Origin: Hydrogenophilales bacterium CG_4_10_14_3_um_filter_63_21
Lineage (GTDB): Bacteria > Pseudomonadota > Gammaproteobacteria > Burkholderiales > Thiobacillaceae
Length of the DNA: 48,379 nucleotides
Assembly: GCA_002784045.1 (NCBI GenBank)
Contig: PFJX01000013.1
Span: 1 to 48,379, forward strand
Direction of reading: 5' to 3'
This document shows, in pieces, positions 1-48,379 of the stretch. The translations under genes were made by a program, and so were the position numbers. The notes below the pieces were generated by a model. That model saw only the letters and a program-made list of their open reading frames with translations. It was not told the DNA's origin and did no database searches. Positions within the stretch are counted from its first letter, which is position 1; each line of letters starts with the position of its first letter.

Positions 1-1167
1 GCGCTCCAGCCAGTCGTCCAGAAGGAGGGGAAGCCGGGATGCAAACGGGATGCGCTTGATCGGCAGACTCGGCAATGCATCCATTAGGGCGCGGACCTGC
101 CTGTGCACGGCTTCTTCAGAGAAATGCGCGCGGATGAACTGGAAGCCCGCCTCGGCAAGCGCCGTATGCTGCTGCGGATCCTCCAGCAGGTGTATCACCT
201 GCTGTGCAAACGCCTCAGCCGTATCGCCGACCAGGACGTTGCTTCCCGGCGTCAGGCCGAAGCCGTCGATGCCGATGCTGGTCGTGACCACCGGCAAGTG
301 ATAGGCCATCGCCTCCCCAATCTTGCCCTTGACCCCGGCCCCATAGCGCAGAGGGGCGATCGAAATGCTGGCCTTTTCCAGATAAGGCGCCGTCTCGGGT
401 ACATAACCCACCACCTGGACATGCTCCGACTCAAGCGCCAGTACCTCCGGCGTGGGGCCATAGCCGACGACCCACAGCCGGACATCAGGACGAACTCTCG
501 CGATCAAGGGCAATATGTCCCGCGCAAACCAGACAACACCATCGATGTTTGGCGCAAAAAGGTAAGAACCGATAAAGACTAGGCGCGCAGCTTCACGCCC
601 ACCCACGGGGCAGGCTGGAATCTGATGAATGTTCGGAACAATGAAAGCGCGCACATCCGGAATCTCGGGCAGGACAACATTCAGGTCTTCTTGCGACACA
701 GTCAGAACCGCATCCGCCGCGCGGTAGGCGGTTAGTTCGTCCCTCTTGACCTGCTCCGCCAACAGGCGATCCTCGGCCAGGCCGGTATGCTCCGCCTTGG
801 AAAAAAATCGGCGATAAGCCACATCGCCGTTATCCACTACGACCCGCGCATGGGGCTGGAATGTGCGCACCTCTGCCACCCACGGCACGGCATGGAAATA
901 ATTGGGAAAGATCACCGCGTCGTAGTCACATGCCTGCAAGGCGATCCGCACGCCGGGTTGGAGTATTTGAATGCCGAGAGCGGCAACGCCAGCACGATAA
1001 CGCTCAGACGCCGCCTCGCCATACTGCTCGACCTGTGCCTCGGGCGAATAAGCCAGAAAGGAAAGCCGGTGCGTGCTCGCCAGAAATTCGAGTATCCGAA
1101 TAAAGCGAAGATCCCCGCCGAGACGATCCGGCATGGGGAAGAAAGCAGAGATGATCAACAACCTCAT
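1..1167 (-). CDS. GT4-type glycosyltransferase, 3' end cut by the window edge
   Basis: The open frame starts at ATG 1167 and stays open for 389 codons to the window edge, so the C-terminus is missing. The N-terminus (MRLLIISAFFPMPDRLGGD) is the usual GT-B first strand and glycine-rich loop. Near residue 300 the protein has the GT4 donor-site pattern APLRYGAGVKGKIGEAMA followed by a conserved LPVVTT segment. It should transfer a sugar from an activated nucleotide donor at the cytoplasmic face during assembly of the glycan encoded by this cluster. It is the most downstream visible gene of the minus-strand polysaccharide operon, 70 bases after the previous glycosyltransferase. Donor and acceptor cannot be told from sequence. 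Confidence 0.85.
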   Translation of the reverse strand, partial: MRLLIISAFFPMPDRLGGDLRFIRILEFLASTHRLSFLAYSPEAQVEQYGEAASERYRAGVAALGIQILQPGVRIALQACDYDAVIFPNYFHAVPWVAEVRTFQPHARVVVDNGDVAYRRFFSKAEHTGLAEDRLLAEQVKRDELTAYRAADAVLTVSQEDLNVVLPEIPDVRAFIVPNIHQIPACPVGGREAARLVFIGSYLFAPNIDGVVWFARDILPLIARVRPDVRLWVVGYGPTPEVLALESEHVQVVGYVPETAPYLEKASISIAPLRYGAGVKGKIGEAMAYHLPVVTTSIGIDGFGLTPGSNVLVGDTAEAFAQQVIHLLEDPQQHTALAEAGFQFIRAHFSEEAVHRQVRALMDALPSLPIKRIPFASRLPLLLDDWLER

Positions 1168-1237
1168 GAACCTGGGTTCCTTATGCAAAAACCCGCACTG
1201 CGCCTGGCGGGTTGAACGGGATGCGTAGGCACAGGAC

Positions 1238-2434
1238 TCACTCCGTCCCGCGAATGATGGCGTCAAGCGCAGCAACATGCCGGGCATTCCAAGACTCGGC
1301 GAAGACGCTGGCGTCGTGGGACAGGCGTGCCGCCAGTTCGGCATCGTTGCAAATACGGACTACTGCATCGGCAAACGCTTCGGGCGTATCGCCGGTAAGA
1401 AAGATCGGCGGCGTTGCCTCTATGCCTTTGCTACCGTTGCTGGTGGCGACCAATGGCATTCCGTGCGCCAGGGCCTCGATGGACTTGATGTTGAGACCGG
1501 TACCAAAACGCATGGGAACGACGACGACATCAGCCTGAGCGTAGGCCAACGCGAGGTCCGGCAAGACGCCCAGTTTCACCACACCCGGTTGATCCGCCAC
1601 GACCTCGCAGATGCGGCCCGCCAGCAGCAGCCTGGCTTCGGGCAGACGCGCACGCACCAGGGGCAGGATCTCCGCCAGGAGAAAGTCGAGCGCATCGTTG
1701 TTTACCGGATTCAACGAGGCCACAAACAGCATGCAACTACCTGGTGACCGGCCGCGATGACTAGGCCGTAGCGGCACCAGATGGCCCACAGTAACCGTCT
1801 TGCGCCCGGAGATTTCGGAGAAGAAAGCGCGCTCCATATCCTGAATGGCGACCACCACATCAGCTCGCCGCAGTCCCCGCGCCTCTTCCCTGCGGGTCGT
1901 GGAAAACCACTCCGGCTGTCGCCCCTCTCGCAAAAACAACTGATGGCGGTCGGTGAAGACGTCATGGGTATCCACGATTTTCAAGACATCCGGACCGAAG
2001 CATTCCAGCGCACGCGAGAAGAAAACGTATTCCACCATGACGGCATCGAAATGATGCTGTGTGTGCAGATCGGAAATTCTGGACAAAGCCCAGGGGTTGA
2101 ACCAGTCATCGATCCGCAGAGTATGGCGATAGGTCGGGTCACGAAAACCGAACCAAGCGTCCTCAATCCGCTCCCGCAAGGACCGGCTGCGTTTCGGCAG
2201 CGTGTAGGAAAGGGGATAGAACCGACCTCCCAGCAGCGTGCGCATCGCCTCTTCGTCGCCGGAAGCGGTGCGCAGAAAAGCCAGATGAACCTCATGGCCA
2301 AGGGAAATCAGTGCTTTGACCAAGGCAAGGATCCGCACCCGATTACCCGCCGTGGTCGGGTGGGTTGGGGTGGGAGAAATGATCAGGATCCGACGGGGTG
2401 CGCCAGATTTCCGAATTTGGACCAGATCATTCAT
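1238..2434 (-). CDS. GT4-family glycosyltransferase
   Basis: This 398-residue GT-B protein has an N-terminal domain beginning ILIISPTPTHPTTAGNRVR (acceptor side). Its C-terminal donor domain carries VVPMRFGTGLNIKSIEALA and then GMPLVATSNGSKGIE, the typical GT4 nucleotide-sugar-binding Glu region. Length is normal for the family. The ATG overlaps the stop of the upstream WbsX-like gene by 4 bases (ATGA, 2431-2434), so the two are translationally coupled. It resembles the next gene downstream in overall layout and both probably add residues to the same repeat unit. Sugar specificity is unknown. Confidence 0.87.
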   Translation of the reverse strand: MNDLVQIRKSGAPRRILIISPTPTHPTTAGNRVRILALVKALISLGHEVHLAFLRTASGDEEAMRTLLGGRFYPLSYTLPKRSRSLRERIEDAWFGFRDPTYRHTLRIDDWFNPWALSRISDLHTQHHFDAVMVEYVFFSRALECFGPDVLKIVDTHDVFTDRHQLFLREGRQPEWFSTTRREEARGLRRADVVVAIQDMERAFFSEISGRKTVTVGHLVPLRPSHRGRSPGSCMLFVASLNPVNNDALDFLLAEILPLVRARLPEARLLLAGRICEVVADQPGVVKLGVLPDLALAYAQADVVVVPMRFGTGLNIKSIEALAHGMPLVATSNGSKGIEATPPIFLTGDTPEAFADAVVRICNDAELAARLSHDASVFAESWNARHVAALDAIIRGTE

Positions 2435-3507
2435 GGCGCATTCAATTCATCGTGGATCACTTCGAGGTATCGCCGGCCATAGCGTATGTCGGGTTCCAGA
2501 TGGTTGCCTTCCGCCCACTCATTCCAGGATTTGACGAAAACGAAACGATGCTCTTCAGCTAGATGCTGAACCTGATGCAGGGCTCTGTGCAGATGCTTAC
2601 GGAATAAATCGGGCGTGGAGCCGTGTAGCACCATGCCATTGGAACCGCTGCGAGCGGTATTGTCCCAATTCGGGATCACGCAGGGATAACCCTCAATTCC
2701 AGAGACTGGCTCGGAGATCAGGTAGTCACTGATGTATTTGTATTGATGTATGGTGGGCAGGCGACGGGTGTCCTGATACCAGTGTTTCAATTTTCCGACG
2801 GGATTGTTCCAGGCGGGTCTCGCCTCGGAATCGCGACGCCGGGGAGGCAGGCGCACATTGATCACTGCGTCGAATCCCGCATTTTTCGGATCCCAATCGG
2901 GTGATTTGTGTTCCGCAACCAGAAACAGCCCCGGCAGGCCCGCACGAACCGCCAGGTCGCGCCAGAGATCGGTCACTGCCATTGAATCGGGCAATTCCTT
3001 GGGGCTGTAAACCACAAATACCGGCTTGCCATCGACACGGATATAACGCGGGTCGAGAAACGCGCGTAATAGATATTCGAAATGCCGGCGATGATCCTCC
3101 ATTCCCGGGTAGGTCTGCTCGATCAGCATTCGATTCGGCGCACCATGCCAGACTCCAGTCCAGCTCTGATTGCCCCAGCATAAACAGAACGGAAAATTCG
3201 GCTGCCCCGATTCCAACACCTCATTGAAAGGCAGATCGAGGATGCGCTTACCTGCAAACCAGTAGTGGTAATAGCAGAACGCCTCGATACCGTATTGCCT
3301 GGCCAGTTCGGCCTGCGCCAGCCGTGCTTCCGGCAGGCGCAGGTCGTAGAACCCCAAGTCGGCCGGTACATGGGGTTGGTAGTGCCCGGGGAACATCGGT
3401 TTGGCCTTGGCCGTATTCGTCCACTCGGTAAAACCCTTGCCCCACCACTCATCGTTTTCCGGGATCGGGTGAAACTGCGGCAGATAGAACGCGATCATTC
3501 GTGTCAT
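2431..3507 (-). CDS. WbsX-like (GH99-like) polysaccharide protein
   Basis: This 358-residue protein belongs to the WbsX / glycoside-hydrolase-99-like family found in O-antigen and capsule loci. It opens with the family hallmark MIAFYLPQFHPIPENDEWWG and continues with GFTEWTNTAKAKPMFPGH, then YGIEAFCYYHYWFAGKRIL. A conserved KSWNEWAEGNHLEPD segment lies near the C-terminus. These are the family's TIM-barrel signature stretches. Members are annotated as glycosyltransferases or as GH99-like domains, and I know of no settled biochemical role. It sits between two glycosyltransferase genes in the operon, overlaps the downstream one by ATGA, and starts 12 bases after the stop of the upstream one. 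Confidence 0.87.
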   Translation of the reverse strand: MTRMIAFYLPQFHPIPENDEWWGKGFTEWTNTAKAKPMFPGHYQPHVPADLGFYDLRLPEARLAQAELARQYGIEAFCYYHYWFAGKRILDLPFNEVLESGQPNFPFCLCWGNQSWTGVWHGAPNRMLIEQTYPGMEDHRRHFEYLLRAFLDPRYIRVDGKPVFVVYSPKELPDSMAVTDLWRDLAVRAGLPGLFLVAEHKSPDWDPKNAGFDAVINVRLPPRRRDSEARPAWNNPVGKLKHWYQDTRRLPTIHQYKYISDYLISEPVSGIEGYPCVIPNWDNTARSGSNGMVLHGSTPDLFRKHLHRALHQVQHLAEEHRFVFVKSWNEWAEGNHLEPDIRYGRRYLEVIHDELNAP

Positions 3508-3519
3508 GGGTGCGGCCTG

Positions 3520-5091
3520 TCAGGTGATGCCCTTGATAACGGGTTGTACGGTGGGCGGAAAAAAAATACTCCGGAACAGTGCGAGCGTGCGATCGAGGCT
3601 GGGCAGTCCCCGCAGGCAGGCGAGCAGCAGGGGCGGGTCCATCTTCACGTTCATGGCATACCGACGGGCATACCAGGCGGCATACGACATCGCATCCCCT
3701 TCTGACCAGCGCAGCAGTTTGGCGTCATCGAGGGGTAGGGCCGTCGTCGCGGCTGTGGAAGGATGGAGCTTGTGCGCGGCAGGAATCGGCAGGCGCTTGA
3801 GTCCTTCGGACCAGCCGGCACAGTGGTATTTCTCCACTTTGCCAGACAGTTCGCAGCCGATTTGCTTCCGCTCAACGGGGGGGCGTAAGGCCAGGAGCCG
3901 TGCCTGCTCGACATAGCCATCGGTGCTGACGGGGGGCTGGATATGGTCGATGGCAGGGCCGTTCGAGCGATAAATCGGCGGCAGGAAGTCCGGCGCACGC
4001 ACACAGGGCAGTCCAGCGAGTCCGGCTTCGAGCAGGGCCGTGAGCGAGCCGAAAGGGAAGCCTTCGAGATAGATGTCGGCGGCGGCAAAGTAGCCTTGCA
4101 GCGCCCGTTGCGAGCCCACGGCCACGATGCGCCCCTCGCTTTCACGGAATGCGCGGTCCCAGGCCGGGTTGTTCCGCGATGGCCCGATGGCGATCAGATA
4201 GGCACCGGGCACGGTGTCGATGATCTTTCCGGCCGTGGCGAGGAAGTCGATGCCTTCTCGCGGTTCGTATTTCGATTCGCGGCCAAGCGTCAGGTAGACG
4301 CAGGCGTCTTCGGGGATACCCAGGGTTTTCCGTACGTCTACGGCAGTCGCATCGGCCGTTGGCTTCTCGGGCAGGGGGATGTTGAGCAGATGGCTGCGGT
4401 CCACACCGCGAAATTCCCGAGTCAATTCCGTGCCTTCTGGCCGGATCTGCAAAACCATGTCGGAAATGGCAGCCCCCACCCAGAACAGATGGTCGGCCAT
4501 GTTGAGCAGCAGGACGGGCGGGCAGTCGGCAACGCCGAATGCAATCGTTGGAATGACATCCCACATGTGGTGATGCAGGACGATGACGTCGGCTTGTGCA
4601 TGGGCCAGCTCGCGCAGATTCCTGGCGCATTCGAGCGGCGTGTCGGCGTATTCGACGAGCGAGAAGAACTCGCCGCCGGTTTGCCTGACGGCGGCATGCA
4701 ACTCGGTTTCCTCGGGGTCCAGGTACTCCAGGACGGCGATGCTGTGTCGCTCGCCCAGCGGGTTGGCGTGTATCCAGCGTTTCAGGAGCGCGTTGTGGCC
4801 GCCGATGCTGTCGGTGCGCGTCATGACGTGCAGCCAACGCCTTGTTCCGGCCTGCGAGGGTTGCCACGGCATCGTGGTCTTTATGTCTGCTGCAAGCTTG
4901 AGCAGCAAGGCTTCGAGTTCATGCGAAACCAGCATGCCGCAACCAAACCCCGCCAGCTTCCCCGCCAGTTGGCACCAGCGTGCGCTTTGAATCTTGTGGC
5001 CGATGGCGTGGGTGCGCTCTGCGTTTCTGAGGCACCAGTCGAACAGGCTGCGGTTGAAGTTCAACTGCGCGCCGGTCAATTCCATCATCAT
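3520..5091 (-). CDS. glycosyltransferase, GT-B type, with long N-terminal region
   Basis: The gene encodes 523 residues. The C-terminal half looks like a GT-B donor domain: a beta-strand/loop region [16 protein letters not shown], then [15 protein letters not shown], and a donor-binding stretch [26 protein letters not shown]. About 100 residues precede the first recognisable GT strand ([15 protein letters not shown]), longer than usual for GT4. Its ATG overlaps the aminotransferase stop by 4 bases (ATGA at 5088-5091), placing it directly behind the deoxyamino-sugar genes. It may transfer that sugar, but this is inference from position. Specificity is not readable. Confidence 0.75.
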
Positions 5092-6194
5092 GGGCGCAGG
5101 ACCTTCATCGCTTCGAGGGTTGCATCGACGACGGTTTCCACCTGCGCTTCGGTGAGCTGAGGCCCCATCGGCAGGCTGAGCACCTGTTCGGCCATCGCAC
5201 GGGTGATCGCCAGGTCGGGGGCCGGATAGCCGGCGTAGGCCTGTTGCAGGTGGGGCGGGATGGGATAGTGAATCAGCGTCTGTACGCCCATCTCGCCGAG
5301 TTTGGCTTGTAGGGCATCACGTTGCATCAGGCGCACGACATAGAGGTGCCAGACCGGCTCGGCCTTGGCGACCACCGTCGGCAGGATGAGCCCGGTCGCT
5401 GCGAAGGCCTCGCTGTAGCGCTGCGCAGTGCGCACCCTTCTTGCGTTCCAATCGTCCATATAGTGCAGCTTTACGCGCAGTATCGCGGCTTGTATTTCGT
5501 CCAAACGGCTGTTGAAGCCTTGGACCTCATTCACGTATTTCACCCGCGAACCATAGTTGCGAAGTACACGAATCCGCTCGGCGAGCTTAGGATCGTTGGT
5601 GGTTACCGCGCCAGCATCACCGAAAGCCCCCAGGTTCTTTCCGGGATAAAAGCTCCAGGCTGTAGCATTGCCCAACCCACCGATAGCAGCACCACGATAA
5701 CGTGCACCGTGTGCCTGAGCGCCATCTGCCAAAACTTCTAGGCCATGCTTTTCGGCGCAGGCAAGTATGGGTGCCATGTCAGCAGGCTGGCCATAGAGGT
5801 GAACGGGCAAGATAGCGCGGGTGCGAGGAGTGATCGCATCTTCGATACGCTGTGGATCCATGTTGTAAGTGCGCTCATCCGGTTCAACAGGAACAGGGGT
5901 AGCACCTACCTGGCTTACCGCAAGCCATGTTGCAATATAGGTATTGGATGGTACTAGCACCTCGTCGCCAGGGCCGATATCCATAGCCTGCAGCGACAAG
6001 CGCAACGCTTCGAGCCCATTACCCACGCCGATGCAATGTTGCGCTCCACAATAGTTGGCGAACTCCAACTCGAACGCTTCCAATTCGGCGCCCAAGATGT
6101 ACCAGCCGCTGTCCAGCACCCTGGCCACCGCAGCGTCGATCTCCGCCTTGAGTTCTACATAAGCTGCATGAAGGTCGAGGAAGGGGATACTCAT
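5088..6194 (-). CDS. fdtB: dTDP-3-keto-6-deoxyhexose 3-aminotransferase (FdtB/QdtB type)
   Basis: A DegT/DnrJ/EryC1/StrS aminotransferase of 368 residues from the preferred ATG at 6194, which overlaps the fdtA stop as ATGA. It begins [18 protein letters not shown], has the PLP-site Asp and Gln in LADGAQAHG, and has the PLP Lys in [16 protein letters not shown] (about residue 186). It would transfer an amino group, probably from glutamate, onto the 3-keto sugar made by FdtA, giving dTDP-3-amino-3,6-dideoxyhexose in the cytoplasm. The adjacent ketoisomerase and acetyltransferase make this assignment strong. Whether the sugar is Fuc3N (Fdt) or Qui3N (Qdt) depends on FdtA stereochemistry and is not settled here. 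Confidence 0.88.
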
Positions 6195-6607
6195 GCCTGC
6201 CACCGCGCTCTCATGAACTCTGCGTAATCACGATAATAATCGGCCTCATCATATTTGTTTGACGCCAGTACCATGCAGACCGATCCGGAAGAAAAGTTAT
6301 CTAACTCCCGCCATATCATAGGGCAGATATAAAGGCCGTTATAAGAGCGGTTGAGATGTATACGCTGTTTGTCCTTGCCATCATCCAATACCACATCAAA
6401 GCTCCCTGACATGGCGATGATGAGCTGATGCAGATCCTTATGGGCATGGCCACCGCGCTCCGCTCCGCCGGGCACATCATAGAGGTAATAAACACGTTGG
6501 ATATCAAATGGGATTGGGTTGCCAGACTCAATAAATGTCAGATTGCCCCGTGGGTCGTGGATCTTGGGAAGGTCGATCATGCGACAGGTGTCAATACTGT
6601 AGGGCAT
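6191..6607 (-). CDS. fdtA: dTDP-4-dehydro-6-deoxyhexose 3,4-ketoisomerase (FdtA/QdtA type)
   Basis: A small cupin of 138 residues, matching the usual length, from the ATG at 6607 with a GGAG ribosome site about 10 bases upstream. A longer frame to 6682 would overlap fdtC and add unrelated residues, so I reject it. Family motifs include [10 protein letters not shown], the cupin histidines in [12 protein letters not shown], and a W-R-E-L-D segment ([10 protein letters not shown]). The enzyme moves the keto group of dTDP-4-keto-6-deoxyglucose from C4 to C3, feeding the aminotransferase downstream. Product configuration (galacto for FdtA, gluco for QdtA) cannot be read from the sequence by eye. 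It is translationally coupled to fdtB. Confidence 0.87.
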
Positions 6608-6623
6608 GCTTGCAATCACTCCA

Positions 6624-7079
6624 TCAACACTTGGCCAAAATTCTGGCGGGATTTCCAACAACGGTAACGCCGGGGGGGACATCTTTCGTCACCACGGCCC
6701 CGGCCCCTACCATGGCGCCTGCTCCGATTCGCAAACCTGGAAGGATCGTCGCCCCGCCCCCGATGCTGGCACCGTCTTCAATCCAGGTTTGCAGGCAGAC
6801 GTAATTAGTGTTGCGACTTTTTGGGTATTTGTCATTCGTGAAAGTGACGTTGGGGCCAATATGAACATCGTTACCAATACGGAGGCCATCCCATAACTGC
6901 ACCCCATTTTTTACCGTGACACGGTCACCGACGACCACATCATTCTCAATAAAGCAGTGAGCGCAGATATTACAGTCATCACCAATTATTGCGCCGGGCA
7001 AGACCACAGAAAATTGCCAGATCTTAGTATTTGACCCGACTTGATTGGAAGTTACATCACACAAAGGGTGACAAATCAC
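6624..7079 (-). CDS. fdtC: dTDP-3-amino-3,6-dideoxyhexose N-acetyltransferase (FdtC/QdtC type)
   Basis: This 151-residue left-handed beta-helix protein is built of hexapeptide repeats (for example [18 protein letters not shown] and [19 protein letters not shown]). It ends with the family tail [19 protein letters not shown]. It starts at GTG 7079 with an AGGA site 6 bases upstream. It would use acetyl-CoA to N-acetylate the 3-amino sugar, completing dTDP-Fuc3NAc or dTDP-Qui3NAc. Gene order fdtC-fdtA-fdtB within 2 kb supports the pathway. The glucose-1-P thymidylyltransferase and 4,6-dehydratase that must supply the precursor are not in the window. Confidence 0.85.
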
Positions 7080-7106
7080 AAAATATCCTCTCTTACTGTC
7101 TCGTTA

Positions 7107-8234
7107 CTACAAACTTGAAACAAAATCTTGAAAATCATTCCACTGACGCTCCTTGCTATAGAGCGCAGAAATTTTTCTTTGAGTGCGTTGTGCAACCTCT
7201 GCATGAGCGGGCCAATCAGCCAGGACACGTTCAATCTGATGAATCAACTCAGCAGAATTTCTATAGGTATAAAAATCGACTTCGGGCTCAAAACCATCAG
7301 GATAATTGCCTTCTTCTGAAATCAGAAACGCACCCAAGCCGATACCCTCGTAAAGACGCATGTTACTCTTGAAGTCGCGATTGTCATCCGTATAAGCGTT
7401 GACTACAATCTTTGCCTGTGCGATTGAGCCATAAAGCGTGTCACCGTATAATGGCGGCAGGGATTGCTCCCTGACGTTCCTGCTAGGGAAACTTATAACA
7501 GGCCGGCGAATGTGAGTCCATGGCAAACCCGGGATTCGAAAAATGGTTTGTAGATGTCGCGTTTCTGTATAAGTCAGGTGACAACGAATGTCTCTACGCG
7601 AGGCCTGCTTATATTTGAGCAAATCATCAATAATGCCATTTCGGTTGTCAAACATGCCCTTGAAGTATTGCCCATAAAATAGTACATCGATAGATTTATT
7701 GGCATGAATGCGCCGGTGCCAGCTAGAAGGAATGCTTGGCTGCAGCTCGCAAGCTGCAAGCCCCCGCCTCTTCCAGTAGTCGATATAGGGGCGATGCAGT
7801 GATAATTGGCCATCATATTCATAAAATGTCCGAGGCTCAGGTTCAATTATGCCATTCCAATAAATATCCTTCCGCACCCTGGACTTGCCAAGCCGTTTGA
7901 TAAATTCGCCATCGCAAAAAGCTGACATATTATAAAATATATCTGGTTTGTATTCCTCAATCTGGGCCAACTTGATTTCACTTAGGTCTCGAGTTCTTAG
8001 GCCATGCTCTCTGGCCCAGCATTGTTGAAGTCTTTCGTAGTCCCAGATTGTATAAAAGACTTCATCCGCCTTGTGCTCAAGCGCAGGCAAAAGAAGGTAA
8101 GTTGATGCATAGCCATCGTTGACCACCAGACGACGCAGAGTCTCAAAATCCATGTCATCCGTAACATCGTACTTTTCTTCAAAGAGTGGGATATGAGGTG
8201 TGTACTTATGGATAGTCTGAAAAACTCGAATCAA
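7107..8234 (-). CDS. CgeB-like glycosyltransferase
   Basis: This 375-residue protein starts at TTG 8234, which has a good AGGA site 7 bases upstream. The C-terminal third is the recognisable part: KIVVNAYTDDNRDFKSNMRL then YEGIGLGAFLISEEGNYPDG and FEPEVDFYTYRNSAELI. That is the layout of CgeB / Glyco_trans_1_2 domains (donor half of a GT-B fold). It likely adds a sugar in the same glycan as the neighbouring genes. It lies at the start of the AT-rich block and is separated from the upstream GT2 gene by about 150 bases in which I see no gene. Specificity is unknown. Confidence 0.8.
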   Translation of the reverse strand: MIRVFQTIHKYTPHIPLFEEKYDVTDDMDFETLRRLVVNDGYASTYLLLPALEHKADEVFYTIWDYERLQQCWAREHGLRTRDLSEIKLAQIEEYKPDIFYNMSAFCDGEFIKRLGKSRVRKDIYWNGIIEPEPRTFYEYDGQLSLHRPYIDYWKRRGLAACELQPSIPSSWHRRIHANKSIDVLFYGQYFKGMFDNRNGIIDDLLKYKQASRRDIRCHLTYTETRHLQTIFRIPGLPWTHIRRPVISFPSRNVREQSLPPLYGDTLYGSIAQAKIVVNAYTDDNRDFKSNMRLYEGIGLGAFLISEEGNYPDGFEPEVDFYTYRNSAELIHQIERVLADWPAHAEVAQRTQRKISALYSKERQWNDFQDFVSSL

Positions 8235-8384
8235 GAACGGTTCCTTTATATGCAGAGTATTTTATCTAGTAAAGACAGGCCCGGTCGGTGCAATTGCTTA
8301 AGCGTGGTGTAACAAAGTAAATTGGTTCTATTTAATTCGACTGCGTATGGCTTGAAATTTATTATGCAAAAGGCTCAAAGAAAG

Positions 8385-9482
8385 TCATTTTTTTAGCTTT
8401 CCCTTGAAGTACTTTATTGGCTCGGCAATTTTCCAAAGAAAAGAAAGCTTAATTGTATCAAGCTCTTTCTTCAAATGCGCATATGCCATTTTTGTATTGC
8501 CGAGCTCCTCTTTTAGTTTTGCATACTCGCCTGAGGTATAGGCATTTTGATAACTACTCTGTAATGAGCGCCCGCGCTTGAGAATAACGCTATTATCGTA
8601 CTGGTCGCATAGGCAGTTGAATAAATCTTCAGTAAGATCAGATTTGTTCTCGTATCCGAAATATATTTCTTTTGCATACAAAAATGCATTGTATATATAA
8701 TAAGCAAGTGGATTGTCTTCCTCCAAGCTGAGACCAGCGGCGAATTCGAATAGCGATTTTATACTTAAAAGCCTATCAACAATAACCTTCTCGTTGTATT
8801 CTCTTTGTGTTATTGAGTCTTCTCTTAGAAGCCTATAGTAAGGAGCGTACTCTGTGCAATAAACGGAACAGGCATTATGGATTATAATTGGGACAAGGTC
8901 AGTGTCCTCATGAAAAACGTTTTCCCTAAATTTAAACCTATTGACAAGACTACTTCTGAATAGGTGCAAACAAGCAGACACATGAAAAGACTCACAAGAC
9001 AGAGCAATTTCTATAAACTTCTTCCCTGTGAATATTTGATCTAATACCGGTTTGTCTCTCCAGTAATGGTAATAGCCATGTTGCGCCAAGTTCAAGCTGC
9101 CATTGACATGACTTGTAGCGCTGAAGGCGACGATGTCGACGTTCTCTTCTGATGCTAATTTATGCAAGAACTCACAACTATTAGTATCAATAAAGTCATC
9201 GCTATCGACAAACCAAATATACTCTCCACTGGCTATTCTCAATCCTGTGTTCCTGGCCCCTCCAAGACCGCAGTTGGTGTCATGCTTGATATATATGATG
9301 CGTTGGTCATTTTCGTCATAATATTTGCATATCTCATGATCTTCCAGGTCCGGGGAATTATCATTAATAATGATAATTTGAATATCAGACATGGTTTGAT
9401 TGACAATACTATCCAAACATTTTTTTAGAAACTTAGATGTATTATAAACCGGGATGATTACGCTAACTTTCGGTGTTTTCAT
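8385..9482 (-). CDS. GT2-family glycosyltransferase with C-terminal coiled coil
   Basis: A GT-A fold transferase of about 365 residues from ATG 9482, where the domain begins KVSVIIPVYNTSKFLKKC. It has the nucleotide-binding IIIINDNSPD, the acidic pair in YIWFVDSDDFID (metal and donor site), and GLGGARNTGL. The last 50 residues (KLKEELGNTKMAYAHLKKEL and on) look helical and charged, probably a short coiled coil with a basic tail that could touch the membrane. A longer frame to 9593 overlaps the upstream GT2 and lacks family similarity, so I use the internal start, although its ribosome site is weak. Base composition is AT-rich relative to the window, consistent with recent acquisition. Confidence 0.85.
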   Translation of the reverse strand: MKTPKVSVIIPVYNTSKFLKKCLDSIVNQTMSDIQIIIINDNSPDLEDHEICKYYDENDQRIIYIKHDTNCGLGGARNTGLRIASGEYIWFVDSDDFIDTNSCEFLHKLASEENVDIVAFSATSHVNGSLNLAQHGYYHYWRDKPVLDQIFTGKKFIEIALSCESFHVSACLHLFRSSLVNRFKFRENVFHEDTDLVPIIIHNACSVYCTEYAPYYRLLREDSITQREYNEKVIVDRLLSIKSLFEFAAGLSLEEDNPLAYYIYNAFLYAKEIYFGYENKSDLTEDLFNCLCDQYDNSVILKRGRSLQSSYQNAYTSGEYAKLKEELGNTKMAYAHLKKELDTIKLSFLWKIAEPIKYFKGKLKK

Positions 9483-9555
9483 GCCTTGTGGATTGGAGAT
9501 ATATGTTTGATGTCGATTGGATTTATAGCATGCTTTTGTTTCATCTTGTGGCCAT

Positions 9556-10578
9556 CTACGCACCAAACAAATAAGCCTTAATCTTAATGGCAAGCGCCTT
9601 CAGGATGGTGGAAAACGCTGCGTTATTATATATGGAGTAAGGTGTATAAAGATCGTTGCCTGCGGCTTGTTTCTTAGTCGCTAATTTTTTGTACTCTTCA
9701 ATAACTTTATTAAGCAGTTCAATATGACGGTCTTTGAGGATGCTATTGACTTCGCTGTTGAAATTATTCATCAGATGCTTGAATATTGCCGCAGAGGATT
9801 CGAGCTTTTCAATGGTGGTCTTCGTAGACCATACACCGCCTTCATGTATTCTGTATACTGACATACATTCGTCTATAAATTTAATCTTCCCAGTTTGTGC
9901 AGCAAATAGTAAAAATGGGTAGTCACCCACTTGGCATGATTCAAAATAGCCCGGCAATCCTTTTGAGTAATAATTTCTGACAAGGCTTGATGCTGTGTAA
10001 ATATAGTTATCCTTAGCGAGGTCGGTGATATTGGTGGTATCCGGGCCTATTTTTTTTAGGTAATTATCAACCAGATTTCCGTTATTTAATATCTTGGCAT
10101 TATGGAAACATATTGAATAGTCATCGTTGGCTTCTAAAAAATAAATCTGCTTTAGTAATTTTTGTGGATGTATCCAGTAATCATCTCCTTCGCAAAGGGC
10201 AATATATTTTCCATTTGATCTTGGGTAATTGAAGCTTGGATTCGGCTTCTTTCCCTTCGAATATTGATTCTCAACTTGGTAAATTGGTCTAATGATATGA
10301 GGGTAATTATTCTCGTATTCACGAATAATGTCAGCCGTTCTATCTGTGGACGCATCATCGTTAATCAAAACCTCAACGGGAAACGTAGTTTCCTGCATCA
10401 AAAACCCGTCAAGGCACTTACGAATAAATTTCTCATGATTGTAGGTGGTGCAGCAAATGCTGACGATCGGGACTGTTCCTTCTGGCCAAGTTTGCTCAGC
10501 GATCTTCATAGGCTGGCATATTCTCAAGCCTGCTTTATTAAACCCTGCTAGAATCTCTTTAGATTCATTAACGCTCAC
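9556..10578 (-). CDS. GT2-family glycosyltransferase
   Basis: A GT-A transferase with VSICCTTYNHEKFIRKCLDG, the nucleotide site VEVLINDDASTDRTADII, and the acidic motif ALCEGDDYWIHPQKL. I place the start at GTG 10578 because a GAGGT ribosome site sits 7 bases upstream. The ATG at 10674 lies inside the reading frame of the neighbouring enzyme fragment and has no ribosome site, while the ATG at 10509 also lacks one. The encoded protein is about 340 residues. The C-terminal stretch is rich in Lys, Asn and Ile, in line with the AT-rich DNA. It probably builds the repeat unit with the next GT2 gene. Confidence 0.82.
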   Translation of the reverse strand: MSVNESKEILAGFNKAGLRICQPMKIAEQTWPEGTVPIVSICCTTYNHEKFIRKCLDGFLMQETTFPVEVLINDDASTDRTADIIREYENNYPHIIRPIYQVENQYSKGKKPNPSFNYPRSNGKYIALCEGDDYWIHPQKLLKQIYFLEANDDYSICFHNAKILNNGNLVDNYLKKIGPDTTNITDLAKDNYIYTASSLVRNYYSKGLPGYFESCQVGDYPFLLFAAQTGKIKFIDECMSVYRIHEGGVWSTKTTIEKLESSAAIFKHLMNNFNSEVNSILKDRHIELLNKVIEEYKKLATKKQAAGNDLYTPYSIYNNAAFSTILKALAIKIKAYLFGA

Positions 10579-10594
10579 TCGCGCTACCTCTTCA

Positions 10595-10825
10595 TTACAT
10601 TTGATTAATATTGCAACCACATCGGTGCAAATAACTTTGTTCGAAAACTGGTATTCCTTGTGTATCCCTTGCATCCAAGTGAATCATGCTAACACCCACA
10701 GAAATAAATCTTATACCGTTTTCAGCAAACCCTTCCGGGGTAATTGGCACATCCCGGGGCGATTTCTTGTACGGAAACATGCCGGTTAGCGCTAGATTTA
10801 TGATGCCAAGGGGATCAGACACCAT
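10595..10825 (-). pseudogene. N-terminal fragment of a BKACE (DUF849) beta-keto-acid cleavage enzyme
   Basis: This 76-residue frame starts at ATG 10825 with an AGGA site 5 bases upstream. It matches the N-terminus of the DUF849 / 3-keto-5-aminohexanoate cleavage family: IINLALTGMFPYKKSP, then DVPITPEGFAENGIRF, then MIHLDARDTQGIPVFEQ. Intact members are around 270-310 residues and form a Zn-dependent TIM barrel. Here the frame ends at tandem stops after the first one or two strands, and I found no continuation in other frames. It therefore looks like a 3'-truncated remnant next to acyl-carrier and ketosynthase genes. A short functional peptide cannot be excluded but seems unlikely. Confidence 0.65.
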
Positions 10826-10962
10826 TTAATCCTGGGGCAGTGGCTGCCTGTCGCTGCCGATATTCAGATAAACCGTATCCATGGATTATTCCTCAGCGGG
10901 CTGTCTGTTCAGGCTGTCGCCTCATTGCGCAACCACCTTAACCTAGCCTGATACCTTATCCG

Positions 10963-11193
10963 CTAGCCGCGCTCATTAATGGCATTCAGCAATTGCGACG
11001 GGGTATTGATCTGGAGGGCCTCCTCCTCGGGAAACTTGATGCCGAAGTGTTCCTCCACCGCCAGGAACACGCTCATGACATCCAGCGAGTCGATATCGTT
11101 GTCTCTGAATGTTTTTTCCGGGTCGAAAGCCGCCATATCGGATATCAGATCCAGCCCGGCGATGATCTCGGTGAGTGCCTTCATTTCAGTCAT
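10963..11193 (-). CDS. acyl carrier protein (dedicated)
   Basis: A 76-residue acidic protein starts at ATG 11193 with GGAG 6 bases upstream. The phosphopantetheine attachment motif is DNDIDSLDVMSVF, with the modified Ser at residue 36, as in housekeeping ACP. Helix III/IV residues follow (EEHFGIKFPEEEALQ). It is located between a FabH-like ketosynthase (1 base upstream) and the glycosyltransferases, so it probably carries an acyl chain for sugar acylation rather than for bulk fatty-acid synthesis. The primary acpP is expected elsewhere in the genome next to fab genes. Confidence 0.88.
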   Translation of the reverse strand: MTEMKALTEIIAGLDLISDMAAFDPEKTFRDNDIDSLDVMSVFLAVEEHFGIKFPEEEALQINTPSQLLNAINERG

Positions 11194-11194
11194 T

Positions 11195-12121
11195 TCATAC
11201 TCCAATTCGTTTGCAAACACAACTTGACCAGGACAGGCCGACACCGAAACCGCTCATAACTAGCGTCCGAACAGAAGGGTTGTCGAGCTCACGCTTCAGC
11301 AAGATCGGGATCGATGAGGAAACCGTATTGCCGGTGTACATGATATCCATACGCACACCGTCTTTATTCAGCCCTAGTCGTTTTGCCAGGGTTTCGACGA
11401 TATAGCGGCTACCCTGATGGAAAATAAAGCAATCCACATCGGATTTACTCAAGCACGCCAGTTCCAGCAATCGCACTATATCTTTGGGTACCACAGTGGC
11501 TGCGAAATTGAACACCTCTCGGCCATTCATGTGCAGGATGCCTTTACGACAAGTCAGCGCACCGGTCAGGTCGCCTTGCGTCCCGAAAGTAAAGGGGCCG
11601 CACAGGAAGATCGGATTCGGTCCAATCAAGGTTGCGGTCGCGGCATCACCGAACAGGAGAACGGTATTCTTGTCGTTCGGGTCGATGACTTTGCTATAGG
11701 GGTCGCAGGTGATCAGAACGCCACGCGACAATCCGTTGCCCGCCAAAAATGACTGCAATACCGAAAGGCCATAGACGTAGCCGGAACAACCCAATGACAA
11801 ATCGAATGCCGCACAGGTGGGGGACAAGCCAGCCCGGCCGTGGACCAAGGCGGAGACATGCGGCAGATTGCTGTCCGGATTCTGGGTAACCACTACAAGG
11901 ACTTCTATTGCGTCACGCGCCAATCCTTGTTGTTCAATCAGTTTTTCCAATGCTGCAAGGGCCAAGTCGCTGGTGTCTTCTTCCGGCGCCTTCACCGCAC
12001 GTTCCAGAACCCCGATCTTGTCGACCAGGAAGGCTTCATCCACATCGAACGTATCTCTCAGGTCGAGATTCGATGCTCGGCCCGGAGGAATGTGAACTGC
12101 GATGGCTTCGATTCCAAGCAT
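11195..12121 (-). CDS. 3-oxoacyl-ACP synthase III-like (FabH-type) ketosynthase
   Basis: A thiolase-fold enzyme of 308 residues from ATG 12121. A longer frame to 12154 overlaps the preceding gene. With this start the catalytic Cys in LSLGCSGYVYGL falls at residue 112, the His in FIFHQGSRYI at 235 and the Asn in YTGNTVSSSIPILL at 265, the full FabH triad in the normal spacing. It would condense an acyl-CoA starter with malonyl-ACP, giving a beta-ketoacyl-ACP. Clustered with its own ACP and an LpxD-like acyltransferase, it probably makes a short acyl group for an amino sugar. A related role in a modified starter reaction is possible. Confidence 0.85.
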   Translation of the reverse strand: MLGIEAIAVHIPPGRASNLDLRDTFDVDEAFLVDKIGVLERAVKAPEEDTSDLALAALEKLIEQQGLARDAIEVLVVVTQNPDSNLPHVSALVHGRAGLSPTCAAFDLSLGCSGYVYGLSVLQSFLAGNGLSRGVLITCDPYSKVIDPNDKNTVLLFGDAATATLIGPNPIFLCGPFTFGTQGDLTGALTCRKGILHMNGREVFNFAATVVPKDIVRLLELACLSKSDVDCFIFHQGSRYIVETLAKRLGLNKDGVRMDIMYTGNTVSSSIPILLKRELDNPSVRTLVMSGFGVGLSWSSCVCKRIGV

Positions 12122-12128
12122 GTCGTTC

Positions 12129-12728
12129 TCACACGATAGAGAAATAGATTTCACCGACTTTTTGCCCGTCCAGGAGGACTTCGCTGCGAGTCAGGCGGTC
12201 ATTGAAGCTGGCTGCGATCACCAGCGTCCGTTCATCTGCTTGGGTATGGCCTGAATAGCGCGGGAAGCGCCCTCTTACAAACAGCCATTTGCCCGAGTAC
12301 TGGGGAAAGACTTTGTAATGGAGCGCCTTTGTCATCGCCACCCATACTTCGATGTCGCTATAGGCGATGGAGCCGCGCAACACGCCTCGCTTGGCCGCAA
12401 GATCGTATTCCATCGGCGCGACCATTTCATCTTCCGGATACGGATAGCGACCCGTCACAGGCTCCTCGGTTTCGATGAGATAGGCCTTCTGCCGCTGGCC
12501 GGCCTGGGAAAAGGAACACACCGCAAAGGCCTCGACGCCCTCTGGCAAGGCGCCAAGGATCAGTTCGATTCGATGGCGTGCGAGATGATGAAAAGAAAAG
12601 TCGATGTCCTGGATGGGGGCGTCAGGGAGCGCGTTCTCCAGCCACGATAAGGTCTGGTTGAAGACATCGGTACCATGCAGATAGTCGCGCGCACCCTTGA
12701 ACGCCAAGTCAAGTGTTGTTTCCGGCAT
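12129..12728 (-). CDS. protein of unknown function in the acyl/amino-sugar module
   Basis: The gene encodes 199 residues from ATG 12728, chosen for the GGGAG site 7 bases upstream. I do not recognise the family. It is soluble, with no signal peptide or membrane segment, and has many aromatic residues. The C-terminal part (ERTLVIAASFNDRLTRSE, then VLLDGQKVGEIYFSIV) alternates hydrophobic and charged residues like paired beta strands. This might fit a hotdog-type dehydratase or thioesterase, but I see no catalytic signature. Its position between the LpxD-like acyltransferase and the FabH-like gene, 7 bases before the latter, suggests it processes the acyl chain. Confidence 0.6.
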   Translation of the reverse strand: MPETTLDLAFKGARDYLHGTDVFNQTLSWLENALPDAPIQDIDFSFHHLARHRIELILGALPEGVEAFAVCSFSQAGQRQKAYLIETEEPVTGRYPYPEDEMVAPMEYDLAAKRGVLRGSIAYSDIEVWVAMTKALHYKVFPQYSGKWLFVRGRFPRYSGHTQADERTLVIAASFNDRLTRSEVLLDGQKVGEIYFSIV

Positions 12729-12743
12729 CACAGTTCTCCCATT

Positions 12744-13673
12744 TCAGCGATTCGGGCCGGCATGGATGGGGCCGACCATGCGCGCCGGATTGCCGAACAA
12801 TGAGGCGTGAGGCTTGACGGACTTCACGACCACGCTGCCCATGCCGATCTGCGCACCCGCGCCGATTTCGATGTTGTCCTTTACGGCCACGCTCATGCCG
12901 AGTGTGGCGCCGTCATGGATTCTTGTGTGTCCGCCGACCAGGGTGCCGACGGACATCCAGACGCGCTCGCCGATTTCGACGCCGTGCCCAATATTGCAAA
13001 GATTCCCGATCACGCACTCCGCGCCGATTTGCGTGCTGGTCGTGATGCCTCGCACCACGACGGTACCGGCGCCGATTTCCACACCGGGACCGATGATCAC
13101 GCTGGCGAAATGCGGAAAGTTGCGGACCTTGCCATCCAGGCCACGATAGGCATTGATGCCTGCCACGCCGATCGTGGTGTTGTCCCTGATGATGGTGCCG
13201 GCCTGTATCCAGGTGCCCCGGTGTATGACGCAGTGGGCGCCAATATGAACGCCTTCGTCGATGCGCGTTTCCGGATGGATGTCGGTATATGCGCCAATTT
13301 TTGTCCCGGGGTGAATGCCAAACGGACGCGGAACGGCATCGCTCACGGCGACCGATTCAGCGGCCAACAGGCTGTGCCCGAGATCGATGAACAGCGCGCG
13401 GGGGTCCGGTACGGGTAGGCAAGTGATGCCGGGAAAGCGGTTGCTCAACGTGACGGCCAGACTATCGGTACACAGAACCAGCGAGCCGGCCGCGACTTCA
13501 GCGTATTCAGCCCCGGGGTCCCGATCACAAAAGCACAACTCACCCGCCTGAGTACGGCCAAACCGTGCAATCCCGGAGACGCTGCTTGGCAGGGCGGCAC
13601 TGGGCAGCACCGCAGCGAGCAGAGTCATAGGGAGTTCGCCTGTCAGTCCGAATCTTTCGATGGTTGGAGGCAT
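12744..13673 (-). CDS. LpxD-like hexapeptide-repeat N-acyltransferase
   Basis: This 309-residue protein has an N-terminal domain reminiscent of LpxD (IARFGRTQAGELCFCDR, then VAAGSLVLCTDSLAVTLS). It is followed by a long left-handed beta-helix of hexapeptide repeats (IGAYTDIHPETRIDEGVHIG through to IGMGSVVVKSV) and ends FGNPARMVGP. LpxD uses a 3-hydroxyacyl-ACP to N-acylate a UDP-glucosamine, so this paralogue probably moves an acyl group from the neighbouring ACP to a nucleotide amino sugar made by the aminotransferase upstream. It is not the lipid A gene, since its neighbours (lpxA, fabZ, lpxB) are absent. The start codon is uncertain, with ATG 13628 as an alternative. Confidence 0.78.
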   Translation of the reverse strand: MPPTIERFGLTGELPMTLLAAVLPSAALPSSVSGIARFGRTQAGELCFCDRDPGAEYAEVAAGSLVLCTDSLAVTLSNRFPGITCLPVPDPRALFIDLGHSLLAAESVAVSDAVPRPFGIHPGTKIGAYTDIHPETRIDEGVHIGAHCVIHRGTWIQAGTIIRDNTTIGVAGINAYRGLDGKVRNFPHFASVIIGPGVEIGAGTVVVRGITTSTQIGAECVIGNLCNIGHGVEIGERVWMSVGTLVGGHTRIHDGATLGMSVAVKDNIEIGAGAQIGMGSVVVKSVKPHASLFGNPARMVGPIHAGPNR

Positions 13674-13694
13674 CTGTTTTTCGAATGGGGCAGG

Positions 13695-14903
13695 TTACGG
13701 GTGGGAGGCTAGATGCTGGCTGACTTGAGCCGCCAAGGCCAAGGCCTGGCGAACTATCGCACAGATTGTGGCAATTTCCGTGGCGCCCAAAGTCGTTCCT
13801 GTAGGTAGGATGAGCAACTGCGAAGCCACTTTTTCCGTGTTCGGCAACAGCAGATGAGCGTGCGGATAATAGGATCGATACGGCTGCATGCGATGGCAGC
13901 CGGGCCAGAAATAGCGCCTTGCCAGCACGTTTTCAGCTTGCAGAACCTTTATCAACGCATCACGCGACAAGCCAGCCTTTTCTTCGTCTACCTGTAAGAC
14001 GATGTATTGGTAGTTGTTGCTTTCGTTTTCGTCGTAACGCACAAAGCGGAGTCCGGGGATGTCGCCCAGCTCGTTCAGGTACTGGAGATAGTTACGTTTG
14101 TTGCAGGCGACGAAGTCGTCGAAGCTGTCCAGCGAGACGATGCCCATGGCGGCCGAAATTTCACTCATCTTGCCGTTGGTGCCGATGTGGATGGCGTTAT
14201 CCAGGCCGGCGAAACCGAAGTTCTGCATTAGCCGCACTTTCTCCGCCAGCGCGTCGTCGTTGGTGGTGACCGCGCCGCCTTCGAAGCTGTTGAGTACCTT
14301 GGTGGCGTGAAAGCTGAATACTTCCGCGTCGCCGAAGCCGCCGATGGCACGCCCACGGTGGCCGCAGCCGATGGCGTGAGCGGCATCGAACACCAGTTTC
14401 AGGTTATTCCGTTTCGCGATGTCGGTCAGCCCCTCGATATCACACGGGCGGCCCCAGACATGAACGCCGACGATGCCGGTGGTTCGCGGGGTGATCATCT
14501 CTTCGACCCGCTCCACGTCGAGGGTGTGCGTGTCGGGGTCGATGTCGCAGAACACCGGAGTAATTTCCTGCCATTGCAGGGCATGCGCGGTGGCGATGAA
14601 GGTCATCGAAGGAACGATGACCTCACCTTTCATCTCCAGCGCACGGGTGACGATTTCCAGAGCGATGGTGGCGTTGCACATGGCGATGCAGTGCTTGACG
14701 CCCAGTCGCTCGGCCAAGCGCTTCTCGAATTCCTGGACTTGACGGCCACGATTGGTGAGCCAGCGGGAATCGAGAATGTCTTCGAAGCGCTGCATGAGTG
14801 CTGCGCGGTCGCCGATATTGGGGCGACCAACGTGGACAGGCTCGGGAAACGCGGGCTGGGAGCCGAACAGTGCGAGTTGGGTCTGTGCTCCTGTTGCGGT
14901 CAT
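13695..14903 (-). CDS. DegT/DnrJ/EryC1 sugar aminotransferase (VioA-like)
   Basis: A 402-residue PLP enzyme distinct from FdtB. The PLP Lys lies in FHATKVLNSFEGGAVTTND (about residue 202) and the Asp contacting the pyridine lies in LVFDAAHAIGCG (about residue 173). The substrate region begins RWLTNRGRQVQEFEKRLAE. The FHATKV context resembles enzymes aminating 4-keto-6-deoxy sugars such as VioA, so a dTDP-4-amino-4,6-dideoxyhexose is a reasonable guess but not proven. The ATG overlaps the sulfotransferase stop (14900-14903). It is followed directly by the LpxD-like acyltransferase, so its product is probably N-acylated next. Confidence 0.85.
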   Translation of the reverse strand: MTATGAQTQLALFGSQPAFPEPVHVGRPNIGDRAALMQRFEDILDSRWLTNRGRQVQEFEKRLAERLGVKHCIAMCNATIALEIVTRALEMKGEVIVPSMTFIATAHALQWQEITPVFCDIDPDTHTLDVERVEEMITPRTTGIVGVHVWGRPCDIEGLTDIAKRNNLKLVFDAAHAIGCGHRGRAIGGFGDAEVFSFHATKVLNSFEGGAVTTNDDALAEKVRLMQNFGFAGLDNAIHIGTNGKMSEISAAMGIVSLDSFDDFVACNKRNYLQYLNELGDIPGLRFVRYDENESNNYQYIVLQVDEEKAGLSRDALIKVLQAENVLARRYFWPGCHRMQPYRSYYPHAHLLLPNTEKVASQLLILPTGTTLGATEIATICAIVRQALALAAQVSQHLASHP

Positions 14904-15928
14904 GGTTGTGCGGTCTCCGTTGAGAAATGGTCGATGGCCTCATGTATGAGACGGGCTTCATCTTCGGGGACGGTCACCCGGTCAGTGGTGGCGAATTGCT
15001 TCGGACCGCTGTAGTCGGGCGCCATCTCATAGCCCTGGGCTTGGCAGCAGGCGTGCAGTCGTTCATACACGCGAACCGGTGATTCGCAGAAGTCCTCGTA
15101 ATCGACCACCAGCCGCCGTTCCTCGGACACCCGCGCCAGGGCGGTTTCTATCGCTTGGTTGAGGTAGTGAATCTGCCCGGCCACCTGGTGATAGGGGTCC
15201 ATTTTTTTTAGCATGGCGTATTCCTTGGGGCGGAAGGAGTACCACTCGTCCAAATTGCCCGAGTACTTGAGCCGCGCAGTCAGGAGCGACTGCACATTGA
15301 AGAAAGGCCGCCGCTTTGTGTAAACGAAGACCACGCGGTCGAGCAGGTCGTCGAGATAGTCAAGATTGCAGTTGGCGATCATCCCTTTCATCGCCAGCGG
15401 CTTGTCGAAGGCTGCTTCGAGCGCGGCCAGTTCGGCGAGGAAAGTAGCGCTGTCGATTTGCGCAAGCGCGTCATGGTCGAGGTAATGGACATCCTGATAG
15501 GGGAAGAAGCGCCGCCAGAAATACCAGAACTCGTTGGGTGCGAGGATGCCGCTGGTTTTTCCCAGGCTGGAGTCAAAGCTGGCGCGTGCATTCTTGAGTT
15601 CGCTGAACTCATCACGGAATTGATAGGCCGGGTCGGTGAGCATCTGCTGCAATAGCGCGCCTATGTAGGGCGCCTGGAAGAACCGGGAGAGCAGATTGCT
15701 GGGGTAAGCGAAGCCTCCCATCGCGGCCAGCCATTGTGTCACCAACGTGGTCCCGCTGCGCGGCGCGCCGACGACCAGAATGAGAGGTAGGCGCGGTTTC
15801 CCAAATCGTTCGCGGACGCCGGCCTCTACTGGTGCAAGCAGGCTGTTGATTTCATTCAAAAGGGATTCCAGGCCTGTATTGCGCTGGTAGCTGGTCTGGC
15901 GCTGCTGGTGTTCGCTAAGCGTTTTCAT
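14900..15928 (-). CDS. sulfotransferase-family protein
   Basis: A cytosolic-type sulfotransferase fold of about 342 residues from ATG 15928, with TTG 15940 as an alternative. The 5'-phosphosulfate loop is LILVVGAPRSGTTLVTQW near residues 50-65, and the 3'-phosphate region is probably DRVVFVYTKRRPFFNVQS. The late VVDYEDFCESPVRVYERL is also typical of the family. It would transfer sulfate from PAPS, presumably to a hydroxyl of the glycan made here. Some bacterial homologues lack proven activity, so the reaction is inferred. It begins 4 bases after the FemAB-like gene and overlaps the aminotransferase by ATGA. Confidence 0.82.
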   Translation of the reverse strand: MKTLSEHQQRQTSYQRNTGLESLLNEINSLLAPVEAGVRERFGKPRLPLILVVGAPRSGTTLVTQWLAAMGGFAYPSNLLSRFFQAPYIGALLQQMLTDPAYQFRDEFSELKNARASFDSSLGKTSGILAPNEFWYFWRRFFPYQDVHYLDHDALAQIDSATFLAELAALEAAFDKPLAMKGMIANCNLDYLDDLLDRVVFVYTKRRPFFNVQSLLTARLKYSGNLDEWYSFRPKEYAMLKKMDPYHQVAGQIHYLNQAIETALARVSEERRLVVDYEDFCESPVRVYERLHACCQAQGYEMAPDYSGPKQFATTDRVTVPEDEARLIHEAIDHFSTETAQP

Positions 15929-15932
15929 GGTC

Positions 15933-16841
15933 CTAGACAACGGCCACAGGGGCGCGGTACTGAGGGAAATACGGGGGCGCCGATACCAAACCTGCAGTCA
16001 GGCGCCGATAACCATCCCGGTTGAGGATGCGCCCACCCAGCCAGGCGACGCGCTGGCTGTCGGCCCAGCCCGCCTTGAAATCCGAGAGTCCCTTGCTGCC
16101 GGTCGTCGTGCCCGCTCCCGAGCCAAGGTTGGCGATCACCGCACCCGATTCCTGAAAAAAATGAAAGGCATACCAGAACAGGGCGTAGGAGGAACGTAAC
16201 TCGTACCCCCGGCCACTTTGGGCGGAGAGGTGATAGTAGGCATTGTCGCCCTGCCGCAACCAGAGTTGAATGCCCAGCGTTTCTTCACCCACATACGCCC
16301 GGAATACCACCATCCCTGGCACCTCGAGTTGTTGCCGTAGGGAAAGCGGAGAAAAATTGGCGTAGCCGGAAATATTGTGACGCGACACCAGATTCGCATA
16401 GAGATTGATCCAGTCGTTCGCCACACTCGCCGGGGAGTGGCAGACCTCGACGCTCACCATCTGTAACGCCTTGCGCAGGTTGCGCCTGTGGTTCGAGCCT
16501 TTTGGCTCCACCAAAGCTTGCCTCAGATCAACCGTGTAATGCTGCTTGTATGGATACAGAACATCGGGAAAAGCCTCACGCAACATGGCTTCGTCGTAGT
16601 CGCCGAGTGGATCGACCACGGCGGTGAAAGAAACAATCTCGTCGCCGAGGGCGGCCAAATCCCCAGCCAGCCGCGACCAATCGCCGCAGCACAGCAGTGG
16701 GTAGGTGCCCATGCCGTCGAACAGGGGCGAGCCCGGTATCTGCCGCCTGATCCACCAGCTTTGTGCATGGGGGAGGGGGGTCGCGTCACCGTGATGGAGC
16801 GCGCGCGCATAGGCTTCGCTCTGGTAACCGATAGGTGTCAT
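15933..16841 (-). CDS. GNAT/FemAB-like acyl- or aminoacyltransferase
   Basis: This 302-residue protein has the C-terminal GNAT half recognisable from VVFRAYVGEETLGIQLWL, YYHLSAQSGRGYEL and the helix SSYALFWYAFHFFQESGAVI. This is the layout of FemAB-type or Acetyltransf_6 proteins often found in polysaccharide loci. The motif KGLSDFKAGWADSQ near the end is also characteristic. It probably decorates a sugar or lipid-linked sugar with an acyl or aminoacyl group. The start overlaps the wzt stop as ATGA, so its expression is linked to the exporter. The exact donor is unknown. Confidence 0.72.
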   Translation of the reverse strand: MTPIGYQSEAYARALHHGDATPLPHAQSWWIRRQIPGSPLFDGMGTYPLLCCGDWSRLAGDLAALGDEIVSFTAVVDPLGDYDEAMLREAFPDVLYPYKQHYTVDLRQALVEPKGSNHRRNLRKALQMVSVEVCHSPASVANDWINLYANLVSRHNISGYANFSPLSLRQQLEVPGMVVFRAYVGEETLGIQLWLRQGDNAYYHLSAQSGRGYELRSSYALFWYAFHFFQESGAVIANLGSGAGTTTGSKGLSDFKAGWADSQRVAWLGGRILNRDGYRRLTAGLVSAPPYFPQYRAPVAVV

Positions 16842-18124
16842 TGAGCGATCTGCATGGCGGCTGGGGAATGGGCGCCGTCAGGCACATGCTCCCACCGGGC
16901 GTGCCCATAAATGAAACTACGTTCGGCAGGTTCGGAAGGGCACCCGCACCCCAGCGTGGCGAGCTCCTCAGGCCGCATGATGGTGAAGGATTCCCTGATG
17001 ATCTTGCGCGCCAGGATGCTGGACTGTTTGGCATCCCAGATCAGCACGTCAAAACCATATGCGTTGGGGAACAAGAATAGGTTGGGCAAGGTACAAAGGA
17101 TGTGTCCTTTGCCCGATAACGGTGCCAGCGGTACGCCTTGAATCCCGGAGTTGATACGGTATACCGCACTGCCCATACGCAACACGTTGATGACCACACG
17201 CGCCCCATCCACCGGCTCTTTCGCTTCATAGTCGATACGCACCATCAGATGCGCTTCGACGGGCACATGGGCCAACGGACTGCCATCGACCCCTACCAGA
17301 TTCACGTCGATGATATCTAGATTGGCCGTGTTACTTTCGCCTTCATCGGTCGGATCAACAACCTGTTCAGACATCAGTTCGATGTAACGTCCGGACACAT
17401 CGGCGGCCTTGTCATCGGCAACAAGCACGCCGTTCTTCAGCATGATGGCCCGCTTGCACATTTCCTGAATCTGGCCCATGGAATGGGAAACAAGAATGAA
17501 GGTGCGGCCATCCTTTTTCAAGTCCTCCATTTTCTTGAAGCATTTCTTCTGAAAACCAAGATCACCAACTGCCAATACCTCATCTACCAGCATGACTTCG
17601 GGCTCGTTATGAATGGCAACCGCGAACCCTAGCCGAACATACATCCCCGACGAGTAATGCTTGACCGGCGTATCGATGAATTGCTCAATTTCGGAGAAAT
17701 CCACGATGGAATCGAATTTGCGGTCGATCTCCTTCTTGCTCATGCCGAGGATAGAGCCGTTCATGTAAACGTTTTCTCGTCCGGTCATTTCCACGTGGAA
17801 ACCGGCACCCACCTCGATCAGCGCCCCAAGCCTGCCATTGAGTTCGAATCTTCCTGAACTGGGCTTGGTCACGCCGGCAAGTATCTTGAGCGATGTGCTT
17901 TTGCCAGAGCCATTTGGGCCAATGATGCCTACGGATTCCCCCGGCTGAATTTCGAAGGAAACGTCACGCAATGCGTAGAAGTCTTCTGACTCGGCTTGCG
18001 TTTGTACCGGAGCCTTTCCGCCTTTGAGCATCCGGGTGAGGCGGTCCTTCAGGTTCTCCGTTTTCTGATGGGAAAGGGAATACATCTTGGATACGTGGTC
18101 GAAAACGACGGCGGGTCGGCTCAT
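16838..18124 (-). CDS. wzt: O-antigen ABC exporter ATP-binding protein Wzt
   Basis: A 428-residue ATPase of the polysaccharide/teichoic-acid export type. It has Walker [13 protein letters not shown], the signature VKHYSSGMYVRLGFA, Walker B EVMLVDEVLAVGD and the switch His in LVSHS. The C-terminal extension after about residue 260 (beginning DIIDVNLVGVDGSPL) is the Wzt-C beta-sandwich that in studied O-antigens binds the modified non-reducing end. That would fit an exporter reading a capped chain. With Wzm it moves undecaprenyl-linked polysaccharide across the inner membrane. A truncated copy of its 5' end lies at 19967-20332. An array of MNT/HEPN genes separates it from wzm, which is unusual because the pair is normally adjacent. 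Confidence 0.93.
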   Translation of the reverse strand: MSRPAVVFDHVSKMYSLSHQKTENLKDRLTRMLKGGKAPVQTQAESEDFYALRDVSFEIQPGESVGIIGPNGSGKSTSLKILAGVTKPSSGRFELNGRLGALIEVGAGFHVEMTGRENVYMNGSILGMSKKEIDRKFDSIVDFSEIEQFIDTPVKHYSSGMYVRLGFAVAIHNEPEVMLVDEVLAVGDLGFQKKCFKKMEDLKKDGRTFILVSHSMGQIQEMCKRAIMLKNGVLVADDKAADVSGRYIELMSEQVVDPTDEGESNTANLDIIDVNLVGVDGSPLAHVPVEAHLMVRIDYEAKEPVDGARVVINVLRMGSAVYRINSGIQGVPLAPLSGKGHILCTLPNLFLFPNAYGFDVLIWDAKQSSILARKIIRESFTIMRPEELATLGCGCPSEPAERSFIYGHARWEHVPDGAHSPAAMQIAQ

Positions 18125-18204
18125 TTCTTTTTCTCTGTTGCGGGGTGGTCTGGGTGAATCAGTCGGTTTTGCGTTTGGATGCGGTGTTTATCTTGGGAGG
18201 TCAT
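18121..18204 (-). CDS. possible 27-codon linking ORF between HEPN and wzt
   Basis: A short frame (MTSQDKHRIQTQNRLIHPDH and seven more residues, ending in Lys-Lys-Lys). Its ATG overlaps the stop of the upstream HEPN gene by ATGA, and its TGA overlaps the ATG of wzt in the same way. It has no independent ribosome site that I can see. Its likely role, if translated, is to carry ribosomes from the HEPN gene to wzt. It may simply be a chance frame. Confidence 0.35.
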   Translation of the reverse strand: MTSQDKHRIQTQNRLIHPDHPATEKKK

Positions 18205-18662
18205 AGCGACGAATACCTCTTTTCCAATTTCACCACATATGCCGCGACTCTCGGCACCAGCGCCAGAAGGTCAGGCGCAAGCACGGCAACAGAAGAATAG
18301 ATTTCTGCCATCTTGTCGGCCGCGTATTCATGGGCAATCAGATTGCGTAGCTCGCGGATCCGCACCAGATCCCTAGCGTCATTTATCCAACCACGCTTTT
18401 CGGCACGATGCATGCGATCCAGCAGGGTACCCGCTGGTATGAGTTCAATGTCATCAACTAGACGCATGATGCGTTGAGTCAGCAGGTCAGAGAGCCGCGC
18501 AAATCGACTGGTCAGCGCTTCTAGTCGCTCCATGTCTTCGGGGCTCCAGTCAGCGCCTGGCAGCAACGCTCGCGTTCGTTCCAGCGAAAAGCGCAGATGG
18601 TCCGCAGCCTGATGTAAATCGGCGATCTCATCATGTAGGAGCAACAGCTTGTCTCCGGTCAT
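18201..18662 (-). CDS. HEPN-domain protein (HepT-like), copy 2 distal
   Basis: An all-helical protein of 153 residues from ATG 18662, with AGGA 7 bases upstream, which decides against the ATG at 18668. The HEPN ribonuclease motif R-N-x-x-x-H is intact in RIRELRNLIAHEYAADK. HepT/MntA pairs act as toxin-antitoxin modules in which the MNT partner adds AMP to the HEPN RNase. The cognate MNT is probably the gene at 18748-19029, separated by a 30-codon linking frame. In the other copy of the repeat no HEPN follows the equivalent MNT, so this gene was either inserted here or lost there. Confidence 0.8.
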   Translation of the reverse strand: MTGDKLLLLHDEIADLHQAADHLRFSLERTRALLPGADWSPEDMERLEALTSRFARLSDLLTQRIMRLVDDIELIPAGTLLDRMHRAEKRGWINDARDLVRIRELRNLIAHEYAADKMAEIYSSVAVLAPDLLALVPRVAAYVVKLEKRYSSL

Positions 18663-18751
18663 GAACAATTCCTCTTGCTAGTGCTTGCTGAGTTCGCACC
18701 GGAAGAAACCAACAACTCGCGGACTACGCGATGGCAGCGGTCTAAGGTCAT
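18659..18751 (-). CDS. possible 30-codon linking ORF between MNT and HEPN
   Basis: A small frame beginning MTLDRCHRVVRELLVSS. Its ATG overlaps the stop of the MNT gene (ATGA, 18748-18751) and its TGA overlaps the ATG of the HEPN gene (18659-18662). The first five codons (M-T-L-D-R) are the same DNA that starts the truncated wzt copy at 20332, after which the sequences diverge. The frame is therefore a scar of the duplication and later rearrangement. Translation would couple the MNT and HEPN genes. No function is proposed. Confidence 0.35.
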   Translation of the reverse strand: MTLDRCHRVVRELLVSSGANSASTSKRNCS

Positions 18752-19029
18752 AGCCGGATTCCCTCCTTGACTGCAATGCGTGCAAAAGGCCGGGAGAGGT
18801 CAGGTTGAATTACGAGGTCAATTTTCTGTTCGCCTATCTGTCCATGCAAGCAGGCCAGGATATCGAGTTTCGCCATCAGGTCGATCTGCGATGAAAGCAC
18901 CAGAAGGTCAATGTCGCCGCCCTTGGCGCTGTCGTCGGCGCGCGAGCCGAACAGGTAGACAGGCGCATCGGGATCGACGGCGCGGATGGCGTCAGTGATG
19001 GCTTGTCGTTCGGATTCGGTTATGCGCAT
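18741..19029. repeat. direct repeat (copy 2) of the MNT gene segment
   Basis: This 289-base stretch covers a whole MNT gene plus the start of the following frame and is repeated at 20322-20610. By eye I count about eight base differences, roughly 97% identity, and no gaps. It is the best preserved part of a larger tandem duplication spanning the wzm-wzt interval. Confidence 0.85.
18748..19029 (-). CDS. MNT-domain nucleotidyltransferase (MntA-like antitoxin), copy 2
   Basis: A minimal nucleotidyltransferase of 93 residues from ATG 19029. The active-site pattern is complete: [20 protein letters not shown] gives G-S-R and the Asp-x-Asp metal pair. A third acidic strand follows ([10 protein letters not shown]). 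MntA-type proteins transfer AMP to the HEPN partner and so neutralise it. The gene starts 19 bases after the stop of a different HEPN gene. An almost identical sister gene lies at 20329-20610, which differs at one metal-binding residue. A longer frame to 19221 runs antisense to nothing real and is rejected. Confidence 0.85.
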   Translation of the reverse strand: MRITESERQAITDAIRAVDPDAPVYLFGSRADDSAKGGDIDLLVLSSQIDLMAKLDILACLHGQIGEQKIDLVIQPDLSRPFARIAVKEGIRL

Positions 19030-19048
19030 GGGGGCGGGTTTGGGAGGA

Positions 19049-19534
19049 TCAGCGCAAGCCAAGCTGCTGCGCATGTTTTCCAACGCGCAGGACGGTGTCG
19101 AGGAGCAGCCGGGTGGCTCCATCGGCGGCCAGCAGGGCTTCGAGAAACAGTTCGGGCGCGGCCATGTATTCGTGCACAAGCTGATTGCGCAGCTTGCGGC
19201 TGCCAACGAACTCCTCGGCACTGTCTATCCAGTGCATCCTTTCCGCGTAAGCCAGCACATCAAGCAGTGACTTGGGCCGCTCTCCCATCAATTGGGCAAA
19301 CCTGGGTATGAGTTTCTCTCCGATATGGTCCTGCAGGCGCCCGAATCTGGCGACAAAGGCATCGATTTTCTCTGCCAGATCTTGTCGGGTAACAAGGTTT
19401 TTCACCCATGCCAGATCGATCCGTTCGGCGAACAGGCTCTGTTGGGTGTAGGCCAGGTGCGCTGCTTCGCGCTCGGCCAGTTCGAGTGCGAACAGGGCGT
19501 TTTCGGCATGCTCTGCCAAATAGGCCAGGCTCAC
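19049..19534 (-). CDS. HEPN-domain protein (HepT-like), copy 2 proximal
   Basis: The gene encodes 161 residues from GTG 19534. A GGGAG site lies 7 bases upstream, and the GTG overlaps the stop of the MNT gene (GTGA). The longer frame to 19657 is the shadow of that MNT gene. The HEPN motif is intact in VGSRKLRNQLVHEYMAA (R-N-x-x-x-H). The protein is helical and lacks obvious similarity to the HEPN protein at the equivalent place in copy 1 (20782-21183). Module content therefore differs between the two copies. It is presumed to be the toxin half of the pair with 19531-19830. Confidence 0.8.
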   Translation of the reverse strand: MSLAYLAEHAENALFALELAEREAAHLAYTQQSLFAERIDLAWVKNLVTRQDLAEKIDAFVARFGRLQDHIGEKLIPRFAQLMGERPKSLLDVLAYAERMHWIDSAEEFVGSRKLRNQLVHEYMAAPELFLEALLAADGATRLLLDTVLRVGKHAQQLGLR

Positions 19535-19830
19535 AGCATGGCTCCCTGGCGATGCGCAACCTGGAAGATCGGGGCGTCTGGCGTACGCGCGTCCTTGATC
19601 AGGATATCCAGCTTGCGGTCGCCCAGCGCCATGACAAGCGCGCCTTCGATCTTGCACAGCATGCTCACTCTGTTCGGAATGACGTCGTCGCTTTCGACGA
19701 GCAGGTCGATGTCTCCGCCGCGCTCCTCGTCATCCACGCGGGAACCGAACAGCCATACCCGGCTGGCCGGCCCGGCCAGCCGGGCAACCGTGCCTTTGAT
19801 GATGTGGACCTGTTCGGGTGTAAGGCGCAT
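19531..19830 (-). CDS. MNT-domain nucleotidyltransferase (MntA-like), copy 2
   Basis: A 99-residue protein from ATG 19830 with the motif VWLFGSRVDDEERGGDIDLL, giving G-S-R plus Asp-x-Asp, and a later acidic strand RKLDILIKDAR. The N-terminal 20 residues (MRLTPEQVHIIKGTVARLAG) resemble the N-terminus of the MNT at 21173-21598, which occupies the equivalent slot in copy 1, but the rest does not. This looks like replacement of the body of the module by recombination. It ends in a GTGA overlap with the HEPN gene. The longer frame to 19890 runs into the fused remnant and is not used. Confidence 0.82.
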   Translation of the reverse strand: MRLTPEQVHIIKGTVARLAGPASRVWLFGSRVDDEERGGDIDLLVESDDVIPNRVSMLCKIEGALVMALGDRKLDILIKDARTPDAPIFQVAHRQGAML

Positions 19831-19844
19831 GGCGGTTTGGGGGT

Positions 19845-19970
19845 TTACGGCTTGGTGAAGCCGAAATAGATCGCATCGGCGGCGGCCCATTGAGGGGCGG
19901 TACGCAAGGCCTGGATTTCCTCGGCATTCAGGCGCACGGCGCGAGCGGGTTGGGCAGCGGCGGTCATCAT
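19845..19970 (-). pseudogene. collapsed MNT::HEPN remnant (41 codons)
   Basis: From ATG 19970 the frame reads like the start of the MNT at 22391 (AVRLNAEEIQALRTA against SVRLDAEEVQALRAA). It then jumps to a tail matching the end of the HEPN at 21613 (AAADAIYFGFTKP against AAADAPSLGLARP). Everything between, that is both active sites, is missing. The ATG still overlaps the stop of the truncated wzt copy by ATGA, exactly as the intact MNT overlaps the intact wzm. It is the deleted counterpart, in copy 2, of the first MNT/HEPN pair of copy 1. Confidence 0.75.
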
Positions 19971-20332
19971 GCGATGTCGGCCAACTTCATTTCCGGGTGG
20001 AAGCCGGCGCCGACCTCGATCAGCGCACCCAGCCTGCCATTGAGTTTAAATCTGCCTGAACTGGGTTTTGTGACGCCTGCGAGTATCTTCAGCGATGTGC
20101 TTTTACCAGAGCCGTTTGGGCCGATGATTCCGACAGATTCGCCCGGCTGAATTTCGAAGGAAACGTCACGCAGTGCGTAGAAGTCTTCTGACATGGCTTG
20201 TGTTTGTACCGGAGCTTTTCCGCCTCTGAGCATCCGCGTGAGGCGGTCCTTGAGATTTTCCGTTTTCTGATGGGAAAGGGAATACATCTTGGATACGTGC
20301 TCGAAAACGACTGCGGGTCGGTCTAAGGTCAT
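19967..20332 (-). pseudogene. truncated wzt copy fused to the wzm C-terminal tail
   Basis: A 121-codon frame. Residues about 5-112 are nearly identical to the N-terminus of Wzt (four substitutions by eye) and keep Walker [13 protein letters not shown]. The frame then switches to EMKLADIA and stops, which is the exact C-terminus of Wzm. Signature motif, Walker B and the sugar-binding domain are absent, so it cannot be a working ABC ATPase. The join lies in TCATTTCC, part of an 11-base stretch (TCATTTCCACG) shared by wzt (17785-17795) and wzm (22408-22418). The ATG overlaps the stop of the MNT gene upstream. Confidence 0.88.
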
Positions 20333-20610
20333 AGCCGGATTCCTTCCTTGACTGCAATGCGTGCAAAAGGCCGGGAGAGGTCGGGTTGAATTACGAGGTC
20401 AATTTTCTGTTCACCTATCTGTCCATGCAAGCAGGCCAAGATATCGAGTTTCGCCATCAGGTCGATCTGCGATGAAAGCACCAGAAGGTCAATGTTGCCG
20501 CCCTTGGCGCTGTCGTCGGCACGCGAGCCGAACAGGTAGACAGGCGCATCGGGATCGACGGCGCGGATGGCGTCGGTGATGGCTTGTCGTTCGGATTCGG
20601 TTAAGCGCAT
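20322..20610. repeat. direct repeat (copy 1) of the MNT gene segment
   Basis: Partner of 18741-19029: same length, about eight differences. The left boundary coincides with the start region of the truncated wzt copy. The shared bases run to about the fifth codon of that frame and then diverge from copy 2, marking a later rearrangement boundary. Confidence 0.85.
20329..20610 (-). CDS. MNT-domain protein with a substituted metal ligand, copy 1
   Basis: A sister of 18748-19029 with two amino-acid changes. One is neutral (Ile to Leu at residue 3). The other converts the first Asp of the metal-binding Asp-x-Asp to Asn ([11 protein letters not shown], one base change at about 20493). In nucleotidyltransferases that Asp binds Mg, so this copy is probably inactive as an AMP transferase. 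It has no HEPN partner directly downstream and is instead followed by the truncated wzt through an ATGA overlap. A 171-base spacer with a REP palindrome separates it from the HEPN gene upstream. It may be decaying. Confidence 0.75.
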
Positions 20611-20698
20611 GTTGGGTTGCAGGGGCGTGAATACTCTGTGGTTTTTAGGCATCAAGCGTTTATGGGCGAAGGGTGGCCCCTGTGAAGGAGACCTGCCC

Positions 20699-20761
20699 GT
20701 AGGAGCGGACCGCGTCCGCGATCTTTCTCGTGGGCGGATCGCGGACGCGGTCCGCTCCTAC
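20699..20761. repeat. REP-like palindrome, family 1 (complete hairpin)
   Basis: Perfect 24-base inverted repeat (arms 20699-20722 and 20738-20761) around a 15-base loop. The arm begins GTAGGAGCGGACCGCGTCCG, resembling REP units of pseudomonads. Related arms occur at 25055-25105, near 42341-42353 and at about 44237-44258. It lies between a HEPN gene and an MNT gene and could act as a transcription attenuator or mRNA stabiliser. Confidence 0.85.
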
Positions 20762-20781
20762 AGGGGGGCAATTGCTTCACG

Positions 20782-21183
20782 TCAAGCAAGGAGAAATCCT
20801 GTCACAAAGTGGTAGCGCCCTTGCCGGACCAGGTCCAGCACCCTGGGCATGTCGATGTTCATGTAGTCATGCACGATGCGGTTGCGCAGTCCAATCACGG
20901 CATTCCAGGCAGGAAGTTGCTCCTGGTCTATCTTGCCTTGGCGTGCCAAGGCGGCAAAGGCATCGTAAGCCGATATCGGGACTACCTCGCCGCTCGCTTT
21001 GAGCAACTGTTTGGCTTTGCCGATGGCGTTTTCGATGAGTACCTGGAAGGCGTGCAATACCCCATTCTGCTCAAGCGGGGTAAGCAGGAGCCCTTGCGCA
21101 AGGCGTTGTTCCGCTATGCCCAGCAGAGCCGACTGCTCGGTGGCAATACGTGCGGTTTCGGCTTGGTACAGATCAAGCCGCAT
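20782..21183 (-). CDS. HEPN-domain protein (HepT-like), copy 1 distal
   Basis: The gene encodes 133 residues from ATG 21183, which overlaps the end of the MNT gene by 11 bases. An earlier start at 21216 would overlap by 44 bases. The HEPN motif is intact in VIGLRNRIVHDYMNIDM. The protein is helical, with a mid segment LLTPLEQNGVLHAFQVLIE that resembles DUF86/HepT helices. It is presumed toxin partner of the MNT at 21173-21598. No similarity to the HEPN protein in the equivalent slot of copy 2 is evident. Confidence 0.82.
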   Translation of the reverse strand: MRLDLYQAETARIATEQSALLGIAEQRLAQGLLLTPLEQNGVLHAFQVLIENAIGKAKQLLKASGEVVPISAYDAFAALARQGKIDQEQLPAWNAVIGLRNRIVHDYMNIDMPRVLDLVRQGRYHFVTGFLLA

Positions 21184-21598
21184 GGGCGCTTTCCCAGTAA
21201 TAGTCTTCCAGCTCACGCCAGGTCCGGGTCAGGAAGCGCGCCCAGGGCAGGCCATCTTCCCCCTTGAGCACGATGCCGTCTTCCGCGACGCTGGCGCGCA
21301 TGGCCAGGTTCGCGCGGGACAGGTCGATCAGATCGATCCCTTCCGGGCCGGTGCCCAGGTTGTCGGCAATGCGTCTGCGCAGGGTTTCCTGAGTGCCGAT
21401 CAGTGCCAGCCAGTCTGTCTGCGGGCGCCATTGCAGGGCAATGTCCCAGTCGCTCGCCGCTGCTGCCGTGCCTTGGGCACGGCTACCAACCAGCGCTGCG
21501 AACTCCAGTTCGGAAATGCCCGAGAGCAATTGCGTCAGCCCGGCCAGGCGTGCAACCGTTTGCTTGATGGTCTGGGACTGGTCTGGCGGAAGGCGCAT
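21173..21598 (-). CDS. MNT-domain nucleotidyltransferase, copy 1 second module
   Basis: A 141-residue protein, longer than its neighbours. The nucleotidyltransferase motif is FAALVGSRAQGTAAAASDWD followed by IAL (G-S-R-A-x-G and Asp-x-Asp), with a later acidic strand EGIDLIDLSRANL. The C-terminal extension (ARFLTRTWRELEDYYWE) is typical of larger MntA-like proteins. The ATG lies 14 bases after the stop of the upstream HEPN gene. Its first 20 residues resemble the MNT at 19531-19830 in the equivalent position of copy 2, but the catalytic domains differ, which points to cassette exchange. Confidence 0.83.
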   Translation of the reverse strand: MRLPPDQSQTIKQTVARLAGLTQLLSGISELEFAALVGSRAQGTAAAASDWDIALQWRPQTDWLALIGTQETLRRRIADNLGTGPEGIDLIDLSRANLAMRASVAEDGIVLKGEDGLPWARFLTRTWRELEDYYWESAHAA

Positions 21599-21612
21599 CG
21601 TGGTTTGCAGGC

Positions 21613-22074
21613 TTACGGCCTGGCCAGGCCGAGACTGGGCGCATCGGCGGCGGCTATCCTGCCCTTCATTGACAGGAGTTCGTCGCCATAGGGGCCGGCG
21701 ATGAGGGTGTATAGCTGTTCCAATTGTTGCGGCAGGTAGTCGTGGACGATGCGGTTACGCAGGTCACGCATTTCGAACCAGAGGCTCGGCGACGCGATCA
21801 TTTCCAGCTTGTGTGTGCGCTGAAGCAGATCACGGTAGGTTTCGGAGCTATCCGCGAACATCATCCTTTCGTAGGTGCGGAAGAATTTGATGCACACCTC
21901 GATGGCCCGCATGTAGCGATCGGCAAGTGCGTCATAGGGTTCCCGCTCCTTGGGCGCGTAGTTATGGCCGCTGGAATAGGGCTGGTAGTCGGCCAGAGAG
22001 GCTTCGACCAACGCCAACGCATCGAGCGCCTTGCGCCGCGCCGACTCGTAAAGTACAGGGAGCGCCTCATTCAT
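21613..22074 (-). CDS. HEPN-domain protein (HepT-like), copy 1 first module
   Basis: A helical protein of 153 residues with the ribonuclease motif intact in EMRDLRNRIVHDYLPQQ. The ATG overlaps the MNT stop by ATGA (22071-22074), the normal coupling in MNT-HEPN toxin-antitoxin pairs. Its last 13 residues (AAADAPSLGLARP) reappear, diverged, at the end of the collapsed remnant at 19845-19970, which shows that copy 2 once carried a homologue. It would act on RNA in the cytoplasm when not modified by its partner, as inferred from the family. Confidence 0.83.
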   Translation of the reverse strand: MNEALPVLYESARRKALDALALVEASLADYQPYSSGHNYAPKEREPYDALADRYMRAIEVCIKFFRTYERMMFADSSETYRDLLQRTHKLEMIASPSLWFEMRDLRNRIVHDYLPQQLEQLYTLIAGPYGDELLSMKGRIAAADAPSLGLARP

Positions 22075-22391
22075 GAAAACCGCACCGGTTGCAGCATGCT
22101 CAGAAACGCCGTTTGCTCCGGCGTGAGGTCTTGCGGATTCAGGACCACAACATCGATCTTTTCTTCGCAGCGCATGAAGAACTGGGTAGTGATGCGGCGG
22201 GATAGTTCGAAGGGGGGGGTCTCCGAGAAGACCAGGATGTCGATGTCGCCTCCACGCCGCTGCGGGTTGGTACGCGAGCCGAACAAGAAGGCCTCGGGGT
22301 TGCCGGCACTCTGCAGCGCGGCCCGCAAGGCCTGCACTTCCTCGGCATCCAGCCGCACCGATGGGGCGGCATTGGCAGCGGCGCCGATCAT
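22071..22391 (-). CDS. MNT-domain nucleotidyltransferase (MntA-like), copy 1 first module
   Basis: The gene encodes 106 residues with AFLFGSRTNPQRRGGDIDIL (G-S-R and Asp-x-Asp intact) and a later acidic strand EKIDVVVLNPQD. The ATG overlaps the wzm stop by 4 bases (22388-22391) and its own stop overlaps the HEPN start, so wzm, MNT and HEPN form one coupled chain. This arrangement ties the presumed antitoxin to exporter translation. The N-terminus (APSVRLDAEEVQALRAAL) is preserved in the remnant at 19845-19970. Activity is inferred from the motif only. Confidence 0.85.
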   Translation of the reverse strand: MIGAAANAAPSVRLDAEEVQALRAALQSAGNPEAFLFGSRTNPQRRGGDIDILVFSETPPFELSRRITTQFFMRCEEKIDVVVLNPQDLTPEQTAFLSMLQPVRFS

Positions 22392-23170
22392 GCGATGTCG
22401 GCCAGCTTCATTTCCACGCGCTTGAATTGCGAATAGCCAAAGACCAGCAGGACGATGCCGACGCCGAAGGCATAAGCCAGCAGGTTCATATCCGGCATCT
22501 GGTGGCGCAGCAGGACGGAACGGTAGCCGTCCATGATGCCAACCATGGGGTTGAGGCTATAGAGCGCCTGGTAGCGTGCCGGAACCATTTTCAGGGGGTA
22601 CATGATGGGGGTGAGGTACTGCCAGAATGTGATCAACACGGGCATCAGTTGGCTGACGTCGCGATAGAAGGCGTTGAGCGGGGCGAGCAGCAGCATCAAA
22701 CCGAATACCAGAATCATCTGGACGAGGAAGATCGGGATCGCCATCAGCGCATAGGGGGAGAGCGACACGCCATAGTAGATGAGCATGACTACATAGATCG
22801 AAGCAGCGATAGCGAAGTCCACCAGCGAGGCAACGAGCCCGGCGATGACCAGAGATTCGCGCGGAAAGTAGATCTTGGTAATCAGTCCGGCCTGGTTGGT
22901 CAGCGCGGTGGTGCCGCGGTTGAGGGCATTGGCAAAGAACAACCAGGGCAAAAGACCGGTGAACAGGAACAGGGGGTAGGGGATGCCCTCGCTGGGAACC
23001 CGCGCGAAGACGGAAAACACCAGGGTCATGATCAATATTTGCAGCAGCGGCTGCAACACGGCCCAGGAGACGCCCAGCGCGGCCTGCTTGTATTTGGCTT
23101 TGATTTCGCGCATGGCGAAATTGATGATGAGTTCGCGGTATGCCGGGAGTTTTTTGATTTCGCTAAACAT
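22388..23170 (-). CDS. wzm: O-antigen ABC exporter permease Wzm
   Basis: An ABC-2-type permease of 260 residues from ATG 23170. A longer frame to 23416 runs antisense into aroB. The N-terminus has an amphipathic segment (SEIKKLPAYRELIINFAMRE) followed by KAKYKQAALGVSWAVLQPLL, typical of polysaccharide exporters. About six membrane segments follow, including ILIMTLVFSVFARV, MILVFGLMLLLAPLNAFYRD and LLAYAFGVGIVLLVFGY. With Wzt it forms the channel for the lipid-linked glycan. No strong ribosome site is visible. It ends EMKLADIA, and the same eight codons are found at the end of the truncated wzt at 19967, marking the duplication boundary. Confidence 0.92.
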   Translation of the reverse strand: MFSEIKKLPAYRELIINFAMREIKAKYKQAALGVSWAVLQPLLQILIMTLVFSVFARVPSEGIPYPLFLFTGLLPWLFFANALNRGTTALTNQAGLITKIYFPRESLVIAGLVASLVDFAIAASIYVVMLIYYGVSLSPYALMAIPIFLVQMILVFGLMLLLAPLNAFYRDVSQLMPVLITFWQYLTPIMYPLKMVPARYQALYSLNPMVGIMDGYRSVLLRHQMPDMNLLAYAFGVGIVLLVFGYSQFKRVEMKLADIA

Positions 23171-23207
23171 ACGGGTAGTGGGTAGTTGATCTGAGTGTGG
23201 CCGCGGC

Positions 23208-23237
23208 ATTCTATGCCAAGGCGTCTGGAAAATTGAA
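23208..23237 (-). promoter_or_regulatory. possible sigma-70 promoter for the wzm operon
   Basis: On the minus strand a -10-like TAGAAT (23208-23213) is preceded by an 18-base spacer and a weak -35-like TTCAAT (23232-23237), about 40 bases upstream of the wzm ATG. The match is moderate and rests on position and motif only. Confidence 0.3.
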
Positions 23238-23323
23238 CCTGACGCCCGCATTCGCGGAAACGCACCAGCCCCGCGCGCCCCGGCTATCATTCCAACCCCT
23301 GATCCGCCCCCCCCGCCATTTCC

Positions 23324-23922
23324 ATGCAAACCCTTTTCTTCGACCTGGGCGACCGCGCCTACCCCATCCACATCGGCCCTGGCCTGCTCGACCGGGCCGA
23401 TCTGGTGTTGCCGCACCTGAAGCAGAAGCGCGCCGTCATCGTCACCAATGCCACGGTCGGGCCGCTGTATCTGGAGCGGCTCAGCCGTACCTTGGCCAGC
23501 GCCGACGAGCGCGAATCCGGGCGCGTGCCCTGCTCAACCTGGGCCACACCTTCGGCCAGGCCATCGAGGCAGGCATGGGCTACGGCGTCTGGCTGCACGG
23601 CGAGGGCGTTTCCGCTGGCACCGTCCTGGCGGCCGAATTGTCGCGGCGCATGGGCTTGATTGCGCCAGCCGATGTCGATCGCGTGGCGGCGTTGTTCCGC
23701 CGCGCCGGCCTGCCGGTGGTGGCGCCCGCTCTGGGCTACGACGCTTACATGAACTTCATGGGCGTAGACAAGAAAGTGGAAGCGGGGCGCATCCGCTTCG
23801 TCCTGTTGCGCAACTTGGGCGAAGCCTTCATATCCGGCGATTACGACCCAGCGGCCTTGCGGGCGACGCTGACACCTACGAGCCAGATCCATAACGTAAC
23901 GCATTGGAAACGCACGCCATGA
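23324..23922 (+). pseudogene. aroB: 3-dehydroquinate synthase aroB, internally deleted and frameshifted
   Basis: The first 59 codons are a normal AroB N-terminus ([20 protein letters not shown], then [17 protein letters not shown]). The frame jumps directly to ADERESG (residues 60-66), a motif that lies near residue 250 in full-length AroB. About 185 residues are therefore missing, including the NAD-binding glycine-rich region and most Zn and substrate ligands. A one-base deletion follows at about 23522, because the C-terminal part ([20 protein letters not shown] to the end) continues only in another frame. It ends with an ATGA overlap with dgt. It cannot encode an active shikimate-pathway enzyme, so an intact aroB should exist elsewhere unless this is an assembly error. 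Confidence 0.88.
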
Positions 23923-25055
23923 CCGACCTCGCCCCGCAGTTGGCAAAATTCGCCGCCCAATCCGCCCACACTCGCGGCCGCCGCCACCCGGAGCCGGCCG
24001 CCGCGCCGCGTTCCGAATACCAGCGCGACCGCGACCGCATCATCCATTCCACCGCCTTCCGCCGCCTGGAATACAAGACCCAGGTGTTTGTGAACCACGA
24101 AGGCGACCTGTTCCGCACCCGCCTCACCCACAGCCTGGAAGTCGCCCAGATCGGCCGCACCCTGGCGCGCATGTTGGGCGTGGACGAAGACCTCACGGAA
24201 ACCCTGGCGCTGGCGCACGACCTCGGCCACACCCCGTTCGGCCATGTCGGCCAGGATGTGCTCAACGACTGCATGAAGGACCACGGCGGCTTCGAGCACA
24301 ACCTGCAATCGCTGCGGGTGGTGGACGAACTGGAGCAGAAATACGCGGAGTTCGAGGGGCTGAACCTGACCTTCGAGTCACGCGAAGGCATTCTCAAACA
24401 CTGCTCGCTGAAGAATGCGGAAAAGCTGGGTGAAGTCGGCCGGCGCTTTCTGGAAGGCCGGCAACCCTCGCTGGAAGCGCAGATCACCAATCTGGCCGAC
24501 GAGATTGCCTACAACAACCACGACGTCGACGATGGCCTGCGCTCTGGCCTCATCACGGTCGAACAATTGGAACAGGTGGACATCTTCGCCAGCCACCTCG
24601 ACACCGTGCGGGGCCTCTACCCCGCCCTCAACGACCGTCGCCTGATCCACGAAACCGTGCGTCGGATGATCAACACGCTGGTGGTGGATTTGCTGGAACA
24701 GACCCGCGGCAACCTCGCCCAGCACAAACCGGAAAGCCTCGACGACGTGCGCCGCTGCCCGCCGCTGGCGGCTTTCAGCGCGAGCGTGCTGGAACAGCAT
24801 CGCGAGCTGAAGCGTTTCTTGTTCCAGAACCTGTATCGCCACTACAAGGTGGCGCGCATGAGCGAAAAAGCGCAACGCCTGCTGCGCGACCTGTTCGATG
24901 CTTTCACCCGCGAGCCGCGTCTGATGCCGCCGGAACACCGCGCCCGCGCCGACCTTGACCCAGCCCGCGCGGTGGCCGACTACATCGCCGGCATGACCGA
25001 CCGCTACGCCATCCGCGAACATCGGCGCATCTACGACATTGAGGAACTGGCGTAA
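23919..25055 (+). CDS. dgt: deoxyguanosinetriphosphate triphosphohydrolase-like protein
   Basis: An HD-domain dNTPase of 378 residues from ATG 23919, overlapping the aroB remnant stop by 4 bases. HD metal motifs are [15 protein letters not shown] (His), [17 protein letters not shown] (His-Asp) and [16 protein letters not shown] (Asp). The start region [20 protein letters not shown] is diagnostic of the dGTPase subfamily. It hydrolyses dNTPs to nucleoside plus triphosphate, trimming nucleotide pools. In many betaproteobacteria aroK, aroB and dgt are consecutive; here aroB is broken and aroK lies 19 kb away. The protein itself looks complete. Confidence 0.93.
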
Positions 25056-25105
25056 CCGTGTCCGCGATAACCCAAGCCAAAATCGCGGACACGGTCCGCT
25101 CCTAC
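25055..25105. repeat. REP-like palindrome, family 1 (next to transposase remnant)
   Basis: Arms of 14 bases (25055-25068 and 25082-25095) are complementary around a 13-base loop. The right arm extends with CCGCTCCTAC as in the full unit at 20699-20761. It sits immediately after the dgt stop, overlapping its last base, and may serve as its transcription end. It directly precedes the RAYT remnant, the usual company of REP units. Confidence 0.75.
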
Positions 25106-25332
25106 CAAGAGGAGTTGGTGCGCGAGCTGAAGCCAGCCGATGCGGAAGGGTTGGCCACCACCTGGGCCTTCGTCGTGATGCCGGACCATTGCCACTGGCT
25201 TATGCCACCGCATCCCGTTCTTCGTCCTCCGTTGTAGGCCGGTCAAGTCTGGCAGCCCGGCTTCTATGGCCATGACGCGCGCGAGGAAGCAGACCTGCGG
25301 GCGATGGTCGGCTCCTACGCGGAGCAATATCA
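25106..25332 (+). pseudogene. REP-associated tyrosine transposase (RAYT) remnant
   Basis: In one frame the sequence reads LVRELKPADAEGLATTWAFV, then VMPDHCHWLMPP with the HUH-type His-x-His, then a stop at 25235. After it come GQVWQPGFYGHDAREEADLR and AMV. These are the middle and C-terminal landmarks of RAYT (TnpA_REP, IS200-like) proteins. The N-terminus, about 35 residues around the stop and the catalytic Tyr region are missing. The gene is dead. The rest of 25056-25483 holds the REP unit and a lone family-2 arm near 25388; I see no other gene there. Confidence 0.75.
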
Positions 25333-25483
25333 ATCGTGTATGGCCCCATTGATTTCTTGCGCGCCAGTTTACGAAGGTGGTGAGACGCCGGCGCTACGTT
25401 ACCGCTGCGCGCCGGAAAGAGAAGCCGGGCGCGGTGGTAACATCGCCGCCTTCAATTTCTTCGTGTTTTCGAGGCGCTGAATC

Positions 25484-26212
25484 ATGGCCGGTCATTCCAA
25501 ATGGGCAAACATCCAACACCGCAAAGGGCGTCAGGACGCCAAGCGGGGCAAGATTTTCACCAAGCTGATCAAGGAGATCACGGTTGCGGCGCGGATGGGT
25601 GGCGGCGATCCCAACTTCAACCCGCGCCTGCGCCTGGCGATTGAAAAGGCCAAGGCGGAGTCGATGCCCAAGGACAACATCGACAACGCCACCAAGCGCG
25701 GCACCGGTGAACTGGAAGGGGTGAACTACGAGGAAATCCGCTACGAGGGCTACGGCCCCGGCGGCGCCGCCGTGGTCGTCGATTGCCTGACCGACAACCG
25801 CGTGCGCACCGTGGCGGATGTGCGCCACGCCTTCAACAAGTGTGGCGGCAACCTGGGCACCGATGGTTCCGTGGTGTTCCAGTTCAAGTATTGCGGCCAG
25901 ATCATCCTGGCGCCCGGCGCGGATGAGGACCGCGTGATGGAAGTCGCTCTGGAGGCTGGCGCGGAAGACGTGGTGAGCAATGAGGATGGTTCCATCGAAG
26001 TCATCACCGCGCCCACCAACGACCTGGCCACGGTGAAAGAGGCCCTGGACGCCGCCGGCTGCACCACGGTGATGGCGGAGTTGGCGATGAAGGCGCTCAA
26101 CGAGACCGAGGTCAGCGGCGACGACGTGCTCAAGTTCCAGAAGATGCTGGACATGCTGGACGACCTCGACGATGTCCAGGAAGTGTTCACGTCGGCGATT
26201 CTGCCGGACTGA
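25484..26212 (+). CDS. yebC: YebC/PmpR-family protein
   Basis: A full-length 242-residue member. It starts [20 protein letters not shown], with [20 protein letters not shown] and the conserved [20 protein letters not shown], ending in the usual acidic C-terminal domain. YebC proteins have been described as DNA-binding regulators and, more recently, as ribosome-associated factors that help translate difficult sequences, so the exact role remains open. yebC is usually followed directly by ruvC. Here a three-gene cassette starts 5 bases after its stop. Codon use is typical of the GC-rich host. Confidence 0.95.
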
Positions 26213-26217
26213 GGGAC

Positions 26218-26625
26218 ATGAAGCCGAATTACGGGGCCGCTGCCATCAGGCATTTCAAGGATGCGAAATGCCTCAAGGACAAGCACAGAAGCCACCTTCC
26301 CGGGGCAGACCATCTGTTTGGTCTGGCCACTGAGTGCGCCCTGAAGCGCATCCTGGAGAAGAACGGTTTACTTACTCTCACCCCGGATGGCAAACCAGAA
26401 CAACCCAATTTGCGCGGTACGCATGGCCATCCTCCGGATGTTTGGGACGAATACCTGAGTTACCAGGGAAAAAATCGTGCCTTGCCTGTCTTGCCTACAA
26501 CGAACCCATTTTTCGGCTGGGATATTTCGGATAGATATTCCAATGGATCATCCATTACCGATGCCGTGGTAACAGTGCATCATGACGCAGCCCGCGCCGC
26601 GTTGAACGCCATGCAGGGTAGTTAG
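26218..26625 (+). CDS. small HEPN-like protein of a three-gene ATPase cassette
   Basis: The gene encodes 135 residues, starting 5 bases after yebC with a GAGG site. The N-terminal helix pair reads AAAIRHFKDAKCLKDKHRSH, then ADHLFGLATECALKRILEKN. The A-D-H-L-x-G-L-x-x-E-C-A-L-K pattern resembles a family of HEPN-like proteins found beside ATPases, although the classical R-x4-6-H pair is not obvious. The C-terminal half has LPTTNPFFGWDISDRYSNGS. No signal peptide or membrane segment is seen. It is expressed with the two ATPases downstream, and base composition is slightly less GC-rich than yebC. Function is unknown; it could be the effector or a sensor of the system. Confidence 0.7.
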   Translation: MKPNYGAAAIRHFKDAKCLKDKHRSHLPGADHLFGLATECALKRILEKNGLLTLTPDGKPEQPNLRGTHGHPPDVWDEYLSYQGKNRALPVLPTTNPFFGWDISDRYSNGSSITDAVVTVHHDAARAALNAMQGS

Positions 26626-26637
26626 CAAATTCACGGA

Positions 26638-27984
26638 ATGCGCCAATCCATGAAGAAAACAATCCGCTTTGACCAGGCTTTCCGGCAGGTTCTACAGGTT
26701 GTGATTCGCTGGCTGAATGCCACGGCCAATTCGGGCAAGGTGGTTTTGGTTCGCGATCTCTATGGGGTTTTTCGCATTGCTTTTGAAACCCAGCCAGAGC
26801 AGGAAATCCTCGAACAATTACAGGCGGAACTCAGCATAGAGGGGGGGAGTTATTTCCCGAGAACCTCCCGGCACTTTTTCTTCAAAGACGATCTCATCGC
26901 ACCGGAAGCGATATTTGATTGCCTGGATGCCTGGACTCCCCCGGATGGCCCGGACAATTTCCAGGTGCTTGATCGCCATTTAACAGGTAGAGAGTGGCTT
27001 TTTCCCGCAACAAAAAACACCGGAATCACGCCGCCGCGTGCTGTTTTCTTCGGCATCAAAGGCGGAGTAGGTCGTACCACGGCCCTTGCCATGCTGGCCT
27101 GGCACCTCTCCAAACTAGGAAAAAATGTACTGGTGGTCGATCTCGATCTGGAGTCCCCTGGCCTGGGGCCATCACTTCTGCCTTCAATGAAAACATCGGG
27201 TGATAGCCGCATCGCCCAAGGCTGGCCGGAATTTGGTGTTGTCGATTGGTTTGTGGAAGATGCAATAGACCAGGCGGATGATGATTTGATCGAGGACATG
27301 CTGGGCAGCAGTAAATTGGCCAGCAATGGTGAAATCCGGATCGTACCCGCCTGTGGCGGCCTCGTGGATCAGGATTATCTTTCCAAGTTGTCGCGTGTAT
27401 ATATGGATTTGCCCAAACTAGGGAAAGATACCGAGGTTTTCGGCGACCGCCTTGCCCGTATGTTGGATCAACTGGAAGAAAAGACAAAACCAGATGTGGT
27501 GCTATTGGATTGCCGTGCCGGGTTGCATGATATTTCCTCGGCGGCATTGACCCGCCTGGGGGCTGTGAATTATTTGTTCGCCGTGGATACCGATCAAACT
27601 TGGGATGGCTATCGCCATTTGTTTTTACATTGGCGGCATCAGATCGAACGCCTCGACGGAATTCGGCAGCGCCTGCGGATGATCGGAGCGCTGACCCCGG
27701 CCAACGAAATCCCATCTGAATACGCAAAAAGATTCGCGGATCATGCCCACCGGGTTTTCCTGGAAATCTATGACAAACCGAGTGGCGACTCTGAAGAGTT
27801 CAATTTCTCTCCTAACGACGAGAGAGCCCCGCATTACCCGACGCTGATTAGTTCCCACCAGGCCTATTTAAGGTTCGCCCCACTGGAAGAGGCGGTTCAA
27901 CTCGATGAAAGCAGAGCGCGGGAAGCATTCGGTGGCTTTTTCGAAATGGCTGTTTCAGATTTGTTCCCCGAGGAAGAGGCATGA
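26638..27984 (+). CDS. ParA/MinD-like ATPase with N-terminal extension (cassette gene 2)
   Basis: A 448-residue protein. Residues 1-130 form a separate N-terminal domain of unknown type. The SIMIBI ATPase follows, with deviant Walker A GIKGGVGRTTALAM (residues 139-152), switch-like VVDLDLESPGLG (167-178) and Walker B DVVLLDCRAGLHDIS (286-300). The signature Lys of KGGVGRT is present, so ATP-dependent dimerisation is expected. The D-L-D-L-E-S-P-G form is common in ParA-like proteins of accessory conflict systems rather than plasmid partition. No ParB or parS is nearby. The start could also be ATG 26650. Its stop overlaps the next gene's ATG, indicating tight co-expression. Confidence 0.8.
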   Translation: MRQSMKKTIRFDQAFRQVLQVVIRWLNATANSGKVVLVRDLYGVFRIAFETQPEQEILEQLQAELSIEGGSYFPRTSRHFFFKDDLIAPEAIFDCLDAWTPPDGPDNFQVLDRHLTGREWLFPATKNTGITPPRAVFFGIKGGVGRTTALAMLAWHLSKLGKNVLVVDLDLESPGLGPSLLPSMKTSGDSRIAQGWPEFGVVDWFVEDAIDQADDDLIEDMLGSSKLASNGEIRIVPACGGLVDQDYLSKLSRVYMDLPKLGKDTEVFGDRLARMLDQLEEKTKPDVVLLDCRAGLHDISSAALTRLGAVNYLFAVDTDQTWDGYRHLFLHWRHQIERLDGIRQRLRMIGALTPANEIPSEYAKRFADHAHRVFLEIYDKPSGDSEEFNFSPNDERAPHYPTLISSHQAYLRFAPLEEAVQLDESRAREAFGGFFEMAVSDLFPEEEA

Positions 27985-29441
27985 GCCAGGCCGAAGAATT
28001 GCGCCGGTGTTTTCTTGAAGCACTCCCCAGCGAGGCTCAAGCAGAGAATTACACGCCGTTACCTGCGCAGATTTATGTTCCGCCGGCCCACCGTCGCGCG
28101 TTGTCACCGGACAGGCCGGTAGTCCTGGGTGGGCGAGGAACGGGAAAGTCGTTCTGGCAGGGAGCGTTGCTGGACGATGCGCGCCGCCGGCTCGTTGCGG
28201 ACGCCTTCGATATGCCGGAACTTGAACGCGCCAAGGTCAGCATTGGCTTCGACCCCAATGGCATGAGGCCGGACCTGTTCCCAGACAGCCGAACCTTGCG
28301 TTTCCTCATGCAACAGGGCTACGAGCCTAGCGATATTTGGTATGCGGTCATTCTTCGCGCTCTGGGCGGGCCAGATTTGTTTCCACAGGAAGATTGGGAT
28401 AGGCGAATTAAATGGACTATTGAGAACGTAGAAATGCTTTCTCGAAAGCTGTATGAGCTGGATAAGGAAAACCAGCGAGCAGGTTTTATACAGCTCGTGG
28501 TCTTCGATGGGCTGGACCGCACCGCACCACATAGCTGGAAGGATACTCAGGCTCTTTTGCGCGGCTTGTTGATGAATGCCCTGGAATTCCGAAGCAGGCG
28601 CGCCCTGCGCCTTAAGATTTTTCTGCGCCCCGATATGCTGGATGCCCAGACCACATCTTTTCCGGATGCGTCCAAGCTGGTCAGCAACGAGGTACGTCTG
28701 GATTGGGCGGATACCGATTTGTATGGGTTGCTCTGGCAATACCTGGGTAACGCCAGGGAGACAGGCGGCGTCTTCCGGGAGTTTGCCGCCGTGCTCACTA
28801 AAGTGAGGTGGAAAATGGTTAAGCAAACTTTTCCTGTGCCCGAGGCCTTGCGTACCGATGGCTCGCTACAGCGCGGGCTGTTTCATGCGCTGGCCGGGAA
28901 GTCGATGGGAGGGGGTGTGAATCGCGGGGATACCTGGAAATGGTTGCCCAACCATCTCGCGGACGAATCGGGGTTTGTCAGTCCACGTAGCTTCATCGTC
29001 GCCTTGCACCAGGCGGCTATTGACTCTGCAACCAGGGACTTTGCCGGCAAGGAGCCCACTTGCTTGCACTGGCGCGCGGTTCAGGATGGCGTTCAAGTCG
29101 CCTCGAAGGTGCGACTGAACGAGTTGTATGAGGACTTTCCCTGGATACGCCATGCGATCGAGCCGCTGAATGGCCTGGGTGTTCCCTGTGAGAGCACGGA
29201 AATACTGGCGCGTTGGAGAAAGAGCAAGACCGTGGAGAAAGTATTGGGGGGCCTGGAGGAGAAACTGCCACCTGCCCAGGTAACTCAGGATGATCCGGAT
29301 TCCTTACTGCAAGCCTTGGTTCGGCTCGGGGTGTGCCGGATCATGGATGACGGCAGGGTCAACATGCCGGACATCGTGCGCGTCGAAGCGAATATTCCCC
29401 GCCGTGGCGGGGTACCGCTGCGCAAGGGGAGCAAGCCCTGA
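27981..29441 (+). CDS. P-loop NTPase (cassette gene 3)
   Basis: A 486-residue protein with Walker A VVLGGRGTGKSFWQGAL (Gly50 to Ser57) and Walker B QLVVFDGLDRTAPHSW (171-186), in the style of KAP/STAND-like NTPases with an Asp-Gly-Leu-Asp-Arg box. The region after residue 300 is probably a helical or winged-helix module (LLQALVRLGVCRIMDDGRVN near the end). It forms an ATGA overlap with the ParA-like gene, and ruvC follows 27 bases after its stop. I cannot match it to a named defence system. ATPase activity is inferred from the motifs. Confidence 0.78.
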   Translation: MSQAEELRRCFLEALPSEAQAENYTPLPAQIYVPPAHRRALSPDRPVVLGGRGTGKSFWQGALLDDARRRLVADAFDMPELERAKVSIGFDPNGMRPDLFPDSRTLRFLMQQGYEPSDIWYAVILRALGGPDLFPQEDWDRRIKWTIENVEMLSRKLYELDKENQRAGFIQLVVFDGLDRTAPHSWKDTQALLRGLLMNALEFRSRRALRLKIFLRPDMLDAQTTSFPDASKLVSNEVRLDWADTDLYGLLWQYLGNARETGGVFREFAAVLTKVRWKMVKQTFPVPEALRTDGSLQRGLFHALAGKSMGGGVNRGDTWKWLPNHLADESGFVSPRSFIVALHQAAIDSATRDFAGKEPTCLHWRAVQDGVQVASKVRLNELYEDFPWIRHAIEPLNGLGVPCESTEILARWRKSKTVEKVLGGLEEKLPPAQVTQDDPDSLLQALVRLGVCRIMDDGRVNMPDIVRVEANIPRRGGVPLRKGSKP

Positions 29442-29468
29442 ACTCTCATGGGTATTGGGGCTAGTTTG

Positions 29469-29987
29469 ATGCGCCTCCTCGGCCTCGATCCCGGTCTGCG
29501 TATCACCGGCTATGGCGTCATCGACAAGGTCGGCCAGTCGCTGACTTATGTGGCCAGTGGCGTGATCCGCACGGAGACCGGGGAGTTGCCCGGGCGCATC
29601 AAGATCATTTTCGCTGGCGTGATGGAAGTGCTGGAGCAGTTCCGCCCCGAGGTCGCCGCCATCGAAAAGGTGTTCGTCAACGTCAATCCGCAGTCCACCT
29701 TGTTGCTTGGGCAGGCCCGTGGGGCGGCGATTGCGGCGCTGACTTCGGCGGGGCAGCCGGTGTTCGAGTACACCGCGTTGCAGGTGAAACAGGCAGTGGT
29801 GGGCAACGGCCACGCCGAAAAACAGCAGGTGATGAATATGGTCAAACGACTTCTCAATCTTCCCGCCGAGCCGCGCTCGGATTCCGCCGATGCCCTGGCT
29901 TGTGCGATCTGCCATGCCCACGGCGGCATGGGCCTGGCCGGTCTGATGACCGCGTCGCGGCGGCGCCGCGCCGGGAGGATGCTGTGA
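29469..29987 (+). CDS. ruvC: crossover junction endodeoxyribonuclease RuvC
   Basis: A 172-residue RNase-H-fold resolvase. The start [18 protein letters not shown] holds the first catalytic Asp at residue 7. A Glu in [20 protein letters not shown] and the Asp pair in [15 protein letters not shown] complete the site. A further 7-codon upstream extension to 29448 is open but gives a longer N-terminus than the family has. RuvC cuts Holliday junctions bound by RuvAB. Its partner ruvA is separated by a prenyltransferase gene and ruvB is not in the window. The stop overlaps the next gene's GTG. Confidence 0.94.
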
Positions 29988-30928
29988 GCAAAGTTGCCGC
30001 CGCTCCCCTGGAGCCGACCCCCGAGGCGCTTGCCAATCCGATCAAGCGCTATCTATTGGCGACACGGCCGGCGTTTCTCACCATCGCCCTGGCCGGGTGC
30101 CTGCTCGGCTTCGCCACCGCTCTGGAGAGGGCGTTTTCCTGGCCGCTCGCTTTGCTGACGCTGTTTCTGGCGATTGCGACGCAGGCCGGCGTGAACGTGT
30201 TCAACGATTACTACGACCACCTGAACGGCAGCGATGAGGCCAATGTGGATCGCCTGTTTCCCTTTACTGGCGGTTCCCGCTTTATCCAGAACGGGGTGAT
30301 GTCGCCGCGCCAGACTCTGCTTTATGCGCTGATCCTGTTCGCCGGGGTGATTGCCGGTGGCCTTTGGTTGATCGCGACACGCGGCGCCGGGCTGTTCTGG
30401 ATCGGCTTCTCCGGTTTGCTGATCGGCTGGGCCTACTCGGCGCCGCCACTCAAGCTGAACAGCCGGGGCCTGGGCGAAGTGTGCGTGGCGGCGGGCTTTT
30501 TGCTCATCGTCGCCGGGGCGGATTTCGTGCAGCGCGGCGCTCTGTCGCTCAATCCCTGGCTGATCGGCCTGCCCTATGCCCTGCTGGTGACCAATATTCT
30601 CTATATCAACCAGTTTCCCGACCGCGCCGCCGACATTCAGGCGGGCAAACTGCACTGGGTGGCGCGTTTGCCGCCGGCAACAGCGGCACGCGGTTACTGG
30701 CTGATTTTGGCCGCCGCCGTGCTGGCGCTGTGCTGGCTGGTGGCGAGCGGCTGGTTGCCGGCGCTGGCGCTGGTTTCCCTGCTGGCCGTGTTGCCCGCGC
30801 TCAAGGCCGGGCGGGTGTTGTCGCAACATGCCGGCGAGCCGGCGAAACTGGCTCCGGCTCTGCAAATGACCATCGTCGCCGCGCACTTGCAGCCGGTGCT
30901 GCTGGGGCTGGTGCTGGCGTTGCGGTAG
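29984..30928 (+). CDS. MenA-like UbiA-family prenyltransferase
   Basis: A 314-residue membrane protein starting at GTG 29984 within the ruvC stop (GTGA). The first Asp-rich motif is [19 protein letters not shown] and the second is [12 protein letters not shown], both metal and diphosphate sites of UbiA enzymes. Eight or nine hydrophobic helices lie between and after. The segment [20 protein letters not shown] is characteristic of MenA (1,4-dihydroxy-2-naphthoate prenyltransferase). Betaproteobacteria mainly use ubiquinone, so the natural substrate may differ, and I do not give a gene symbol. Its place between ruvC and ruvA is unusual. Confidence 0.8.
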
Positions 30929-30978
30929 CACGATTCATATTCAGTCGTGCGCGCGGCGCACGCTACGGGAGGCGATAC

Positions 30979-31563
30979 ATGATTGGACGCTTGAGCGGAA
31001 CCCTGCTCGAGAAACAACCCCCGCAAATCGTGGTGGATGTGGCCGGCGTTGGCTACGAGGTGGATGTGCCGATGAGCAGTTTCTACAACCTGCCGGCCAC
31101 CGGTGAGCGGGTCAGCCTGTTCACCCACTTCGTGGTGCGCGAGGACGCGCAGCAGTTGTTCGGCTTTTTCACCCAGAAGGAACGGGCCGCGTTTCGCGAA
31201 CTCATTCGCATTTCCGGGGTGGGCCCTAAGCTCGCCTTGTCGGTGCTCTCCGGCCTGTCCGTGGACGATCTGGCGAATTGCATCGTCATGCAGGATGCCG
31301 GCCGTCTGACCCGGGTGCCCGGCATCGGCAAGAAAACCGCCGAGCGTTTATTGCTGGAACTCAAGGGCAAGCTGGCCGATGCTCTGCCGCAAGGGGGGGG
31401 CGCCGGCCAGGCCATGGCGAGCGTGGCCAACGATGCGCTGAATGCCCTGCTGGCCCTCGGCTACTCGGACAAGGAAGCCCTGCCGGCCGTGAAACAGTTG
31501 CCGGAAGGCTTGACCCTGGAAGAATCCATCCGCCAGTCGCTAAAGTTGCTGGCGAGAAAATAA
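30979..31563 (+). CDS. ruvA: Holliday junction DNA helicase subunit RuvA
   Basis: A 194-residue protein from ATG 30979 with a GGGAGG site upstream. The N-terminal OB-fold begins [20 protein letters not shown]. The two helix-hairpin-helix motifs are [18 protein letters not shown] and [20 protein letters not shown], which grip junction DNA. The C-terminal domain that contacts RuvB is present ([17 protein letters not shown]). A longer open frame beginning at 30364 is a fusion of out-of-frame menA-like sequence with ruvA and is not real. ruvB would normally follow directly, but a secreted protein gene comes next. Confidence 0.95.
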
Positions 31564-31737
31564 GTCAACTATTCGTCGCGTCTCGGGTCATCATTCAAGT
31601 CCGGCGGCCCGCAGGATTACTGGCCGTAATCAAGTACCCGCCGCCCCCCATGCCACACCGGGGGAATAGGCTGGCTCAGCCTCGCTGACACCGAGGCCGC
31701 TTTCCGAGTACGACCCAACCCACTACTGGAGTTAACC

Positions 31738-32463
31738 ATGAATCGACTGACCATCCTGTTCGCCGCACTGGCCGTGTCCGGCATTGCCCAAGCCACCGAC
31801 GCCCCCCCCACCCCGGCTACACCCACGACCCCGCAAGCCTGGGCCGGCAAGATGCTCGATCCCAGCCAGATTGCCAGCGCCTTCAAAGACCCCGCCGCCT
31901 TCCAGCAGTTGACCAATGCCATGATGAACCCGGCCACCTCGATGGCCATGATGCAGCAGGGCATGGACCCCAACACCGCCATGCGCATGCTCTCCGGCAT
32001 GATGAATCCGGCCATCCTGCAAAACACGATGCAGTTCACCGACCCCGCCCTCGCCATGAAATGGATGGCGGCCGGCATCGACCCCCGCTTTGCCACCGCC
32101 ATGCTTGGACAGGGCCTCAACCCGAATGCCTACATGAACATGATGGCGGCCCCGATGAGCCCGCAGATGATGAACATGGGCACCCAGATGCTGAACCCCG
32201 GCATGTACGCGAACTGGATGAACGCGCCCATGAACCCCGCCGCGATGAACACCATGATGGCGCCCATGAACCCCAATCTGTATGGGAACTGGATGGGCGC
32301 CGGTATGAACCCGAATACCTATGGCCCCTGGGGCCAGATGATGGCTATGCCTAGCGGCCAGGCAAGCGCCATCCCCCTGGATCCGGCCGTCTTGATGAAG
32401 ATGCTGCAGATGATGCAGATGCCAATGATGCCGGCCCCGGCCGCGCCACAGCCGGCCAAGTAG
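31738..32463 (+). CDS. secreted methionine-rich repeat protein
   Basis: The gene encodes 241 residues with an N-terminal signal peptide (RLTILFAALAVSGIAQA, cleavage near residue 19) and a GGAG site. After a Pro/Thr-rich linker, the body is built of imperfect repeats centred on M-N-P-x-x-Y/M-x-x-x-M (for example MLNPGMYANWMNAPMNP). By count about 43 of 241 residues are Met, roughly 18%. Met-rich periplasmic proteins often bind Cu(I) or scavenge oxidants, which is a possible role, but no Cys or His motif supports it. I do not recognise a named family. It is followed by hairpins and then trxC. Confidence 0.8.
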   Translation: MNRLTILFAALAVSGIAQATDAPPTPATPTTPQAWAGKMLDPSQIASAFKDPAAFQQLTNAMMNPATSMAMMQQGMDPNTAMRMLSGMMNPAILQNTMQFTDPALAMKWMAAGIDPRFATAMLGQGLNPNAYMNMMAAPMSPQMMNMGTQMLNPGMYANWMNAPMNPAAMNTMMAPMNPNLYGNWMGAGMNPNTYGPWGQMMAMPSGQASAIPLDPAVLMKMLQMMQMPMMPAPAAPQPAK

Positions 32464-32586
32464 TCCCGGCCTGGCGCGGGCCTCCAAACCGCCACTGGCC
32501 GTCGCGACTGGGGTCGGCGTCGCGACAAGCCGCTCGCATTGGCTAAATCGAGCGGTTTAGCCGCCCGGCTGACTTGAGACCTCTCA

Positions 32587-32613
32587 GGGAGAGCCAGGCA
32601 TTAGCGCTCTCCC
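32587..32613 (+). terminator. possible hairpin terminator after the Met-rich gene
   Basis: An 8-base perfect stem (GGGAGAGC 32587-32594 with GCTCTCCC 32606-32613) and an 11-base loop. The following bases are C-rich rather than a T-run, so it may be rho-assisted or only an mRNA structure. Confidence 0.4.
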
Positions 32614-32632
32614 CGTCCTCCGTGGCGGAAGC

Positions 32633-32670
32633 GGAGATGGCTTGATTTCCCCGCCCCGGCCGCCATCTCC
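32633..32670 (+). promoter_or_regulatory. hairpin just upstream of trxC
   Basis: A 9-base perfect stem (GGAGATGGC 32633-32641 with GCCATCTCC 32662-32670), ending 29 bases before the trxC ATG. It could be the tail of the terminator region or a leader structure of trxC. The 236 bases between the two genes hold nothing else I can identify. Confidence 0.3.
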
Positions 32671-32699
32671 TCCGCATTCGCAACTCACCGGAGAACCTC

Positions 32700-33119
32700 A
32701 TGGAACTCGTCTGCCCCACCTGCGGCGCGGTCAACCGTGTACCCAGCGAACGCCTGCAACAGCACCCGAAATGCGGCAAATGCGGCGCGGAAGTGCTACC
32801 CGGCCAGCCGATCGAGTTGAATGCCGGCAACTTCGGCAAATTCCTCTCCCGCGACAGCTTGCCGGTGCTGGTGGATTTCTGGGCGCCCTGGTGCGGGCCG
32901 TGCAAGATGTTCGCGCCGACCTTTAGCCAGATGGCGGGGAGTTACGTCGGTCGGGTGCGCTTTACCAAAGTGAATACCGAAGCCGAACAAGGGCTCGCCG
33001 GCCAGCACAACATCCGCAGCATTCCCACCCTGGCCCTGTTCAAGGGCGGGCGGGAGGTGGATCGGGTGGCTGGTGCGCTATCGGCGCGGCAACTGGAGGA
33101 CTGGCTGCGGCAGCATTGA
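32700..33119 (+). CDS. trxC: thioredoxin 2 with N-terminal zinc finger
   Basis: The gene encodes 139 residues. The N-terminal zinc ribbon has Cys5, Cys8, Cys25 and Cys28 (VCPTCGAV and HPKCGKCGAE). The thioredoxin domain follows, with the active site VDFWAPWCGPCKMFAPT (Cys65 and Cys68) and the cis-Pro loop RSIPTLALFKGG. Length and layout are those of TrxC, a cytoplasmic disulfide reductase linked to oxidative-stress defence. It is convergent with lipB, the two stops being only 7 bases apart, so they may share termination. Confidence 0.94.
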   Translation: MELVCPTCGAVNRVPSERLQQHPKCGKCGAEVLPGQPIELNAGNFGKFLSRDSLPVLVDFWAPWCGPCKMFAPTFSQMAGSYVGRVRFTKVNTEAEQGLAGQHNIRSIPTLALFKGGREVDRVAGALSARQLEDWLRQH

Positions 33120-33126
33120 GCCAGCG

Positions 33127-33840
33127 CTACCGATGCGCGAGCGCTTGCAGCAGATATCCGGCGAGTTGCTCGGCAATTTCCCATCCGCTTTCCGAAACCC
33201 CCAGATCACGCGTGCGGGTGACCGCCAGGCCAGGGTAGCCACAGGGATTGATGGCCTGGAACGGCGCCAGGTCGAGGTCGACGTTGAGGCTGAGGCCGTG
33301 GTAGGTGCAGCCGCCCTTCACCCGCAATCCGAGGGCGGCGATCTTGGCGCCGGCCACATAGACGCCAGGGGCGCCTTCCCGCCGTTCGCCGGCGATGCCC
33401 AGTTCGGCCAGCAGGTCGATGATGGCCTGCTCCATCCGCCGCACCAGTTCGCGCACGCCGTAGCCACGGCGTTTCAGGTCGATCAGGAGATAGGCCACCA
33501 CCTGGCCGGGGCCGTGATAGGTGATCTGGCCGCCACGGTCGATGGGGATCACGGGAATGCCGATGTCGGCGAGCAGGTGTTCGCGTTTGCCGGCCTGGCC
33601 GAGGGTGAACACGGGGGGGTGCTCCAGGAGCCAGATTTCGTCCGGGGTATCGGGCGCGCGCCGCGCGGTGAAGGCCTGCATGGCGCGCCAGGTGGGTTCG
33701 TAATCGACCTGGCCGAGATGGCGGAGAACGGCAGTTGTCAAAACAGCCGGCTGGATACCGAAGGGTATAAGCTGGGACTTGGCCGCCGTCTTTTGGCGGC
33801 TTAGTCCTTCGCTTAGGGGCTTCATCAGGGGCTTTATCAA
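33127..33840 (-). CDS. lipB: lipoyl(octanoyl) transferase LipB
   Basis: The catalytic Lys lies in [14 protein letters not shown] and the nucleophile Cys in [14 protein letters not shown], with the conserved [20 protein letters not shown] in between. The enzyme moves octanoyl from octanoyl-ACP to lipoyl domains of 2-oxoacid dehydrogenases and the glycine cleavage system. The frame to 33840 gives 237 residues, about 30 longer than usual. The true start may be nearer 33741 (a TTG), where conserved sequence ([20 protein letters not shown]) begins. No clear ribosome site decides this. lipA, often adjacent, is not here. Confidence 0.92.
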
Positions 33841-33856
33841 GCCGGCGCGCTACAAG

Positions 33857-35674
33857 TCACAGCCCACGCGCTGCCAGCCATTCTTCCAGGGTGAGCATCA
33901 CCCACAGCATTTTGCCGAAATAGGTGGCGTGGCCGGATAGATGTTCGCGGCGCAACAGGTCGATGTAGTGGGGCGTGAGGATGTCGCGTTTGCGGAAGTC
34001 GGACAGGCGATCCTCGATACGTTCGCGCAGTGGCGCGTAATCCCTGGCCCAGACTCCGAACGGCAGGCCAAAGCCGTGCTTGCTCTTGTCGATGATCGCG
34101 TCGGGCAGGAAACCTTTCAGCGCGGTTTTGAAGAACCAGCGCAGGTATTGGCCCTTCACTTTCCAGTCGGGCGGAATTTCGCCGGAGAAATCGACCAGGG
34201 CGTCATCCATCAGCGGGTAGCGCACCTCGATACCGGCCGCCTCGGTCATGCCGCCCACCTTGCGCAGGTCGTTGTCGGCCAGGGTGAACTTGATGTCCAG
34301 ATGCAGCATGCGGTTGATGTAGGACAGTGACTCGGTGCGGTCGTACACCTCTTTCAGCCAGGCGCCGGGCTGGTGCGCATCGACGCCGGCGAGGAATTCC
34401 GCCGCGAACATCTCATGCAGCGGTTGCCGGTAGATGAAGTTGTATGACTCCATCCGTTCCGGCAGCGGTATGTTGGCCTGGCGCAGATAGCTTTGCAGCT
34501 TGGCTCCAGGCCCCCGCGCGCCGAGACCGGGGAGATTGGCCAACGGTTCGATCAGGCCGGCGCGCAGCCAGCCGGGTAGTTTGTGGTAGGCCTCGAACAC
34601 CTTCTGCTTGGCATAGCGCGCGTTGCCACCGAAGAACTCATCGCCGCCATCGCCAGCCAGCATGATCTTGTGGCCATCCGCCGCCGCCAGCCTGGCGCAG
34701 AAATAAGCGGGCACGGCGGAGTCGTTGCCGAACGGCTCATCGTAGTGGCCAGCGATCACCGGGATCGCGGTCATGATGTCTTCCGGCCGCAGGTAGTATT
34801 CGTGCATATCGAGGCCGAAATGTTTGCCGGCGATTCTGGCGTATTCCATCTCGTCGAAACCCGCCGCCGGAAAGCCGATGGAATAGGTGTGCGCCTGCCC
34901 GGAGACCTGCTTCAACATGCCGGACACCGTGGAACTGTCAGTGCCACCCGAGAGGAAGGTGGCCACCTCATCATCGCCCTTGGCGCGCTTCACGCTGTCG
35001 CGGATCAGGTCGAGGAAGCGCGCCTTCTGCGCCTCAAAATCGTGGCGCGGCTGGTCGCGGTATTTCAGCGCCCAGTAGAAGCCACGGGTGACCTGGCCAC
35101 CTGCCTGGCCACGGCCACCCTCGCAGCGCGCCCACTGGCCGGGCAGCAGTTTTTCAACACCGTGATAAACACTGCCGGGCGAGGGCACGACGTGGAAATA
35201 CAGGTAGTTGAACAGGCCCTGCGGGTCGAGGCTGCGCCCCACCGCCGGGTGTGCCGCCACCAGATCGGCGCGGCTGGCGAAGACGCAGGCATCCGGACGC
35301 GCGGCGAAAGCGAGGGCGTGGTCGCCGATGCGGTCCAGCGCCAGGAAAACGCAATTCTGTTCGTGGTCGATCACGGCCAGGGAAAAGCTGCCGTGGATGT
35401 GGGCGGGGGCGTCGTTGCCGTGCGCGCGCCAGAGCCTGGCCAGGGCCACGGCGGCGGGTAGCGTCTGCAATTCGGGGTCATTGAAATAGGGCCGCCCGGC
35501 GATGGCGCAGGCCAGCCCCGCTTCCTGGCGCAGGTCGCCACCCCAGGCGGCCAGGGTCGCGGCGGCGGTGGACTGCCGTTCCAGGCCCAACGGCCGCGGC
35601 CGGCCGGCACCCCGCCACATCGCTTCGAAAGTGCCATCGGGCGCCGTGCCCCGCCAACCCATCAAACCGCGCAT
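33857..35674 (-). CDS. asparagine-synthetase-like protein lacking the glutaminase Cys
   Basis: A 605-residue protein with the AsnB architecture. The N-terminal Ntn-type glutaminase-like domain occupies about 1-190, and the synthetase domain has the PP-loop EVATFLSGGTDSSTVSGM at 237-254 and later HKIMLAGDGGDEFFGGNARY. The start is secure (GAGGA 8 bases upstream). Residue 2 is Arg (MRGLMGWRG) where active enzymes have Cys2 as the nucleophile. The codon is CGC, one transition from TGC. It should not release ammonia from glutamine and may use free ammonia or another amine donor. Paralogues of this size occur in exosortase and polysaccharide loci. The ATP-dependent half looks intact. Confidence 0.83.
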   Translation of the reverse strand: MRGLMGWRGTAPDGTFEAMWRGAGRPRPLGLERQSTAAATLAAWGGDLRQEAGLACAIAGRPYFNDPELQTLPAAVALARLWRAHGNDAPAHIHGSFSLAVIDHEQNCVFLALDRIGDHALAFAARPDACVFASRADLVAAHPAVGRSLDPQGLFNYLYFHVVPSPGSVYHGVEKLLPGQWARCEGGRGQAGGQVTRGFYWALKYRDQPRHDFEAQKARFLDLIRDSVKRAKGDDEVATFLSGGTDSSTVSGMLKQVSGQAHTYSIGFPAAGFDEMEYARIAGKHFGLDMHEYYLRPEDIMTAIPVIAGHYDEPFGNDSAVPAYFCARLAAADGHKIMLAGDGGDEFFGGNARYAKQKVFEAYHKLPGWLRAGLIEPLANLPGLGARGPGAKLQSYLRQANIPLPERMESYNFIYRQPLHEMFAAEFLAGVDAHQPGAWLKEVYDRTESLSYINRMLHLDIKFTLADNDLRKVGGMTEAAGIEVRYPLMDDALVDFSGEIPPDWKVKGQYLRWFFKTALKGFLPDAIIDKSKHGFGLPFGVWARDYAPLRERIEDRLSDFRKRDILTPHYIDLLRREHLSGHATYFGKMLWVMLTLEEWLAARGL

Positions 35675-35752
35675 CTTGTGTTTCCTCTGTGTGTGTCTCG
35701 GCTCGCAATCCCGGTTTAAAGTGAAACGAGTGCGCTACAAGAGCGGTTTCGT

Positions 35753-36229
35753 TTATTTGCCTTTCGCCTCACCCGCCTTGGGATAGTTCGCCACGTCCAG
35801 CATGCGGTTCCAGGTGGCGGCATCGAAGCCCTTGAAAGCGCTGCCACCCACCACGATGACCGGCACATCGACCGCGCCGGTGAGTTTCTTCAATTCGAGC
35901 GCGATCTCGGGTTTATTGGATGGGTCTTTCGCGGTATAGGGAATGCCGCGCTGCTTCAGAAAATCCGTGGCCTGGTCGCATAACTGGCCGCAGGCAGTGG
36001 CGTACAGCGTCACTGGGCTCAGGTTTTTCGCCTGCTTGAGTTCGTAGGATTCCTTGTCCACCTCTATCACATTGCCCTTGCCCTTGAGCTTTTGCGCTTT
36101 CTTCGCGCTGGGCGGGGGGGGCTGGTCGGAATAGGACACCACGCCGCGCTGATCCACCCAGCGATACAGTTCACCCGCCTGGGCAGTGCCGCAGGCGAAT
36201 AGCAAAAAACAGAGGACAGTCTTGATCAT
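35753..36229 (-). CDS. secreted DUF4124 / glutaredoxin-like protein
   Basis: The gene encodes 158 residues from ATG 36229, with an AGGAA site. A signal peptide (IKTVLCFLLFACGTAQA) is followed by the DUF4124 segment GELYRWVDQRGVVSYSDQPP, a charged linker, and a glutaredoxin-like fold (SPVTLYATACGQLCDQATDF, later VPVIVVGGSAFKGFD). The two Cys are spaced C-x3-C. The cis-Pro before VIVVGG is conserved. The protein is expected in the periplasm, possibly in thiol redox. It stands alone between the asparagine-synthetase-like gene and a REP-like repeat. Its partners are unknown. Confidence 0.8.
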   Translation of the reverse strand: MIKTVLCFLLFACGTAQAGELYRWVDQRGVVSYSDQPPPPSAKKAQKLKGKGNVIEVDKESYELKQAKNLSPVTLYATACGQLCDQATDFLKQRGIPYTAKDPSNKPEIALELKKLTGAVDVPVIVVGGSAFKGFDAATWNRMLDVANYPKAGEAKGK

Positions 36230-36274
36230 GACAATTTCCTGAAAGCCAAGCGGCGGCATTTTAGCGCGCCGACC

Positions 36275-36373
36275 TGTAGCGCCGGCGTCTCACCGGCGTC
36301 TTTCTGATCAAGCCCACGAAGCCGGCGAGCCCCGCAGGATACCGTCCCCGCGGGACATCACGCCGGCGCTACA
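36275..36373. repeat. REP-like palindrome, family 2
   Basis: TGTAGCGCCGGCG at 36275-36287 is the exact complement of CGCCGGCGCTACA at 36361-36373, with inner smaller hairpins (CCCCGCAGG, CCCGCGGG). The same 13-base arms form the hairpin at 38988-39035, and single arms occur at 41866-41878 and near 25388. It lies between divergent genes (DUF4124 protein and hda). Confidence 0.75.
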
Positions 36374-36412
36374 AGGGAGGCGCTGGTTTGTTTCACGTTA
36401 ACATTGCGCCCC

Positions 36413-37063
36413 ATGCGGCAATTGATCCTCGACCTTCGTCCCGATTCCCCTCCCGATTTCAGCAACTATCTACCCGGCCCCAATGCCGAGGCGCTGGCGG
36501 CCTTGCGCGGCCATATTCCCGGCGGGACGCGTGAGCCACTGCTCACCCTCTGGGGCGAAGCGGGGGTGGGCAAGAGCCATCTGTTGCGGGCCTGGGCCCG
36601 CGCCCTGGGCGCCGTTCTGCCGACTGCCCGCGAGTCGTTGCCGGAACCGCCGGTACCCGCGCTGGCGGTGGATGATGTGGACAGCCTCGACGCGGACAAC
36701 CAGATTCGCCTATTCAGCCTGATCAACTCGGCGCGTGAACAGGGTGGCCTGCTGCTCGCCAGTGGCACGCTGCCGCCGGCGCGCCTGGGACTACGCCCTG
36801 ATCTCGCCACGCGCCTGGCGCAAGGCCTGGTGTTCCGCCTGCTGCCGCTGTCCGATGCCGACAAGGCCACCGCGCTGGTGATCCGCGCCGAGGGGCGCGG
36901 CCTGCGCTTGCCGGAAGAAGTGATCCGTTATCTGCTCGCCCACTCGCGCCGTGGCCTGCCTCGCCTGCTTGCCACCGTGGATGCGCTCGACACCTTTTCT
37001 TTGAGCCGCAAACGCCCGGTTTCCGTGCCCTTGCTCAAGGAAATGCTGCGCCTGCCGTGGTAA
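36413..37063 (+). CDS. hda: DnaA regulatory inactivator Hda
   Basis: A 216-residue AAA+ protein from ATG 36413. It begins MRQLILDLRPDSPPDFSNYL, where the Q-x-x-L-D-L-type N-terminus is the clamp-binding motif of Hda. Walker A is LTLWGEAGVGKSHLLRAW and Walker B ALAVDDVDSLD. Sensor and DnaA-like C-terminal helices follow (HSRRGLPRLLATVDALDTFS). With the DNA-loaded sliding clamp it promotes ATP hydrolysis by DnaA and limits re-initiation of replication. The TAA overlaps the next gene's ATG (TAATG). Confidence 0.93.
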   Translation: MRQLILDLRPDSPPDFSNYLPGPNAEALAALRGHIPGGTREPLLTLWGEAGVGKSHLLRAWARALGAVLPTARESLPEPPVPALAVDDVDSLDADNQIRLFSLINSAREQGGLLLASGTLPPARLGLRPDLATRLAQGLVFRLLPLSDADKATALVIRAEGRGLRLPEEVIRYLLAHSRRGLPRLLATVDALDTFSLSRKRPVSVPLLKEMLRLPW

Positions 37064-38166
37064 TGCGTCTGCTGGTCGCCATCAGCCATCATGGCCTGGG
37101 CCATCTGGCGCAGGCCGCACCGGTGCTCAACGCGCTGCATGCGGCGCGGCCAGACCTGGAATTCCTGGTCTGGAGCGGGGTGCCGCGGGCCGCTCTGGCG
37201 GCGCGTATCCATGCCCCGTTCCAGCATCGCCATGCGCCAGCCGACGTTGGGTTGGCCATGCACGATGCGCTGCGAGTGGACCTGGCGGCGAGCCGGGCCG
37301 CCTATCTGGCGTTTCATCAGGATTGGGCGGCGCGGGTGGCGCGCGAGGCGGATTGGCTGCGCGCCCAGGGCATCACCGGCGTGCTCTCCGATGTCGCCTG
37401 CCTGCCGCTGGCCGCCGCCGCCCAGGCCGGCATTCCCGGGGTGGCCGTGTGCTCGCTGAATTGGGTGGATATTGCAAGTGCCTATTTCGCTGGCGCCTAT
37501 CTGGCGGAACAACCCGGCATGGCGCTGGTGCTGGAACAGATGGCGCTGTCCTACCGTTCGGCGCGCGCCTTCCTGCGGGTGATTCCCGCCATGCCCATGA
37601 ACTGGCTGGAGAATTGCGAAACTCTGCCGCCGATCGCCGCTCGCGGCGTCGATCGCGGTACGGAATTGCGCGCGCGGTTGGGATTGCCGCGAAGCGAACG
37701 CCTGGTTCTGATCGGCTTCGGTGGCATCGGCTACCCGGCGGCGCGGCCGCTGCCTGCCCTGTGTGGGGTGCGCTGGCTGGTACCCGATGATTGGTGTGCC
37801 GGGGGTGCCAATCAACGTGCTGATCTGCTTTCCTTCGCGCGCGCCGGCCTGCCCTTCCTCGACCTGCTCGCCTGCAGCGACGCCCTGGTCACCAAGGTCG
37901 GCTACGGCAGCTTCGTGGAAGCCACCGCCGCGGGCATCCCGGTGCTCTATATCGACCGCCCGGACTGGCCGGAAACCCCGTTTCTGGCGGACTGGCTGCG
38001 GGCCCACACGCCGGCGGCGGCAATCGACGAAGCGCAGTTGTTCGATCCGGCGATTGGCGAGCGGCTCGCTCTGCTCTGGGCCGCGCCACGCTTGCCCAAG
38101 GTTGCCATGGAAGGGGCGGCGGTGGCGGCTCGGCGTGTGCTGGAGTTGCTGGTCGAAAGCCCATAG
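37063..38166 (+). CDS. GT-B-fold glycosyltransferase-like protein
   Basis: A 367-residue protein coupled to hda by TAATG. The start RLLVAISHHGLGHLAQAAPV has the His-Gly-x-Gly-His loop of MurG/UGT-type enzymes. Later segments VLIGFGGIGYPAARPLP and DLLACSDALVTKVGYGSFVE, then ATAAGIPVLYIDRPDWPE, match the donor-site half of the same fold. It probably uses a nucleotide sugar. No acceptor is apparent and there is no membrane segment. It is unrelated to the hda function, and conservation of this pairing in other genomes could not be tested. Alternative readings, such as a lipid or hopanoid glycosyltransferase, are possible. Confidence 0.68.
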   Translation: MRLLVAISHHGLGHLAQAAPVLNALHAARPDLEFLVWSGVPRAALAARIHAPFQHRHAPADVGLAMHDALRVDLAASRAAYLAFHQDWAARVAREADWLRAQGITGVLSDVACLPLAAAAQAGIPGVAVCSLNWVDIASAYFAGAYLAEQPGMALVLEQMALSYRSARAFLRVIPAMPMNWLENCETLPPIAARGVDRGTELRARLGLPRSERLVLIGFGGIGYPAARPLPALCGVRWLVPDDWCAGGANQRADLLSFARAGLPFLDLLACSDALVTKVGYGSFVEATAAGIPVLYIDRPDWPETPFLADWLRAHTPAAAIDEAQLFDPAIGERLALLWAAPRLPKVAMEGAAVAARRVLELLVESP

Positions 38167-38205
38167 GGTGCGCCACGCATTTGCCTCGGTGCGCGCGGCG
38201 CACCC
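38166..38205. terminator. bidirectional hairpin between convergent genes
   Basis: GGGTGCGCC (38166-38174) pairs with GGCGCACCC (38197-38205), a 9-base GC stem, and overlaps the last base of the plus-strand stop. The genes on either side converge here. A similar GGTGCGCC...GCGCACC palindrome is found at about 38676-38696 and a variant near 30945, so this is a small repeated element too. Confidence 0.55.
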
Positions 38206-38223
38206 TTCGGAGCTTCTGCTTCG

Positions 38224-38661
38224 TTAACTCCGCTTCTTGCGCGGCTCGTAATGCACCACGCCACGCATGATTTCCGAATAAGGGAAATGGCCGATGCCGC
38301 CGTAGCGGCGAGTGCCCTCGGCGACCAGCACGGCGACGTCGGCGTGCTCCCCGCCCAGCACGTCTTTCAAGCCGAGCACGCCGCCACATTGCGCGCGGAT
38401 TTCCTTGCCGAACGGCCAGGCCTGGTTGGCCTCCATATGCAGGGCAAAGTGGGCGTTGCTGTGCAAGGCTTCGTGGAACACGATGCAGGCCTGGTTCGCG
38501 CTTTCATGGCCACAAGTGATGGCTTCTCGCTCCGCCAGCAACAGCTTGCGCGCGTGCATGCAGGAGACGCAGCGGGAAAGCAGGGCGCGTTCGAATGGAC
38601 AGGGCCGGTTGATCGCCGCGTCGCGCGCCTGTTTGTAAGCTTCTTCGTTGTAACCGGACAT
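38224..38661 (-). CDS. Cys-containing hypothetical protein
   Basis: A soluble protein of 145 residues with no signal peptide. It has six Cys, most of them in the first 60 residues (NRPCPFERALLSRCVSCMHA, then REAITCGHESANQACIVFHE) and one in EIRAQCGGVLGLKDVL. Near the end, FPYSEIMRGVVHYEPRKKRS is likely conserved. The spacing of Cys and His suggests a metal or cluster site, but I do not recognise the family. A second small gene (38698-38928) lies just upstream on the same strand and the two probably form one transcript. Confidence 0.65.
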   Translation of the reverse strand: MSGYNEEAYKQARDAAINRPCPFERALLSRCVSCMHARKLLLAEREAITCGHESANQACIVFHEALHSNAHFALHMEANQAWPFGKEIRAQCGGVLGLKDVLGGEHADVAVLVAEGTRRYGGIGHFPYSEIMRGVVHYEPRKKRS

Positions 38662-38697
38662 GGCTGCGGTGAACCGTAGGGTGCGCCGTGCGCACCT

Positions 38698-38928
38698 TCA
38701 GTAATCGTCCCCGATCATCCCGGTTTCCGCCTCGCGCGGCTGCGAGAGGACGTCTTCGGCGGCGAGTTCGTTGTCGGCGAAAATCATTTTCACGGCATAC
38801 CCGGAATTGGGATCGAGGCCGCGGCGGTGCTCGTTGGCGAGGGCTTTGGCTGCCTTGAAGGAGTCGGCCTCACCCTGCTTTTCCAGAAGCTTGAACGGGC
38901 CACCGATCTTGTAGATGAAGTAGGGCAT
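38698..38928 (-). CDS. small hypothetical protein
   Basis: The gene encodes 76 residues from ATG 38928 with a GGAG site 5 bases upstream; a longer frame to 38988 has none. It begins MPYFIYKIGGPFKLLEKQGE, continues SFKAAKALANEHRRGLDPNS and ends acidic (PREAETGMIGDDY). No signal peptide or membrane segment is seen. The mix of basic helix and acidic tail is typical of a small cytoplasmic accessory protein. It precedes the Cys-containing gene by 36 bases. No function can be assigned. Confidence 0.6.
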   Translation of the reverse strand: MPYFIYKIGGPFKLLEKQGEADSFKAAKALANEHRRGLDPNSGYAVKMIFADNELAAEDVLSQPREAETGMIGDDY

Positions 38929-38987
38929 GTGAACTCCGTAAATAGTCGAGCGAAATTGTCGGCTATAAGGGCGGCAGCGGCAAGCCA

Positions 38988-39035
38988 TGTAGCGCCGGCG
39001 CCTTTCATAGTCGCCGGCGAGACGCCGGCGCTACA
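38988..39035. repeat. REP-like palindrome, family 2, after secA
   Basis: TGTAGCGCCGGCG (38988-39000) and CGCCGGCGCTACA (39023-39035) form a perfect 13-base stem with a 22-base loop, 2 bases after the end of secA. It probably acts as a secA terminator or mRNA end structure. Confidence 0.8.
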
Positions 39036-39037
39036 GT

Positions 39038-41779
39038 TCAGGCCAGCTTGCCATGGCAGTGCTTGTATTTCTTGCCGGAGCCGCACGGGCAGGGGTCGTT
39101 GCGGCCGACCTTGGCGTGCTCTCGCTCGAACGGCTGCGCCGCGGTGGTGATTTCCTCCGCGGCGCTGGCCAGGGCTTCGTCATAGTCGGCATGGTGGTAC
39201 TGCACGTTACTCAAATCTTCGTGCGCTTCCACTTCTTCCACGTCTTCGGCGCCGCGGATTTGCACGGTGAGGGTGACCTGGGTGACTTCGGCGGCGATGC
39301 TATTCAACATGCGCTCGAACAATTCGAAGGCTTCGCGCTTGTATTCCTGCTTCGGGTTCTTGGCCGCGTAGCCGCGCAGATGGATGCCCTGGCGCAGGTG
39401 GTCCATCGCCGCCAGGTGCTCGCGCCAGTGGCTATCCACGCTTTGCAGCAGGATGGCGCGCTCGAAGTTGCGCATGGCGGCGACGCCGGCGGATTCGATT
39501 TTTTCCGCGTAGGACTGGTCGGCGGTTGCCAAAATGCGTTCGCGCACGCCCTGCTCGGCCAGGCCTTCGTCGGCGTCCAGCCATTGCTGGATCGGGCAGT
39601 GCAGCAGGTATTGCCCCGCCAGCATCTGCTCCAGGCCAGGCACATCCCATTGTTCGGCCAGGCTGCCAGGCGGGAGGTGGGCGTTGATGGCGTCATTCAA
39701 TACCTGGGCGCGCATACCGACGATGCCTTCATAGACATCGTCGGTCTCCAGTAGCTCGTTCCTTTGGCTGTAGATGACTTTGCGCTGGTCGTTGGCGACG
39801 TCGTCGTATTCCAGCAATTGCTTGCGGATATCGAAGTTGCGCTGCTCCACCTTGCGCTGCGCGGATTCCAGGGAACGGTTGACCATGACGTGCTCGATGG
39901 CTTCGCCTTCGGGCATCTTGAGCCGCTCCATGATCGACTTCAGGCGATCTCCGCCGAAGATGCGCAGCAACGAATCGTCCAGCGACAGGTAGAAACGCGA
40001 GGAACCGGGGTCGCCCTGGCGGCCGCTGCGGCCGCGCAACTGGTTATCGACGCGGCGCGATTCGTGCCGTTCGGTGCCGATGATGTGCAGGCCGCCAGCG
40101 GCGATGACCTGGGCGTGGAGCGGCTTCCAGGCTTCCTTGAGGGCGGCGCCGCGGGTGGCTTTTTCTTCCTCGGAGAGGTTCTCGGCAAGACGGATCAGTT
40201 CGAGTTCCTTGTTGATACTGCCGCCCAGCACGATGTCGGTGCCGCGGCCGGCCATGTTGGTGGCGATGGTGATGGCGCCGGGCAGGCCGGCCTGGGCGAT
40301 CACCTGCGCTTCCCTTTCGTGCTGCTTGGCGTTGAGCACCTGATGCGGCAGGCCGGCCTGCTTGAGCTGCGCCGAGAGGAACTCGTTCACCTCGATCGAG
40401 GTGGTGCCCACCAGCACCGGCTGGCCGCGCTGGTGGCAATCGCGCAGGTCTTCGATCACCGCCCGCCATTTCTCGTCGGCGGTGCGGTAGACCAGATCGT
40501 TCATATCCTTGCGGATCATCGGCACGTTGGTCGGGATAATCACCGTCTCCAGGCCGTAGATCTGTTGAAACTCGTAGGCTTCGGTATCCGCCGTGCCGGT
40601 CATGCCGGACAGCTTCTTGTACATGCGGAAGAAATTCTGGAAGGTGATCGAGGCGAGGGTCTGGTTCTCGCGCTGGATGGTGGCGCCTTCCTTGGCCTCC
40701 ACCGCCTGGTGCAGGCCATCGGACCAGCGACGGCCCTGCATCAGGCGACCGGTGAACTCATCGACGATGATGACTTCGCCGTTCTGCACCACGTAATGCT
40801 GGTCCTTGAAATACAGCACGTGGGCGCGCAGGGCGGCGTAGACGTGGTGCATCAGGCTGATGTTGGCGGGGTCGTAAAGGCTGGTGCCGGCGGCAAGGAT
40901 GCCGAGTTCGGCGAGGATGGCTTCCACCCGCTCGTGGCCGCGTTCGGTCAGGGTGGCCTGGTGGGCTTTTTCGTCCACCACGTAATCACCGATCGGGCCA
41001 GTAGGCTCTTCCCCTTCCTTGTATTCCTTTTCCTGCCGTTCCAGGCGCGGCGGCAGCACGTTCATGGCCTGGTACATGGCGATATTGTCGTCGGCCTGGC
41101 CAGAGATGATCAGCGGCGTGCGCGCCTCGTCGATCAGGATCGAGTCCACCTCGTCGACGATGGCGTAGTTGAGCGGCCGCTGCACCCGCTGCGAGGGCTC
41201 GAACACCATGTTGTCGCGCAGGTAATCGAAGCCGAATTCGTTGTTGGTGCCGTAAGTGATGTCGGCGTTGTAGGCGGCCTGCTTCTCCTCGTGGCTGAGC
41301 TGCGCCAGGTTGCAACCCGTGGCCAGGCCGAGGAAGCCGTAAACGCGCCCCATCGTCTCCGCGTCGCGGGATGCCAGGTAATCGTTGACAGTGACGATGT
41401 GCACGCCTTTGCCTGGCAGGGCATTGAGATAAGCGGACAAGGTGGCCATCAGGGTCTTGCCTTCGCCGGTTCGCATCTCCGAGATCTTGCCGTCGTTGAG
41501 GGCCATACCGCCGATCAACTGCACATCGAAATGGCGCAGGCCGAGCACGCGCACGGCGGCCTCGCGGACGGTGGCGAAGGCTTCCGGCAACAGGGCTTCG
41601 AGCGTCTCGCCTTTTTCCAGGCGCGCTCTGTATTCATCGGTCTTGCCGCGTAGTTGCTCATCGCTGAGCGCCTGGTAGGCGGATTCGAGGGCGTTGACCT
41701 TGGCGACACCGCCCCGGTATTGCTTCAACAGACGGTCATTGCGGCTGCCGAAGACTTTCTTGAGTAGGTTGGAAATCAT
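39038..41779 (-). CDS. secA: preprotein translocase ATPase SecA
   Basis: A complete 913-residue protein. It starts [20 protein letters not shown], with Walker [21 protein letters not shown], the DEAD-like box [17 protein letters not shown], the helicase motif DIVLGGSIN and [20 protein letters not shown]. The C-terminal zinc-binding tail [20 protein letters not shown] binds SecB and lipids. SecA drives export of the signal-peptide proteins seen in this window through SecYEG. A very long plus-strand frame over the same region is a composition artefact. Divergent DUF721 gene next door fits the common betaproteobacterial layout around secA. Confidence 0.97.
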
Positions 41780-41880
41780 GAAAAATGAAGGAGATAGGTG
41801 GGATTTCGGAAAATCCGGGCGATGCTACCATACCGGCGTTTTCCCTCCCGTGGCGCTGGCGTCCCCGCCGGCGCTACACC

Positions 41881-42321
41881 ATGCGCCCCTCTTCCCTGCA
41901 ACGCATCCGCGGCATTCTTCGCAACGACCCGACGTTGGCGGTCGCCCTGCCGGAAGCCCTGCACCTGCGCGAACTCAACCAGCACTTTGCTGGCGTGGTG
42001 CCGTCCGCCGTGGCGCGTGCCTGCCGGGTCGTGGCGATCCAGGGCGAAACGGCCTTGATCTATTGCGCCAACGGCGCCGCCGCCAGCCGGGTACGCAGCC
42101 AGGCAACCGGCGTCGGCCGGGTGCTGGCGCGGCCCGATGCGCCAGTGCTGGCGGTGAAGGTGAAAGTGCGCGCCGACTGGACCTTGCCGGAGAAACGCGA
42201 GAAAGCGGATCTCCGGCCAGCCGCCCTGGCCGCGTTCCGTGAGTTGGACCAGGCATTGCCGGACGGCGACCTGAAAGCGGCCGTGGATGCCCTGCTGGCG
42301 AAACGGAGCGGGCATTATTAA
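41881..42321 (+). CDS. DUF721-family protein (DciA-like)
   Basis: A 146-residue protein from ATG 41881. A longer frame to 41785 overlaps the secA leader and is unlikely. The KH-like fold pattern appears in LHLRELNQHFAGVVPSAVAR, ETALIYCANGAAASRVRSQA and VLAVKVKVRADWTLPEKREK. DUF721 members near secA are widespread, and some (DciA) load the replicative helicase; whether this one does is not clear, so I leave the symbol blank. It is divergent from secA, with a lone family-2 REP arm at 41866-41878 in the gap. Confidence 0.78.
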   Translation: MRPSSLQRIRGILRNDPTLAVALPEALHLRELNQHFAGVVPSAVARACRVVAIQGETALIYCANGAAASRVRSQATGVGRVLARPDAPVLAVKVKVRADWTLPEKREKADLRPAALAAFRELDQALPDGDLKAAVDALLAKRSGHY

Positions 42322-42398
42322 CCCGGCTCTTGAATCTACCGGTCCGCTCCTACGAGGCCAGGTCCGGCCGCGTTGCCAAGCCCGTTTACAATCGCGCC

Positions 42399-42959
42399 AT
42401 GATCCCCAGTTCAAACATCTTCCTGGTCGGCCTGATGGGCTCCGGCAAGACCACCATCGGCAAACTGCTGGCGAAGCATCGCGGCCTGGAGTTTCTCGAT
42501 TCGGACCACGAAATCATCGCCCGCTGTGGGGTTTCCATCCCCACCATCTTCGAGATTGAAGGCGAGGAAGGCTTCCGCAGGCGCGAAGCCTGCATCATCG
42601 ACGAACTCAGCGGGCGCCAGGGTATCGTCCTGGCCACCGGCGGCGGCGCGGTGTTACGGCCGGAGAATCGCGCCCACCTGAAGGGACGCGGCGCCGTGGT
42701 GTACCTCCGATGCCAGCCGCGCGAACTGTATCTGCGCACCCACCACGACAAGAATCGTCCCCTGCTGCAAACCAACGATCCGCTGGCGAAGCTCAAGGAG
42801 CTCTACGCTTCGCGCCACACCTTCTATATGGAAACCGCCGACATCGTCCTCGATTCCGGCCGCCAGAGTGCGCACAGCCTGGTGCGCCGCCTGGAAAACA
42901 GCCTCGACCTGGCGGGGGTGGCGTGTTGCGAGAAATGCACGTCTTCATCCGCCAACTGA
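42399..42959 (+). CDS. aroK: shikimate kinase AroK
   Basis: A 186-residue kinase from ATG 42399. It begins IFLVGLMGSGKTTIGKLLAK (Walker A), has the substrate-binding Asp in LEFLDSDHEIIARCG, Arg in GEEGFRRREACIIDELS, and the glycine triplet in VLATGGGAVLRPENRAHL. It phosphorylates shikimate. aroB usually follows in the same operon, but here the next gene is a secreted beta-helix protein that starts 25 bases before the aroK stop, and the only aroB in the window is broken. The last 15 residues (VACCEKCTSSSAN) are unusual and may be altered by that overlap. Confidence 0.93.
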   Translation: MIPSSNIFLVGLMGSGKTTIGKLLAKHRGLEFLDSDHEIIARCGVSIPTIFEIEGEEGFRRREACIIDELSGRQGIVLATGGGAVLRPENRAHLKGRGAVVYLRCQPRELYLRTHHDKNRPLLQTNDPLAKLKELYASRHTFYMETADIVLDSGRQSAHSLVRRLENSLDLAGVACCEKCTSSSAN

Positions 42960-44239
42960 GCGGCCTGCTGATTGCGGCGCTGATCGGTTCCCCGGCGTTC
43001 GCCGTCGAGATCCAGGCCGGCCCCGAGGATTACCGTTCTCTGTTACCCCGATTGCGCGCCGGCGACCATCTGCTGTTGCGGGCGGGCGACTATCAACACG
43101 GCCTGCCGCTGCATCATCTTTCTGGCGAGCCGGGACGGCCCATCGTCATCGAAGGCGAGCCTTCCACCCGCTTCCTCGCCCACCCCGGCGGCAACACCCT
43201 CAGCCTGCTGGACGCCAGCCATATCGTGATCCGCAATCTGGAACTGGATGGCCGCAACCAGCCGGTCGATGCGGTGAAGGCCGAGGGCAACAGCCGTTAC
43301 GCCGACTACATCACCCTGGAGAACCTGTTTATCCACGACCACGCCGCCAGCCAGCAGAACGTGGGGATTTCCAGCAAGTGTCCGGCGTTTGGCTGGGTGG
43401 TGCGCGGCAACCGCATCGAACGGGTTGGCACCGGGATGTACTTCGGCGATTCCGACGGCAGCGATCCCTTCGTGGCCGGACTGATCGAGGGCAACCGGGT
43501 CAGCGACACGATCGGCTACAACCTCCAGATCAAGCACCAGCCGTCGCGCCCGGCCGCCATGCCGGAGTTGCTGGAAAGGCATGACACGGTGATTCGCGGC
43601 AATTTCTTCGCCAAGGAGACCGCCTGGCCGGACCGCGCCGCCCGCCCCAATGTCCTGGTCGGCCACGCGCCGCTCACCGGCCCGGGTTCGCAAGACCGGG
43701 TGCTGATCCACGGCAATTTGTTCTGGCAGAACCCGAGCGAGGCGTTGTTCCAGGGCGAAGGCCATCTGGCGATCTACAATAACGTGTTCGTGAATGCGTA
43801 TGGCCACGCCATCCACATCCAGCCGCACAACGACGTCCCGCGCCAGGTGGAGATCTTTCACAACACGGTATTGGCGCGCGGCCATGGCATTCGACTGTTG
43901 CGGCGAGAAGGCAGTGCGGCGGAGTGGCCGCAACGCATTGCCGGCAATCTGGTGTTCGCCGGGCAACCCATCGCGGGCGGCGAAGCCTTCGACAATCGGG
44001 TCGGCGGCGTCGATGCCGCCGCGCGCTTTCTGAACAAGCCCTTCACGGAACTCGATCAACTCGATCTCACCCCGCGCATGGCGCTGGCCGGCGGGGCCTT
44101 GCCAGGCTCGCTGGCCGACTACCCGGACAGCGACAAGGACAGCGACGGGCGCGCGCGGGTCGCGCCCTCGCTGGGCGCCTGTGTCGCCGAGGCGAAAAGC
44201 CCCTGTCCCCAGTTGGCAAAGGTGCCCGCGTGGCCGTAG
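42935..44239 (+). CDS. secreted right-handed beta-helix protein
   Basis: The gene encodes 434 residues from ATG 42935, overlapping the aroK end. A signal peptide (RQLSGLLIAALIGSPAFAV) is followed by a parallel beta-helix built of short strands and Asn/His turns (HIVIRNLELDGRNQ, YITLENLFIHDHAAS, LIEGNRVSDTIGYNLQIKHQ, LAIYNNVFVNAYGHAIHIQP). Such folds occur in pectate lyases and alginate-modifying epimerases. No single catalytic motif is certain, and Asp/His candidates are scattered through the helix. It is located with a VanZ-type protein and an O-glycosylation ligase, so it might act on the exopolysaccharide outside the inner membrane. Confidence 0.78.
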   Translation: MHVFIRQLSGLLIAALIGSPAFAVEIQAGPEDYRSLLPRLRAGDHLLLRAGDYQHGLPLHHLSGEPGRPIVIEGEPSTRFLAHPGGNTLSLLDASHIVIRNLELDGRNQPVDAVKAEGNSRYADYITLENLFIHDHAASQQNVGISSKCPAFGWVVRGNRIERVGTGMYFGDSDGSDPFVAGLIEGNRVSDTIGYNLQIKHQPSRPAAMPELLERHDTVIRGNFFAKETAWPDRAARPNVLVGHAPLTGPGSQDRVLIHGNLFWQNPSEALFQGEGHLAIYNNVFVNAYGHAIHIQPHNDVPRQVEIFHNTVLARGHGIRLLRREGSAAEWPQRIAGNLVFAGQPIAGGEAFDNRVGGVDAAARFLNKPFTELDQLDLTPRMALAGGALPGSLADYPDSDKDSDGRARVAPSLGACVAEAKSPCPQLAKVPAWP

Positions 44240-44276
44240 GCGCGGACCGCGTCCCCGATTTTTCCGTCTCAATCGC

Positions 44277-45686
44277 ATGAAACGCAGAACGCGTCCGTCC
44301 GCTCATCGTGGCCCCTTGCTCTGGCTGGGCCTGCTCTATCTGGCCTTCGTCATCTATGGCAGCCTGGTGCCGCTGGATTACCACGCGCTGCCTTGGGAGG
44401 TGGCGGTGGCGAAGTTCCGCGACATTCCCTTCCTCCAACTCGGCATCGGCTCGCGCGCCGACTGGGTGGCCAACCTGCTGTTGTTCATCCCGCTGGCGTT
44501 TCTCTGGACTGGCGTCCTGGCGCATGGGCGCCATGCCGCGGTGGCGACGCTGGCGACGGCTATTGTCCTGGCGGTGGCGGCGGCCTTGAGCCTGGGCATC
44601 GAATTCACCCAATTGTTCTTCCCGCAACGCACCGTGTCGCAAAACGACATCGCGGCGGAAGCCTTGGGCGCGATCCTCGGCGCCGCCTGCTGGTGGGGCT
44701 TCAGCGCCCGTCTGCTGGCCTGGTACGGGGGCTGGCATCGCGAACGCGAGCCGGCGGCCCTGGCGGAACGCGCGGCCTGGGCTTACTTCGTGGTCCTGGT
44801 CGGCTACAACGTGTTACCGCTGGACCTCACCCTCAGCGCGGTCGAGATTTATCACAAGTGGCATGAAGGCAAGGTCAACCTGATTCCCTTCGCCGGACTG
44901 CCGGCCGACTCCGCCCATGCCCTGTTCGAACTCGCCACCGACGCCCTGCTCTGGGCGCCCCTGGCCTGGCTCTGGCGCGCGCGGCCGGGGCGCGACAGCC
45001 TGAAAGCCTGGCGCATGGCCTTTCTGGCGGCGGCCAGCATCGAGTTCATGCAATTGTTCGTCTATTCGCGGGTGAGCGACGTCACCGACCTGTTCACCGG
45101 CGCGCTAGGCGCTGGGGTAGGCGCCTGGCTGGGCGGCCGCCAGTTCGGCGGCGCCCGCCGGGTCGATTCGGGCCACACGCCCGGCCGCGCCACGGCGGCC
45201 TGGATCCGCCTGCTGCTGGCCCTGTCCTGGCTACCCGTGCTTTTGCTGGTGTTCTGGTATCCGTTCGACTTCCACCCGGAAAGCGCCTTCGTGCGCGGCC
45301 GCATGGCCTTCCTCGATCGGGTGCCATTCCAGGTGTATTACTACGGCACGGAATTCCGCGCGGTCACCGAGGTGTTCCACAAGACCCTGTTCTTCGCTCC
45401 CCTCGGCGCCCTCCTGGCCTGGTGGGTGAGCGGCCTGTCCTGGCGCTGGCGCGGCTACGCGGCGACGGCCTCGCTGCTCGCCGTGGTCGCCGTCGCCCTC
45501 GGGATCGAGCTCGGGCAGGTCTTGTTGCCGGGCAAGTTTCCGGACACCACCGACTGGTTCCTGGAGAGCGTGGGGGGCTTGCTCGGCTATGCCCTCTTCC
45601 GGATGATGCGGGCACGTTTGGCGGCCACACCCCGTCGCCGGACAGAACCGGGATTCCATGACTCGGGGCGGGAGCGGAGCACATGA
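44277..45686 (+). CDS. membrane protein with three VanZ-like modules
   Basis: The gene encodes 469 residues from ATG 44277. Three similar modules can be seen. Module 1 is NLLLFIPLAFLWTGVL with IEFTQLFFPQRTVSQNDIAA. Module 2 is DALLWAPLAWLWRA with IEFMQLFVYSRVSDVTDLFT. Module 3 is KTLFFAPLGALLAWWV with IELGQVLLPGKFPDTTDWFL. Each has the hydrophobic helix pair and the E-x-x-Q-x-x...D pattern of VanZ-like proteins, which usually hold only one module. About ten membrane segments are predicted. VanZ-like proteins are frequent in exosortase loci, but their role is unclear. The stop overlaps the ligase ATG. Confidence 0.82.
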   Translation: MKRRTRPSAHRGPLLWLGLLYLAFVIYGSLVPLDYHALPWEVAVAKFRDIPFLQLGIGSRADWVANLLLFIPLAFLWTGVLAHGRHAAVATLATAIVLAVAAALSLGIEFTQLFFPQRTVSQNDIAAEALGAILGAACWWGFSARLLAWYGGWHREREPAALAERAAWAYFVVLVGYNVLPLDLTLSAVEIYHKWHEGKVNLIPFAGLPADSAHALFELATDALLWAPLAWLWRARPGRDSLKAWRMAFLAAASIEFMQLFVYSRVSDVTDLFTGALGAGVGAWLGGRQFGGARRVDSGHTPGRATAAWIRLLLALSWLPVLLLVFWYPFDFHPESAFVRGRMAFLDRVPFQVYYYGTEFRAVTEVFHKTLFFAPLGALLAWWVSGLSWRWRGYAATASLLAVVAVALGIELGQVLLPGKFPDTTDWFLESVGGLLGYALFRMMRARLAATPRRRTEPGFHDSGRERST

Positions 45687-46945
45687 GGGACATCGCCATT
45701 CTGTTCATCCTGCTGAGCCTGGCCTGGGCGGCCTGGCTGCGCCCGTGGCTAGGTGTGCTGGGATTGGCGGTGTTCGCCTACCTGAACCCCCAGGCTTACG
45801 GCGTCGGATTCATGCGCGGCTTTCCCGTGTACCAGACCCTGTTCGTCGTTGTCTGTCTCTCCCTGGGTTGGGAGGCTTATCGCCGCGGAACCTTGCCCAA
45901 GCTGCACTGGGACTGGCGCATCCCGGTCTTTCTGTTGTTATGGGCCTGCTTCCTCTTCACCACCTGGCAGTCCCAGTTTCCCTGGGCAGCCTGGATCAAA
46001 CTATCCGAGATCAGCAAGCTATTTCTGGCGCTGCTCCCCACCCTGCTGCTTATCGATACCCGGCGGAAGTTCTTCTTCCTCATCGCCACTATCGCCATTT
46101 CTTTCGGCCTGGTGACCCTGAAGGGGGGGTATTGGGCGGTGATGACCGGTTTCCAGGACCGGGTTTACGGCCCGCCCGGTAGCCATTTTGGCGGCAACAA
46201 TGAATTCGCGGTGGCGATGGCCATGAACATTCCCCTGCTGGTGCTCTGGCTGCGCGAGGCCGGGGGTCGGCGGTTACGCTGGACCCTCATGGCCATGGTG
46301 GGACTGAGCTACGCCGCCGTGCTGTCCTCATGGTCCCGTGGTGGCCTGATCACCCTGGCGGTGGCCACCGCCTTCCTGCTGTGGAGTGGCAAGCGCCGAC
46401 ACCTGATGCTGCCGCTCCTTCTGGCCGGCGGGGTACTCGCCATGACTGCTTTGCCGGAAAAGTGGTTCGAGCGCATGGGAACCATCACCACCTATGAACA
46501 GGATGCCTCCGCGACCAGCCGCCTCGATGCGTGGCGGGTAGGGCTGGCCTACGCACGGGCACACCCGTTCACCGGCGCCGGCTTCGACGGCTGGATCGCG
46601 GTCCAGCCGGATCCTGAACATCCGATGGCCTGGCACAGCAGCTATGTGCAAATCGTCACCGAGCATGGCTTGCTTGGCCTCACCCTGTGGAGCCTGCTGA
46701 TCTTTGGTTCCATGCTCGCCCTTACCCGTCTCGCCTGGCTGGCGGGGCGTGCCCGCGCGCCCCCCTGGGCGGGCGACTACGCCGCCATGCTGCGCGCCTC
46801 CCTGGCGGCTTATGCCGCCGGGGGGGTATTCCTGGGGCTGGCCTACTGGGATATCCCCTATCACCTGATAGCCCTGTCCGTACTGCTGGGGCATCTGGCA
46901 AGGAAGGAAGCAGGAATGTCGGCGCGGCAACCGGCCAGTCCCTGA
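45683..46945 (+). CDS. O-glycosylation ligase, exosortase A-associated type
   Basis: A 420-residue polytopic protein with about ten membrane segments. The N-terminal part (RDIAILFILLSLAWAAWLRP, later LAVFAYLNPQAYGVGFMRG) is typical of the exosortase-A-associated ligase family. The Wzy_C ligase region carries VYGPPGSHFGGNNEFAVAMA and the periplasmic loop LDAWRVGLAYARAHPFTGAG with HSSYVQIVTEHGLLGLTLW. It probably attaches lipid-linked glycan to secreted acceptors in the periplasm. ATGA overlap with the VanZ-like gene and the PEP-CTERM genes just downstream support an exosortase-linked pathway. The exosortase itself is not in the window. Confidence 0.85.
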   Translation: MRDIAILFILLSLAWAAWLRPWLGVLGLAVFAYLNPQAYGVGFMRGFPVYQTLFVVVCLSLGWEAYRRGTLPKLHWDWRIPVFLLLWACFLFTTWQSQFPWAAWIKLSEISKLFLALLPTLLLIDTRRKFFFLIATIAISFGLVTLKGGYWAVMTGFQDRVYGPPGSHFGGNNEFAVAMAMNIPLLVLWLREAGGRRLRWTLMAMVGLSYAAVLSSWSRGGLITLAVATAFLLWSGKRRHLMLPLLLAGGVLAMTALPEKWFERMGTITTYEQDASATSRLDAWRVGLAYARAHPFTGAGFDGWIAVQPDPEHPMAWHSSYVQIVTEHGLLGLTLWSLLIFGSMLALTRLAWLAGRARAPPWAGDYAAMLRASLAAYAAGGVFLGLAYWDIPYHLIALSVLLGHLARKEAGMSARQPASP

Positions 46946-47035
46946 CGGTTGCCCGTCTGTCGGATTCTTTTACAGGGCTGGCCGCTTTACCCTTCGAGCG
47001 ATTGCATGTAATTGATATTTAATGAAATAATTTGT

Positions 47036-47051
47036 TGGCCCGGTAATTGCT
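47036..47051 (+). promoter_or_regulatory. sigma-54 (RpoN) promoter for the PEP-CTERM genes
   Basis: TGGCCCG (47036-47042), four bases, TTGCT (47047-47051). This matches the -24/-12 consensus TGGCACG-N4-TTGC(A/T) with a single change, and the invariant GG and GC are correctly spaced. Transcription would start near 47062, about 56 bases before the PEP-CTERM ATG (with GGAG nearby). The rest of the 172-base gap is AT-rich and could hold activator sites. Confidence 0.72.
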
Positions 47052-47117
47052 TATGTTTGGTCATAGTGCAATATTGGCTTCCGGGCGCTGTCCAGCCCAG
47101 GAATTTAGGAGCAAGAA

Positions 47118-47879
47118 ATGATCAAACGTGTTTTCTCTACCGCCATCGTCTGCCTGACCGCAGCCGCCTGGCCGTGGACGCCCGCCATGGCCAGCAATGT
47201 CGAGCCTTACAGCATCGTGGTCAAAGACAGTGCAACCACGCCCACCCCCCTAGGGTCGGGAGGGCTGTCCTTCGATAACGCACAGGAAGTCGCCGGCCCG
47301 GATCAGGAAATTGCCCCCGAGGCCGCGCCTACACCCAGTATCACCATCCCTACGGCCACCTTCCTGCCACCGGCATTGCGGCCGTTCACTTTTGATACCG
47401 TGGACCCGGTCACCCCGCTCAAAGTCGTGGTGGTCACCAACACGCTATGCAAGCCCGGCAATCGCGGCGCAAATCCGTCCGTTATCGAAGGCCTGGAGCA
47501 GGGGCCTAACGTGGAGGGGCTGAAATACCGCCTCACCGGTACCAAGATGGTGGGAACAACCCCCATCACCCTGGCGCTGAATTTCAAGCTGGCTAAAACG
47601 GCGGGCGCCTGTCCCGATGGAAAAGTCACCTACAGCTTCACCCGAACCTACGATGTCGAGCGTTATTGGACGATTGCAGCCGCGTGCGCGCCCGCCGCGC
47701 CACCTTGCTGGAAGGTTATTTCTGGCGGCAACAAGTATCACATCTGGAACCCGAAATCGGCCTCCCCCATCCCCGAGCCGGGCAGCCTGGCCCTGCTGCT
47801 GGCTGGCGCCGCCGCCGCCGGGCTGGCACTGCGCGGCTGGCGCGGCAAACCTGTAGCCATCACCCCATCCCGGACATGA
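47118..47879 (+). CDS. PEP-CTERM sorting-signal protein
   Basis: The gene encodes 253 residues with a GGAG ribosome site. An N-terminal signal peptide (IKRVFSTAIVCLTAAAWPW to MAS) starts it, and the C-terminus is a classical PEP-CTERM tail: SPIPEPGSLALLLAGAAAAG, a hydrophobic helix, then basic residues RGWRGKP. Exosortase cleaves such signals after export. The middle has four Cys in pairs (LCKPGN, GACPDGK, CAPAAPPCWK), which may form disulfides, and no recognisable domain. It is the first gene of the sigma-54 unit and is followed 20 bases later by a second secreted gene. Function on the cell surface is unknown. Confidence 0.85.
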   Translation: MIKRVFSTAIVCLTAAAWPWTPAMASNVEPYSIVVKDSATTPTPLGSGGLSFDNAQEVAGPDQEIAPEAAPTPSITIPTATFLPPALRPFTFDTVDPVTPLKVVVVTNTLCKPGNRGANPSVIEGLEQGPNVEGLKYRLTGTKMVGTTPITLALNFKLAKTAGACPDGKVTYSFTRTYDVERYWTIAAACAPAAPPCWKVISGGNKYHIWNPKSASPIPEPGSLALLLAGAAAAGLALRGWRGKPVAITPSRT

Positions 47880-47899
47880 ATCACTAATTGGAGAACATC

Positions 47900-48379
47900 A
47901 TGCGACTCAAGCAATCCCTCACCCTTCTGGCGGCCATGCTGCCCTTGCTGGGCAGCGGCTTGGCCGGCGCCACCCCGATGGAAATCACTTCCTTCACCGA
48001 CGTGAAGAGTTGGGGTAGCAACAACGAGCTTATTGGCGGTACGGGTCCTGGCACCTACAACATCACGAAGACGTTCACCTCGGTGACGAGCGAGCCGGAT
48101 GGTTACACCCTCGAAACCATCGACTTCTCGGGCTCTGCCAGTGCCGTTACAACGTGGGGCACGGCTGGCGGCCAGCTTTTCGTAGAAATCCTGTACGGGG
48201 CTACTGGTCTGGGCAGCTTCCAGTTGGGCAGCGGTGATTACTTCCTCGGCAACAATGAACCGTTCACAGGGTCGTTGGATGTGGCTGACGCACTCGTCAC
48301 CGCGGGCGGAAGTCTCTCCTTCCGCTTCTATGAGTCCCTCAGTGATGTAGCTTTATTCGAAGGCGAGAGTTTTTCCGAG
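47900..48379 (+). CDS. secreted protein, 3' end cut by the window edge
   Basis: An open frame of 160 codons runs from ATG 47900 (GGAG upstream) to the window end. The N-terminus is a signal peptide (RLKQSLTLLAAMLPLLGSGL, then AGA). The mature part is rich in Gly, Ser, Thr and aromatic residues with beta-strand spacing (GPGTYNITKTFTSVTSE, LETIDFSGSASAVTTWG), like extracellular beta-sandwich proteins. The C-terminus is missing, so a PEP-CTERM tail is expected from the neighbour but not seen. It probably belongs to the same transcript as the PEP-CTERM gene before it. Confidence 0.75.
   Translation, partial: MRLKQSLTLLAAMLPLLGSGLAGATPMEITSFTDVKSWGSNNELIGGTGPGTYNITKTFTSVTSEPDGYTLETIDFSGSASAVTTWGTAGGQLFVEILYGATGLGSFQLGSGDYFLGNNEPFTGSLDVADALVTAGGSLSFRFYESLSDVALFEGESFSE

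Follow-up and report, generated by a model that had tools for sequence, protein, structure and literature searches.

A very probable PrsR-type sigma-54 promoter ahead of a PEP-CTERM gene in a Hydrogenophilales bacterium, and periodic box-to-promoter spacing among its relatives

The stretch of DNA analysed here (the window, 48,379 nt) is a complete contig (C60) of a 3.03-Mb genome assembled in 174 contigs. The locus considered comprises the following features.

45683-46945, + strand: O-antigen-ligase-like gene, exosortase A system-associated, the upstream neighbour (TIGR03097, PF04932)
46958-46974, + strand: PrsR box (motif 1 of Haft), TGTCGGATTCTTTTACA, 17 nt, sole match in the window
47005-47017, + strand: IHF-consensus-like site CATGTAATTGATA, agreeing with 8 of 9 fixed positions of YAANNNNYTGATW
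47036-47051, + strand: sigma-54 -24/-12 element TGGCCCGGTAATTGCT, a consensus match with GG-N10-GC spacing
47107-47111, + strand: ribosome-binding site AGGAG, read from the sequence
47118-47879, + strand: PEP-CTERM protein gene, 253 aa, with a signal-peptide-like N terminus and the tail IPEPGSLALLLAGAAAAGLALRGWR (PF07589)
47900-48379, + strand: second gene, probably PEP-CTERM, beginning 20 nt past the preceding stop and truncated by the contig end

The upstream neighbour matches the NCBIfam family TIGR03097 at 278.2 bits (cut-off 188.1) and also PF04932 (Wzy_C). The product of 47118-47879 carries the PEP-CTERM motif at its end (PF07589, 24.3 bits, cut-off 20.7) and gave no NCBIfam match at E 0.001. 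An orthologue of 77% identity is present in the relative G019, where the upstream region holds the same kind of box, with box, GG and GC kept, and where the orthologue is followed, 14 nt on, by a gene (L139:2224-2946) that matches PF07589 at 26.8 bits and whose start resembles the open reading frame at 47900. The order VanZ-like, ligase, PEP-CTERM, PEP-CTERM is common to the window and to G019, the VanZ-like and ligase genes of the latter being named by their likeness to those of the window. Because the second gene of G019 has a start like that of the frame at the contig end and closes with a PEP-CTERM motif, the promoter of the window probably drives an operon of two PEP-CTERM genes.

Sigma-54 promoters follow the consensus TGGCACG-N4-TTGCW. 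The element TGGCCCGGTAATTGCT agrees with it at 11 of the 12 fixed positions, has the correct GG-N10-GC spacing and ends 66 nt before the start codon of the PEP-CTERM gene; transcription is predicted to start near 47062. No other exact match to TGGCNCGNNNNTTGCW exists in the window, at least one such match is also found in 13 of 100 shuffles of the window, and when two mismatches are allowed the window holds 33 matches against 43.9 by chance, that is, fewer. The hexamers by themselves do not exceed chance and are weak evidence for a promoter, and scoring promoters from the window alone was dropped because the -24/-12 consensus lies within the chance level. The element is made secure by the upstream box TGTCGGATTCTTTTACA that accompanies it. 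Sigma-70 promoters were looked for near the PEP-CTERM gene and none was found. The preliminary description had placed a near-consensus -24/-12 element in an AT-rich gap before the PEP-CTERM gene, at 47036-47117: the element is confirmed by its agreement with the consensus and by the paired box, and the gap is relatively AT-rich (46.5% G+C in 46946-47117 against 59.3% window-wide), while the interval takes in the sigma-54 element but neither the activator box nor the IHF-like site.

The box is matched a single time in the window, and a box of this kind turns up in 1 of 100 shuffles. A spacer of 61 nt separates the end of the box from the sigma-54 element, and box and promoter at 50-75 nt form a single occurrence in the window and none in 100 shuffles; these chance figures are somewhat favourable, since the box pattern was built after inspection of the window and its relatives. 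An element of this type was described by Haft et al. in 2006: according to the accessible text of PMC1569441, a 17-nt motif with TTTACA at its 3' end is followed, about 63 nt on, by a sigma-54 motif. That element precedes 99 of 167 proteobacterial PEP-CTERM genes, has a phylogenetic profile matching that of PrsK, PrsR and PrsT, shows spacers of 32-92 nt (mean 62.8, SD 10.6) and lies 23-221 nt (mean 71) from the start codon (PMC1569441); its motif and mean spacer were defined independently of the window. As far as this description goes, the window shares motif 1 with its TTTACA end and motif 2 with its -24 (GG) and -12 (GC), both of its distances fall within the published ranges, and it likewise stands ahead of a PEP-CTERM gene in a genome that encodes PrsR and PrsK. 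The promoter of the window is an ordinary, expected instance of the PrsR regulon in print since 2006. For the pepA gene of Aquincola tertiaricarbonis RN12, RpoN1-dependent transcription, a start mapped by primer extension and -24/-12 motifs were reported in 2023 (PMC9850573, in excerpt). The pepA promoter and the one in the window share a PEP-CTERM gene, the -24/-12 motifs and a predicted upstream enhancer, but gene and organism differ, and RpoN dependence was tested there whereas the window is known from its sequence.

A terminator-like hairpin (46942-46963) follows the O-ligase gene, and its T-tract forms part of the PrsR box; the hairpin itself is not above chance. The proposal that the box also serves to terminate the upstream gene was dropped as not convincing, the stem counts being near those of shuffles: among 116 of 121 sites, the 5 that were off-centre in the clipped stretch being left out, stems of at least 5 were found at 22 sites against 16.3 in shuffles, and stems of at least 6 at 15 against 9.3.

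The regulators that such a promoter would need are encoded in the same genome. PrsR (TIGR02915, 731 bits, cut-off 502.6) and PrsK (TIGR02916, 793.6 bits, cut-off 300) lie side by side on contig C161, adjoining an XrtA-system glycosyltransferase gene (TIGR03013); RpoN is present in one copy (PF04552, 217.5 bits), and both subunits of IHF are encoded, alpha (TIGR00987, 149.2 bits, cut-off 120.25) and beta (TIGR00988, 140.1 bits, cut-off 119.95). Nine PEP-CTERM motif matches were found in the genome. A search for TTTACA with GG-N10-GC was uninformative (64 matches, the reversed pattern giving 88), and the longer TGTCG box was adopted in its place; the pair pattern with this box gave 10 rows, corresponding to 9 distinct boxes, against 2 for the reversed pattern. 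This is the genome-wide scan that had been proposed, for the same element before other PEP-CTERM genes. Of the boxes, two stand directly ahead of a PEP-CTERM gene (the window and C83:9806); that on C75 precedes a short open frame, with the PEP-CTERM motif in a later one, and two on C143 sit in a duplicated stretch just 3' of a PEP-CTERM gene, the second copy about 0.4 kb ahead of a WecA-like sugar-phosphate transferase gene (PF00953). The duplication (C143:7283-7653, L135) is a tandem one of about 199 bp and comprises the tail of the PEP-CTERM gene, the PrsR box and the sigma-54-like element. A further PEP-CTERM gene (C161:69543) has a box at 85 nt, and for three of the nine motif matches (C107, C87 and C161:1060) no such box was seen in the stretches examined.

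Other boxes lie at genes of a different kind. On C55 (23260-23342, L131) box and sigma-54-like element precede a histidine kinase gene with an HDOD domain, and this box may possibly represent a feedback or a side input to the regulon; the same arrangement recurs in relatives (L067, L075, L191, L223, L228 and L233), the HDOD and histidine kinase domains having been tested on the copy of this genome only. On C111 (1982-2064, L133) the box precedes the gene of a small protein whose start is twin-arginine-like. This protein matched nothing in Pfam or NCBIfam at E 0.001, and its relative at L120 had no match in NCBIfam. Members of this family, about 160-235 aa long and with starts such as RRRFTKGGLAAPVVLATLASKPVLG, have boxes at L118, L120, L128, L149, L156, L163, L173, L188, L194 and L243. 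The box at C83:11889 has a poor -24/-12 and precedes a gene of no assigned family, and that on C115 sits at the contig end. The link between glycan export and surface-protein production that had been put forward is borne out in part, by the position of prsK and prsR beside the XrtA glycosyltransferase gene and by the box ahead of the WecA-like gene, but the window, despite its glycan genes, holds no second exact match to the strict sigma-54 pattern.

Among 101 related genomes, the stricter pair pattern, with spacers of 40-70 nt, gave 151 sites (150 of them listed) against 5 for the reversed pattern. PrsR was above cut-off in 50 of these genomes. Element and PrsR occurred together in 43 genomes and were both absent from 45, the element alone being found in 6 (G020, G028, G029, G068, G087 and G094) and PrsR alone in 7 (G014, G017, G018, G043, G086, G097 and G099); the co-occurrence corresponds to a Fisher p of 1e-14 with kinship ignored, and p-values of this kind overstate the significance, sites within one genome or genus being related. 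Five of the seven genomes with PrsR alone (G014, G017, G043, G097 and G099) have sites at 71-101 nt. G020, of the same genus and 98% complete, carries four paired elements at 40-70 nt and no PrsR over the cut-off, which reflects either an assembly gap or a different activator. A strict PEP-CTERM open frame lies downstream of 47 of the 67 sites found in 19 other genomes of the genus; at three more (L070, L085 and L119) the PEP-CTERM tail has one changed residue, and several others run into contig ends. In a second set of 120 sites, made up of 105 with spacers of 71-101 nt and 15 listed sites of other genera at 40-70 nt, a strict PEP-CTERM frame follows 70. At L121, L130, L197, L209 and L255, PEP-CTERM frames of only 61-87 aa stand directly after PrsR-type promoters. 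The core of the preliminary description, a sigma-54 promoter under a PrsK/PrsR-type system before the PEP-CTERM gene, is well supported by the presence of PrsK, PrsR and RpoN in the genome and by the co-occurrence of element and PrsR.

The distance from the end of the box to the -24 element is distributed in five peaks, at about 52, 62-63, 73, 85 and 97 nt; the intervals between them are sparsely occupied. The pool comprised 150, 106 and 11 sites with spacers of 40-70, 71-101 and 9-39 nt, respectively, a few promoters with two boxes being counted at both distances (e.g. G049:C15); the matches at 9-39 nt (11 against 5 reversed) were taken as background. For the 256 sites at 40-101 nt the best period is 11.3 nt (R 0.70), a value equalled by none of 500 jittered sets. 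Computed by group for those sites of which the DNA was retrieved, the period is 11.33 nt within the genus (119 sites) and 11.27 nt in other genera (68 sites), with similar phases (6.02 and 6.27 nt, respectively). The p-values computed for these groups likewise overstate the significance, given the relatedness of the sites, but kinship by itself would hardly produce such agreement in period and phase between the genus and the other genera. The spacer of the window, 61 nt, lies toward the lower edge of the peak at 61-65 nt. Free DNA has a helical repeat of 10.5. For lac loops in vivo in E. coli, fitted helical repeats of 11.08-11.60 bp/turn have been given (PMC1762422, in excerpt), and the 11.3-nt period lies inside this range, not at the value of free DNA. 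The spacing period fits the in vivo helical repeat, and we take it as evidence that PrsR would have to sit on a fixed side of the helix with respect to the polymerase.

Between box and promoter lies a third element. The site CATGTAATTGATA ends 18 nt before the -24 element and differs at one position from YAANNNNYTGATW. The latter is the IHF consensus, quoted as WATCARXXXXTTR in the accessible part of PMC7962754, in reverse complement. In a first set of 68 spacers (the 67 genus sites and the window), 39 hold a match to YAANNNNYTGATW at 8-9 of 9 positions, against 4.7% in shuffles; 31 of these 39 end 17-19 nt before the -24 and 6 end at 9 nt, so that the position class of the site in the window is shared with relatives. 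The second set has such a match at 49 of 120 sites (shuffle mean 11.0, largest 19; reversed motif 7), mostly 18-20 nt (22 matches) or 28-31 nt (21 matches) before the -24. The 28-31-nt class was unforeseen and was recognised afterwards, in the second set only; the classes fixed beforehand (8-10 and 17-20 nt) are represented at 22 of the 120 sites (shuffle mean 0.98), in every case at 18-20 nt. Spacers near 62 and 73 nt mostly go with the 18-20 position and those near 85 and 97 nt mostly with 30-31; because its position class changes with spacer length in this way, the IHF-like element itself shifts by about one helical turn. IHF typically acts between enhancer and promoter at sigma-54 promoters (PMC7962754, in part), and the window has its IHF-like site at the corresponding place, although in such promoters the enhancer is usually 100-140 bp away and the box of the window, ending at 61 nt, is closer. 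IHF appears to be the likeliest reader of the middle element, since both subunits are encoded and the location is the typical one. The available text of PMC1569441 contains neither IHF nor the word 'phasing' and does not mention periodic spacing; moreover, in the literature searched, mostly outside subscription papers, no report or earlier description of periodic spacing or of IHF at PEP-CTERM promoters was found.

Box, promoter, coupling to PrsR, periodic spacing and the recurrence of the IHF-like site come from sequence comparison, and the region 46958-47051 is very probably an enhancer-dependent sigma-54 promoter of the PEP-CTERM/PrsR regulon, worked by phosphorylated PrsR, an IHF bend and RpoN. 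In this mechanism, for which we infer binding, phosphorylation, bending, start site and operon transcript, phosphorylated PrsR would bind the 17-nt box at 46958-46974 and IHF would bend the DNA at 47005-47017, the box thereby being turned to the side of the helix from which PrsR can reach the RpoN-polymerase at 47036-47051; this contact would open the polymerase there, and transcription would begin near 47062 and continue through the two PEP-CTERM genes. That the whole is a chance match, 47036-47051 being functionless and the gene transcribed from the upstream O-ligase operon, is hardly credible: the -24/-12 match does arise by itself in 13 of 100 shuffles, but never together with the box, and the arrangement is conserved at the G019 orthologue; the terminator-like hairpin after the O-ligase gene also speaks against read-through, though it is not above chance. 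It is improbable, if somewhat less so, that another enhancer-binding protein of the genome drives the element in place of PrsR. More than 12 long matches to the sigma-54 activator family profile lie below the PrsR cut-off and could supply candidates; the box, however, agrees with the PEP-CTERM box in print, which has an occurrence profile matching that of PrsR (PMC1569441, in excerpt), and the box pair tracks PrsR over the 101 genomes.

A promoter driven by PrsR in which the middle element is the site of some other regulator or an intrinsic bend, with no part for IHF, is a possibility to which we give a minority weight. The match is to a consensus only, the copy in the window has one mismatch, and 71 of the 120 sites of the second set lack the middle element at score 8. 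On the other hand, the recurring sequence (such as CAACCCATTGATT) fits the reverse-complemented IHF consensus and occupies the usual place of IHF between enhancer and promoter (both from the accessible part of PMC7962754), the two IHF genes are in the genome, and the middle element is unlike the TGTCG...TTTACA box.

Returning to the reading with PrsR, IHF and RpoN, it is likely that the PrsR regulon constitutes a natural helical-phasing experiment, with box, IHF site and promoter held on fixed faces in steps of about 11.3 nt (five, from 52 to 97 nt), and that it reaches beyond PEP-CTERM genes. If this is true, the spacing steps would report the intracellular helical repeat of DNA across an order of bacteria, and the regulon would take in a WecA-like glycan gene as well as genes for an HDOD-histidine kinase and for an exported protein of twin-arginine-like type. 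The main value of these data lies in the comparative picture over the relatives and not in the single promoter: whole-turn spacing and the IHF-like site would replace a loose description in two motifs by a promoter of three parts and strict geometry, which may provide a better rule for finding PrsR targets, those outside the PEP-CTERM genes included.
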